From an uncultured Chthonomonas sp. (GTDB taxonomy: Bacteria; Armatimonadota; Chthonomonadetes; Chthonomonadales; CAJBBX01), in NCBI GenBank assembly GCA_903951425.1, contig CAJBBX010000159.1:1-34136 (forward strand): a stretch of 34,136 nt of DNA. The letters are read 5' to 3'. Shown piece after piece: positions 1 to 34,136 of this stretch. Within the stretch, counting starts at the first letter, position 1. Each line of letters begins with the position of its first letter. A program made the translations under genes and the position numbers. The notes under the pieces are model-generated. The model made no database searches. It worked only from the letters and a program-made list of their open reading frames with translations, and was not told where the DNA came from.

Positions 1-287
1 CGAAACATGGGATCTCTGACGAGGGACTCACGACGCTCGAGTTCGGCAAGGAGCGCGACCTCCATAACCTGGATAGTGTCGTAGCTGACGACGGTCTCGC
101 GCCGGCAGAAAGGGTGGTCCCCAATGCACAACACAGTGGTCCTGTCGGCCAGCGCCGTGGCGGTGTTGAGCTGTACCGTGAGCACCGATGGCGGCGTACC
201 GGTGGGGCCGGTGAGTACAATGCGAAGATGCTGCTTTCCGAAGTCGGGGTCCGTGATCAGGAACGTGTCACCGGCCGCGAGCGTCAC
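1..287 (-). CDS. PemK/MazF-like putative toxin partner of Panacea antitoxin (partial)
   Basis: The frame is open from a GTG at 287 to the left edge of the window, so only the first 95 or so residues are present. The GTG overlaps the stop of the upstream Panacea gene (GTGA), a classic toxin-antitoxin arrangement. The protein begins near AAGDTFLITDPDFGKQHLRI, then has a strand-rich stretch with LTVQLNTAT, and later GDHPF, RRETVVSY and DTIQV. The N-terminal strands followed by a GDHPF-x(n)-V-x-Y pattern resemble small SH3-like, PemK-type proteins often found next to antitoxin genes. Panacea antitoxins are known to pair with many unrelated toxins, so toxin function is inferred from position and fold-like pattern. 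No catalytic residue can be named. Another small accessory protein remains possible. Confidence 0.55.
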   Translation of the reverse strand, partial: MTLAAGDTFLITDPDFGKQHLRIVLTGPTGTPPSVLTVQLNTATALADRTTVLCIGDHPFCRRETVVSYDTIQVMEVALLAELERRESLVRDPMF

Positions 288-820
288 AGTGAAGCCGCGC
301 CGAGCAACCGCGCAAGGCAGTCCTGGGCGGCTATGTTCGCCAGTATAGTTTCCACCTCGTCCGAGGAGAGCCCGTCGTCCTCGAGGATCTCCCGGTACGA
401 TATCGGGCGAGACGAGCCACCGGGATCCTGCCATTCCTTCAGTTCGTGCGTCATGTCCCGCAGTTCCCAGGTGCCAACGGCGCCATAACGACCGTAGGTG
501 TCGTCGATAACGTTCAGTTCCGCAGGTGACAGGTCGTCGCAGCCCGGATCGCCTGTTATCTGCACGTCGTAGTCCGTAGTACGGAGGTGGCCGGCCCACT
601 CTCCTTCGCTTCGGCCCTTGATGCAGTCATAGGTGGCACTGAGCACCGGACCGTGTTGCATCGACACCCACCGATCGTAGGTGATGGGCTTGCCGTGCCG
701 CGTGAGCATGGCTCGATCAGCCAGGTACATGAGCTTGAGCAGTTTCACGTAGTTCAGCCGTGTGCCGGCCAGCGTTACCAGTCTCGCCGCCATCTGGGTA
801 GCTTTCGCTTCGCTGTACAT
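284..820 (-). CDS. Panacea-domain (SocA-like, DUF4065) antitoxin
   Basis: This 178-residue protein has the Panacea/SocA-like signature: an N-terminal helix, then LNYVKLLKLMYLADR at about residues 22-36, a YDRW segment and a QHGPVLSATYD segment near residues 54-64. The family is also called DUF4065. Members act as antitoxins for diverse toxins or as protease adaptors (SocA). The ATG at 820 follows a clear SD (GAGGAGG). The stop overlaps the start of a PemK-like partner by 4 bp, so the pair looks like a two-gene toxin-antitoxin unit with the antitoxin first. It lies 65 bp downstream of a broken methyltransferase fragment, at the end of a defence-type cluster. The family call is firm; the antitoxin role in this organism is inferred from context. 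Confidence 0.85.
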   Translation of the reverse strand: MYSEAKATQMAARLVTLAGTRLNYVKLLKLMYLADRAMLTRHGKPITYDRWVSMQHGPVLSATYDCIKGRSEGEWAGHLRTTDYDVQITGDPGCDDLSPAELNVIDDTYGRYGAVGTWELRDMTHELKEWQDPGGSSRPISYREILEDDGLSSDEVETILANIAAQDCLARLLGAASL

Positions 821-879
821 GGCCGTGAACCCCTCCTCAGACAGTAACGGACGGTCCTCGATACCCTATGGTTCCGGGT

Positions 880-893
880 GCATGTTACCATGC
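880..893. promoter_or_regulatory. Inverted repeat upstream of the Panacea gene, possible operator
   Basis: A perfect 5-bp inverted repeat with a 4-bp spacer (GCATG-ttac-CATGC) lies about 60 bp before the Panacea start and covers the stop codon of the upstream methyltransferase fragment. Toxin-antitoxin operons are often autoregulated through such sites. No convincing -35/-10 pair was identified next to it, so the role is tentative. Confidence 0.3.
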
Positions 894-1103
894 CCCTGCG
901 CGGCCGTCTGGGTCCGACAGCTCCGCCAGCGCTACGAGGTCGGCCCCGCCATGGTCGGCAGCCCAGGCTTCCGCCAGCGTATCGAGCATCCGGTTGGCGA
1001 ACTCGGGCGGCGTGAAGACCTCGTCGTTGGAGAGGTTCGCGATGCAGGTGAGGACGTCCGGGTTACGGCCGCGCAGAGCAAAGCCGGCTCGGGTGCCGCT
1101 CAT
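885..1103 (-). pseudogene. Truncated DNA methyltransferase (N-terminal fragment)
   Basis: The first 56 or so residues match the start of a large type III/GIY-YIG-associated adenine methyltransferase family: GRNPDVLTCIANLSNDEVFT, followed by a PPE-x-ANRMLD segment and AEAWAAD. Family members continue into the SAM-binding FLDP-like motif and run to several hundred residues. Here the similarity appears to stop near position 936, after HGGADL. Sixteen unrelated residues and a stop follow, so the catalytic core is missing. The ATG at 1103 overlaps the stop of the upstream small gene (ATGA), so the fragment keeps its operon position. The sharp loss of similarity suggests a deletion or recombination junction where the Panacea pair now sits. 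The family is recognised from memory, not from an alignment. Confidence 0.65.
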
Positions 1104-1282
1104 GGTTCTCCAGTGCGCAACTCATCGGCGGAAATGCGCACCGGCTTGCCGTCCTTCACCATGACAATCGCCGTGTTGGTCTGCATCGCAGTTTCGCGCG
1201 CCGCGGCCGCGGCGCGCCGCATCGCCGCCAATGATGCACGCAAATCCGGGTTCTGTGCCTTGTCAAGCTCCTGCTGAGTCAT
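1100..1282 (-). CDS. Small candidate antitoxin of the zeta-like toxin
   Basis: This 60-residue protein begins MTQQELDKAQ. The ATG at 1282 is chosen because it overlaps the stop of the zeta-like toxin gene (ATGA); an in-frame ATG at 1297 would add five residues. It has a basic, alanine-rich helix (MRRAAAAARETA) and then a short strand pattern IVMVKDGKPVRISADEL. Small proteins with a helix plus a 'V-x-DGK-x-V' strand are commonly encoded beside chromosomal zeta-type kinases. It does not look like classical epsilon antitoxin from plasmid epsilon-zeta systems. The function is inferred from size, position and overlap. The toxin precedes the antitoxin here, which is the reverse of the usual order. 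Confidence 0.6.
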   Translation of the reverse strand: MTQQELDKAQNPDLRASLAAMRRAAAAARETAMQTNTAIVMVKDGKPVRISADELRTGEP

Positions 1283-1812
1283 TCGTTCTCGCCCCATTCC
1301 AGTATGACGGGATTCACGCCGGTGTTGTCGTAGAGGACCCAGTCGTTGACCGCCTTGCGGTAGTACCAGTGGAGATTCTGCAAGCCAGACGCGAAGCGCC
1401 GACGGATGACAGGTTCAGGGACATCGTGCCCGCCCTGCCGAACTCGCGCCGCCACGCGCGCAATGGCGGTCTCCACATTGGGTAGGCTCAGGAAGTAGAG
1501 GCTGACACGGTACCCCTGGGCTCGCCATCGTTCGATGCGCCGGAGGTAGCCCCTGCCCGAGAGCGTTGTTTCCAACGCAAAGCTGTCGCCGCAGCGTGCG
1601 TGGCGCTCGATCTCTTCCAACATCAACCGCGCCGCCTTCACTGCTGCGGTCTCCGGCGCAAACGGAGCGAGACCCTGGGCGATCAAGTCCGCATTGATGA
1701 AGCGCGGAAGATGGGCTTCGGCGGGCAGGAACGAACGGGCGAACGTGGTCTTGCCCGCGCCATTTGGCCCGGCAATGATGATGATCTTCTTGCCCGCCGC
1801 ATCGGTCGTCAT
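1279..1812 (-). CDS. Zeta-toxin-like P-loop kinase
   Basis: The 177-residue protein has a Walker A motif, AGPNGAGKTTFA, at about residues 14-25, followed by FINADLIAQGLAPF and a FALETTLSGRGY segment. This is the layout of chromosomal zeta-type/AAA_33 kinases. Zeta toxins phosphorylate UDP-N-acetylglucosamine and so block peptidoglycan synthesis; whether this short chromosomal form does so is unknown. A basic helix with ARVAARVRQGGHDVP and RRRF resembles the lid arginines of the family. The ATG at 1812 overlaps the truncated RhuM stop, and the gene's own stop overlaps a small candidate antitoxin. All catalytic-looking motifs are intact, so the gene is probably functional. Confidence 0.85.
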   Translation of the reverse strand: MTTDAAGKKIIIIAGPNGAGKTTFARSFLPAEAHLPRFINADLIAQGLAPFAPETAAVKAARLMLEEIERHARCGDSFALETTLSGRGYLRRIERWRAQGYRVSLYFLSLPNVETAIARVAARVRQGGHDVPEPVIRRRFASGLQNLHWYYRKAVNDWVLYDNTGVNPVILEWGENE

Positions 1813-2051
1813 CTCGGTTCCTCGCGGCGAACTTGTAAGTAGTCCTTAAAAGTTCCCTCCTCCGGGACCTCGCCGTCGTCGTGGACTCCCCGGATGTGCA
1901 GCGTCATGTTCTGCGGCGTCGTCTGGAACAGGTCGGCCGTCTGGGCCTGCGTCAACCGGACCGAGCGGCCGTCGAGCCGAACCTGCGGCTGGAGGGCGCC
2001 ATCGGTGTAGATGAGAACCTGGCCCGGCGGCGGCGCGTGACCATCGGTCAT
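1809..2051 (-). pseudogene. RhuM-family protein, N-terminal fragment
   Basis: Eighty residues match the N-terminal domain of RhuM-family proteins: QVRLDGRSVRLTQAQTADLF, then QTTPQNMTLHIRG and EEGTFKDYLQVRREE. Full members are about 330 residues. This copy stops just after the KDYLQVR segment, exactly at the zeta toxin start (ATGA overlap), so roughly three quarters of the protein are missing. The N-terminal part of RhuM proteins looks like a DNA-binding module, and such proteins often sit inside restriction-modification loci. The fragment is framed by 4-bp overlaps on both sides, so it could be kept as a small DNA-binding protein rather than being plain debris. Confidence 0.7.
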
Positions 2052-2722
2052 GGTGTCGCCTTCCTTGGAGCCCCGCCGAGCGCCTCTGAGGCCAGCTCGG
2101 CCACCGTCACCGGAGGGTACTCCTTGACCGGCGTGAAGAGCTCGTGCCTGCCATGGTCGGCGAAGAGCGAGCCCTGGGCGCTGTAGGCCGACGACAGGGT
2201 GAGGTTATCGAGGCGGAAGTCGCGGCGCTGGTACCGGCCCTTGCCCAGGTAGCCCCACTCGGCGAAGGTGATGGGCAGGCCGTCGTGGGTCTGCATCGTC
2301 AGCGCGTCGCCGTGCACCAGGTTCAGAGACAGCACGGTGGCGGCGGCGCGGTGGAGGTCGTCGGCTTCGTCCAGCCCCAGGTACTCGGCCAGCGCCTCCA
2401 GCACGTTGGCCCGGCACTCCGCGATATTGTCGGGCAGCAGCTCAATGCCGTAGACGCACATCACGGCGAGGAGGGCGTAGTGCCGCCGCTCGAAGTCGGA
2501 CCGGCCATAGCGCAGTTCGACGGCAGCCAGCTTGCGCCGGATGATCGGCACGAGGAAGTTGCCGCTGCCGCAGGCGGGCTCCAGGAAGCGCGAGTCGATC
2601 CGCTGCGTCTCGTCCTTTACTAGGTCGAGCATAGCCTCGACCATCCACGCCGGGGTGAAGACCTCGCCGTGGTCGGCGACCCGCTTCTTGGACTTGACAT
2701 AGTTCGTGGGCGCTTCGCTCAG
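2048..2722 (-). CDS. N6-adenine DNA methyltransferase
   Basis: The protein has HGEVFTPAWMVEAMLDLV, then the SAM-binding motif I FLEPACGSGNFL, and further on YGIELLPDNIAECRANVLEA. These are the hallmarks of class I N6_Mtase subunits of restriction-modification systems. I do not see an (N/D)PPY catalytic motif in this chain, so target recognition and catalysis may lie in a partner. The frame is open back to an ATG at 2890, but similarity to the family appears to begin at SEAPTNYVKSKKRVADHGEV. A CTG at 2722 lies 8 nt after an AGGAG SD and is the most likely start (224 residues). The original ATG may have mutated. It overlaps the RhuM fragment by ATGA and heads the operon. Confidence 0.75.
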   Translation of the reverse strand: MSEAPTNYVKSKKRVADHGEVFTPAWMVEAMLDLVKDETQRIDSRFLEPACGSGNFLVPIIRRKLAAVELRYGRSDFERRHYALLAVMCVYGIELLPDNIAECRANVLEALAEYLGLDEADDLHRAAATVLSLNLVHGDALTMQTHDGLPITFAEWGYLGKGRYQRRDFRLDNLTLSSAYSAQGSLFADHGRHELFTPVKEYPPVTVAELASEALGGAPRKATP

Positions 2723-2780
2723 GGCCGCTTCTCCTGCTGCAAGACCGGGCAAGGCCGGGACGCCGCTCAGTTTCAAGCAG

Positions 2781-2824
2781 ATAGTACCCTCGCGGGCGAT
2801 GTGGCTTGTCGCCACGCATGTGGC
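2781..2824 (-). promoter_or_regulatory. Possible promoter and operator of the methyltransferase/toxin operon
   Basis: On the minus strand a TACTAT hexamer (2781-2786) could serve as a -10 box about 60 nt before the CTG start. Just upstream, two direct copies of ATGTGGC (plus strand 2799-2805 and 2818-2824) flank an inverted GCCAC (2811-2815). These would cover the -35 position. Such repeats are typical of controller or antitoxin operators in restriction-modification and toxin-antitoxin operons. No good -35 hexamer was seen. Confidence 0.3.
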
Positions 2825-3259
2825 AACCCCGCGGCAGGTCGGTGTGTGCCGTGTTGGTGAGCGGGTCCACACCGGCGCACGGACGGACACGGACCCCGGG
2901 ACGGCTACGGGTTGACGGGGTTGACCGAGGTGGGCTTGGGCGCTGCCTGGCAGGCTGGGTAGCGGGTTGGGATGCGGGCTTGGCAGATGCCGCAGTGGGC
3001 GTAGGAGGGCGGTGCTGTGGCTGCTAGCGTGGGGGCGCCGCTCTCGGGAGCGTGTCGGGTCGGTCCGCGTTGTGCTACGGGGCTGGCGTGTCGGAGGGCA
3101 CTGGAGCCAGTGCTGCGCGCGGCGGATACCCGCTCAGTGTAAGCCCAGCTCGAGTGGACTCGCCTTGAATGGAACTGAACTCAGTCGGCGTCAACCGGAC
3201 TGATGTCCGAGTGGGTGCGGTTCGCCAAGGCCCCGCAGGTTCCTATGGAGGGACGTGAG
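2825..3259. other. Gene-free gap with strong strand asymmetry
   Basis: About 435 bases with no convincing gene. The plus strand is rich in G and T, with runs such as gggttgacggggttgaccg around 2908-2926. On the minus strand one frame is open without a start codon from about 3180 to 2910 and would contain YAHCGICQARIPTRYPACQA, a cysteine pattern (C-x2-C-x11-C) that hints at a decayed zinc-binding segment. It ends in a TAG before the methyltransferase. No terminator with a T-run was seen. Confidence 0.35.
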
Positions 3260-3373
3260 ATGCAGACCGACGTTGACCCTGAGATCGATCCGCTGGAGGA
3301 GGCCTACAGCCGGCCGTGCGAGCCGCACCGGTACGGCCTCTACCAGTTCTGCGACGCGGCGCCGGCCTTCTGA
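3260..3373 (+). CDS. Upstream part of a gene interrupted by an in-frame TGA
   Basis: An ATG at 3260 lies behind a GGAGGGA SD and reads 37 residues (MQTDVDPEIDPLEEAYSRP ... GLYQFCDAAPAF) to a TGA at 3371. The same frame continues directly through GGC AGC GGC into the ATG of the next gene at 3383. A tyrosine- and cysteine-bearing tail running into the glycine-rich GSGMGAFAWFD of the next gene reads like one continuous protein. It is therefore probably the N-terminal part of a single gene split by a nonsense change, although a free-standing 37-residue peptide cannot be excluded. No known family was recognised. Confidence 0.45.
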   Translation: MQTDVDPEIDPLEEAYSRPCEPHRYGLYQFCDAAPAF

Positions 3374-3382
3374 GGCAGCGGC

Positions 3383-3778
3383 ATGGGCGCGTTCGCATGG
3401 TTCGACACCGCCGACGAGATGGTGGACTTCCTGCTCTGCGTGGACGCCGCCAGCTGCATGAGGACCCGCGAAGGCGGCCCCGAGGTCGTGGCGGCGCTGG
3501 CCGCTGCTCGGCCGGGACTTCCGGCAGGCGACGAGGCCATGCCGATGGCGCAGAAGCTCTACAACGACGGCCTCGCCGGCCACTACAAGGTCGAGTGGAT
3601 CGGCAAGGCGGCAGACCTGATCTCCGGCAACTCGGAGTACGCCCAGGCACTTCGGTCGAAGTTCCGAAGCGACTGCTGCGAAGAGGACGAGGAGGACGAC
3701 GAGGCCGCTGATGGTTCGCCGCTGGCTGATGACGAGATCGAGGGCTTTGCCGAGTTCCTGACCGAATACGGGTACTAG
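3383..3778 (+). CDS. Hypothetical acidic protein, downstream part of interrupted gene
   Basis: This 131-residue protein starts MGAFAWFDTADEMVDFLL and has a very acidic stretch (EEDEEDDEAADG) near residues 100-111. It ends DEIEGFAEFLTEYGY. A weak SD (GAGGCAG) lies 7 nt upstream and overlaps the TGA of the preceding reading frame, so reinitiation could produce it alone. No transmembrane segment, signal peptide or nucleotide-binding motif is visible, and I do not recognise the family. It lies between the defence cluster on the minus strand and the housekeeping plus-strand run that starts at 3901. Confidence 0.6.
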   Translation: MGAFAWFDTADEMVDFLLCVDAASCMRTREGGPEVVAALAAARPGLPAGDEAMPMAQKLYNDGLAGHYKVEWIGKAADLISGNSEYAQALRSKFRSDCCEEDEEDDEAADGSPLADDEIEGFAEFLTEYGY

Positions 3779-3832
3779 GCCGGGTCCCGGTCACCGCGGA
3801 GGCCGGATAGCCGGACGGCCCAAGTCGTTAGG

Positions 3833-3892
3833 TATTATTCGGGCGGCGCGGGCCATGCAACCCATCCCAACAGGCCCCTCCGTGCGCCGCCC
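3833..3892 (+). promoter_or_regulatory. Possible -10 box and long hairpin in the leader of the R3H ATPase gene
   Basis: A TATTAT hexamer (3833-3838) is followed immediately by GGGCGGCGC (3841-3849), which can pair with GCGCCGCCC (3884-3892). An inner GGCC/GGCC pairing is also possible. The transcript leader would fold into a stem ending 8 nt before the ATG at 3901. No SD is visible before that ATG, so the structure may affect translation or mark an attenuator. Confidence 0.35.
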
Positions 3893-3900
3893 GTATCCAT

Positions 3901-5499
3901 ATGAAGCAGCATCAGATTACCGACAACATCGACCAGCTACTGGAGGTCCTGCCTCCGGCCCTTCGCGACGCGCTTGCGGCGGTCCAGACCGAAGAGGGCC
4001 TGCTTGAGATCGTCATCGACCTGGGCCGCGTCCCTGAGGCCCGCTACACCGAATCCGTGGTGGATGTGGGCTCCGAGCATGCCTCGCAGGACGACATCGA
4101 CTATGTGGTGCAGCGCGTCGGCAGCTTCGGCAAGGACAACCGCGCCGGCATCGAGCGCACGCTCCACCGGATCTCGGCCATCCGCAACCGGGTAGGGAAG
4201 ATCATCGGCGTGACCTGCCGCGTGGGCCGGGCCGTCTACGGGACCATCGACATCATCCATGACGTGGTGGAGTCCGGCAAGTCGATCCTCATGCTGGGCC
4301 GGCCGGGGCGGGGCAAGACGACCAAGCTGCGCGAGGTGGCCCGGGTCCTCAGCGACCAGTACCGCCGCCGCGTCGTCGTGGTCGACACGTCCAACGAGAT
4401 CGCTGGAGACGGCGATATCCCGCACCCCGCCATTGGGCGGGCCCGGCGGATGCAGGTGCCCGAGCCGGCCATGCAGCACGCGGTGATGATCGAGGCGGTG
4501 GAGAACCACATGCCCGAGGTCATCGTTATCGACGAGATCGGCACCGAGCAGGAGGCCTTCGCGTCGCGGACCATCGCCGAGCGCGGAGTGCAGCTGGTGG
4601 CCACGGCCCACGGCAACAGCCTCGAGAACCTGCTGATGAACCCCACCCTCAGCGACCTGGTGGGTGGCATCGCGGCGGTGACGCTGTCGGACGAAGAGGC
4701 CAAGCGGCGCGGCACGCAGAAGACCGTGCTGGAGCGCAAGGCGCCGCCCACGTTCGAGGTCGTCATCGAGATCATGGACGTCAACAAGCTGGCGATCCAC
4801 CACAACGTCGAGGAGACCGTTGACCGCTTCCTCCGAGGAGCGCCGCCGCGCCCGGAGATCCGCGTCCGCAACGCCGAGGGCGAGATCGAGGTCGTGCAGC
4901 GGTCGGGGTCTGACCAGGGCGGCGTGCGGCCGGTCGTCGACGAGGTGGACGACGACTTCGAGCCGCTGAACCTGAATGCGCCCGATGCCCACGCTTCGGC
5001 TCCGCGCCACCCCGACGCGGTGACCCGAAAGCGCAACAACTCGGTGCTGCGCATCTTCCCTTACGGCGTGAACCGCAACCGGCTGGATCGAGCGATCCTG
5101 GAGAGCCATGTCTCGGCCACCATCGCCCGCGACATTCGCGAGGCCGATGTGATCATCGCGCTCAAAGCCAGCTATCGCCGCGAACCGGCCCGCATGCGGG
5201 ACGCCCAGTCGCGAAACCTGCCGACGCACATCGTGAAGAGCAACACCTACGCCCAGGTGGTCTCGGCCGTCCGCGAGATCTTCCAGATGGGCCCGCTGGA
5301 CCGCGGCTACACCGATGAGGCCCTGCGCGAGGCGGAGGAGGGCACGCGCCGAGTCGCCGAGACCGGCGTTCCGGTGGAGCTTCGGCCGCAGAACGGGTAC
5401 AACCGTCGCCTGCAGCACCAGCTGGTCGTGGACCGGAACCTGGTCTCCGAGAGCGTGGGCGACGAGCCACAGCGCCGAGTGCGGATCCTCCCCGGATGA
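3901..5499 (+). CDS. SpoIIIAA/Ycf45-like AAA ATPase with C-terminal R3H domain
   Basis: The 532-residue protein belongs to the family that includes chloroplast Ycf45 and is distantly related to sporulation ATPase SpoIIIAA and secretion-type ATPases. Walker A is GRPGRGKTT (133-141), and Walker B is VIVIDEIG (207-214). An STAS-like N-terminal region contains TESVVDVG and ASQDDIDYVVQRVG. An acidic linker (about 335-365) leads to a C-terminal region with a degenerate DNA/RNA-binding part and an R3H motif (RRLQH, 502-506), which binds single-stranded nucleic acid. The protein length and domain order are complete. The physiological role of the family is not settled. The stop overlaps the tmk start (ATGA), so the two are translationally coupled. 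No SD precedes the chosen ATG, but the family start fits. Confidence 0.88.
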   Translation: MKQHQITDNIDQLLEVLPPALRDALAAVQTEEGLLEIVIDLGRVPEARYTESVVDVGSEHASQDDIDYVVQRVGSFGKDNRAGIERTLHRISAIRNRVGKIIGVTCRVGRAVYGTIDIIHDVVESGKSILMLGRPGRGKTTKLREVARVLSDQYRRRVVVVDTSNEIAGDGDIPHPAIGRARRMQVPEPAMQHAVMIEAVENHMPEVIVIDEIGTEQEAFASRTIAERGVQLVATAHGNSLENLLMNPTLSDLVGGIAAVTLSDEEAKRRGTQKTVLERKAPPTFEVVIEIMDVNKLAIHHNVEETVDRFLRGAPPRPEIRVRNAEGEIEVVQRSGSDQGGVRPVVDEVDDDFEPLNLNAPDAHASAPRHPDAVTRKRNNSVLRIFPYGVNRNRLDRAILESHVSATIARDIREADVIIALKASYRREPARMRDAQSRNLPTHIVKSNTYAQVVSAVREIFQMGPLDRGYTDEALREAEEGTRRVAETGVPVELRPQNGYNRRLQHQLVVDRNLVSESVGDEPQRRVRILPG

Positions 5500-6125
5500 G
5501 GGGTCTCTTCATCACCTTCGAGGGTGTCGAGGGGAGCGGGAAGTCCAGCCAGATCGTGCGGCTGGAGGCGCGGCTACGAGCACAGGGTGTCGACGTAGTC
5601 TGTGTCCGCGAGCCCGGCGGCGAGCCCATGGCCGAGCGCATCCGTGCGCTGCTCCTCGACGCGGCTTCCGACCTGGAGGACCGCGCCGAGTTGCTGCTCT
5701 TCCTGGCCGCCCGCGCCCAGGTCGTGTCGCGCGTGGTGGCGCCCGCCGTGGCGCGCGGCGCGGTGGTGCTGGGCGACCGGCATATCGACTCCAGCGTGGC
5801 CTACCAGGGCTGGGGGAGGCAGCAGGACGTGGCCGCGATCCGCAGCTTGAACGCTTTCGCCGTGGGCGGCGTATTGCCGGATAGGACGCTATTGTTGGAC
5901 CTGGCGCCCGAGACCGGCCTGGGCCGCCAGATGGACCGGAACCGCATGGAGGCCGAGCCGGCAGAGTTTCACGCCCGGGTTCGCCAGGGCTTCCTGTCCG
6001 AGGCCCGGCATAGCCCGGAGAGGTTTCGGGTCATCGACGCATCGGGCTCGCCGGCCGAGGTCGAGGAGCGCATCCACTCGGCCCTGAGCGATCTGGCGCC
6101 CGAACTGGGGCGCGCTGCTGGTTGA
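5496..6125 (+). CDS. tmk: Thymidylate kinase (dTMP kinase)
   Basis: This enzyme phosphorylates dTMP to dTDP with ATP in the cytoplasm, an essential step toward dTTP. The 209-residue chain has the P-loop FEGVEGSGKSS (8-18), VREPGGEP (37-44, dTMP-binding) and the DR(Y/H) motif as GDRHIDSSVAYQG (93-105). These match bacterial Tmk in order and spacing. The lid region contains RQMDRNRMEAE. The ATG overlaps the stop of the R3H ATPase. The gene is followed after 16 bp by the cyclic-di-AMP receptor gene, the same tmk-darA order known from Bacillus and other Firmicutes. Confidence 0.95.
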   Translation: MRGLFITFEGVEGSGKSSQIVRLEARLRAQGVDVVCVREPGGEPMAERIRALLLDAASDLEDRAELLLFLAARAQVVSRVVAPAVARGAVVLGDRHIDSSVAYQGWGRQQDVAAIRSLNAFAVGGVLPDRTLLLDLAPETGLGRQMDRNRMEAEPAEFHARVRQGFLSEARHSPERFRVIDASGSPAEVEERIHSALSDLAPELGRAAG

Positions 6126-6141
6126 AACGAGAGGAAGTGCC

Positions 6142-6471
6142 ATGAAGCTAGTCATTACCGTGGTGCATGACCGGGACAAGAGCCGGATCACCGAGGCCCT
6201 GCTTCGGCACGGCTACAAGTTCACCAAGATCGGCAGCACCGGCGGCTTCCTCCGCGAGGGCAATGTCACGCTGCTCATCGGCGTGGACGACGCCGAAGTG
6301 GAGAAGGTGCTGGGGGTCGTCGGCGACAGCTGCAAGACGCGCGAGCAGTTCGTCAATGTGCTGCCGCCGGACGCCGCTCCCGTGGGCACCTTCATGCCGT
6401 CGCCCGTGAAGGTGCTGGTGGGCGGAGCCGTGGTCTTCGTGGTGGACGTGGAGCGGTTCGAGCGGTTCTAG
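6142..6471 (+). CDS. darA: Cyclic-di-AMP receptor, PII-like (DarA/PstA family)
   Basis: The 109-residue protein starts MKLVITVVHDRDKSRITEAL and contains the family's most conserved segment, FTKIGSTGGFLREGNVTLLIG (about residues 28-48), where the TGGFL loop and neighbours bind c-di-AMP in known structures. It belongs to the PII-like DUF970 family (DarA, PstA), trimeric proteins that bind c-di-AMP; their downstream targets are mostly unknown. The gene has a GAGAGGAA SD and follows tmk. The synthase CdaA and its regulator CdaR are encoded in the same window at 19612-21465, which supports a working c-di-AMP circuit. In Firmicutes a holB gene often follows in this cluster; here an unrelated gene does. 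Confidence 0.93.
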   Translation: MKLVITVVHDRDKSRITEALLRHGYKFTKIGSTGGFLREGNVTLLIGVDDAEVEKVLGVVGDSCKTREQFVNVLPPDAAPVGTFMPSPVKVLVGGAVVFVVDVERFERF

Positions 6472-6513
6472 CGGCTGTCGTCGCCGGTGTCGGCATGACC
6501 AGGGAGCGGGCCT

Positions 6514-6870
6514 GTGGCAAGTTTCGCCATCAGCTATTCGGAACGGGACGACAGCCTCAGCGCCTGGTTCGGCGGCCTTGACGATGGGCCGGCGCGCATC
6601 TACCTGAGCGACAACATCGAGGTCACGTTCACCCGCGACATGTCCGATGCCCGAAGCATCCACATGCAGGAGTTCGGGCGGCTACTGCTGGTGAGCGAGA
6701 CGGAACTGACCGGGCTTCAGGAGATGGAGCCCGACCAGTTCGACCTCGTCTGCGCGCACCTACGCCGATGGCCGCTGGCGCAGTTTGTCCGCGTTACCGA
6801 CATGGAACTGCTCACCGCCCGAGTTGAGGCGCCCTCTGTAGGCGCCCTTCTGAACGAGCCCGAGGAGTAA
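6514..6870 (+). CDS. Hypothetical protein, DUF2283-like
   Basis: This 118-residue protein uses a GTG start at 6514 after GGGAGCGGG. It begins ASFAISYSERDDSLSAWF and continues through RIYLSDNIEVTFTRDMSDA, a strand-rich pattern like DUF2283 proteins ('ISYS...D.L...L.DNI.V'). The C-terminal half is helical, with PDQFDLVCAHLRRWPL. No catalytic motif or membrane segment is seen. It lies 42 bp after darA on the same strand and probably shares its transcript. The DUF link is weak. Confidence 0.65.
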   Translation: MASFAISYSERDDSLSAWFGGLDDGPARIYLSDNIEVTFTRDMSDARSIHMQEFGRLLLVSETELTGLQEMEPDQFDLVCAHLRRWPLAQFVRVTDMELLTARVEAPSVGALLNEPEE

Positions 6871-6909
6871 CCAACCGTGGGCGCATGGCGCCCGGAAAGA
6901 GGCCCGTCT

Positions 6910-7635
6910 GTGACATCGCCAGGCCGTATCGCCCTGCTTGCGCTGGCCGCTGCAGCGCTCTCGCTGAGGCCCGCCGCTGCTGATCCCGCCGCCTCCGCGG
7001 TGCTGAAGAAGGCTGCCCAGGCCGTGCAGGCGGCCAAGACCTACCAGGCGGTCTACGATATGCAGATAGGCGCCGCCGGTGCGCCGAGCATGAAGATGAC
7101 CATCGAGGTGAAGGCGCTCCCCGGCCGCAAGGGCTGGTCGCGGACCAGTCCCATGAACATTACGGCGTACGATGACGGCAAGTCCACCGTGCTCTACTCG
7201 GCGATGGCCAACCGCTTCCAGCGGATGCCGTCGGCACAGGGCAATGCGGCCCTGCAGGTGATCGACCTGACGAAGAACGGCAAGGCGTCGAACTCGCGCA
7301 TCCTTCGCACCGAGACGGTGTCGGGGCGCGCATGCACGGTCGTTGAAATCACGCCCAAAAAGGCTCCGACGGGCCCCGGCATCGGCCGCCTCCTGGCCTA
7401 TGTCGACAAGTCCACCTCGCGCCTGTGCCAGCTCAAGGGCTCGGGCTCGCAGATGGGAATGCAGGGCAAGCCTGTGACGTTCAGCATGACGATGCGGGTC
7501 GTGTCGGAGAAGCTGAACGCGCCCATTGCCGACTCGGTCTTCACCTTCGTGCCGCCCAAGGGCGCCAAGGAGGGCATGATGACCGGACCTGGCCCCGGCC
7601 CGGGCGCCGGCGCACCGCCACCCGGTCGGCCGTAG
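6910..7635 (+). CDS. Secreted LolA-fold-like protein
   Basis: An in-frame ATG exists at 6877, but the GTG at 6910 gives a typical signal peptide (TSPGRIALLALAAAALSLRP then AAA-DP) and lies behind GGAAAGAGG. The mature part starts ASAVLKKAAQAVQAAKTYQA, then has a series of beta strands (YDMQIG, MKMTIEVK, VLYSAMANRFQRMP). This resembles DUF2092 and outer-membrane lipoprotein-sorting (LolA/LolB-fold) proteins: a leading helix, 'TYQA' and a half-barrel. A proline- and glycine-rich tail (GPGPGPGAGAPPPGRP) ends it. A role in binding lipid or polymer outside the membrane is possible but unproven. Confidence 0.75.
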   Translation: MTSPGRIALLALAAAALSLRPAAADPAASAVLKKAAQAVQAAKTYQAVYDMQIGAAGAPSMKMTIEVKALPGRKGWSRTSPMNITAYDDGKSTVLYSAMANRFQRMPSAQGNAALQVIDLTKNGKASNSRILRTETVSGRACTVVEITPKKAPTGPGIGRLLAYVDKSTSRLCQLKGSGSQMGMQGKPVTFSMTMRVVSEKLNAPIADSVFTFVPPKGAKEGMMTGPGPGPGAGAPPPGRP

Positions 7636-7644
7636 GGAGGCCCG

Positions 7645-8688
7645 ATGCCGGCGAGGATCGACGCCAACAAGCGGTTTCTGACGGATCTGTTCGCGGGCCC
7701 CTTCCGAGGCCACGCGGTGATCATGGACCCGCCGGCGGCGGAGGCGTCTGCGCCCGGCGACTACTCGACGTCGTCGCGGCCGGTGCGCGACTACCTCGAC
7801 GGCGTGCTGCGAGACTACGAGGCGAGGGTGCAGTGGTCGCGGATGCTGGGCGACGACGCCGTTCCGTACGCCCGGCTCCTCACCCACACGGCCATCTTCG
7901 CGGCGGCGTTCGGGTGTCCGGTCCACGACTTCGAAGGCTCGAACGCAGCGGCCAGGCCGCTCATCACCACGGCTGGGGAGGCGGATCGCCTGCCGGATCC
8001 GTCTCCTACGTCGGGCGCCCTCGGTCGGATCTTCGAGTTGGCGGGCCTCGTGCGTGACCGCTTGGGGGCTGCCGTGCCGATCACGGGGCCGGACTACCAG
8101 AGCCCGTTCGACATCGCCGCGCTGGTCTGGAATAAGGAGGACCTGTACCGGGCCATCTATGACGCGCCCGATGCGGTGCAGCGGCTTGTGGCCAAATGCA
8201 CGACGCTGGTCCGCTCATTCGTCTCCGAGTACGCGCGCGAGTTCCCGCAGGCGATCCACTCGCACTGTCCCTACTACTGGGCGCCGCCCGGGCTGGGCTT
8301 CTCGCTGTCGGAAGATGAGGCCGGATGCCTATCGCCGGCCATGTTCGACCGGTTCTGTATGCCCTCGCTGGTGGAGTTGTCGGATGCATTTGGCGGGCTG
8401 TTCGTCCACTGCTGCGCCGACGCGGACTATCAGCACCCGCGCCTGCTCCGCGTGCCCAACCTGCGTGCCGTGAACCGCGTCTTCGTTCGCGGCCCCCTTC
8501 CGACGATACGGGACTTCAGCGGCCGGGCGGTCATTATGGTCGCCTGGAGCGACTTGGAGACGGTGAGGGGACTGCTGGACCACTCCCTCCCCAACACGCG
8601 CTGGCTCTTTAATATGCCTGGCCAGGCAATCGACGACGCGCGCCGGACCTTCGCGCAGATGCGTGAGTGGTGTCCACGAACCGACTGA
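7645..8688 (+). CDS. Uroporphyrinogen decarboxylase (URO-D) family-like protein
   Basis: The 347-residue protein has the TIM-barrel pattern of the URO-D/corrinoid-methyltransferase superfamily: GPDYQSPFDIAALVWN in the middle, YAREFPQAIHSH, and later FGGLFVHCCADADYQHPRL. The HCC segment corresponds to the usual HxCG zinc/substrate region of the methyltransferase-like branch. No corrinoid protein or heme genes are nearby, so true heme synthesis is unlikely. Paralogs of this kind are abundant in Armatimonadota, Planctomycetes and Verrucomicrobia, mostly with unknown substrates. Start ATG at 7645 follows GGGAGGCCC. The C-terminus overlaps the next gene by 22 bp. Confidence 0.78.
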   Translation: MPARIDANKRFLTDLFAGPFRGHAVIMDPPAAEASAPGDYSTSSRPVRDYLDGVLRDYEARVQWSRMLGDDAVPYARLLTHTAIFAAAFGCPVHDFEGSNAAARPLITTAGEADRLPDPSPTSGALGRIFELAGLVRDRLGAAVPITGPDYQSPFDIAALVWNKEDLYRAIYDAPDAVQRLVAKCTTLVRSFVSEYAREFPQAIHSHCPYYWAPPGLGFSLSEDEAGCLSPAMFDRFCMPSLVELSDAFGGLFVHCCADADYQHPRLLRVPNLRAVNRVFVRGPLPTIRDFSGRAVIMVAWSDLETVRGLLDHSLPNTRWLFNMPGQAIDDARRTFAQMREWCPRTD

Positions 8689-10751
8689 TCGCGGCCATTC
8701 GCCGTCGCCTGCTTCTGGTGGCCGCCCTTGGCTGGCTTGGGCTGCCCGCCGCACCGGCGACCGCCGGCGAGCGGGCTGCCGATCGGGTCCTCCTTGTGCT
8801 TGTGCCGGGTCTGGGCGGAGCCGAGCTTCGCCGGCCGGATCTGGCATGGCTCCGAGCCACGGCCCCCGAGGCCGGCGCAGGCTGGATGCTCCACCGGGCG
8901 GCGCGTGTGCCGGGCATGCCGGACGCGGAGGCGTCCCTCTATGCCTCGCTGGGTGCGGGCTCCCGTGCCCTGGCCCCCGGCGTCGGCCGCCTCTCGGCGC
9001 CGATCGCCGAGTGGGCCCGGCTGAACCGGGAGCGAGTGGACCACTCAGTAGAACTCGGCCTGCTGGGCTCAAGCCTGGAGCAGGCGGACATCGCGACGGG
9101 GACATGGGGCGAGGCAAGGGGAGCAGGGCTTGAGCGCGGCGCGGTCTCGGCGCTCTGGTCCCGCACCGGTGAAGGCGCGATCTACTCGACCCCGCTCTGC
9201 TCTGAGCCTGCGCCGGGCGAACCGGCGACGCCCTGCGGGATCTGGTCTGATCCTGCGGCCTACAGCGTGCCTGGGTCGGGCCGATGGGTGGCCGCCTGGC
9301 AGTTCGGTGACCTGGCCCGCGCGATGGACGCCGCCGAGCTCTGCACGCCGGAGGCCGCCGAAGCCCATACAGCTGCAGCCCTCGGGAGACTGAAGCGACT
9401 GGTCAAGCGGGCCCGCTCGCAGCAATCGACCGATGCTCAGATGCAGGTCTGGGTCGTAGGGCTACCGGCGCCGCCGGCCGGCGCGGCTCGGCAACGGCTG
9501 GGGCCGGTACTTCTGTTCGGCGCAGAGCCCGGTCCTCTTCGAGGGCCCTCGACCCGGCGCGTCGGGATGGTTCTGAACACCGACCTGGCGCCGGCGCTTC
9601 TGGCCACGCTCGGCGTGCCGGTTCCGCGCGGCCTGGTGGGCCGACCATGGTCCGTGGATGCTGCAACGCGTCAGGGCTCTCCGGCATGGCTGGCCATCGA
9701 CGACGAGGTGGTGGCACACGCCGCGCGGGTCCGGGTCACGGGTGGTTGGCCCGTGGCCCAGCTCATCGTGCTGCTGGCAACCCTTGGCCTGACGGTCTGG
9801 CGGGCGCGCAGGTTGCAGGCGGCTCCAATGGTTCGCGGTCTGGGCGCGTGGCTTGTCCAGATGCCCGCGATTCTCTGCCTTGCGGGCTGCGCACCGGCGG
9901 GAGTGCCCGCGCTTGCCCTGGCGGCGATGGTTGGCGTCGCCTCTGCGGCTCTGCCTGTGTGGCTGGCTCGGGGCGGCTCCGGGGTCCGCCTTGTGGCGCG
10001 GCTACCGTTGGCGCTGGCGCTGCTGGTGGCCGCCGACCTGGCGCTGGGCGGGCGACTCGTGCAGCGCTCCCTCTTCGGCTACACGGCGCTGGAGGGCGCC
10101 CGGTTCTACGGCATCGGCAACGAGATGTCCGGTGCGATGCTTGTCGGCGTGGTTGCGGGCTTCCTGTTGCTGCCGGCCGGCGCGGCCGCGGCGATCGCCC
10201 TCGGGTTGGCCGTCGTGTCCGCTTCGCCGGGGCATGGCGCCGACGCCGGTGGGGGAGTGGCCCTGGCAGTGGCGGCCGTAGCGGGTCTTTCGGCCGCTTG
10301 GCCGCTTCGGGTCAGGCTGGCTGCGCTGGCCCTCACCGTCTGCGCTGTGGCGGCGGTCGTGGGCGGCTTGGCCCTTGTCGACGCGCGGTCCGCCGGTGGC
10401 GCCAGCCATCTGGGCCTGGCCGTGGCGAACGCCGACTATGCGGCCACCATCGGCCGCAAGCTGGCCATGAACGCCTATCTGGCGCTGCACAGCCCCTGGT
10501 CGCCATGTCTTGTCGTGGGCGTTCTGGCCCTGTCATGGCGGCGGACCGGAGGCTTCCGCTCGCCTGAGGCCTCTGCGGCGTTCTGGGCCGGGGGAGCGGC
10601 GCTGCTGCTCCTGAATGACTCCGGCGTGGTGGCCGCTGCCGTGGCGACGCTGGGGTGCGTGGGCCTTCTGGCGGACCTGCGTCCAGAGGCAGCACTTGAC
10701 AAACCGGCTACCCAACCGCATACTGAACCGGTCGAGGCACACTTCCTCTGA
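8667..10751 (+). CDS. Membrane protein with N-terminal alkaline-phosphatase-like domain
   Basis: The protein (694 residues; GTG at 8667, alternative GTG at 8670) has a signal peptide (LLLVAALGWLGLPAAPATA). An extracytoplasmic domain follows, with VLLVLVPGLGG near residues 43-53 and DLAPALLATLGVPVPRGLVG near residues 308-327. That opening and ending are typical of the alkaline-phosphatase/sulfatase fold, although the usual metal ligands are not obvious. From residue 360 on there are about ten hydrophobic helices, with the conserved-looking RFYGIGNEMSG and LNDSGVVAA segments that recur in a family of bacterial membrane proteins. Substrate unknown. It overlaps the URO-D-like gene and sits upstream of rsfS. 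Confidence 0.75.
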   Translation: MVSTNRLIAAIRRRLLLVAALGWLGLPAAPATAGERAADRVLLVLVPGLGGAELRRPDLAWLRATAPEAGAGWMLHRAARVPGMPDAEASLYASLGAGSRALAPGVGRLSAPIAEWARLNRERVDHSVELGLLGSSLEQADIATGTWGEARGAGLERGAVSALWSRTGEGAIYSTPLCSEPAPGEPATPCGIWSDPAAYSVPGSGRWVAAWQFGDLARAMDAAELCTPEAAEAHTAAALGRLKRLVKRARSQQSTDAQMQVWVVGLPAPPAGAARQRLGPVLLFGAEPGPLRGPSTRRVGMVLNTDLAPALLATLGVPVPRGLVGRPWSVDAATRQGSPAWLAIDDEVVAHAARVRVTGGWPVAQLIVLLATLGLTVWRARRLQAAPMVRGLGAWLVQMPAILCLAGCAPAGVPALALAAMVGVASAALPVWLARGGSGVRLVARLPLALALLVAADLALGGRLVQRSLFGYTALEGARFYGIGNEMSGAMLVGVVAGFLLLPAGAAAAIALGLAVVSASPGHGADAGGGVALAVAAVAGLSAAWPLRVRLAALALTVCAVAAVVGGLALVDARSAGGASHLGLAVANADYAATIGRKLAMNAYLALHSPWSPCLVVGVLALSWRRTGGFRSPEASAAFWAGGAALLLLNDSGVVAAAVATLGCVGLLADLRPEAALDKPATQPHTEPVEAHFL

Positions 10752-10809
10752 GCGGCTGTTGCCGTGCGTGGGGCAGGTCGTCGCCGACCCTGGAGGATAT
10801 AGTCACGTA

Positions 10810-11181
10810 ATGACAGCCGAGGAGAAGCTTAACCTCGCGGTAACTGCCGCCGACGCGAAGCAGGCGCGAGACCTGACCATACTGGATCTGCGGGGCCGAA
10901 CTCTGGTCACCGACTACTTCGTCATCTGCTGCGGCACCTCGACGACCCACATCCGAACCCTCTCTGATGCCGTGGTGGAGGCCATGAAGAGGGCCGGCAT
11001 GGGTGGCATTCGCGTGGAGGGATACGAGGGCGCACGCTGGGTCCTGATGGACTACGGCGATGTCGTCGTGCATGTCATGGACGCCGAGCAGCGCGAGTAC
11101 TACCAGCTTGAGAGCTACTGGCAGGGAGCTCCCATGCTCGACGCGGCCGAGATCGTTTCCGAATCGGGAGACGAGGAGTAG
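10810..11181 (+). CDS. rsfS: Ribosomal silencing factor RsfS
   Basis: The 123-residue protein matches RsfS (Iojap family): ARDLTILDLRGRTLVTDYFV, then CGTSTTHIRTLSDAV, and GYEGARWVLMDYGDVVVHVM with QREYYQLESYW. RsfS binds ribosomal protein uL14 and blocks subunit joining under starvation. The start is the ATG at 10810, with GGAGG 13 nt upstream, a slightly long spacing; the longer reading frame from 10615 overlaps the previous gene and is not used. In many bacteria rsfS follows nadD, which is absent here. The next gene begins 2 bp after its stop. Confidence 0.95.
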   Translation: MTAEEKLNLAVTAADAKQARDLTILDLRGRTLVTDYFVICCGTSTTHIRTLSDAVVEAMKRAGMGGIRVEGYEGARWVLMDYGDVVVHVMDAEQREYYQLESYWQGAPMLDAAEIVSESGDEE

Positions 11182-11183
11182 CC

Positions 11184-11999
11184 ATGGCAGCGCCGGTCGG
11201 CCGGACAGACCAGGGCCCCGAGGGCGACGACCGCATCCTGGCCGAGGCGCTGGCCAAGCGCGGCGTCCAGGCAGATGAGATCGCCCGGCTCCTGGCGCTC
11301 GGCGCCAAGCCGGCGGCCAAGGAGCCTCAGCCGGCGCAGCCTGTCGAAGACGTGCAGCCCGATGCGCACTTCGTTCCGCATCCGACGGTGCAGTTCCCGG
11401 AGTTGCGCGACTCAACGGATGAAGAGAAGCAGCAGGCCGACCGCCTGCTGCTGAACGCCAACATCCTGCGACGGCGGGGCGATGTGAAGGGCGCCGAGGC
11501 CGAGGTCTGCGCGGCGCTGCAGTTGGTGCCCGGCGACGCCGCTGCACTGGAGATGTACGGCGACCTGCTGCAAGCCACGGGTCGGGTGGATGACGCCTTG
11601 GCGGCCTACGAGCGGTCGGTGAAAGCGGGTCCCGGACGGGCCGGAGCCGAACGAAAGTATGCGGCGCTCTCGGTCCAGCAGGTCCCCATTCCGCCGGGCC
11701 TTTACAACGAAACCGGGCACCGGGGCGCCCACGTCGCTGTGCTGCTATCGGCGCTGATGCCCGGAATCGGGCAGATCTACCTCGGCGATACCAGCAAGGG
11801 CCTGCTCTTCCTGCTCCTGGCTCTCATCATGGTCTACCTGCTGGGATGGACGGGCCTCGGCTGGGTGCCTGGCCTTGGGCCGGGGCCGGCTTTCTGGCCG
11901 CTCGCGATCATGGCGGCGGTGGTCTACATCTTCAACCTGGTGGACGCGCGCTCCTCAGCAGGTCGCCAGAGCAAGGCGCGGTCGGGCTGGGAGGTCTGA
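11184..11999 (+). CDS. TPR protein with C-terminal membrane helices
   Basis: This 271-residue protein has three parts. Residues 1-75 are low-complexity, with AKRGVQADEIARLLALG and a PAAKEPQPAQPVEDVQP linker. Residues 80-150 form two or three tetratricopeptide-like helical pairs (ANILRRRGDVKGAEAEVCAA, then EMYGDLLQATGRVDDALAAY). Residues 185-260 hold two to three membrane helices beginning LLSALMPGIGQIYLGDTSKG, which is the TM2-domain-like PG-x-GQ-x-Y-x-G-x-x-x-KG signature. A SD (GAGGAG) precedes the ATG. It is probably co-transcribed with rsfS and the run ends at a strong terminator. Function unknown; it may be a membrane scaffold. Confidence 0.75.
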   Translation: MAAPVGRTDQGPEGDDRILAEALAKRGVQADEIARLLALGAKPAAKEPQPAQPVEDVQPDAHFVPHPTVQFPELRDSTDEEKQQADRLLLNANILRRRGDVKGAEAEVCAALQLVPGDAAALEMYGDLLQATGRVDDALAAYERSVKAGPGRAGAERKYAALSVQQVPIPPGLYNETGHRGAHVAVLLSALMPGIGQIYLGDTSKGLLFLLLALIMVYLLGWTGLGWVPGLGPGPAFWPLAIMAAVVYIFNLVDARSSAGRQSKARSGWEV

Positions 12000-12037
12000 T
12001 CGGCCACCCCTCTTCCATGCGGCGCTCGCCGGAGGCA

Positions 12038-12073
12038 GAGAAGGGGACGGCCTGCGGTGGCCGTCCCCTTCTC
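12038..12073. terminator. Strong bidirectional intrinsic terminator-like hairpin
   Basis: A perfect 15-bp inverted repeat (GAGAAGGGGACGGCC at 12038-12052 and its complement at 12059-12073) with a 6-nt loop sits between the convergent TPR/membrane gene and metK. There is little T-run on either side, but stem length and position make it a likely terminator for both. Confidence 0.8.
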
Positions 12074-12090
12074 CGTGTGATGCCCGTCGG

Positions 12091-13251
12091 CTAGGCGCGC
12101 AGCGCTGCCGCCAGGTCCGTGGCTTCCCAGGTGAAGCCCGCGTGGCCGAAGTGGCCGTTCTTGGCCGTCTGCTGGTAGCGGACGCGGCTGTGATCGGTCA
12201 GGCCAAGCCGCTCGATGATGAACGCAGGCCGCAGGTCGATGAGGCTCCGGTCCTGCAGCCGGGCGGCGATGTGGCTCTCCGGCACGGTGGCCGTTCCGAA
12301 GGTATCCACGAAGATGCTCACCGGCTGTGCCACGCCTATGGCGTAGGCAAGCTGGATCTCGCACTTGGTGGCGAGGCCGGCCGCGACGACGTTCTTGGCC
12401 AGATAGCGGGCGACGTAGGCCGCCGACCGATCCACCTTCGACGGGTCTTTGCCCGAGAAGGCGCCGCCGCCGTGGCGGGCGTAGCCGCCGTAGGTGTCCA
12501 CGATGATCTTACGGCCCGTGACGCCCGTGTCGCCCTGCGGACCGCCGATGACGAACTGCCCGGTGGGGTTCACGTGGTACTTGATCTTGCTCGTCACCAG
12601 CGGTGCGTACTCCTTCAGCACCGGCTCGACGACGGTCTCGATGACGCGGCGCTCGACTTCCTCCCGTGAGAGGCCGTCCTCGTGCTGGGCGGCGAAGACG
12701 ATGGTGTCGATGTGGTCGGGCTTGCCGTCGGCGTAGACCAGAGTGACCTGAGACTTGCCGTCAGGCCGGAAGCCCAGCGACTTGTCCGCCTTGCGCGCGG
12801 CGGTGTATCGTGCAGTGAGCTTATGGGCAACGGTGATGGGGAGCGGCATCAGCTCGGCGGTCTCGTCGCAGGCGTAGCCGAACATCATGCCCTGGTCGCC
12901 GGCGCCCTGCTCTTCCTTCGAGCGGTTGACGCCTGCGGCGATGTTGACCGACTGGGCCTGGATGGCCAGCATCACGCCGGTGGTGTGGCCGTCGAACCCG
13001 ACGTTGGTGTTGTCGTAGCCGACCTCGACGATGGTATCGCGCACGAGCTGGGCCATCTCAACATAGGCTGTGGTGGTGAGCTCGCCGGCGATCACGGCCA
13101 GGCCGCGGGTCAGCAGCGTCTCAAGCGCCACCCGGGAGGCCGGGTCCTGCGCCAGAAGCGCGTCCAGCACCGCATCGCTGATCTGGTCGGCCAGTTTGTC
13201 GGGATGTCCCTCGGTAACGCTTTCTGATGTGAAGAGCTTAATGTCGGCCAA
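12091..13251 (-). CDS. metK: S-adenosylmethionine synthetase
   Basis: MetK makes SAM from methionine and ATP. All family motifs are present: [20 protein letters not shown] (7-26), [15 protein letters not shown] (116-130) and the [19 protein letters not shown] loop (from 261). At 386 residues it is full length. The start codon is TTG at 13251; it reads as TTG GCC GAC ATT and lies 7 nt after an AAAGGAG SD, and no in-frame ATG fits the family start. Expression is controlled by a SAM-I riboswitch and terminator in the 5' leader, a textbook negative feedback by its product. Its promoter is shared back-to-back with the ABC ATPase gene. Confidence 0.97.
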
Positions 13252-13297
13252 TGAGCCGCTCCTTTCCCCGGCGCGTCAGACGCCCGGATGCCCGGTC

Positions 13298-13336
13298 ACA
13301 AAACGAAATGGCCCCTCTCCAAAGGAAAGGGGCCAT
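13298..13336 (-). terminator. Riboswitch-controlled intrinsic terminator in the metK leader
   Basis: On the minus strand ATGGCCCCTTTCC pairs with GGAGAGGGGCCAT (13308-13336; one mismatch, 3-nt loop), followed by a T-rich TTCGTTTTGTG. The 5' arm GCCCCTT (13327-13333) can instead pair with AAGGGGC (13360-13366), which is the 3' side of riboswitch helix P1. This gives an antiterminator that excludes both P1 and the terminator. SAM-bound aptamer would therefore cause termination upstream of metK. Confidence 0.9.
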
Positions 13337-13362
13337 CACAAAGTCTGTGAGTCGCCGTTGCC

Positions 13363-13468
13363 CCTTATCTCGCAGCGTTGGCTGCCCGGATTTAGCACCT
13401 GCCTCGCCGGCGAGCGAGGTGGTTGTTGTGGCATCGTAGGGCCGGTCCCTCCGCCACTCTGGATAAGG
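13363..13468 (-). promoter_or_regulatory. SAM-I (S-box) riboswitch aptamer
   Basis: The minus strand shows the full S-box layout. P1 is CCTTATC (13468-13462) with GATAAGG (13369-13363). Next is AGAGTGGCGGAGGGA with the GGCCC of the P2 region, and GTGGC/GCCAC closes P2, including the kink-turn. AACAACC leads into P3 (CCTCGC/GCGAGG). Then come GGTGCTAAATCC, P4 (GCAGC/GCTGC), and GAGATAAGG. These match the consensus of SAM-I riboswitches. It lies about 110 nt upstream of metK and precedes a terminator that competes with P1, so SAM should repress metK by premature termination. The ACAACAACC in place of the usual GGCAACC is a mild variant. Confidence 0.95.
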
Positions 13469-13483
13469 CAAACACTATCCCAC

Positions 13484-13513
13484 ACCATACCTCGCAACTC
13501 CGGTGGTAGTCAA
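13484..13513 (-). promoter_or_regulatory. metK promoter
   Basis: On the minus strand TTGACT (13513-13508) and TATGGT (13489-13484) are 18 bp apart, a good vegetative -35/-10 pair. Transcription would begin a few bases before the riboswitch P1 helix at 13468, which fits an S-box leader. Confidence 0.65.
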
Positions 13514-13581
13514 GGCCGGTGGGCGTCTGACCCGAGCCGGCTCCGTGCGTGCCACCGGTCGGGGCCAGGCGTTTGTGTGTC

Positions 13582-13590
13582 TGGTACAAT
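13582..13590 (+). promoter_or_regulatory. Extended -10 promoter of the sugar-type ABC ATPase gene
   Basis: TGGTACAAT (TG at 13582-13583, TACAAT at 13585-13590) forms an extended -10 element 36 nt before the GTG start at 13626. No clear -35 is visible. It stands back-to-back with the metK promoter. Confidence 0.5.
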
Positions 13591-13625
13591 CGGTGCAGTG
13601 CCTTGGGAGTGCATGGGAGGTCCCC

Positions 13626-15146
13626 GTGAGTTCATCGCCCGTTCGCGTGCCGCCGGTGCTTGAGATGCGGCATATCACCAAGACTTTCCCCGGCGTTCAG
13701 GCCTTGCAGGACGTGGACCTGGAGGTCCGCCCCGGCGAGGTCCATGCACTGGTCGGCGAGAACGGAGCCGGGAAGTCCACGCTGATGAAGATCCTCGCCG
13801 GGGCGCAGCCGCGAGACACCGGGGACATCCTTCTGAACGGGCAGCCGGTCCACGTCGATAGCCCCACGCAGGCCATGGACCTCGGCATCTCCATCATCTA
13901 CCAGGAGTTCAACCTGGTCCCGTACCTCAACGCCGCCGAGAACATCTTCTTGGGACGCGAGCCCCGGGCTGCGGTGCCGGGCTTCGTGGACTTCGGCACG
14001 ATGTACCGCGAATCGCAGGCCATCATCGACCGGCTCGGCGTGAAGCTCGATGCGCGCACGCCGGTGAACCGCCTCTCCGTAGCTCAGCAGCAGATGGTCG
14101 AGATCGCCAAGGCCACGTCGCGGCGCAGCTCCATCATCATCATGGATGAGCCCTCGGCCACGTTGACCGACCATGAGCTGCGTAGCCTGTTCGAGCTGAT
14201 ACGCCAGCTGAAGGCCGATGGCGTGGCGGTGGTCTACATCAGCCACCGGCTTGAGGAGATCTTCGAGATCTGCGACCGCGTCACCGTGATGCGAGACGGC
14301 AAGCGCATTGAGACCTGCGACGTAAGCGCCGTGAACCGCGAAGACCTGATCCGCATGATGGTCGGCCGCGAGCTGACCCAGATGATCCCCAAGCAGGTCG
14401 CGCCGATTGGCGAGCCGGTGCTCGAGCTTGACGGGTTTGGCCGAAAGGGCGCACTGACCAGCATCACGCTGCAGGTTCGTCAAGGCGAGATTCTCGGCAT
14501 TGCCGGTCTCGTCGGCGCGGGTCGGACCGAGCTGGCACGGGCCATCTTCGGCGCCGACCCCGTGGACTCCGGCTCGATGAAGATTGATGGCGCGGTCGTC
14601 CACGTGAAGTCTCCGCAGGATGCCATCGGACTTGGGATCGGACTCGTGACCGAGGACAGGAAGGGGCAGGGCCTGGTCCTGGGCATGGCGGTCCGCGAGA
14701 ACATCACGCTGGCCAACCTGCGCGAGCTGGCCAGGCTGAACTTCATCAACGGCCGCGCCGAGCGCGAGGTCGCCCGCAAGTATGTCGACGACCTGTCGAT
14801 CAAGACCCCGAGCGTGGAGCAGACGGTCCGCAACCTGTCCGGCGGCAACCAGCAGAAGGTCGTGCTGGCCAAGTGGCTCTTCACCAAGTCAAAGCTGCTC
14901 ATTTTCGACGAGCCGACGCGCGGCATCGACGTCGGCGCCAAGACGGAGATCTATCAGCTGATGAACGAACTGACGGCGCGCGGAGCGGCCGTCATCATGA
15001 TCTCGTCGGAGCTACCCGAGGTGCTCGGCATGAGCGACCGCATCCTGGTGATGCATGAGGGCCGGATCGCCGGCGAACTCTCCCGCGCCGAGGCGACGCA
15101 GGAAGGCATCATGCACCTGGCCACGGGCGGGCAGGTGGCCGCCTAA
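13626..15146 (+). CDS. Sugar ABC transporter ATP-binding protein (RbsA/MglA/XylG type)
   Basis: The 506-residue protein contains two ABC domains in tandem, as in monosaccharide importers of the CUT2 class. Domain 1 has Walker [10 protein letters not shown] (44-52), signature [14 protein letters not shown] and Walker [13 protein letters not shown]. Domain 2 has a degenerate P-loop ([10 protein letters not shown]), signature [15 protein letters not shown] and [13 protein letters not shown]. These patterns match RbsA, MglA and XylG; the substrate cannot be read from the ATPase alone. The start is the GTG at 13626 behind GGGAGG. No permease or periplasmic binding protein is encoded in the window; the gene is followed by a convergent small gene, so the partner subunits must lie elsewhere. 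Confidence 0.92.
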
Positions 15147-15153
15147 ATTGGCT

Positions 15154-15185
15154 GCCGGCGCCTGGATTCTGCCTCAGACGCCGGC
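15154..15185. terminator. Probable hairpin terminator between convergent genes
   Basis: GCCGGCG (15154-15160) pairs with CGCCGGC (15179-15185), with additional CTG/CAG pairing inside the loop. It lies 8 bp after the ABC ATPase stop and just before the end of the convergent small gene. No T-run follows. Confidence 0.45.
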
Positions 15186-15194
15186 CGAAGCCCG

Positions 15195-15407
15195 CTACAT
15201 GGGCGACGATTCCAGCTTCTCGGTCTCTTCGGGGAGTGGGGCTTCCTCCTGGACCGGCTGCTTGAAGAAGACGCGCGCCGTGTTGGTGTCCACCGCGACA
15301 ACCGACACGAGTTCCCAGCCCTTATCACCCTCAGCGTTCAGCTTGCCGTCGACAATCGACAGATCACGACACACCATGCTGTGGTACTTCCACTTCTGCA
15401 TTGCCAT
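15195..15407 (-). CDS. Small DUF4177-like protein
   Basis: The 70-residue protein starts MAMQKWKYHSMVCRDLSIVD and continues GKLNAEGDKGWELVSVVAVD, then VFFKQPVQEEA. The pattern 'W.Y...........LN..G..GWELVSVV......VFFK' matches DUF4177-type small proteins. The ATG at 15407 is preceded by CTCAAGGAG, a strong SD, and the open frame upstream of it is a shadow of the opposite permease gene. It has no signal peptide or membrane segment. It is transcribed divergently from the Wzm-type permease gene 100 bp away. Function unknown. Confidence 0.8.
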   Translation of the reverse strand: MAMQKWKYHSMVCRDLSIVDGKLNAEGDKGWELVSVVAVDTNTARVFFKQPVQEEAPLPEETEKLESSPM

Positions 15408-15506
15408 CGTTCTCCTTGAGTGGCACAGGCTCGAGACGCAAGCGACGACGCTCTTGTGCCGATCGCTCTCTGTCCGGCCGACCGCGCTCTGCCCAGGGAA
15501 AGCCCC

Positions 15507-16364
15507 ATGCGGCAACTGACGGCCGAGTTGGCGGAGGTCTGGAGGTTCAGGGCGCTGTTCCTGCAACTCGTGCGGCGCGACCTGAAAGTCCGGTACAAGA
15601 ACTCCAAGCTGGGTTTTGTCTGGTCGATCGCCCCTCCTTTGATGCAGGTCGCGTGCATTACATTCGCCTTCAAGAACGCTACCACCTTCGCGGCCAAGTT
15701 CGATAGCTACTCGGCCTACGTTCTCGCGGCCATGATCCCCTGGACCTACTTCCAGACGGCTGTCCTCGACTCGAGCCAGTCCATCCTGATGATGTACGGC
15801 GTCATCCGCAAGGTCTACATGCCCAGGGAGATCATCCCTCTGGCCACCAGCGTCTCGAACTTCATCCACTTCGCCATGTCGTGGCTGGTCTTCTTCGCCT
15901 ACCTCGTGTTCTACCTTCACGCCCCGCTTCTGCCAACGCTGGCCTGGTTCCCGGTCCTGATCCTGGCCCAGTTCTTCCTCGTGACCGCCGCCAGCCTGGT
16001 GGTCTCCTGCCTCAATGTCTTCTATGAGGACGTGAAGTACATCGTCACCGTTCTGTTCAACCTGGGCCTCTTCGTGCTGCCCATCATGTACCTGCCGGAG
16101 CAGGTGCTCCACTCGCCGACTATGCAGAGCCTGTGGGGCGGCTGGGCGGCTCGCATCTACATGTGGAACCCTTTGGCCGTGCTGATATCCGGCTACCGTA
16201 AGTGCATGCTGGAGCCGCCGCATCCCTCGGTGCTGGGCGGGAACGCCGCGACGCCCTTCGATCCCGGCTCGGTACTCGGTATTCTTGGCGTATCGTTCGT
16301 TGCACTGGTATTGAGCTACATGTTCTTCAATGCGCGCAAGTGGCGCTTCGTGGAGCGGCCATGA
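15507..16364 (+). CDS. ABC-2 type polysaccharide/O-antigen export permease (Wzm/TagG-like)
   Basis: The 285-residue membrane protein starts MRQLTAELAEVWRFRALFLQ and has the typical amphipathic entry LVRRDLKVRYKNSKLGFVWS, followed by about six hydrophobic helices (for example YVLAAMIPWTYFQTAV, NLGLFVLPIMYLPEQV). The 'R-D-x-K-x-R-Y-K-x-S-x-LG-x-x-W' opening is diagnostic of Wzm/TagG/RfbA exporters of lipid-linked polysaccharide. The ATG at 15507 has CAGGGAAAG upstream; the frame is open back to 15420 but only this start fits. It overlaps the ATPase gene by ATGA. No glycosyltransferases are in the window, so the polymer cannot be named. Confidence 0.92.
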   Translation: MRQLTAELAEVWRFRALFLQLVRRDLKVRYKNSKLGFVWSIAPPLMQVACITFAFKNATTFAAKFDSYSAYVLAAMIPWTYFQTAVLDSSQSILMMYGVIRKVYMPREIIPLATSVSNFIHFAMSWLVFFAYLVFYLHAPLLPTLAWFPVLILAQFFLVTAASLVVSCLNVFYEDVKYIVTVLFNLGLFVLPIMYLPEQVLHSPTMQSLWGGWAARIYMWNPLAVLISGYRKCMLEPPHPSVLGGNAATPFDPGSVLGILGVSFVALVLSYMFFNARKWRFVERP

Positions 16365-17146
16365 CCGGTGCGCCAAAGCCCTCGATCCGGCTGGCCGGCC
16401 TCCGCAAGACCTTCACGCTCCAGCATAGGCATGCCGGGAGCCTCAAGGCCGCCATGCTCAGCATTTTCACGCCACCCAGGCTTGAGCGACGCGAAGTACT
16501 CCGCGGCATCGATCTGGATATCCTGCCCGGCGAGACAGTGGCAATTGTCGGCCGCAACGGCTCCGGCAAGTCCACGCTGCTTTCGCTGGTCGCTCGCGTC
16601 TACAAGCCTACATCGGGCGAGGTCACCGTCAACGGTACGGTAGCCCCGTTGCTTGAGCTCGGAGCGGGCTTCCACCCCGACCTGACGGGCGTGGAGAACG
16701 TGGAGCTCTACGGCGCCATCCTCGGACTGAGCCGCCGCCAGATTCAGGCGCAGTTCGACTCGATCGTGCGGTTTGCGTTTGACCGGCCGGACCTGGCCGA
16801 GAAGATCGACACACCGCTGCGTAACTACTCCGACGGCATGAAGATGCGGCTGGGCTTTTCGATCGCCGTCCATACCGACCCTGCGATCCTGCTGGTCGAC
16901 GAGGTGTTGGCCGTTGGTGATGAGGCGTTCCAGCACAAGTGCCTGGACAAGATCGAGGAGTTCCAGGCGCAGGGGAAGACGATTCTGTTCGTCTCGCACG
17001 ATATGGTGATGGTCCGGCGGGTGGCGCATCGGGTGGTCTGGCTTCAGGATGGCCTGGTTCTTCGCGACGGTCCCACGGCCGACGTTGTCGATAGCTACAT
17101 GGCCGAGCCGGGACCCGCCGCGAGCGCCGCCGCCAGCCCAGGGTAG
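16361..17146 (+). CDS. ABC-2 polysaccharide export ATPase (Wzt/TagH-like)
   Basis: The ATG at 16361 overlaps the stop of the permease gene. The 261-residue protein has Walker A VGRNGSGKST, then LLELGAGFHPDLTGVENVEL, signature region NYSDGMKMRLGFS and Walker B ILLVDEVLAVGDEAFQHKC. These are typical of Wzt/TagH subunits that export O-antigen, teichoic acid or similar polymers. It lacks the C-terminal carbohydrate-binding domain found in Wzt proteins that recognise a modified chain end, so export is probably coupled to synthesis or ended by another mechanism. The last 52 bp overlap the convergent tatD gene, an unusually long tail overlap. Confidence 0.92.
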   Translation: MTGAPKPSIRLAGLRKTFTLQHRHAGSLKAAMLSIFTPPRLERREVLRGIDLDILPGETVAIVGRNGSGKSTLLSLVARVYKPTSGEVTVNGTVAPLLELGAGFHPDLTGVENVELYGAILGLSRRQIQAQFDSIVRFAFDRPDLAEKIDTPLRNYSDGMKMRLGFSIAVHTDPAILLVDEVLAVGDEAFQHKCLDKIEEFQAQGKTILFVSHDMVMVRRVAHRVVWLQDGLVLRDGPTADVVDSYMAEPGPAASAAASPG

Positions 17147-17898
17147 GCGCGCATGGCGTTCGCGGTGGTGAGAGTGTCGATGCCCTCCACAGTGGAGCCG
17201 CGCAACCTGGCCACCACGGCAGCAACCTGTGCCACGCGCGACGGCTCGTTCCGCGAGCCGCGGTACGGGATGGGCGCCAGCCAGGGCGCGTCGGTCTCGA
17301 GCAGTAGCAGATGGTCGGGCGTCTCGACGCACGCCTGCCGTATGGCGTCGGCGCTCTTGAAGGTCACCATGCCCCCGAAGCCCAGGTGGGCGCCGGCGGC
17401 TGTGTAGCACGCGGCCTGCTCGGGCGTGCCCGCCCAGCAGTGCATGATCGCCGTGCGCCCGGCTTCCAGCCAACTGCTGATATCGGGCAGCATTTCGTCG
17501 TAAGCGTCGCGGCAGTGGATGATGACTGGCAGGCCTAGGTCGCCGGCCAGCTCAAGTTGCTCGCGAAACGCCGTAAGCTGCGCGTCAGGTTCGGACAGGT
17601 TATAGTGGAAGTCCAGGCCGATCTCACCGTAGGCCACGACGCACTGGGACGTGGCCAAATGCCTCAGGGTCCAAGCGGCCGCAGCAGACCAGTGTTTGGC
17701 CTCATGCGGGTGGACGCCCACCGCGACCGCGACGCGATCGTGCGTCTCAGCTAGCGTGAGGCCTGCCTGTGACGAAGCAAGGTCACATCCCACGGTTACA
17801 GCGCCGGACACCCCGGCTTCCAGGGCGCGGGCCAGCAGGTCCGGCAGCTCGCCGGGCGCGAAGCGATGGTCGTCCAGGTGGCAGTGCGTATCGATCAC
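17095..17898 (-). CDS. tatD: TatD-family metal-dependent hydrolase (DNase)
   Basis: The 267-residue protein has all TatD signatures: MIDTHCHLDDHRF at the start, AVGVHPHEA, GEIGLDFHYNLS, PVIIHCRDAYDEM, MHCWAGTPEQA and LLETDAPWLAPIPYRG. The His, Glu and Asp residues in these motifs bind two metal ions in a TIM barrel. Family members act as 3'-5' exonucleases or DNases in repair. It is the last gene of a coupled minus-strand run that begins with cdaA, and overlaps the previous DUF4129 gene by ATGA. In other bacteria tatD often lies near metG or tmk. Confidence 0.92.
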   Translation of the reverse strand: MIDTHCHLDDHRFAPGELPDLLARALEAGVSGAVTVGCDLASSQAGLTLAETHDRVAVAVGVHPHEAKHWSAAAAWTLRHLATSQCVVAYGEIGLDFHYNLSEPDAQLTAFREQLELAGDLGLPVIIHCRDAYDEMLPDISSWLEAGRTAIMHCWAGTPEQAACYTAAGAHLGFGGMVTFKSADAIRQACVETPDHLLLLETDAPWLAPIPYRGSRNEPSRVAQVAAVVARLRGSTVEGIDTLTTANAMRAYPGLAAALAAGPGSAM

Positions 17899-18650
17899 GT
17901 CGTCGCCTCGCCACCGGGCGCTTCGGTCTCCTGCAGGGCCTGCTCGTAGTGGGCCAGCATCGCGTCCACCTCCGGTTCGCCGGGGCGTCGGTCGCCGTAG
18001 ATGTGCATCTCGAACGCGCGGGCGGCGCCGGCGAACGCCGGCCGTACGGAGTGGCTACGGGGCACCTCGCGCAGGTATTCACCAACGGTCTTGCTGCGGG
18101 CGAACCGGAGGAGCTTCAGCCGCTCCAGAGCCAGCAGCAGGGCCGTGAATGCCGCCCGGTAGGCGCCTGCATGGTCGCCTCGTTGGGCCAGGGCGCGGGC
18201 ATGCTTGGCCCACGACTCCGGCGCCAGGTCCTCGGGCGCATCCGGTAAGGACGCCTCCTGCTTGGTGCGCTCGGCTAGCGCGGCGCGTGTCGCCGCGCCT
18301 CGCATCAGCGCGCGAAACGCCACCGCCAGCCCCCAGCAGAGCGCCGCCAGCGATGCCGCCAGCACGACGTAGTAGAGCCATGAAGCCCCTGGGCTACGCG
18401 AGGGCGCCAGCCAACGCAGGAGCCGCCGCAGGCCGTCCCAGAGCGGCGCCAGGGCTCGGCGGACCCGCGCGAGGGCGGAGGACCCTGGCGACTTCTCGGG
18501 TGCGGCCAGTTGGTAGTCGCGTTGTGCCACGATGGCCCGCACATCGGCTTGAACGCGTTGTCGCTCGGAGTGAACGCCCGGCCCCTGAGCCACCGCTGCA
18601 TGCGTGGTCACGAGGAGTAGCAGCGCGAACGCCGCAAGCCGCCTCAGCAT
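17895..18650 (-). CDS. DUF4129-domain membrane protein
   Basis: The 251-residue protein has an N-terminal signal or anchor (MLRRLAAFALLLLVTTHAA), a membrane helix near residues 95-120 (WLYYVVLAASLAALCWGLAV), and a cytoplasmic C-terminal DUF4129 domain: HARALAQRGDHAGAYRAAF, then LLRFARSKTVGEYLREVP. DUF4129 often occurs at the end of transglutaminase-like membrane proteins or alone beside them. The start ATG at 18650 overlaps the previous gene by 7 bp; the open frame further upstream is a shadow of that gene. Its position inside the cdaA run links it to the cell envelope, but its function is unknown. Confidence 0.82.
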   Translation of the reverse strand: MLRRLAAFALLLLVTTHAAVAQGPGVHSERQRVQADVRAIVAQRDYQLAAPEKSPGSSALARVRRALAPLWDGLRRLLRWLAPSRSPGASWLYYVVLAASLAALCWGLAVAFRALMRGAATRAALAERTKQEASLPDAPEDLAPESWAKHARALAQRGDHAGAYRAAFTALLLALERLKLLRFARSKTVGEYLREVPRSHSVRPAFAGAARAFEMHIYGDRRPGEPEVDAMLAHYEQALQETEAPGGEATT

Positions 18651-19615
18651 TCGGCGGGCCCCGGGGCATGGGCGGACTGGCTCAGCATGTCGAGGTCGAA
18701 CCCCTCGCGTCGGACGCGCTGGTCGAAGTAGAGGAGCGTGAACGCTGTGGCGATGAACGGCTGGGCCAGCAGGCCGATGAGCGTGGAGAGGATGCTGCTG
18801 ACCGTGATCTGGGCTTCGTAGGGCATGTGGAGCGCTGGGAACAGCACATACTCGAACAGCGCGTCGATCGATGCGTAGGTGGTGCCCACCAGTAGCGCGG
18901 AGCCCAGCGAAACGGCCACACAGGCGACCGCGAGGCGCCAGACCTGCCCCTTCGCCAGGGCCCACTGGCGGTTCAGCGTCTCCGTGGCCGGGCGCTGCTC
19001 GATCATGACGATCTGGGTCACAAAGACCGAGGTCATCACCGCCACGATCGCCATGACGATCCCGATCACAAGGCCGGCGACCACGCCGACGAATACAGCC
19101 GAAGCCGCACCCATGGAGCCGCCTGCTACCGTCGCTGCGGCCGCGACACCGATGACGACCGCTGTAGCGAACACCGCCGCCACCATCACGGCGCACCAGA
19201 CGATGCCGACGAGGGCCCACGCGGCCAGCAACCGCCAGAACGACCTGCGCACCGATCGGTATGCCGAAGCGAGCGAGGCAGGACGTCCCAGGACGCGCTG
19301 GGCAATGGCCGATGTGAGCGCTCCCGCCTGCAACACGTAGGAGATCGACATCACCGTGGCTGCCACCATGAAGTAGAGCATCATGGCGCCGACGGCCGCC
19401 GCATCCGGCGGCTGGCTTGATGCGCTGATGCGCTCCATTAGGCGGTAGATGCCCAGCCAGTGGGAGGCGAGCCGGTCGATCAGGCTGGCCGGCACGGCCA
19501 CGACTGCGGCGATCCCCGCGAAAAGGACGAAGTGCGACTTATAGAGGTCGAACGCCTCGTCCAGAATGTCGCTGAGCGACATCGGCGCCAGGTTCGTGGC
19601 GGCGCCGGTCGTCAC
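18644..19615 (-). CDS. Multi-pass membrane protein (glycerophosphoryl diester phosphodiesterase membrane domain-like)
   Basis: This 323-residue protein opens MTTGAATNLAPMSLSDILDE and AFDLYKSHFVLF, followed by about six hydrophobic helices (for example FVGVVAGLVIGIVMAIVAVM). It ends with LLYFDQRVRREGFDLDML, a hallmark of the GlpQ membrane-domain-like/DUF975-type family. Such proteins often sit beside DUF4129 genes, exactly as here, and are of unknown function. It overlaps the cdaR stop (ATGA) and the next gene. The long central helices are Ala/Val/Gly-rich without charged residues, so no transport function can be read. Confidence 0.82.
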   Translation of the reverse strand: MTTGAATNLAPMSLSDILDEAFDLYKSHFVLFAGIAAVVAVPASLIDRLASHWLGIYRLMERISASSQPPDAAAVGAMMLYFMVAATVMSISYVLQAGALTSAIAQRVLGRPASLASAYRSVRRSFWRLLAAWALVGIVWCAVMVAAVFATAVVIGVAAAATVAGGSMGAASAVFVGVVAGLVIGIVMAIVAVMTSVFVTQIVMIEQRPATETLNRQWALAKGQVWRLAVACVAVSLGSALLVGTTYASIDALFEYVLFPALHMPYEAQITVSSILSTLIGLLAQPFIATAFTLLYFDQRVRREGFDLDMLSQSAHAPGPAEC

Positions 19616-20571
19616 GGAGCGCGCTCCGTCCGCGTAGTGTCCTTCAGTCGGACGGTGACAGATACCGTGGCCGGGGAGCCGGCAATCGATAAACCCGGCG
19701 GGATGACCAGCGCGACCTGCCGGGTGGCATCGGCCGAGGCCCCCTCGACGGTGATGGGCGCGGTGCTGATCGAAGTCACGGTGGCGATATCGGCCGTTGG
19801 GCCCGCCAGTGTGACGGTCATGGGGCTGACCGTTACGCCGTCAATGACAAAGGGCGGGGCCGGCCTGCCGGTGAGTGCCGGCGAGATCACGACGGTCTTG
19901 ACCGCCGCGCTGTCGACTACATCGACCTGGACGCTGACAAGCGCGGGCTCCAGCTGCACGGTATCGACGTTGATGCCGTCGCGGTCCACTGCGCGCAGTT
20001 GCGTGTTGCCGCGGAACGGTCCCTGCCGGGCGATAACCGAGCCCACCACGGCCGTGACCCGCTTCACATCCTGCGTGGAGCCGAGGACCTCGACCTGGGG
20101 CGGGTCCACCTGGGCCGGCGTGAAGGACCGGCCTGTCGGCGGCTGCCCCACGACGTTCAGCGTCACCGGTAGCGTCCGGCGCATGTTGACCGTGACCTCA
20201 ACGGGAACGGAGAGGCGTTGGTCCGGGAAGGTGACCGTGGGGCCCAGCGGCGGCGCGATGAGTTGCACCACCGGCAGTCGCCGCGACGTGGCCGTGGCGG
20301 CGCCCACATCGATGATCGCCTTCACGGCGCCTTCGCTCAGGCGGTCCAGCGCGGCCGCGGGCCCGGAGACGGCAATGCTGATCGTGGCCGCCCTGACCTC
20401 GACGGAGAGGCCCCTCTGCGCCGAGCCCTTGGTCTGGATCTCGGCAAGCACCTGGCGCGAAGGCGCGGCGGCGCGTTGGGTACCCGCATAGGCCCAGATC
20501 ATCAGGGCGGCGGAGAGCGATATGAGCTTCAGCTCCCAGTTGTGGTAGAAGTGCGCCAGTAGCTTACGCAT
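19612..20571 (-). CDS. cdaR: YbbR-domain protein, CdaA regulator
   Basis: The 319-residue protein has one N-terminal membrane anchor (NWELKLISLSAALMIWAYAG, residues 11-30) followed by three or so YbbR-like repeats outside the membrane (for example VTVNMRRTLPVTLNVVGQPP and DVVDSAAVKTVVISPALTGR). CdaR-type YbbR proteins interact with the diadenylate cyclase CdaA and modulate it. The gene begins 9 bp after cdaA and overlaps the following membrane gene. In Firmicutes glmM follows in the same operon; here glmM is missing and two envelope-type membrane genes take its place. Confidence 0.9.
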   Translation of the reverse strand: MRKLLAHFYHNWELKLISLSAALMIWAYAGTQRAAAPSRQVLAEIQTKGSAQRGLSVEVRAATISIAVSGPAAALDRLSEGAVKAIIDVGAATATSRRLPVVQLIAPPLGPTVTFPDQRLSVPVEVTVNMRRTLPVTLNVVGQPPTGRSFTPAQVDPPQVEVLGSTQDVKRVTAVVGSVIARQGPFRGNTQLRAVDRDGINVDTVQLEPALVSVQVDVVDSAAVKTVVISPALTGRPAPPFVIDGVTVSPMTVTLAGPTADIATVTSISTAPITVEGASADATRQVALVIPPGLSIAGSPATVSVTVRLKDTTRTERAP

Positions 20572-20580
20572 GCGTCCTGC

Positions 20581-21465
20581 CTATTGCCCCGACTCGCGCT
20601 CTCGATTGCGCTTCATGATCGCGCCGCCCACGCGGTTGGCCACCTGGCCGATCCGTTCGCGAGCGGCGGCACGGGCGTCCTGCACCTTCAGGAAGGCCTG
20701 CAGTCGTTCCCGCAGCGTGTCTTCGCGGAATGGCCTCAGCAGCTTGCCATCTGCCGCGATGGAGACGATCCCCGTCTCCTCGCTGACCACGACGACGATG
20801 GCGTCGCTGGCTTCCGACATCCCGAGCGCCGCCTTGTGCCGCGTGTGGACGGTGGCATCGACCCTCGGGCTGTCGGTCAGCGGCAACGTACAGCCGGCCG
20901 CCAGAACCTTCCCATGGCGAACCACCACGGCGCCGTCGTGCAGCGGAGTGCCCTTATAGAAGATCGTGTCCAGCAGGCTGGCGGAAGCCACGGCATCTAC
21001 CAGCGTGCCGGTGGCGACGATGTCCTCAACCTGGCTCTCACGCTCAAAGACGATCAACGCGCCGATCCGCTTCACGGACATGACCGAGACGGCCGCAACC
21101 ACCTCGTCGATTGCCTGCGAGACATCCGCCGTGCTGGAGTGGACGAGGCCGCTGCCCCAGAAGCCGGGCCTGCCGAACTCCTCCAGGGCATGCCGCAACT
21201 CCGGCAGGAAGAGGACCACCAGAGCCACAGGTCCGAGGACGAGGGCCTCCTTGAGGAGCCAGTTCAGCGCGTAGAGGTTGAGCCAATCGGTTGCCAGCAC
21301 CATGGCAAAGAAGACGATGAGGCCGCCCATCACCTGCAGTGCGCGGGTTCCGCGGGCGACAAGGAGGAGCCGGTAGATGAGGTAGCCGATGAGGAAGACG
21401 TCCGCGACAGCGCCGGGACTGATGTACTTCAGCAGCAAGGACCAGTCAGGCAGCCATTGGCTCAT
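20581..21465 (-). CDS. cdaA: Diadenylate cyclase (cyclic-di-AMP synthase) CdaA
   Basis: The 294-residue enzyme has three N-terminal membrane helices (about 20-85) and then the DAC domain. The DGA motif is intact as PLHDGAVVV (174-182). The second motif, normally RHR, reads TRHKAALGMSE (208-218), so Lys replaces the second Arg. It is followed by AIVVVVSEETGIVS. DAC enzymes condense two ATP into c-di-AMP; the receptor DarA is encoded at 6142-6471 in this window. The RHR arginines contact the ATP phosphates, so the Lys change is worth testing for activity, though a positive charge is kept. The start ATG at 21465 has a weak SD (GGAAG). Confidence 0.93.
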   Translation of the reverse strand: MSQWLPDWSLLLKYISPGAVADVFLIGYLIYRLLLVARGTRALQVMGGLIVFFAMVLATDWLNLYALNWLLKEALVLGPVALVVLFLPELRHALEEFGRPGFWGSGLVHSSTADVSQAIDEVVAAVSVMSVKRIGALIVFERESQVEDIVATGTLVDAVASASLLDTIFYKGTPLHDGAVVVRHGKVLAAGCTLPLTDSPRVDATVHTRHKAALGMSEASDAIVVVVSEETGIVSIAADGKLLRPFREDTLRERLQAFLKVQDARAAARERIGQVANRVGGAIMKRNRERESGQ

Positions 21466-21531
21466 TGAATGCGGTCGCTTCCGTGACGGCGGGCGGGGAC
21501 AGTGTCCTGGAGGGCCCGTCCGACACGCATC

Positions 21532-21559
21532 ATTCTACCCCGGCCGCACGGCGCCGGGG
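21532..21559 (-). promoter_or_regulatory. Hairpin and possible -10 box upstream of cdaA
   Basis: CCCCGGC (21538-21544) pairs with GCCGGGG (21553-21559) in a stem between the histidine phosphatase stop and cdaA. On the minus strand TAGAAT (21537-21532) follows it directly and could be a -10 box. The hairpin may end the upstream gene and the hexamer start the cdaA transcript. No -35 was seen. Confidence 0.4.
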
Positions 21560-21578
21560 AGGCCCAACGCAGTGTGTC

Positions 21579-22208
21579 TCACTCGGAGGCTCGTCGCGTC
21601 AGGACCAGATGGGACGTGTCGTTCAATGAGACCAGCCGTGGGAGGCGACCGCCGAAGTCGACCCTCGTGATGGAGGCGTTGTCCAGCCACATCCGGCGTG
21701 CCAGCTCAGGCGGCGCCCCAATCGCGCAGCAGACGGCTGTGCGTAGCGTGCCGCCATGGCCTACCACCAGGTGCACGCCGTCCGTCAGGCCCTCTAACAC
21801 GGCGGCTACGGCGCGGGAGACGCGCTGCTCTATGGCGGAGCGGTCCTCGGCGCCGGGCGGAGGATTGGTCGTGGGATCGCCTTGATAGGCGCTCAGGACC
21901 GCTTCTCCCCACCGCTCACGGATGTCGTCGGGCGTCAGGCCTTCCCAGTCGCCCAGGCAGACCTCGCGCAGGTCGTGCGTGAGGGCCGGCTCGATGCCGT
22001 GTGCGCGAGCGATCGGCCATGCCGTCTGGACGGCCCGCTGCAGGTCGCTGCAGACGATGGAAGCCACGGGGCAGTCGGCCAACGCGGCGGCCAACGCGGC
22101 GGCCTGCGCCACTCCCTCGGCCGAGAGGGCGATGTCGGTCTGGCCCTGCAGCCTGTGGTCTCTGTTCCAATCAGTGGCGCCGTGGCGCACGAACCAGATG
22201 CCTCGCAT
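21579..22208 (-). CDS. Histidine phosphatase (phosphoglycerate mutase-like)
   Basis: The 209-residue protein has the catalytic RHG motif in VRHGATDWNRDHRLQGQTD, then SDLQRAVQTAWPIA, REVCLGDWEGLTPDDI and VGHGGTLRTAV, the second catalytic His. The layout is that of the branch that includes alpha-ribazole phosphatase CobC and phosphoserine phosphatase; the real substrate cannot be read from the sequence. The start is the ATG at 22208, only 4-5 nt after GGAAGGGAG; an upstream in-frame ATG at 22223 has no better signal. It lies 113 bp upstream of cdaA on the same strand and may have its own terminator. Confidence 0.9.
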   Translation of the reverse strand: MRGIWFVRHGATDWNRDHRLQGQTDIALSAEGVAQAAALAAALADCPVASIVCSDLQRAVQTAWPIARAHGIEPALTHDLREVCLGDWEGLTPDDIRERWGEAVLSAYQGDPTTNPPPGAEDRSAIEQRVSRAVAAVLEGLTDGVHLVVGHGGTLRTAVCCAIGAPPELARRMWLDNASITRVDFGGRLPRLVSLNDTSHLVLTRRASE

Positions 22209-22251
22209 GCTTCTCCCTTCCATGGCGCACCAACCATCGCGACGGCCAAGC

Positions 22252-22260
22252 TATTATGAT
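22252..22260. promoter_or_regulatory. Possible divergent promoter core
   Basis: TATTATGAT between two divergent genes contains TATTAT and TATGAT on the plus strand and CATAAT on the minus strand, so overlapping -10 boxes could serve both directions. No -35 boxes were identified. Confidence 0.35.
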
Positions 22261-22305
22261 GCGTGGGCGGCGCGTGGCCGTACGCGCCCGCTCCGGGAGG
22301 CTGCA

Positions 22306-22806
22306 ATGCAGAGACGATCATGGATCGCCGTGGGCTTGGCGATCGTGTGCCTTGCCGTGGCGGCACTGCTCGTGCTGCGTCCGTTTGGTGTTCGGGCGCC
22401 GGCGTTCGGACCCTCAGTCGTCCGAACCGCGATGGACCAGACCGCCGATGCCACGCGTCGAGCCGATCCCGCGGCGCTGGCTGAACTGGTCTCGGCTGAC
22501 GGCCACGCCCTAGGTATGCGGCGCGACCAGCTTCGGATGACCCTGGCGCGTTCCATGCGCGAGGTGCGCCGAGGGCAACTCAACTTGGAGTACCGCAACA
22601 TCCGCATGGTCGGCGACAACGGCGCACAGGTCGATGTCACCGTGGGCGAGCGCGCCCAGTCGGTTGATGTGGTCTACGCCCGCACGACGGTCTCCCTGCG
22701 GTTTGTGCGCTTGACCGAGCCGCGGTTGGGTGGGCTGTACACCGTGCAACGGTGGCTGCTCTCGGACGTTGAGGCCCAGGGCGATTTCGGTCTGTCCGCG
22801 TTCTAG
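22306..22806 (+). CDS. Hypothetical membrane-anchored protein (possible NTF2/SnoaL-like fold)
   Basis: The 166-residue protein starts at the ATG 22306 behind GGGAGG. It has an N-terminal anchor (WIAVGLAIVCLAVAALLVLR) followed by an extracytoplasmic domain with AMDQTADATRRADPAALAEL, a helix and strand pattern compatible with an NTF2-like fold, and later strands with YRNIRMVGDNGAQVDVTVGE. It ends LSDVEAQGDFGLSAF. No catalytic residue stands out. It is monocistronic and ends 9 bp before a convergent protease gene. I do not recognise a named family with confidence. Confidence 0.65.
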   Translation: MQRRSWIAVGLAIVCLAVAALLVLRPFGVRAPAFGPSVVRTAMDQTADATRRADPAALAELVSADGHALGMRRDQLRMTLARSMREVRRGQLNLEYRNIRMVGDNGAQVDVTVGERAQSVDVVYARTTVSLRFVRLTEPRLGGLYTVQRWLLSDVEAQGDFGLSAF

Positions 22807-22815
22807 CCGCCGACG

Positions 22816-23889
22816 CTACGGACCGGGCATGCGAACACGGACCGTCTCCTCGCCGCCTCCGCCCCGCATGAGCGTGAGGGCGAGCGTCTCGCCGGCCTCC
22901 TTGCTCGCGATGGCCCGCCGCAGGTGCTCTGCGCTGAGGACGGGCTTGCCTTCTGCTCCCACAATGATGTCGCCGCGATGCATTTTGGCGGTGTCCGCCG
23001 GGGTCATCGGCCAGACGCGGAGTACGATCAGGCACCTGCCCGGCGGCGCACCCAGCTGTGCGGCCACGGCGGGCGGCACCGGCGAGTAGGAGAAGCCCAG
23101 GAACGGCGGCGCCTCCTCCGGAGCTCGGACCTTGGGTGGGTGCCGAATCCACTCGGACGCCAGGCCTGCGAGATCGTTCATGGGGATGGCGAAGCCCACG
23201 CCCAGCGGGCCGCCTTCGGGGCCGTCGGCCAGGATGGCGGTGCAGAGCCCGATGATCTTGCCGTCCATCGTCGCCAGTGCACCGCCCGAGCTTCCGTGGT
23301 TCATGGCAGCATCGGTCTGGATCACGCGCGGCAGGCGGCGCCCCTGCTCCAACGGCAGGTTGCGGCGATCGGTGGCGGAGACGATACCGAGGGTCACCGT
23401 GATGCCGATGCCGAAGGGGTTGCCCACGGCGATGACGCTCTGGCCGACCTGGATGGCGTCCGAGTCGCCGATGGCGGCCGCCGGCACTCTAAGCCCAGGC
23501 GCCATGAGGAGCGCGAGATCACGGTCGGCATCGGCACCTACGATGTGCGCGGCATACTGCGTACCGTCGGGAGCGGTAACGCGGATAAGGCTGGCTCCGT
23601 CGACGGCATGACAGTTCGTCATGACGTGGCCCGCGCCGTTGATGGCGATCCCCGAGGCGGTCTGCTTGGCCACGGGCCGCATACGGCCGGAAATGGAGCG
23701 CATGGTGAGGCTCTCGACATTCACTACGGACTGGCGCACCAAGGCGGCGGACTGCACGACCTGGCCGGATGCCGCCGACGCGGCGCCGATGCGCGGCGGT
23801 CGGGCGAACCAGAACCCGGCGCCGCAGAGCGCCGCGCCGAGGACGAACGCCGCCACGTACCCGAGCCACGAACGGCTTTGTTGAGGCAT
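22816..23889 (-). CDS. HtrA/DegP-like serine protease with one PDZ domain
   Basis: The 357-residue protein has an N-terminal membrane anchor (WLGYVAAFVLGAALCGAGFW), a trypsin-like domain with catalytic His in MTNCHAVDG, Asp in ADADRDLALL and Ser in MNHGSSGGALATMDG, and a C-terminal PDZ domain (MHRGDIIVGAEGKPVLSAEH). The family's usual GNSGG is GSSGG here, with the nucleophilic Ser kept. HtrA proteases degrade misfolded envelope proteins. It lies 41 bp downstream of ribH on the same strand and may be read from that transcript. The start ATG at 23889 fits the anchor. Confidence 0.92.
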   Translation of the reverse strand: MPQQSRSWLGYVAAFVLGAALCGAGFWFARPPRIGAASAASGQVVQSAALVRQSVVNVESLTMRSISGRMRPVAKQTASGIAINGAGHVMTNCHAVDGASLIRVTAPDGTQYAAHIVGADADRDLALLMAPGLRVPAAAIGDSDAIQVGQSVIAVGNPFGIGITVTLGIVSATDRRNLPLEQGRRLPRVIQTDAAMNHGSSGGALATMDGKIIGLCTAILADGPEGGPLGVGFAIPMNDLAGLASEWIRHPPKVRAPEEAPPFLGFSYSPVPPAVAAQLGAPPGRCLIVLRVWPMTPADTAKMHRGDIIVGAEGKPVLSAEHLRRAIASKEAGETLALTLMRGGGGEETVRVRMPGP

Positions 23890-23930
23890 GGTTGTCAGGG
23901 CGCGGCCGCCGGGAGCGGCCGGATGCCTCG

Positions 23931-24407
23931 TCAGGTGGGTATGGAGCGCAGGAGGTCGACCATCTCCACGGCGGCCAGCGCGGCTTCGGAGCCCTTGTTG
24001 CCGGCCTTGCTGCCTGCCCGCTCGATGGCCTGCTCCAGGTTCTCAACGGTGATGATGCCGTACGTGATCGGCACACGGGTCTCCAGGCCGATGTGGGCAA
24101 TGCCCTTGGTAACCTCTGCCGCCAGATACTCGAAGTGCGGCGTTGCGCCCCGGATCAGGCAACCGATGCAGACCACGGCGTCGAACTTGCCCGATGCGGC
24201 CAGCTTCTGCGTTGCCGCGGGCACCTCCCACGTGCCGGGCACGCGAGCCACCACGATCTGCGCCTCGTCGGCGCCGTGGCGCACCAGGGCGTCCACGGCT
24301 CCGTCAAGCATCCGCTCGGTGATGAAGGAGTTCCAGCGGCTGACGACCAGGCCGATGCGCATGCCTGCCGCAACCAGCTTGCCCTCATACGATGTGTAGG
24401 TAGCCAT
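23931..24407 (-). CDS. ribH: 6,7-dimethyl-8-ribityllumazine synthase
   Basis: RibH condenses 5-amino-6-ribitylaminouracil with dihydroxybutanone phosphate to give lumazine. The 158-residue chain has [19 protein letters not shown], the PGTWEVPAA motif (PGAFEIP-type), [15 protein letters not shown] and [11 protein letters not shown], all characteristic. The start is the ATG at 24407; the upstream open frame is a shadow of ribBA. It follows ribBA by 43 bp. The size fits the icosahedral or pentameric enzymes of the family. Confidence 0.96.
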
Positions 24408-24450
24408 GCATAAGTCCCTTCCGGCCCACGTGGGCCCGCGCCAGGGGCGA

Positions 24451-25665
24451 TCAGTGCGTCTCTTCGTGGCCCAGCCGGTGCCCGAGCTTCTCGCGCTTGG
24501 TGCGAAGGTACCGCGCGTTGTGCTCGTTCGGCTGCACCTCGACACGGACCCAGTCGGCGATCTCCAGCCCGTAGCCGTCAATGCCGGCCACCTTGGCGGG
24601 GTTGTTGGTCATGATGCGTATGGATCGGAGGCCCAGATCCACCATGATCTGCGCACCGATACCGTAATCCCGCAGGTCGGGCTTCAGCCCGAGTTGCTCG
24701 TTGGCCTCGACGGTATCGGCTCCGTGGTCCTGCAGCATGTAGGCGCGGATTTTGTTCACCATGCCGATGCCGCGCCCCTCCTGCTGAAGGTAGACGAGAA
24801 CGCCGCGACGCTCGTCGGCGATGCGCTGCAGGGCGAGGTGGAGCTGGTCTCCGCAGTCGCATCGCAGCGACTCCAGCAGGTCGCCGGTGACGCACGAGCT
24901 GTGCACCCGGACCAGGGTGGGCGAGCCGTCGGCGATGTCACCCTTCGTCAGCGCGATGGCGGGGAAGGGGTCGACGGATGATTCGTAGGCGTGCAGCGTG
25001 AACGTGCCGTACTGCTTGGTCGGCAACTCGGTTGTGGCCACACGCTGGACGAGCCTCTCGGTGCGCCGCCGGTACTTGATGAGCTCTGCGATCGTGAGGA
25101 TCTTGAGGCCCATCTCGTCGGCCAGCTGCGTCAGCTCGGGTAGGCGGGCCATGGTACCGTCAGGGTTCATCACCTCGGCCAGGACGCCCACAGGCGTCAT
25201 GCCCGCCAGCCGGCAGAGGTCGACCGTGGCTTCGGTGTGACCGGTGCGCCGCAGCACGCCACCGTCCGAGGCGCGGAGCGGAACGATGTGGCCCGGCCGC
25301 GTGAAGTCGGCGGGTCGGGCGGAGCAGTCGGCCATGGCGCGCACCGTGGCGGCTCGATCATGCGCCGAGACGCCGGTCGTGGTGCCCGTCCGGTAGTCCA
25401 CGGAGACCGTCATGGCAGTGCCCATGCGGGCGGTGTTGTGCTCTACCATCATGGGGATCTGGAGCTCGGCGAGCCGTTGGTTCGTGGTGGGCGCGCAGAC
25501 GAAGCCCGATCCCACGCGGATCATTACGTTCATGTCCTCGGGGGTGCACTTCTCCGCGGCCATGACGAAATCGCCTTCGTTTTCGCGATCCTCATCGTCC
25601 GTGACGATGACCATCTTGCCGGCCCGGAAGTCCTCCAGCGCCGCTTCCACCGTTGCGAAGCTCAT
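24451..25665 (-). CDS. ribBA: Bifunctional DHBP synthase / GTP cyclohydrolase II
   Basis: The 404-residue protein fuses two riboflavin enzymes. The N-terminal half makes dihydroxybutanone phosphate: [47 protein letters not shown] and [16 protein letters not shown]. The C-terminal half opens GTP to the pyrimidine precursor: [20 protein letters not shown] supplies zinc-binding cysteines, followed by [20 protein letters not shown] and [17 protein letters not shown]. Both active sites look intact. The ATG overlaps the ribE stop (ATGA). The usual RibD deaminase-reductase is not encoded in the window. Confidence 0.97.
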
Positions 25666-26324
25666 AGCTCTCCAGACCCGCCGTAGAGGCCGAACCCGGC
25701 GCTCCGCAGCGTCTGCTCTGTGATACCGCTCGATGCGGGCGCGGCCATCAGGCGCTCAATGTAGCGCGCCACGATGTCCGTTTCAATGTTGACTGCATCG
25801 CCGGGCCTCGCTCGGCCCAGCGTGGTGTTACGGTAGGTATGCGGGATCACCGAGACCTCGATGGCGTCGCCTAGCAGATCGGCCACCGTCAGGCTGATCC
25901 CGTCCAGTGCAATGGAGCCCTGGGCCACCACGTACCTCAGCAGGCGCCTGGGGAGGGTGACACGCAGACGGTAGGCATCGGCCTCGGCGGCGATGGCGGC
26001 AATGCAGCCGACGCCGTCGGCATGGCCCTGGACGATGTGCCCGCCGAAGCGGCCGTCGGCCGCCATGGCACGCTCCAGATTTACGTCGTGGCCGACCCGA
26101 AGGTCACCCAACCGGCTTAGGCTCAGCGTCTGCGGGGCCACATCGAACGAGGCGTGCCCCTTCCGGAGGCTCGTTGCTGTCAGGCATACGCCGCTCACGC
26201 AGACGCTGTCCCCGACGCCGATGGCGTCCGCCAGGTCGCCGCATTCGATGGTGAGCACACGCGAAGCGCCCGATGACTGGATGGACGCGACTGAGCCGAC
26301 CCTCTCGACAATCCCGGTAAACAT
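25662..26324 (-). CDS. ribE: Riboflavin synthase (alpha subunit)
   Basis: The 220-residue enzyme dismutates two lumazines to riboflavin. It shows two similar barrels: MFTGIVERVGSVASI with DSVCVSGVCLTATSL in the first, and GHIVQGHADGVG with GSIALDGISLTVADL in the second. The start is an ATG at 26324. Its stop overlaps ribBA. It follows the ManD-like gene by about 79 bp; no FMN riboswitch was found in this short spacer, so rib expression may depend on an upstream promoter. Confidence 0.96.
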   Translation of the reverse strand: MFTGIVERVGSVASIQSSGASRVLTIECGDLADAIGVGDSVCVSGVCLTATSLRKGHASFDVAPQTLSLSRLGDLRVGHDVNLERAMAADGRFGGHIVQGHADGVGCIAAIAAEADAYRLRVTLPRRLLRYVVAQGSIALDGISLTVADLLGDAIEVSVIPHTYRNTTLGRARPGDAVNIETDIVARYIERLMAAPASSGITEQTLRSAGFGLYGGSGEL

Positions 26325-26403
26325 GAGCCCTCACGCTTCGCCGCGGCAGTGCGCCGACCGCAAGGCGCATTGTACCCGAGGCCCGAAGGCCCGGCCGGGC
26401 GCC

Positions 26404-27609
26404 TCAGGGCTTGGATGCCGTGCCGTCCGGTGTGCGTGCCTGGGTCCAGACATCGATCTCGTTGGAGCAGGGGAAGCGCGCGGCGGCCTCCTCATCGAGA
26501 TCGATCCCAAAGCCGGGCTGGTCGTTGGGATACAAGTACCCTTGGCGCACTTCGGGGCAACCGGGGAAGACCTCTTGTAGAGCCTCGTTGAACCCCGCGA
26601 ACTCCTGCACACCGAAGTTCGGGACGGAGACATCCAGGTGGAGGTTGCATGCGTGGCCCAACGGCGAGACATCTCCGGGCCCGTGCCACGCCGTGCGCAC
26701 GCCGTGCAGCTCCGCGTAGGCCGCCACCTTCCGCGCCGGTGTGAGGCCGCCCATCTGGCTGATGTGCATACGCACGTAGTCCAGCAGGCGGGCAGAGATT
26801 AACGGCGTCCATTCGCGCGGGCTGTTGAAGAGCTCGCCGATGGCGATGGGCGTCGCGCACTGGGAGCGGATCGCAGCAAGGTAGTCGATATCCTCCGGGG
26901 CCAACGGGTCCTCGAGGAAGAAGAGCGAGTAGGGCTCGAGCCGCTTGGCAAGCAGCACCGCGTCGCCGGGCCGCAGCCGCTCATGGACGTCGTGCAGCAG
27001 TTCCACCTCATCGCCCAGCGTGCTCCGGAGGTGCTCAAACAGCCTGGGCACCGAGCGGGCATAGGCCGCCGGGTCGAAGTAAGCGCCGTCGGGCGATCCT
27101 TCCGGGCGGTGCAGGTCGCCTGTGCGGCCCCCATAGCCGCCCATCTGGGCGCGCACGTGGGTGAGCCCCTCGGCCATCCACCGGCGGACGTTGTCTTCAA
27201 CTTCCACCGGAGTGCGGCCGTCGGCGTGGCGGTAGATGGCCGCGCCCTGTCGGCAGCGCCCGCCCAGCAACTCGTAGACGGGTAGCCCGGCGCGTTTGCC
27301 GAGGATGTCCCAAAGCGCCATGTCCACGCCGGATAGGGCATTGTTCAGCACCGGGCCGTTGCGCCAGTAGGAGTGGACCCAGCAGGTCTGCCAGGTGTCC
27401 TCGATCCGGTCCACCGGTCGGTCGATCAGCAAGGGCCGAAGGTACTCCTCCACGGCGCTCTTCACCGCAAGGTGCCGCTGCGTGAAGGTGGCGCACCCCA
27501 GCCCGTAGAGGCCGGCGTCGCTGGTGTCTACGCGAACGACGACCAGCCTTGAGCCGGCGGGAGCCGTCAGGATGACCCGGATGTCGGTGATGGTCGGGAC
27601 GTTAGCCAT
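26404..27609 (-). CDS. Enolase-superfamily dehydratase (mannonate dehydratase/RspA-like)
   Basis: The 401-residue protein belongs to the mandelate racemase/ManD branch of the enolase superfamily. Metal-binding acids lie in ELLHDVHERLRP, LFFLEDPLAPED and AIGELFNSPREW, and the C-terminal HISQMGGLTPARKVA and GVRTAWHGPGDVSPLGHA segments are typical of ManD/RspA proteins. These dehydrate sugar acids such as D-mannonate or D-gluconate, often with low activity, so the substrate here is not fixed. It overlaps the upstream epimerase gene by 8 bp. The start ATG at 27609 precedes MANVPTITDIRVI. Confidence 0.88.
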   Translation of the reverse strand: MANVPTITDIRVILTAPAGSRLVVVRVDTSDAGLYGLGCATFTQRHLAVKSAVEEYLRPLLIDRPVDRIEDTWQTCWVHSYWRNGPVLNNALSGVDMALWDILGKRAGLPVYELLGGRCRQGAAIYRHADGRTPVEVEDNVRRWMAEGLTHVRAQMGGYGGRTGDLHRPEGSPDGAYFDPAAYARSVPRLFEHLRSTLGDEVELLHDVHERLRPGDAVLLAKRLEPYSLFFLEDPLAPEDIDYLAAIRSQCATPIAIGELFNSPREWTPLISARLLDYVRMHISQMGGLTPARKVAAYAELHGVRTAWHGPGDVSPLGHACNLHLDVSVPNFGVQEFAGFNEALQEVFPGCPEVRQGYLYPNDQPGFGIDLDEEAAARFPCSNEIDVWTQARTPDGTASKP

Positions 27610-28675
27610 GGCGCTCCTCCGTGGTGTGGTCGATCAGTCCAGGCAGGGCGAGTTGCGGCCCGCGCCAGTCGAGCCACGTCCCGGCCTCCGGGTCATCCAG
27701 CAGCATGTGCGAGTCGAGGTCAACGTATGTGAACGCGCCGGTGCCGGCCGCGACCGCCACCGAGCAGGCGATGCCGCAGGCCGATTCCAGCATGCAACCG
27801 AGCATTAGCCGTCGCCGCGCCTGCTGCACGAGCGCGATGATCTCCAGCGCTCCGGCGATGCCGCTCTTCATGAGTTTCACGTTGACGCCATACACCGATG
27901 TCCGCTCAAGCACGCGGACGGCATCCTGAGGCGTCAGCACCGCCTCGTCGGCGAGGATGGGTACCGGCGACCCGTGGGCGACGGCATCGAGCGCTGCGAG
28001 GTCGGCGGCGGGAACGGGTTGCTCGACAAACTCCAGGTTCACGGATGCCTGCATCAGCCGGTCGATGAACTCCAGGGCCTCCGGCGCCGTGAAGGCCTGG
28101 TTGGCGTCGACGCGAACGGCCGCATGGCCTGCCCCGGCCATGAGCGCACGGAGCCTCCCGGCCTCGGCCTCCGGCCCCTCGCCGCCCACCTTCACCTTGA
28201 GCCGCGTGAAGCCGGCTGCAACGGCATCATCGATCTGCAGCGGCGCCTGGTCCGTGATCGAGATGGTCGTATCCGTGGTCAGCGCCCGCCTCGCGCCGCC
28301 AAGGCTGCGCCATAGCTGCATATCGTCCCCGCCATGGCGGCAGCGGAGCAGGGCCATCTCGACGCCTGCGCGGGCTGAGGGGCGGTCCGGGAGTAGCGTC
28401 AGGAGCCGTCGGTTCAGGCCCTCGGCGTCTGCCGGGTCGGATCCGACCAGTGCCTCGACGGCCCGCTGCATGTCGCAAAGGAGGGTCGGTGCCGTCTCGC
28501 CGGTGACGTACGGCGCAGAGGCCGCGTCGCCGATTCCATCACGTCCATCGTCGGTGCGGAGGAGGGCACGAACGCAGGTCGAGGTCAGTCGGGGTGCGGC
28601 GTCGCGCGATGTGGCGAATGGGTGGCGGAGCTTGAGCTCTCGGGAGGTGACGCAGACCGAGGTGATGCGTGGCAT
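27602..28675 (-). CDS. Dipeptide epimerase (L-Ala-D/L-Glu epimerase-like, enolase superfamily)
   Basis: The 357-residue protein has the muconate lactonizing-type enolase fold: catalytic Lys in TRLKVKVGG (KxK), metal ligands in VRVDANQAF, EFVEQPVP and ILADEAV, and a second Lys in VNVKLMKSGIAGA. The KxK and MKSGI pattern, with C-terminal DLDSHMLL, matches dipeptide epimerases, which recycle murein peptides by epimerising L-Ala-D-Glu. A related substrate is possible. The ATG at 28675 sits two bases downstream of a GC-rich hairpin and has no visible SD. The neighbouring enolase-family gene overlaps it, so the two may act together. Confidence 0.88.
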   Translation of the reverse strand: MPRITSVCVTSRELKLRHPFATSRDAAPRLTSTCVRALLRTDDGRDGIGDAASAPYVTGETAPTLLCDMQRAVEALVGSDPADAEGLNRRLLTLLPDRPSARAGVEMALLRCRHGGDDMQLWRSLGGARRALTTDTTISITDQAPLQIDDAVAAGFTRLKVKVGGEGPEAEAGRLRALMAGAGHAAVRVDANQAFTAPEALEFIDRLMQASVNLEFVEQPVPAADLAALDAVAHGSPVPILADEAVLTPQDAVRVLERTSVYGVNVKLMKSGIAGALEIIALVQQARRRLMLGCMLESACGIACSVAVAAGTGAFTYVDLDSHMLLDDPEAGTWLDWRGPQLALPGLIDHTTEERHG

Positions 28676-28677
28676 GA

Positions 28678-28701
28678 GGGCCGGTCAGTCTCGACCGGCC
28701 C
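28678..28701 (-). terminator. GC-rich hairpin directly before the epimerase start
   Basis: GGGCCGGTC (28678-28686) and GACCGGCCC (28693-28701) form a perfect 9-bp stem with a 6-nt loop. On the minus strand it ends 2 nt before the ATG of the epimerase gene. It may end the sigma-TPR/peptide transcript or sequester the translation start of the epimerase gene. No T-run follows. Confidence 0.5.
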
Positions 28702-28758
28702 CGCGAAGGTTGGGGAGGGTGACGGCGCTTCGGTGGCTCACGGGATCAGGACACGGGG

Positions 28759-28920
28759 CTAACCGTGGGTCTCCTGGCCGTCACTGCCCTTGTCGCACGT
28801 CTGGGACGCGGCATGCGGCTGGTCGCTCGACGCCGAAGCTGCGGACGGTCGCACCGCTGCCAGTGTGCAAAGGATGGCCCCAACGGCAAGGACCAGTCGG
28901 ATCAGTCGGATTGCTTTCAT
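28759..28920 (-). CDS. Small exported peptide (53 residues), unknown
   Basis: An ATG at 28920 lies 3 nt after the stop of the sigma/TPR gene and behind an AGGAGAG SD, so it is well placed to be translated. The 53-residue product starts MKAIRLIRLVLAVGAILCTL, a basic N-region and hydrophobic core, then AAVRPSAASASS with signal-peptidase-like A-x-A sites. The remaining 24 or so residues (from about SSDQPHAASQ) are polar, with one Cys and a GSDGQETHG end. This is the layout of secreted peptides encoded beside TPR-type sensors (Phr, PapR, NprX). No peptide family was recognised; a general small exported protein is the alternative. Confidence 0.6.
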   Translation of the reverse strand: MKAIRLIRLVLAVGAILCTLAAVRPSAASASSDQPHAASQTCDKGSDGQETHG

Positions 28921-28923
28921 GGG

Positions 28924-30459
28924 TTAACTCTCCTCCGAGAGGCTCTCCTCGAGCCACGACCACCAGGCGATCAGGTCGTGGTCGCGTATCTGGCAAAGGG
29001 TGCGGAGCAGGCCCTCGGCCTGGCATGTGGCGCTGTTGGCCCGTACAACGGTCTCCAGCACCTCCTTGGCCTCCATGAAGTATCGATCCTTCACGTAGGC
29101 CAGGATAAGGTTGCACGCCCGCATGGGCGTCGGTTTCTGCATGGCCAGTCGGGCATAGGTGGTGGCCATTTCGATGTTGCGCTCGCGGTTGCGGCCGGCG
29201 TCGAACCACGTGATGTGGATATCCGCCGCATTGGTGGCTGCGATCAGCCTGTGGTCGCCCGCTGCGTCCATCGCCATGATGGTCTCGTAGACCCGCAGCG
29301 CGTCGCGCAGGTTGCCCATCTGGCTTTGCATGACGCCGACTTCGTTGAGCGCCTCGATGAAGGTCGGCTCGGTCTCGTAGCACGCCTTGTAGTGCGTCAG
29401 CGCTGCCCCCAGGTCCCCGTTCTTTCGCAGTTCCCGCGCTCGCTGATAGAGCGATGCGGCTACGGCGCTCCTGGGCGTCGGCTTGTCGACGGTGTAGAGG
29501 TCGATCACCCGCATCGCGCCGCGCATGTCCGGCGAGGGCGGGGCGGTGGAGGCGGCTTCGGTGACGTCGTTCACGATGGCCTCTTCCACCATGCCGCCGG
29601 AGGCGGGCGCACGATCTGTCCAGTGCGTCTCCAGCAACTTGCGCACGAGCGCATCCTGCCTGGCGCCCGACCATGCTGCGGACGGCTGCGACTTGGGCCG
29701 CACTCGGCTCCTCCTCTGTCGACTGAGCATCTGGATAAACGGGTTGTCGTCTCCGCACTCGGTGCGCAGGATCTGTGCCAACGCTGACCTTGCCCGGCAG
29801 AGCGTCTGGCGGTCGCGGTCCGTGTCGGCGCCGATCTCGGATCCGGCGGCGCGGGCCCGCGCTCGGGCCACGTCTCGCGAGATGGCCTCGGCATAGTGCT
29901 TGGGCACTGTACGGAGGGCCGATGCCAAGGCGTGGCGGAAACTGGTCTGGTCCTCTGCGTCCAGCGTCGCTTGCTCGGGGCGGCCGTCAGGCGCCGTGTC
30001 TTCGATCAGGTCGCCGAGGAGCGGAGCCCCTTCAGAGCCCGATTGCACCGGCTGATCGAGGCTGATCGCAAACGGCTCGCGGGCCAATTGGCGCGCCTGG
30101 TCGGCCACCACGGACTTGATCGCCCGGGCCAGGTAAGCGCCGGGATCGGGAAACATGGAGCCCAGGGCATCGGTGAAACTGACGCCCTCCTGCGGCCGGA
30201 AGCGCCGCATGGCAACGCGGGCTGTCTTGCTGGAGGCCTCGGCCAGGGCGGCATAGCAATCGTTGGCGCTCAGGCGAGGCACCCGGGTGCGGCCATCGTC
30301 GCCCACACGCGGGGCAGTCAGCAGCGTAATGGCACGCGGACCGAAACGGCGGGCCACCGTCTCGGCTGCGGTCACGGCGTCGGGCGCCGCTACCGCGCCG
30401 AACGGTGCGGCCTGCCTCGCGTCGGTCCAGGTTGTCTCCGCCAGGGTAGTTCGGTTCAT
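28924..30459 (-). CDS. Sigma-factor-like protein with C-terminal TPR region
   Basis: Starting at the ATG 30459 (MNRTTLAETTW, behind GGCGAGACC) the protein is 511 residues; the frame is open to 30612 but that part looks non-coding. The N-terminal half resembles a divergent sigma-70/ECF protein: helices with YAALAEASSKTARVAMRRF, AYLARAIKSVVADQARQLA, and a region-4-like helix set with ALRTVPKHYAEAISRDVARA and CRARSALAQILR. The C-terminal part (about 335-490) has TPR-like pairs (LYQRARELRKNGDLGAALTH, EVGVMQSQMGNLRDALRVYE). DNA-binding plus a TPR sensor domain recalls peptide-regulated RRNPP regulators or TPR-bearing ECF sigma factors. No anti-sigma factor is adjacent; a small exported peptide follows. 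Confidence 0.7.
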   Translation of the reverse strand: MNRTTLAETTWTDARQAAPFGAVAAPDAVTAAETVARRFGPRAITLLTAPRVGDDGRTRVPRLSANDCYAALAEASSKTARVAMRRFRPQEGVSFTDALGSMFPDPGAYLARAIKSVVADQARQLAREPFAISLDQPVQSGSEGAPLLGDLIEDTAPDGRPEQATLDAEDQTSFRHALASALRTVPKHYAEAISRDVARARARAAGSEIGADTDRDRQTLCRARSALAQILRTECGDDNPFIQMLSRQRRSRVRPKSQPSAAWSGARQDALVRKLLETHWTDRAPASGGMVEEAIVNDVTEAASTAPPSPDMRGAMRVIDLYTVDKPTPRSAVAASLYQRARELRKNGDLGAALTHYKACYETEPTFIEALNEVGVMQSQMGNLRDALRVYETIMAMDAAGDHRLIAATNAADIHITWFDAGRNRERNIEMATTYARLAMQKPTPMRACNLILAYVKDRYFMEAKEVLETVVRANSATCQAEGLLRTLCQIRDHDLIAWWSWLEESLSEES

Positions 30460-30514
30460 GGTCTCGCCGCCGATGTCCGCTCGATGCGCTACGTCCCTAC
30501 TGACCAGTACGCGA

Positions 30515-30530
30515 CACGGCTTCGACCGTG
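30515..30530. repeat. Short inverted repeat upstream of the sigma/TPR gene
   Basis: CACGG-cttcga-CCGTG lies in the 112-bp gap between the alpha-mannosidase stop and the sigma/TPR start. It may be a weak terminator or a regulator site. No clear -10/-35 pair was seen near it. Confidence 0.25.
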
Positions 30531-30571
30531 ACACGACTCTTCCGTAAATCGGCGCTGAGCGGTACACGAGG

Positions 30572-33007
30572 TTAGACGGTAGCCGTGCCCCCCGGTTCCG
30601 CGGCCAGGTCATCTTCGATCAGCGTGCAGGGGGTGGCGACGCCGTCCGCGACGCGCCAAGAGCGGATCTGCCACGGCGTGAAGCCGGCCTCCCACTCCGT
30701 GGCGCCTAGCCGAAGCCGCGCCGAACCACCCGTCCCCGCACAGTCTGCGGCGCGGAGGATGTGGCCCCGGCCGTCCTCAGCGCCCTTCACCACTGTCACC
30801 GTAATGCTCTGGGTACTGCACTCCACCTGCCCGCGCAGGGCGGTGTCTGAGCCCTCGTGCTGGTACTCGTTGATCACAACCGGCGGCTCGGCCATCTCCC
30901 AGGCGGCCCGCGTGATGTCGGCGAACGAGATGTCCGCGCCAATGGGCAAGAGCCGGAAGCGCATGCGGTGTTCGCCGAGATCCATGTACCGGTAGTGGCG
31001 CTCCGGCCGCAGCTTGTCGGGGTTGTGGTGTGCGTAGGCCGGGCTCCGGACGAGGCTCATGCGAAGCAACGCGCCGTCGGCGTCGTAGCCGTGCTTGCCG
31101 TCGTTGATCAGCGCCCAGCCCTCGGGCCCTACCGCCTGTTCGCCGCCGGAGCAGAGCGCAACCCAGTGGCCGCAGGGCTCCTCCTCGCCGTTGGGCCTTC
31201 GCTCCGCCACCGCGTAGGCCGCGTCGGCCGTGACCGTGGGGTCGGCCATCGCAAATGGGAACTCCAACTTCAGCATGTGGAGCGGCTCCTGCCAGTTTAG
31301 GTCGATGTCGATCTCAACGAACGGGAGGCCACGATAGAGCCGGATCCACTGGGTCATCGAGGAGACGCCGAAGGCGCTATCGATCCGCAGCGACGCGCGC
31401 ACCGGGCCACCCTCCTCCAGTGCGACGTGCGTCGTCGAGAACCGGCCCACCACGTCGCCGTAGCGGACGACGTCGTGGCTCCAGGTATCGCTCAGGTCTC
31501 GGATCACCACACCCACCGCGGCTGGACCGGTGATCTGCTCGCGGCCTGATGCGCGGTCTACCAGCGAGACCCAGCCGCCATCCTGTGTGGCGCGGACCTC
31601 GAGCGCGTCGTTGGCGATGCGGCCCTCCTGCGCTACGAGTTCGCCGCTGTCCTGCGCGGTCACGGCCTCGGCGGGCTGGCGGAGCAGGCGCGCGCCCATG
31701 GCCGGCACGTCGGCGATGAAGACCGCGCGCCGCTGTCCGGCCGTCGTTGTGGCCTGGATGGCCTGCGCCGCCACGCGGTTCCCGTCGGCATCGACCAGGC
31801 GATCGGAGAGCCGCTCCACCTCCACCGGGGTGCGAATGGCCCATGGAAGGCAGTTCACGGCCACCACTGGGTCGCCCTGCCCCCGCGTGTCGATGGAGCC
31901 GGAAATGGCCTGCGCGCTGAAGTCCAGCGTTCGTCCGGCGATGCTTGCGGCGTGGCCGTAGTGGTCGCGGGCGTCCTCGTAGCCCGCCGGCAGGCTCGTG
32001 CCCGCGAGGATGTCGTGAAACTGGCTGAACAGCACATCCTGCCAGGCGGAAGCCAGCGCTTCGGTGGGGATGGCCCGCACGCCCAAGAGGTCGGCGGCGG
32101 ACGACACGCGCTCGGCGGCCATGAGGAGATGCTCCAGCCGTCGGTTCTGCCGCTTCACCTCGGCATGCACGGTATAGCATCCCCGCGCATGGTGCTGGAG
32201 CTCGCCGGGGACGACCTGGATCGGGGCTCCTGCGGCTGCATCGACTTCCACCGAGTTGAAGAAGGCATCCAGGGAACTCAGCACGATCTGCGGCTTGCCG
32301 GGCGCGTCCGCCATGGCCAGGAGGCTCTCAATGTTGGCCTTGGTGGGCCCGCCGCCGTGGTTGCCGACGCCGTAGAAGGCCACGTAGTCGCCCAACGAGG
32401 CGGGACGCCGGGCGTTGCAGCGGTCGACGTGCTCGTGAATCTCGCCCGGCCAGGTGCAGTAGGGGCCGGGAATGCGGACCGTCAGGACATCCGAGCCGTC
32501 ATCCGACTGCCACCGGAACACGGGCTCGGCACCCGCAAGCTCGTGGGGCTCAGGGCGCATGAACGCGTACCGGTCGAGGCCGGACTGCCGCAGAATCTGG
32601 GGCAGGCCCGCCGCGTGCCCGAAGGTGTCGGGGTTGTAGCCGACGCGGGCGCGGACGCCGAAGAGCCGTTCGAACGTGAGTTGCCCCTGCAGCGCCTGCC
32701 GCACGAAGGACTCGCCACACGGCACGTTGTTGTCGGGCTGAACCCACCAGCCCCCCACGATCTCCCACCGCCGTTGCGCCACGCGCGCTGCGATCTCGGT
32801 GACCATGGCGGGGTCGACCTCGGCCAGCATGGCGTAGAAAGCCGCCGAACTTCCAGTGAAGATGAAGTCCTCGTACTCGTCCATACGGTCCAGCGCCGAC
32901 CGGAAGGTCGACCGGATCGTCTCCAGCCCCTCGTTCCAGCGCCAGAGCCAGACAGGATCGATGTGGGCATTGCCGATGGCATGAAGCGTGGGTTTCGCAA
33001 GACTCAA
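30572..33007 (-). CDS. Alpha-mannosidase, glycoside hydrolase family 38
   Basis: The start is a TTG at 33007, 5 nt after a CCGGAGGA SD, giving 811 residues; the frame runs open to 33145 but the extra residues look non-coding. The N-terminal domain has AIGNAHIDPVWLWRW (metal-binding His and Asp) and YNPDTFGHAAGLPQIL, where Asp in NPDTFGH is the expected nucleophile (about residue 127). The long C-terminal part is beta-rich, with VEIDIDLNWQEPLHMLKLEF. GH38 enzymes cleave alpha-mannosides by a retaining mechanism with a zinc ion. No signal peptide is seen, so it probably acts in the cytoplasm. Confidence 0.92.
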   Translation of the reverse strand: MSLAKPTLHAIGNAHIDPVWLWRWNEGLETIRSTFRSALDRMDEYEDFIFTGSSAAFYAMLAEVDPAMVTEIAARVAQRRWEIVGGWWVQPDNNVPCGESFVRQALQGQLTFERLFGVRARVGYNPDTFGHAAGLPQILRQSGLDRYAFMRPEPHELAGAEPVFRWQSDDGSDVLTVRIPGPYCTWPGEIHEHVDRCNARRPASLGDYVAFYGVGNHGGGPTKANIESLLAMADAPGKPQIVLSSLDAFFNSVEVDAAAGAPIQVVPGELQHHARGCYTVHAEVKRQNRRLEHLLMAAERVSSAADLLGVRAIPTEALASAWQDVLFSQFHDILAGTSLPAGYEDARDHYGHAASIAGRTLDFSAQAISGSIDTRGQGDPVVAVNCLPWAIRTPVEVERLSDRLVDADGNRVAAQAIQATTTAGQRRAVFIADVPAMGARLLRQPAEAVTAQDSGELVAQEGRIANDALEVRATQDGGWVSLVDRASGREQITGPAAVGVVIRDLSDTWSHDVVRYGDVVGRFSTTHVALEEGGPVRASLRIDSAFGVSSMTQWIRLYRGLPFVEIDIDLNWQEPLHMLKLEFPFAMADPTVTADAAYAVAERRPNGEEEPCGHWVALCSGGEQAVGPEGWALINDGKHGYDADGALLRMSLVRSPAYAHHNPDKLRPERHYRYMDLGEHRMRFRLLPIGADISFADITRAAWEMAEPPVVINEYQHEGSDTALRGQVECSTQSITVTVVKGAEDGRGHILRAADCAGTGGSARLRLGATEWEAGFTPWQIRSWRVADGVATPCTLIEDDLAAEPGGTATV

Positions 33008-33098
33008 GGTCGTCCTCCGGATCTGGGTTCGCCGATAGGTTACGCAGGATGCGCCCTCAATCCTCCCGCTACGGCCTCCGACGCGCCATTCGGTAGCG

Positions 33099-33104
33099 TA
33101 GAAT
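33099..33104 (+). promoter_or_regulatory. -10 box of a probably leaderless transcript
   Basis: TAGAAT lies 6 nt before the ATG at 33111, so transcription would begin at or next to the start codon. No SD precedes that ATG, which fits a leaderless mRNA. No -35 was seen. Confidence 0.45.
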
Positions 33105-33110
33105 AGCTGC

Positions 33111-34136
33111 ATGATGCACGCGCAAGTCGGTCGGTGGGCGCTCATTGGTGGCTGGAACCTCGCCTGGGTTGCCGCCGTCTTCGTCGTCGCCAGCCATGCG
33201 TCAGTGCAAGGCCAGGCCCGGTCGCGTCGTCCGCCTTCGCGCCCGGTAGCGAGCCAGGCTCCGGGGCGTAGCCTGGCGTTCCTCGTTGCTGGGCAGGGGC
33301 CCGAGGCGGACCTCTATGTGGCGACGGCTACCGGACGGGTTGTGCGCCGATGCTCGGTGCAGGCCTCCAGCCTCGTCTGGTCGCCGGATGGCCGCCGGTT
33401 GCTTGCCCTGGCAGGGGTGCCCGGCAAGCCCGGACCTCTGTGGCGCCTCTGGCCTAACGCCACGGACCAACCGGCACTGGTCCTGCCCTCGGTGGTCTCG
33501 GCCACGTGGATGCTCGACGGCCGAACTGTCGTGGTGGATGAGGGCTCCGGCTCACTCTCCGTCGTGGACTGCATCTCGTGTGAGCGCAAGGCGCTTCGGC
33601 GCGGCGCAGGCGGCTTCGGTCCATCTGTGTCGCCGGACGGCAGGCAGATCGCCTTCGGCCGCCGCCTGGGAGGACGTGAGGACCTCTGGATCATGTCGGC
33701 CGACGGCACAGCGTCGGCGCAGCTGATCCCGAGCGCCCGCCCTCAGCAGATCGCCTGGTCGCCTGACGGCGCGACCGTGGCCTACGTCGAGGCCGGTGCT
33801 TCCGGAGGGCAGGGCCGCCTCTGCGTGGTTCGGGTGGCCGGGCGCGAGTGGTACCCGCTTGGACCCGCGCGCGCCGAGCCGCTCGTATGGGAGCCGGGAT
33901 CGGCCGGCCTGGCCTACTCGGGCCCCGCCGGGGCCATGCTGGTGGAAGTGCCGTCGGGAGCTGCTCGCGAACTGCCGGACGATGTCGTTAGCCCCATCGC
34001 GTGGGGCGTCTCCGGGTCGCTGTTGGCCCTGCGCACAGGTGGCTTGGTGGCGCTTCGGCTCGGCTCGGCGCCCGATGCCGGCCGCGTTGTGATGCTCTCG
34101 CCGCGGCCTGCCGGCGCGATCACGGCCATCGCGGCC
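33111..34136 (+). CDS. TolB-like beta-propeller protein (partial)
   Basis: The frame is open from the ATG at 33111 (or 33114) to the right edge, 342 codons. After a signal-anchor-like start (WALIGGWNLAWVAAVFVVAS) come repeats with the TolB/WD40-like PD40 pattern: SSLVWSPDGRRLLALAG, GPSVSPDGRQIAFGRRLGG with REDLWIMSADGTASAQL, and QQIAWSPDGATVAYVEAG. The 'W/S-SPDG..(I/V)A' repeats are typical blades of an extracytoplasmic propeller. It is divergent from the alpha-mannosidase. No SD is visible. The C-terminus is cut off, so any other domain cannot be seen. Confidence 0.85.
   Translation, partial: MMHAQVGRWALIGGWNLAWVAAVFVVASHASVQGQARSRRPPSRPVASQAPGRSLAFLVAGQGPEADLYVATATGRVVRRCSVQASSLVWSPDGRRLLALAGVPGKPGPLWRLWPNATDQPALVLPSVVSATWMLDGRTVVVDEGSGSLSVVDCISCERKALRRGAGGFGPSVSPDGRQIAFGRRLGGREDLWIMSADGTASAQLIPSARPQQIAWSPDGATVAYVEAGASGGQGRLCVVRVAGREWYPLGPARAEPLVWEPGSAGLAYSGPAGAMLVEVPSGAARELPDDVVSPIAWGVSGSLLALRTGGLVALRLGSAPDAGRVVMLSPRPAGAITAIAA

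Follow-up and report, generated by a model that had tools for sequence, protein, structure and literature searches.

The genomes of the Chthonomonadales (Armatimonadota) carry a two-gene unit, in which a gene for a predicted sigma-like/TPR fusion protein is directly followed by a small open reading frame for a putative exported peptide with an almost invariant terminal motif. With slightly more confidence than doubt, we interpret the pair as a one-operon, peptide-responsive ECF-like sigma factor, whose TPR part would bind the processed product of the co-transcribed peptide gene. The wider proposition is that throughout the order an autoregulated sigma factor serves inside the cell as receptor for the peptide encoded with it, once this has been exported and re-imported, and represents a new class of signalling system; on this our judgement is evenly divided. 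The pair is located in a window of 34,136 nucleotides (the whole stretch of DNA analysed) of a draft genome of 6.08 Mb, with the following features:

30528-30533, minus strand: TGTCAC, -35-like element of a predicted ECF-type operon promoter
30508-30511, minus strand: CGTA, -10-like element 16 bp after TGTCAC, from the order-wide upstream comparison
28924-30459, minus strand: gene of the 511-residue sigma-like/TPR fusion protein
30082-30381, minus strand: sigma region 2-like part (residues 27-126), including FPDPxAYLARAIRSVxSDxxR
29752-29979, minus strand: sigma region 4-like part (residues 161-236) with the near-invariant recognition-helix stretch ERQTxCRARAAL
28927-29469, minus strand: predicted TPR superhelix (residues 331-511) with strongly conserved inner-face positions
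28930-28936, minus strand: GGAGGAG, Shine-Dalgarno sequence of the small frame, within the end of the large gene
28759-28920, minus strand: predicted 53-residue precursor of an exported peptide
28831-28920, minus strand: predicted signal sequence, MKAIRLIR plus a hydrophobic stretch, with an ASA/SS cleavage-like site
28762-28782, minus strand: conserved C-terminal heptapeptide DGQETHG
28678-28701, minus strand: inverted repeat between the peptide frame and the next gene

The large open reading frame (30459-28924) comprises 511 codons from an ATG at 30459, and the same frame allows a maximum of 562 residues. Three bases (CCC) separate it from the ATG at 28920 of the small frame (28920-28759), which encodes MKAIRLIRLVLAVGAILCTLAAVRPSAASASSDQPHAASQTCDKGSDGQETHG. 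Behind the pair, a hairpin with a perfect 9-bp stem (GGGCCGGTC/GACCGGCCC, 28701-28678) is situated just ahead of the next gene (28675) and is kept in two genus-mates. The preliminary description had reported the two frames, their 3-bp spacing, a good Shine-Dalgarno sequence and the hairpin, all of which we could reproduce from the sequence. A function of the hairpin as terminator is not obvious, as it lacks a T-run and stands immediately before a gene.

Among the 31 genomes of the order, 29 contain an orthologue of the 511-residue protein, always as a single copy and with 39-94% identity. The two genomes without an orthologue are 78% and 64% complete, and the motif DG(Q/V/I)ETHG is absent from them as well. 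The named records of a GTDB scan all belong to Armatimonadetes, Chthonomonadales, Chthonomonadaceae or Chthonomonas, and the scan named no homologue outside Armatimonadota/Chthonomonadales-type genomes.

In Pfam (up to E 5) the large protein matches generic TPR families and nothing else, and its NCBIfam matches are likewise generic TPR proteins. Sigma domains (Sigma70_r2, Sigma70_r4) were not detected in it up to E 5, are missing from the 25 commonest Pfam families of the 29 members, and the protein is not among the 26 Sigma70_r2 matches of its host genome. The lack of a Pfam sigma domain in the window protein implies that its sigma module is strongly diverged. Searches with the whole-protein model (VIA and Foldseek) were filled by TPR proteins and uninformative on the N-terminal half, which was therefore folded separately (pLDDT 80.5). 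For this separate model Foldseek listed 50 matches from the PDB (best E 6.1e-3), each of which is a sigma subunit or an RNA polymerase complex. Sigma factors likewise make up nearly all of its VIA rows, with region 4 of SigL as the best match (3hug; Z 6.1 over 66 residues, 3.6 A) and Z values of about 5 for SigH, sigma28, SigE and AlgU. A profile-profile comparison with the ECF sigma factors of the same genome reached a probability of 92.1% over 126 columns, from about residue 110 to about residue 246; the reversed control reached 0.8%, and none of eight shuffled controls exceeded 0.4%. The N-terminal profile gave a marginal match among PDB sequences (ECF SigL, E 0.037), and the sigma case therefore rests on the profile-profile and the structural comparisons. 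Taken singly the scores are weak, and it is the unanimity of the matches that supports a predicted sigma2/sigma4 fold for the modelled N-terminal half.

Several residues of both sigma-like parts are invariant throughout the order. These are F103, P104, A108-L110, S116, V117, D120 and R123 in the region 2-like stretch, and R217, Q218 and C221-R224 in the stretch aligned with the region 4.2 recognition helix. FPDPxAYLARAIRSVISDxxR aligns with region 2 (...WLyrIArNlxxDxxR...) and ERQTVCRARAAL with the region 4 recognition helix. The helix-turn-helix of region 4 has an atypical first helix.

The C-terminal half is clearly a TPR superhelix in the AlphaFold prediction, with pLDDT values mostly of 80-95 and VIA matches to TPR proteins at Z of about 14-15 over about 150 residues. 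RRNPP receptors were not among the TPR matches listed by VIA and Foldseek for the whole model. With repeat registers assigned by hand, the inner-face positions 2, 5, 6, 9, 12 and 13 of repeats 2-4 are mostly 75-100% conserved and the helix-B surface positions are variable. N410, D413, N450 and K457 are invariant inner-face residues, and nowhere in the protein is the mean entropy lower than in repeat 3 (0.71 bits). The two halves thus agree with the sigma-70-like N-terminal and TPR-like C-terminal regions proposed in the preliminary description: the former is borne out by the profile-profile comparison and both structure searches, with no Pfam match and with regions 2 and 4 both present in the predicted fold, the latter by the generic Pfam TPR families and the predicted superhelix.

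The preliminary description had also tied its proposal to a small signal-bearing frame beside the homologues, and such a frame follows the large gene in all 29 orthologue loci. It encodes 51-78 residues with a basic N-terminus, a hydrophobic stretch and the motif DG(Q/V/I)ETHG, and starts between -14 and +9 nt relative to the stop of the large gene, often in an ATGA or GTGA overlap. In the window the precursor has an N-terminal charge of +3 and a hydropathy maximum of 2.73 over 15 residues; its ASA|SS cleavage-like site was judged by eye only. DGQETHG is identical in 18 of the 29 orthologues, and the remainder have DGVETHG (five), NGQETHG (two), DGQESHG (two), DGIETHG (one) and DGQETGG (one), so that hardly any variation of the motif is seen in 19 genera and three families. 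Its codons vary synonymously (GGC/GGG/GGT/GGA; ACC/ACG/ACA/ACT) with the residues constant, and we interpret the motif, from this sequence pattern, as being under purifying selection. Outside these approximately seven residues both the length and the sequence of the mature part vary freely, and some tails are rich in His, Gly or Lys. In one family (f1) the motif forms the exact C-terminal end, in another (f3) a polar tail of 3-13 residues follows, and one precursor (L007) displays DGQETHG twice with a K/G-rich linker in between. The constant pairing (29 of 29), the conservation of the motif and the non-conserved flanks indicate that the small frame is a real gene and belongs with the large one.

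A DNA pattern for DGxETHG has one match, at the locus of the pair, in most genomes of the order. Extra matches at two loci (L059, L040; G024:C529, G007:C15) were rejected as further precursors, as they are not small signal-bearing frames. Seven receptor columns separate the sequences with Q from those with V or I at peptide residue 3, three of them in the TPR part, including inner-face S379. As evidence for coupling this co-variation is weak, the V/I group being one clade and a single event.

The region upstream of the pair provides an indication of its regulation. The pattern (T/C/A)GTCAC-N16/17-CG(T/C) is present in all 28 loci of the order for which upstream sequence is available, and the strict form TGTCAC-N16/17-CGT in 23 of them, compared to a mean of 0.04 and a maximum of 1 in shuffled sequences; the opposite strand of the 28 regions contains no strict match. 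In the upstream reading, most start codons have TGTCAC about 55-110 nt ahead of them, and CGT follows it after 16 bp. An ECF-type promoter at this position suggests, as its natural reading, self-activation or self-regulation of the pair. The patterns TGTCAC-N16-CGTM and TGTCACG-N15-CGTA are not enriched genome-wide over reversed-pattern controls, and in genus g1 most genome-wide sites fall within open reading frames. If this sigma factor owns the pattern, the lack of enrichment implies a tiny regulon, perhaps with little beyond the operon itself. One other site (CGTCAC or TGTCAC, N16, CGTC) is kept in all three members of the genus (G000, G001, G002), where the gene downstream of it encodes a secreted Gly/Arg/Gln-rich protein of some 480 residues (L182 at G000:C5, ~97.1 kb; L165 at G002:C162; L167 at G001:C45). 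Judged by this site, the gene is a candidate second target of the sigma-TPR protein.

Beyond the pair no neighbouring gene is conserved throughout the order, and the pair therefore represents a self-contained unit. In the window, the gene after the hairpin (27602-28675) is of the mandelate racemase/muconate lactonizing type, with L-Ala-D/L-Glu epimerase as best NCBIfam match; it is the first, epimerase-like member of two adjacent MR_MLE superfamily genes (26404-28675), and a related gene is also found 3' of the sigma-TPR/peptide pair in several other f1 genomes. By reading only, we further noted a CdaA-like diadenylate cyclase with a CdaR-like partner (19612-21465), a DarA-like (DUF970) putative c-di-AMP receptor (6142-6471), and a zeta-toxin-like P-loop kinase (1279-1812) with a nearby DUF4065/SocA-like frame (284-820), the last two being possibly toxin-antitoxin related.

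A remote homologue is found in another armatimonadotal family (L129; G106:C124, reverse strand), where the last 250 residues of a 433-residue protein are homologous (E 1.8e-30), the alignment covering the TPR half only. A 52-residue signal-bearing frame follows, ending in ...MPFLILELGQPG (LGQPG) instead of DGQETHG. Upstream of the homologue AGTCAC-N17-CGTT at -167 is a loose promoter match, of a kind found in about 2% of random windows there. No further homologue of this type was found in the phylum beyond those of the Chthonomonadales. As a single case, it hints at an older architecture, here combined with another peptide.

Both domains, the gene pairing, the peptide motif, the conservation of the TPR inner face and the promoter-like element were computed; that the peptide is translated, exported, processed, imported and bound by the TPR part, and that the sigma-TPR protein recognizes the promoter, we infer. 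The large protein would be a diverged ECF-type sigma70 factor (sigma2 plus sigma4), the activity of which is set by the fused TPR superhelix. The product of the co-transcribed small frame would be a precursor whose signal sequence directs its export, and of which trimming leaves a short peptide around DGQETHG. This peptide would return into the cytoplasm, presumably via an Opp-type importer (Opp-type binding proteins, SBP_bac_5, are present in all three genomes checked), and bind in the TPR groove. An altered contact between the TPR and sigma parts would then act as a switch at TGTCAC-N16-CGTA promoters, in the first place its own, and close a feedback loop. We lean slightly towards activation by the peptide (a positive loop, like that of PapR on PlcR) rather than inhibition. 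The strongly conserved TPR groove adjoining an almost invariant peptide is counted in favour of the peptide-responsive sigma factor. Pheromones of the Rap/Phr type are species-specific and diversify fast; unlike these, the motif is nearly invariant, which makes classical density sensing doubtful. Furthermore, Armatimonadota are regarded as diderm, and two membranes would then lie in the way of the peptide (about 0.7 kDa), which counts against the peptide-responsive sigma factor.

It is also conceivable, if rather unlikely, that the pair is a cell-autonomous sensor of export or of the envelope, in which precursor that has not been exported, or a fragment taken up again, occupies the TPR groove in the same cell and signals whether secretion, signal peptidase or peptide import functions or is blocked. 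Such a sensor would suit a motif that is almost invariant in the order, with no species-specific variants except in one clade, as well as the single copy of the pair per genome and the position of the motif either at the C-terminus or 3-13 residues before it, by which a free end is not required. On the other hand, no secretion or envelope gene is conserved beside the pair, and the doubled motif of the L007 precursor looks more like a processed pheromone. The small frame might instead encode an exported product (a bacteriocin, a metal-binding or a wall-acting peptide) under control of the sigma factor, with the TPR part responding to another partner, such as a protein, which is the proposal for ECF42. 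A target gene, too, is expected to be co-transcribed with an autoregulated sigma factor, the sole known target of ECF41 sigma factors is the neighbouring gene (PMC3426412), and the His/Gly/Lys-rich tails of some precursors would fit as well. We nevertheless consider this quite unlikely, given that about seven residues only are conserved and the rest of the mature part is free, unlike in a folded toxin or enzyme, and that the pair has no conserved neighbour for modification, immunity or transport.

It may also be asked whether the sigma-like half is a working sigma factor. Like the sigma-like domain of PhyR, it could bind an anti-sigma factor or RNA polymerase as a decoy, and the promoter would belong to another sigma factor. 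The strong divergence, Pfam detecting no sigma domain in the window protein, and the atypical first helix of the helix-turn-helix point in this direction. The order-wide invariance of residues in the region 2-like and the recognition-helix-aligned stretches speaks against a decoy. Likewise, none of the 26 other sigma genes of the host genome has the promoter pattern upstream (0 of 26), and an ECF41-type SnoaL domain was found in none of them. We regard a decoy as very improbable.

If the peptide-responsive sigma factor is real, a circuit of TPR receptor and peptide has arisen outside the Firmicutes, in which the peptide receptor is the sigma factor itself and two genes suffice to couple a signal to transcription initiation. 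It would also provide a ligand hypothesis for TPR-fused sigma factors, among which the ECF42 members are widespread and have no known ligand, and a compact kit of sigma factor, peptide and promoter for synthetic regulation. As the peptide is nearly invariant, a single synthetic heptapeptide and a relative in culture would be enough for a direct test.

RRNPP systems are TPR receptors with re-imported peptides (PMC9765709, PMC10075063). As in the RRNPP/RRNPPA group (Rap-Phr, NprR-NprX, PlcR-PapR, Rgg-SHP, AimR), a TPR protein of about 500 residues is coupled with an adjacent precursor of 50-80 residues that carries a secretion signal and, at its C-terminus or close to it, a short conserved segment. 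Of the defining RRNPP features, the pair has a predicted C-terminal TPR domain and an adjacent small frame with secretion signal (29 of 29). The output domain, however, is a helix-turn-helix or a three-helix bundle in the RRNPP definition (PMC9765709) and a predicted sigma2/sigma4 module here. RRNPP systems are known from Firmicutes and their mobile elements rather than from Armatimonadota, their peptides diversify whereas that of the Chthonomonadales is almost invariant, and the Chthonomonadales pair differs further in its predicted ECF-type promoter. The window protein matched no RRNPP-specific profile family (Pfam up to E 5, NCBIfam). The likeness to Rap/Phr, PlcR/PapR and NprR/NprX drawn in the preliminary description holds at the functional level, and homology to RRNPP receptors was found by none of our tests.

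In ECF42, a C-terminal TPR extension controls sigma activity, and a binding partner is predicted to operate this switch (PMC8999054, PMC9023288). The arrangement of sigma2-sigma4 with a fused C-terminal TPR part is shared, here by predicted structure. By contrast, the sigma domains of the window protein are far more diverged, and a candidate ligand gene is always attached in the Chthonomonadales pair, while the ECF42 ligand is unknown. DUF6596 (PF20239), which we take to be a marker of ECF42 in particular, is absent from the window protein up to E 5 and from five genomes of the order. This domain is tied to ECF sigma factors (PMC11119718). The combination had been put forward in the preliminary description as not known to have been described; this does not hold for the sigma-TPR fusion as such, for which ECF42 is a precedent (PMC8999054, PMC9023288), and does hold for its invariant linkage to an exported peptide, since we found no peptide-responsive TPR-sigma factor, or sigma-TPR protein coupled to a conserved exported peptide, described in the open-access literature.

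The promoter resembles the ECF41 target promoter TGTCACA-n16-CGTC (PMC3426412), the form here being TGTCAC-N16-CGT(A/C/T), with the last A of TGTCACA not conserved. A fused, regulating C-terminal domain and a neighbouring gene as main target are further similarities. The extension of ECF41 is SnoaL-like, in contrast to the TPR extension here (the window protein has no SnoaL match), and no oxidoreductase/epimerase-type partner gene is conserved order-wide beside the pair. Altogether the pair appears to work like RRNPP systems without their architecture and taxonomy, and to be built like ECF42 without DUF6596.
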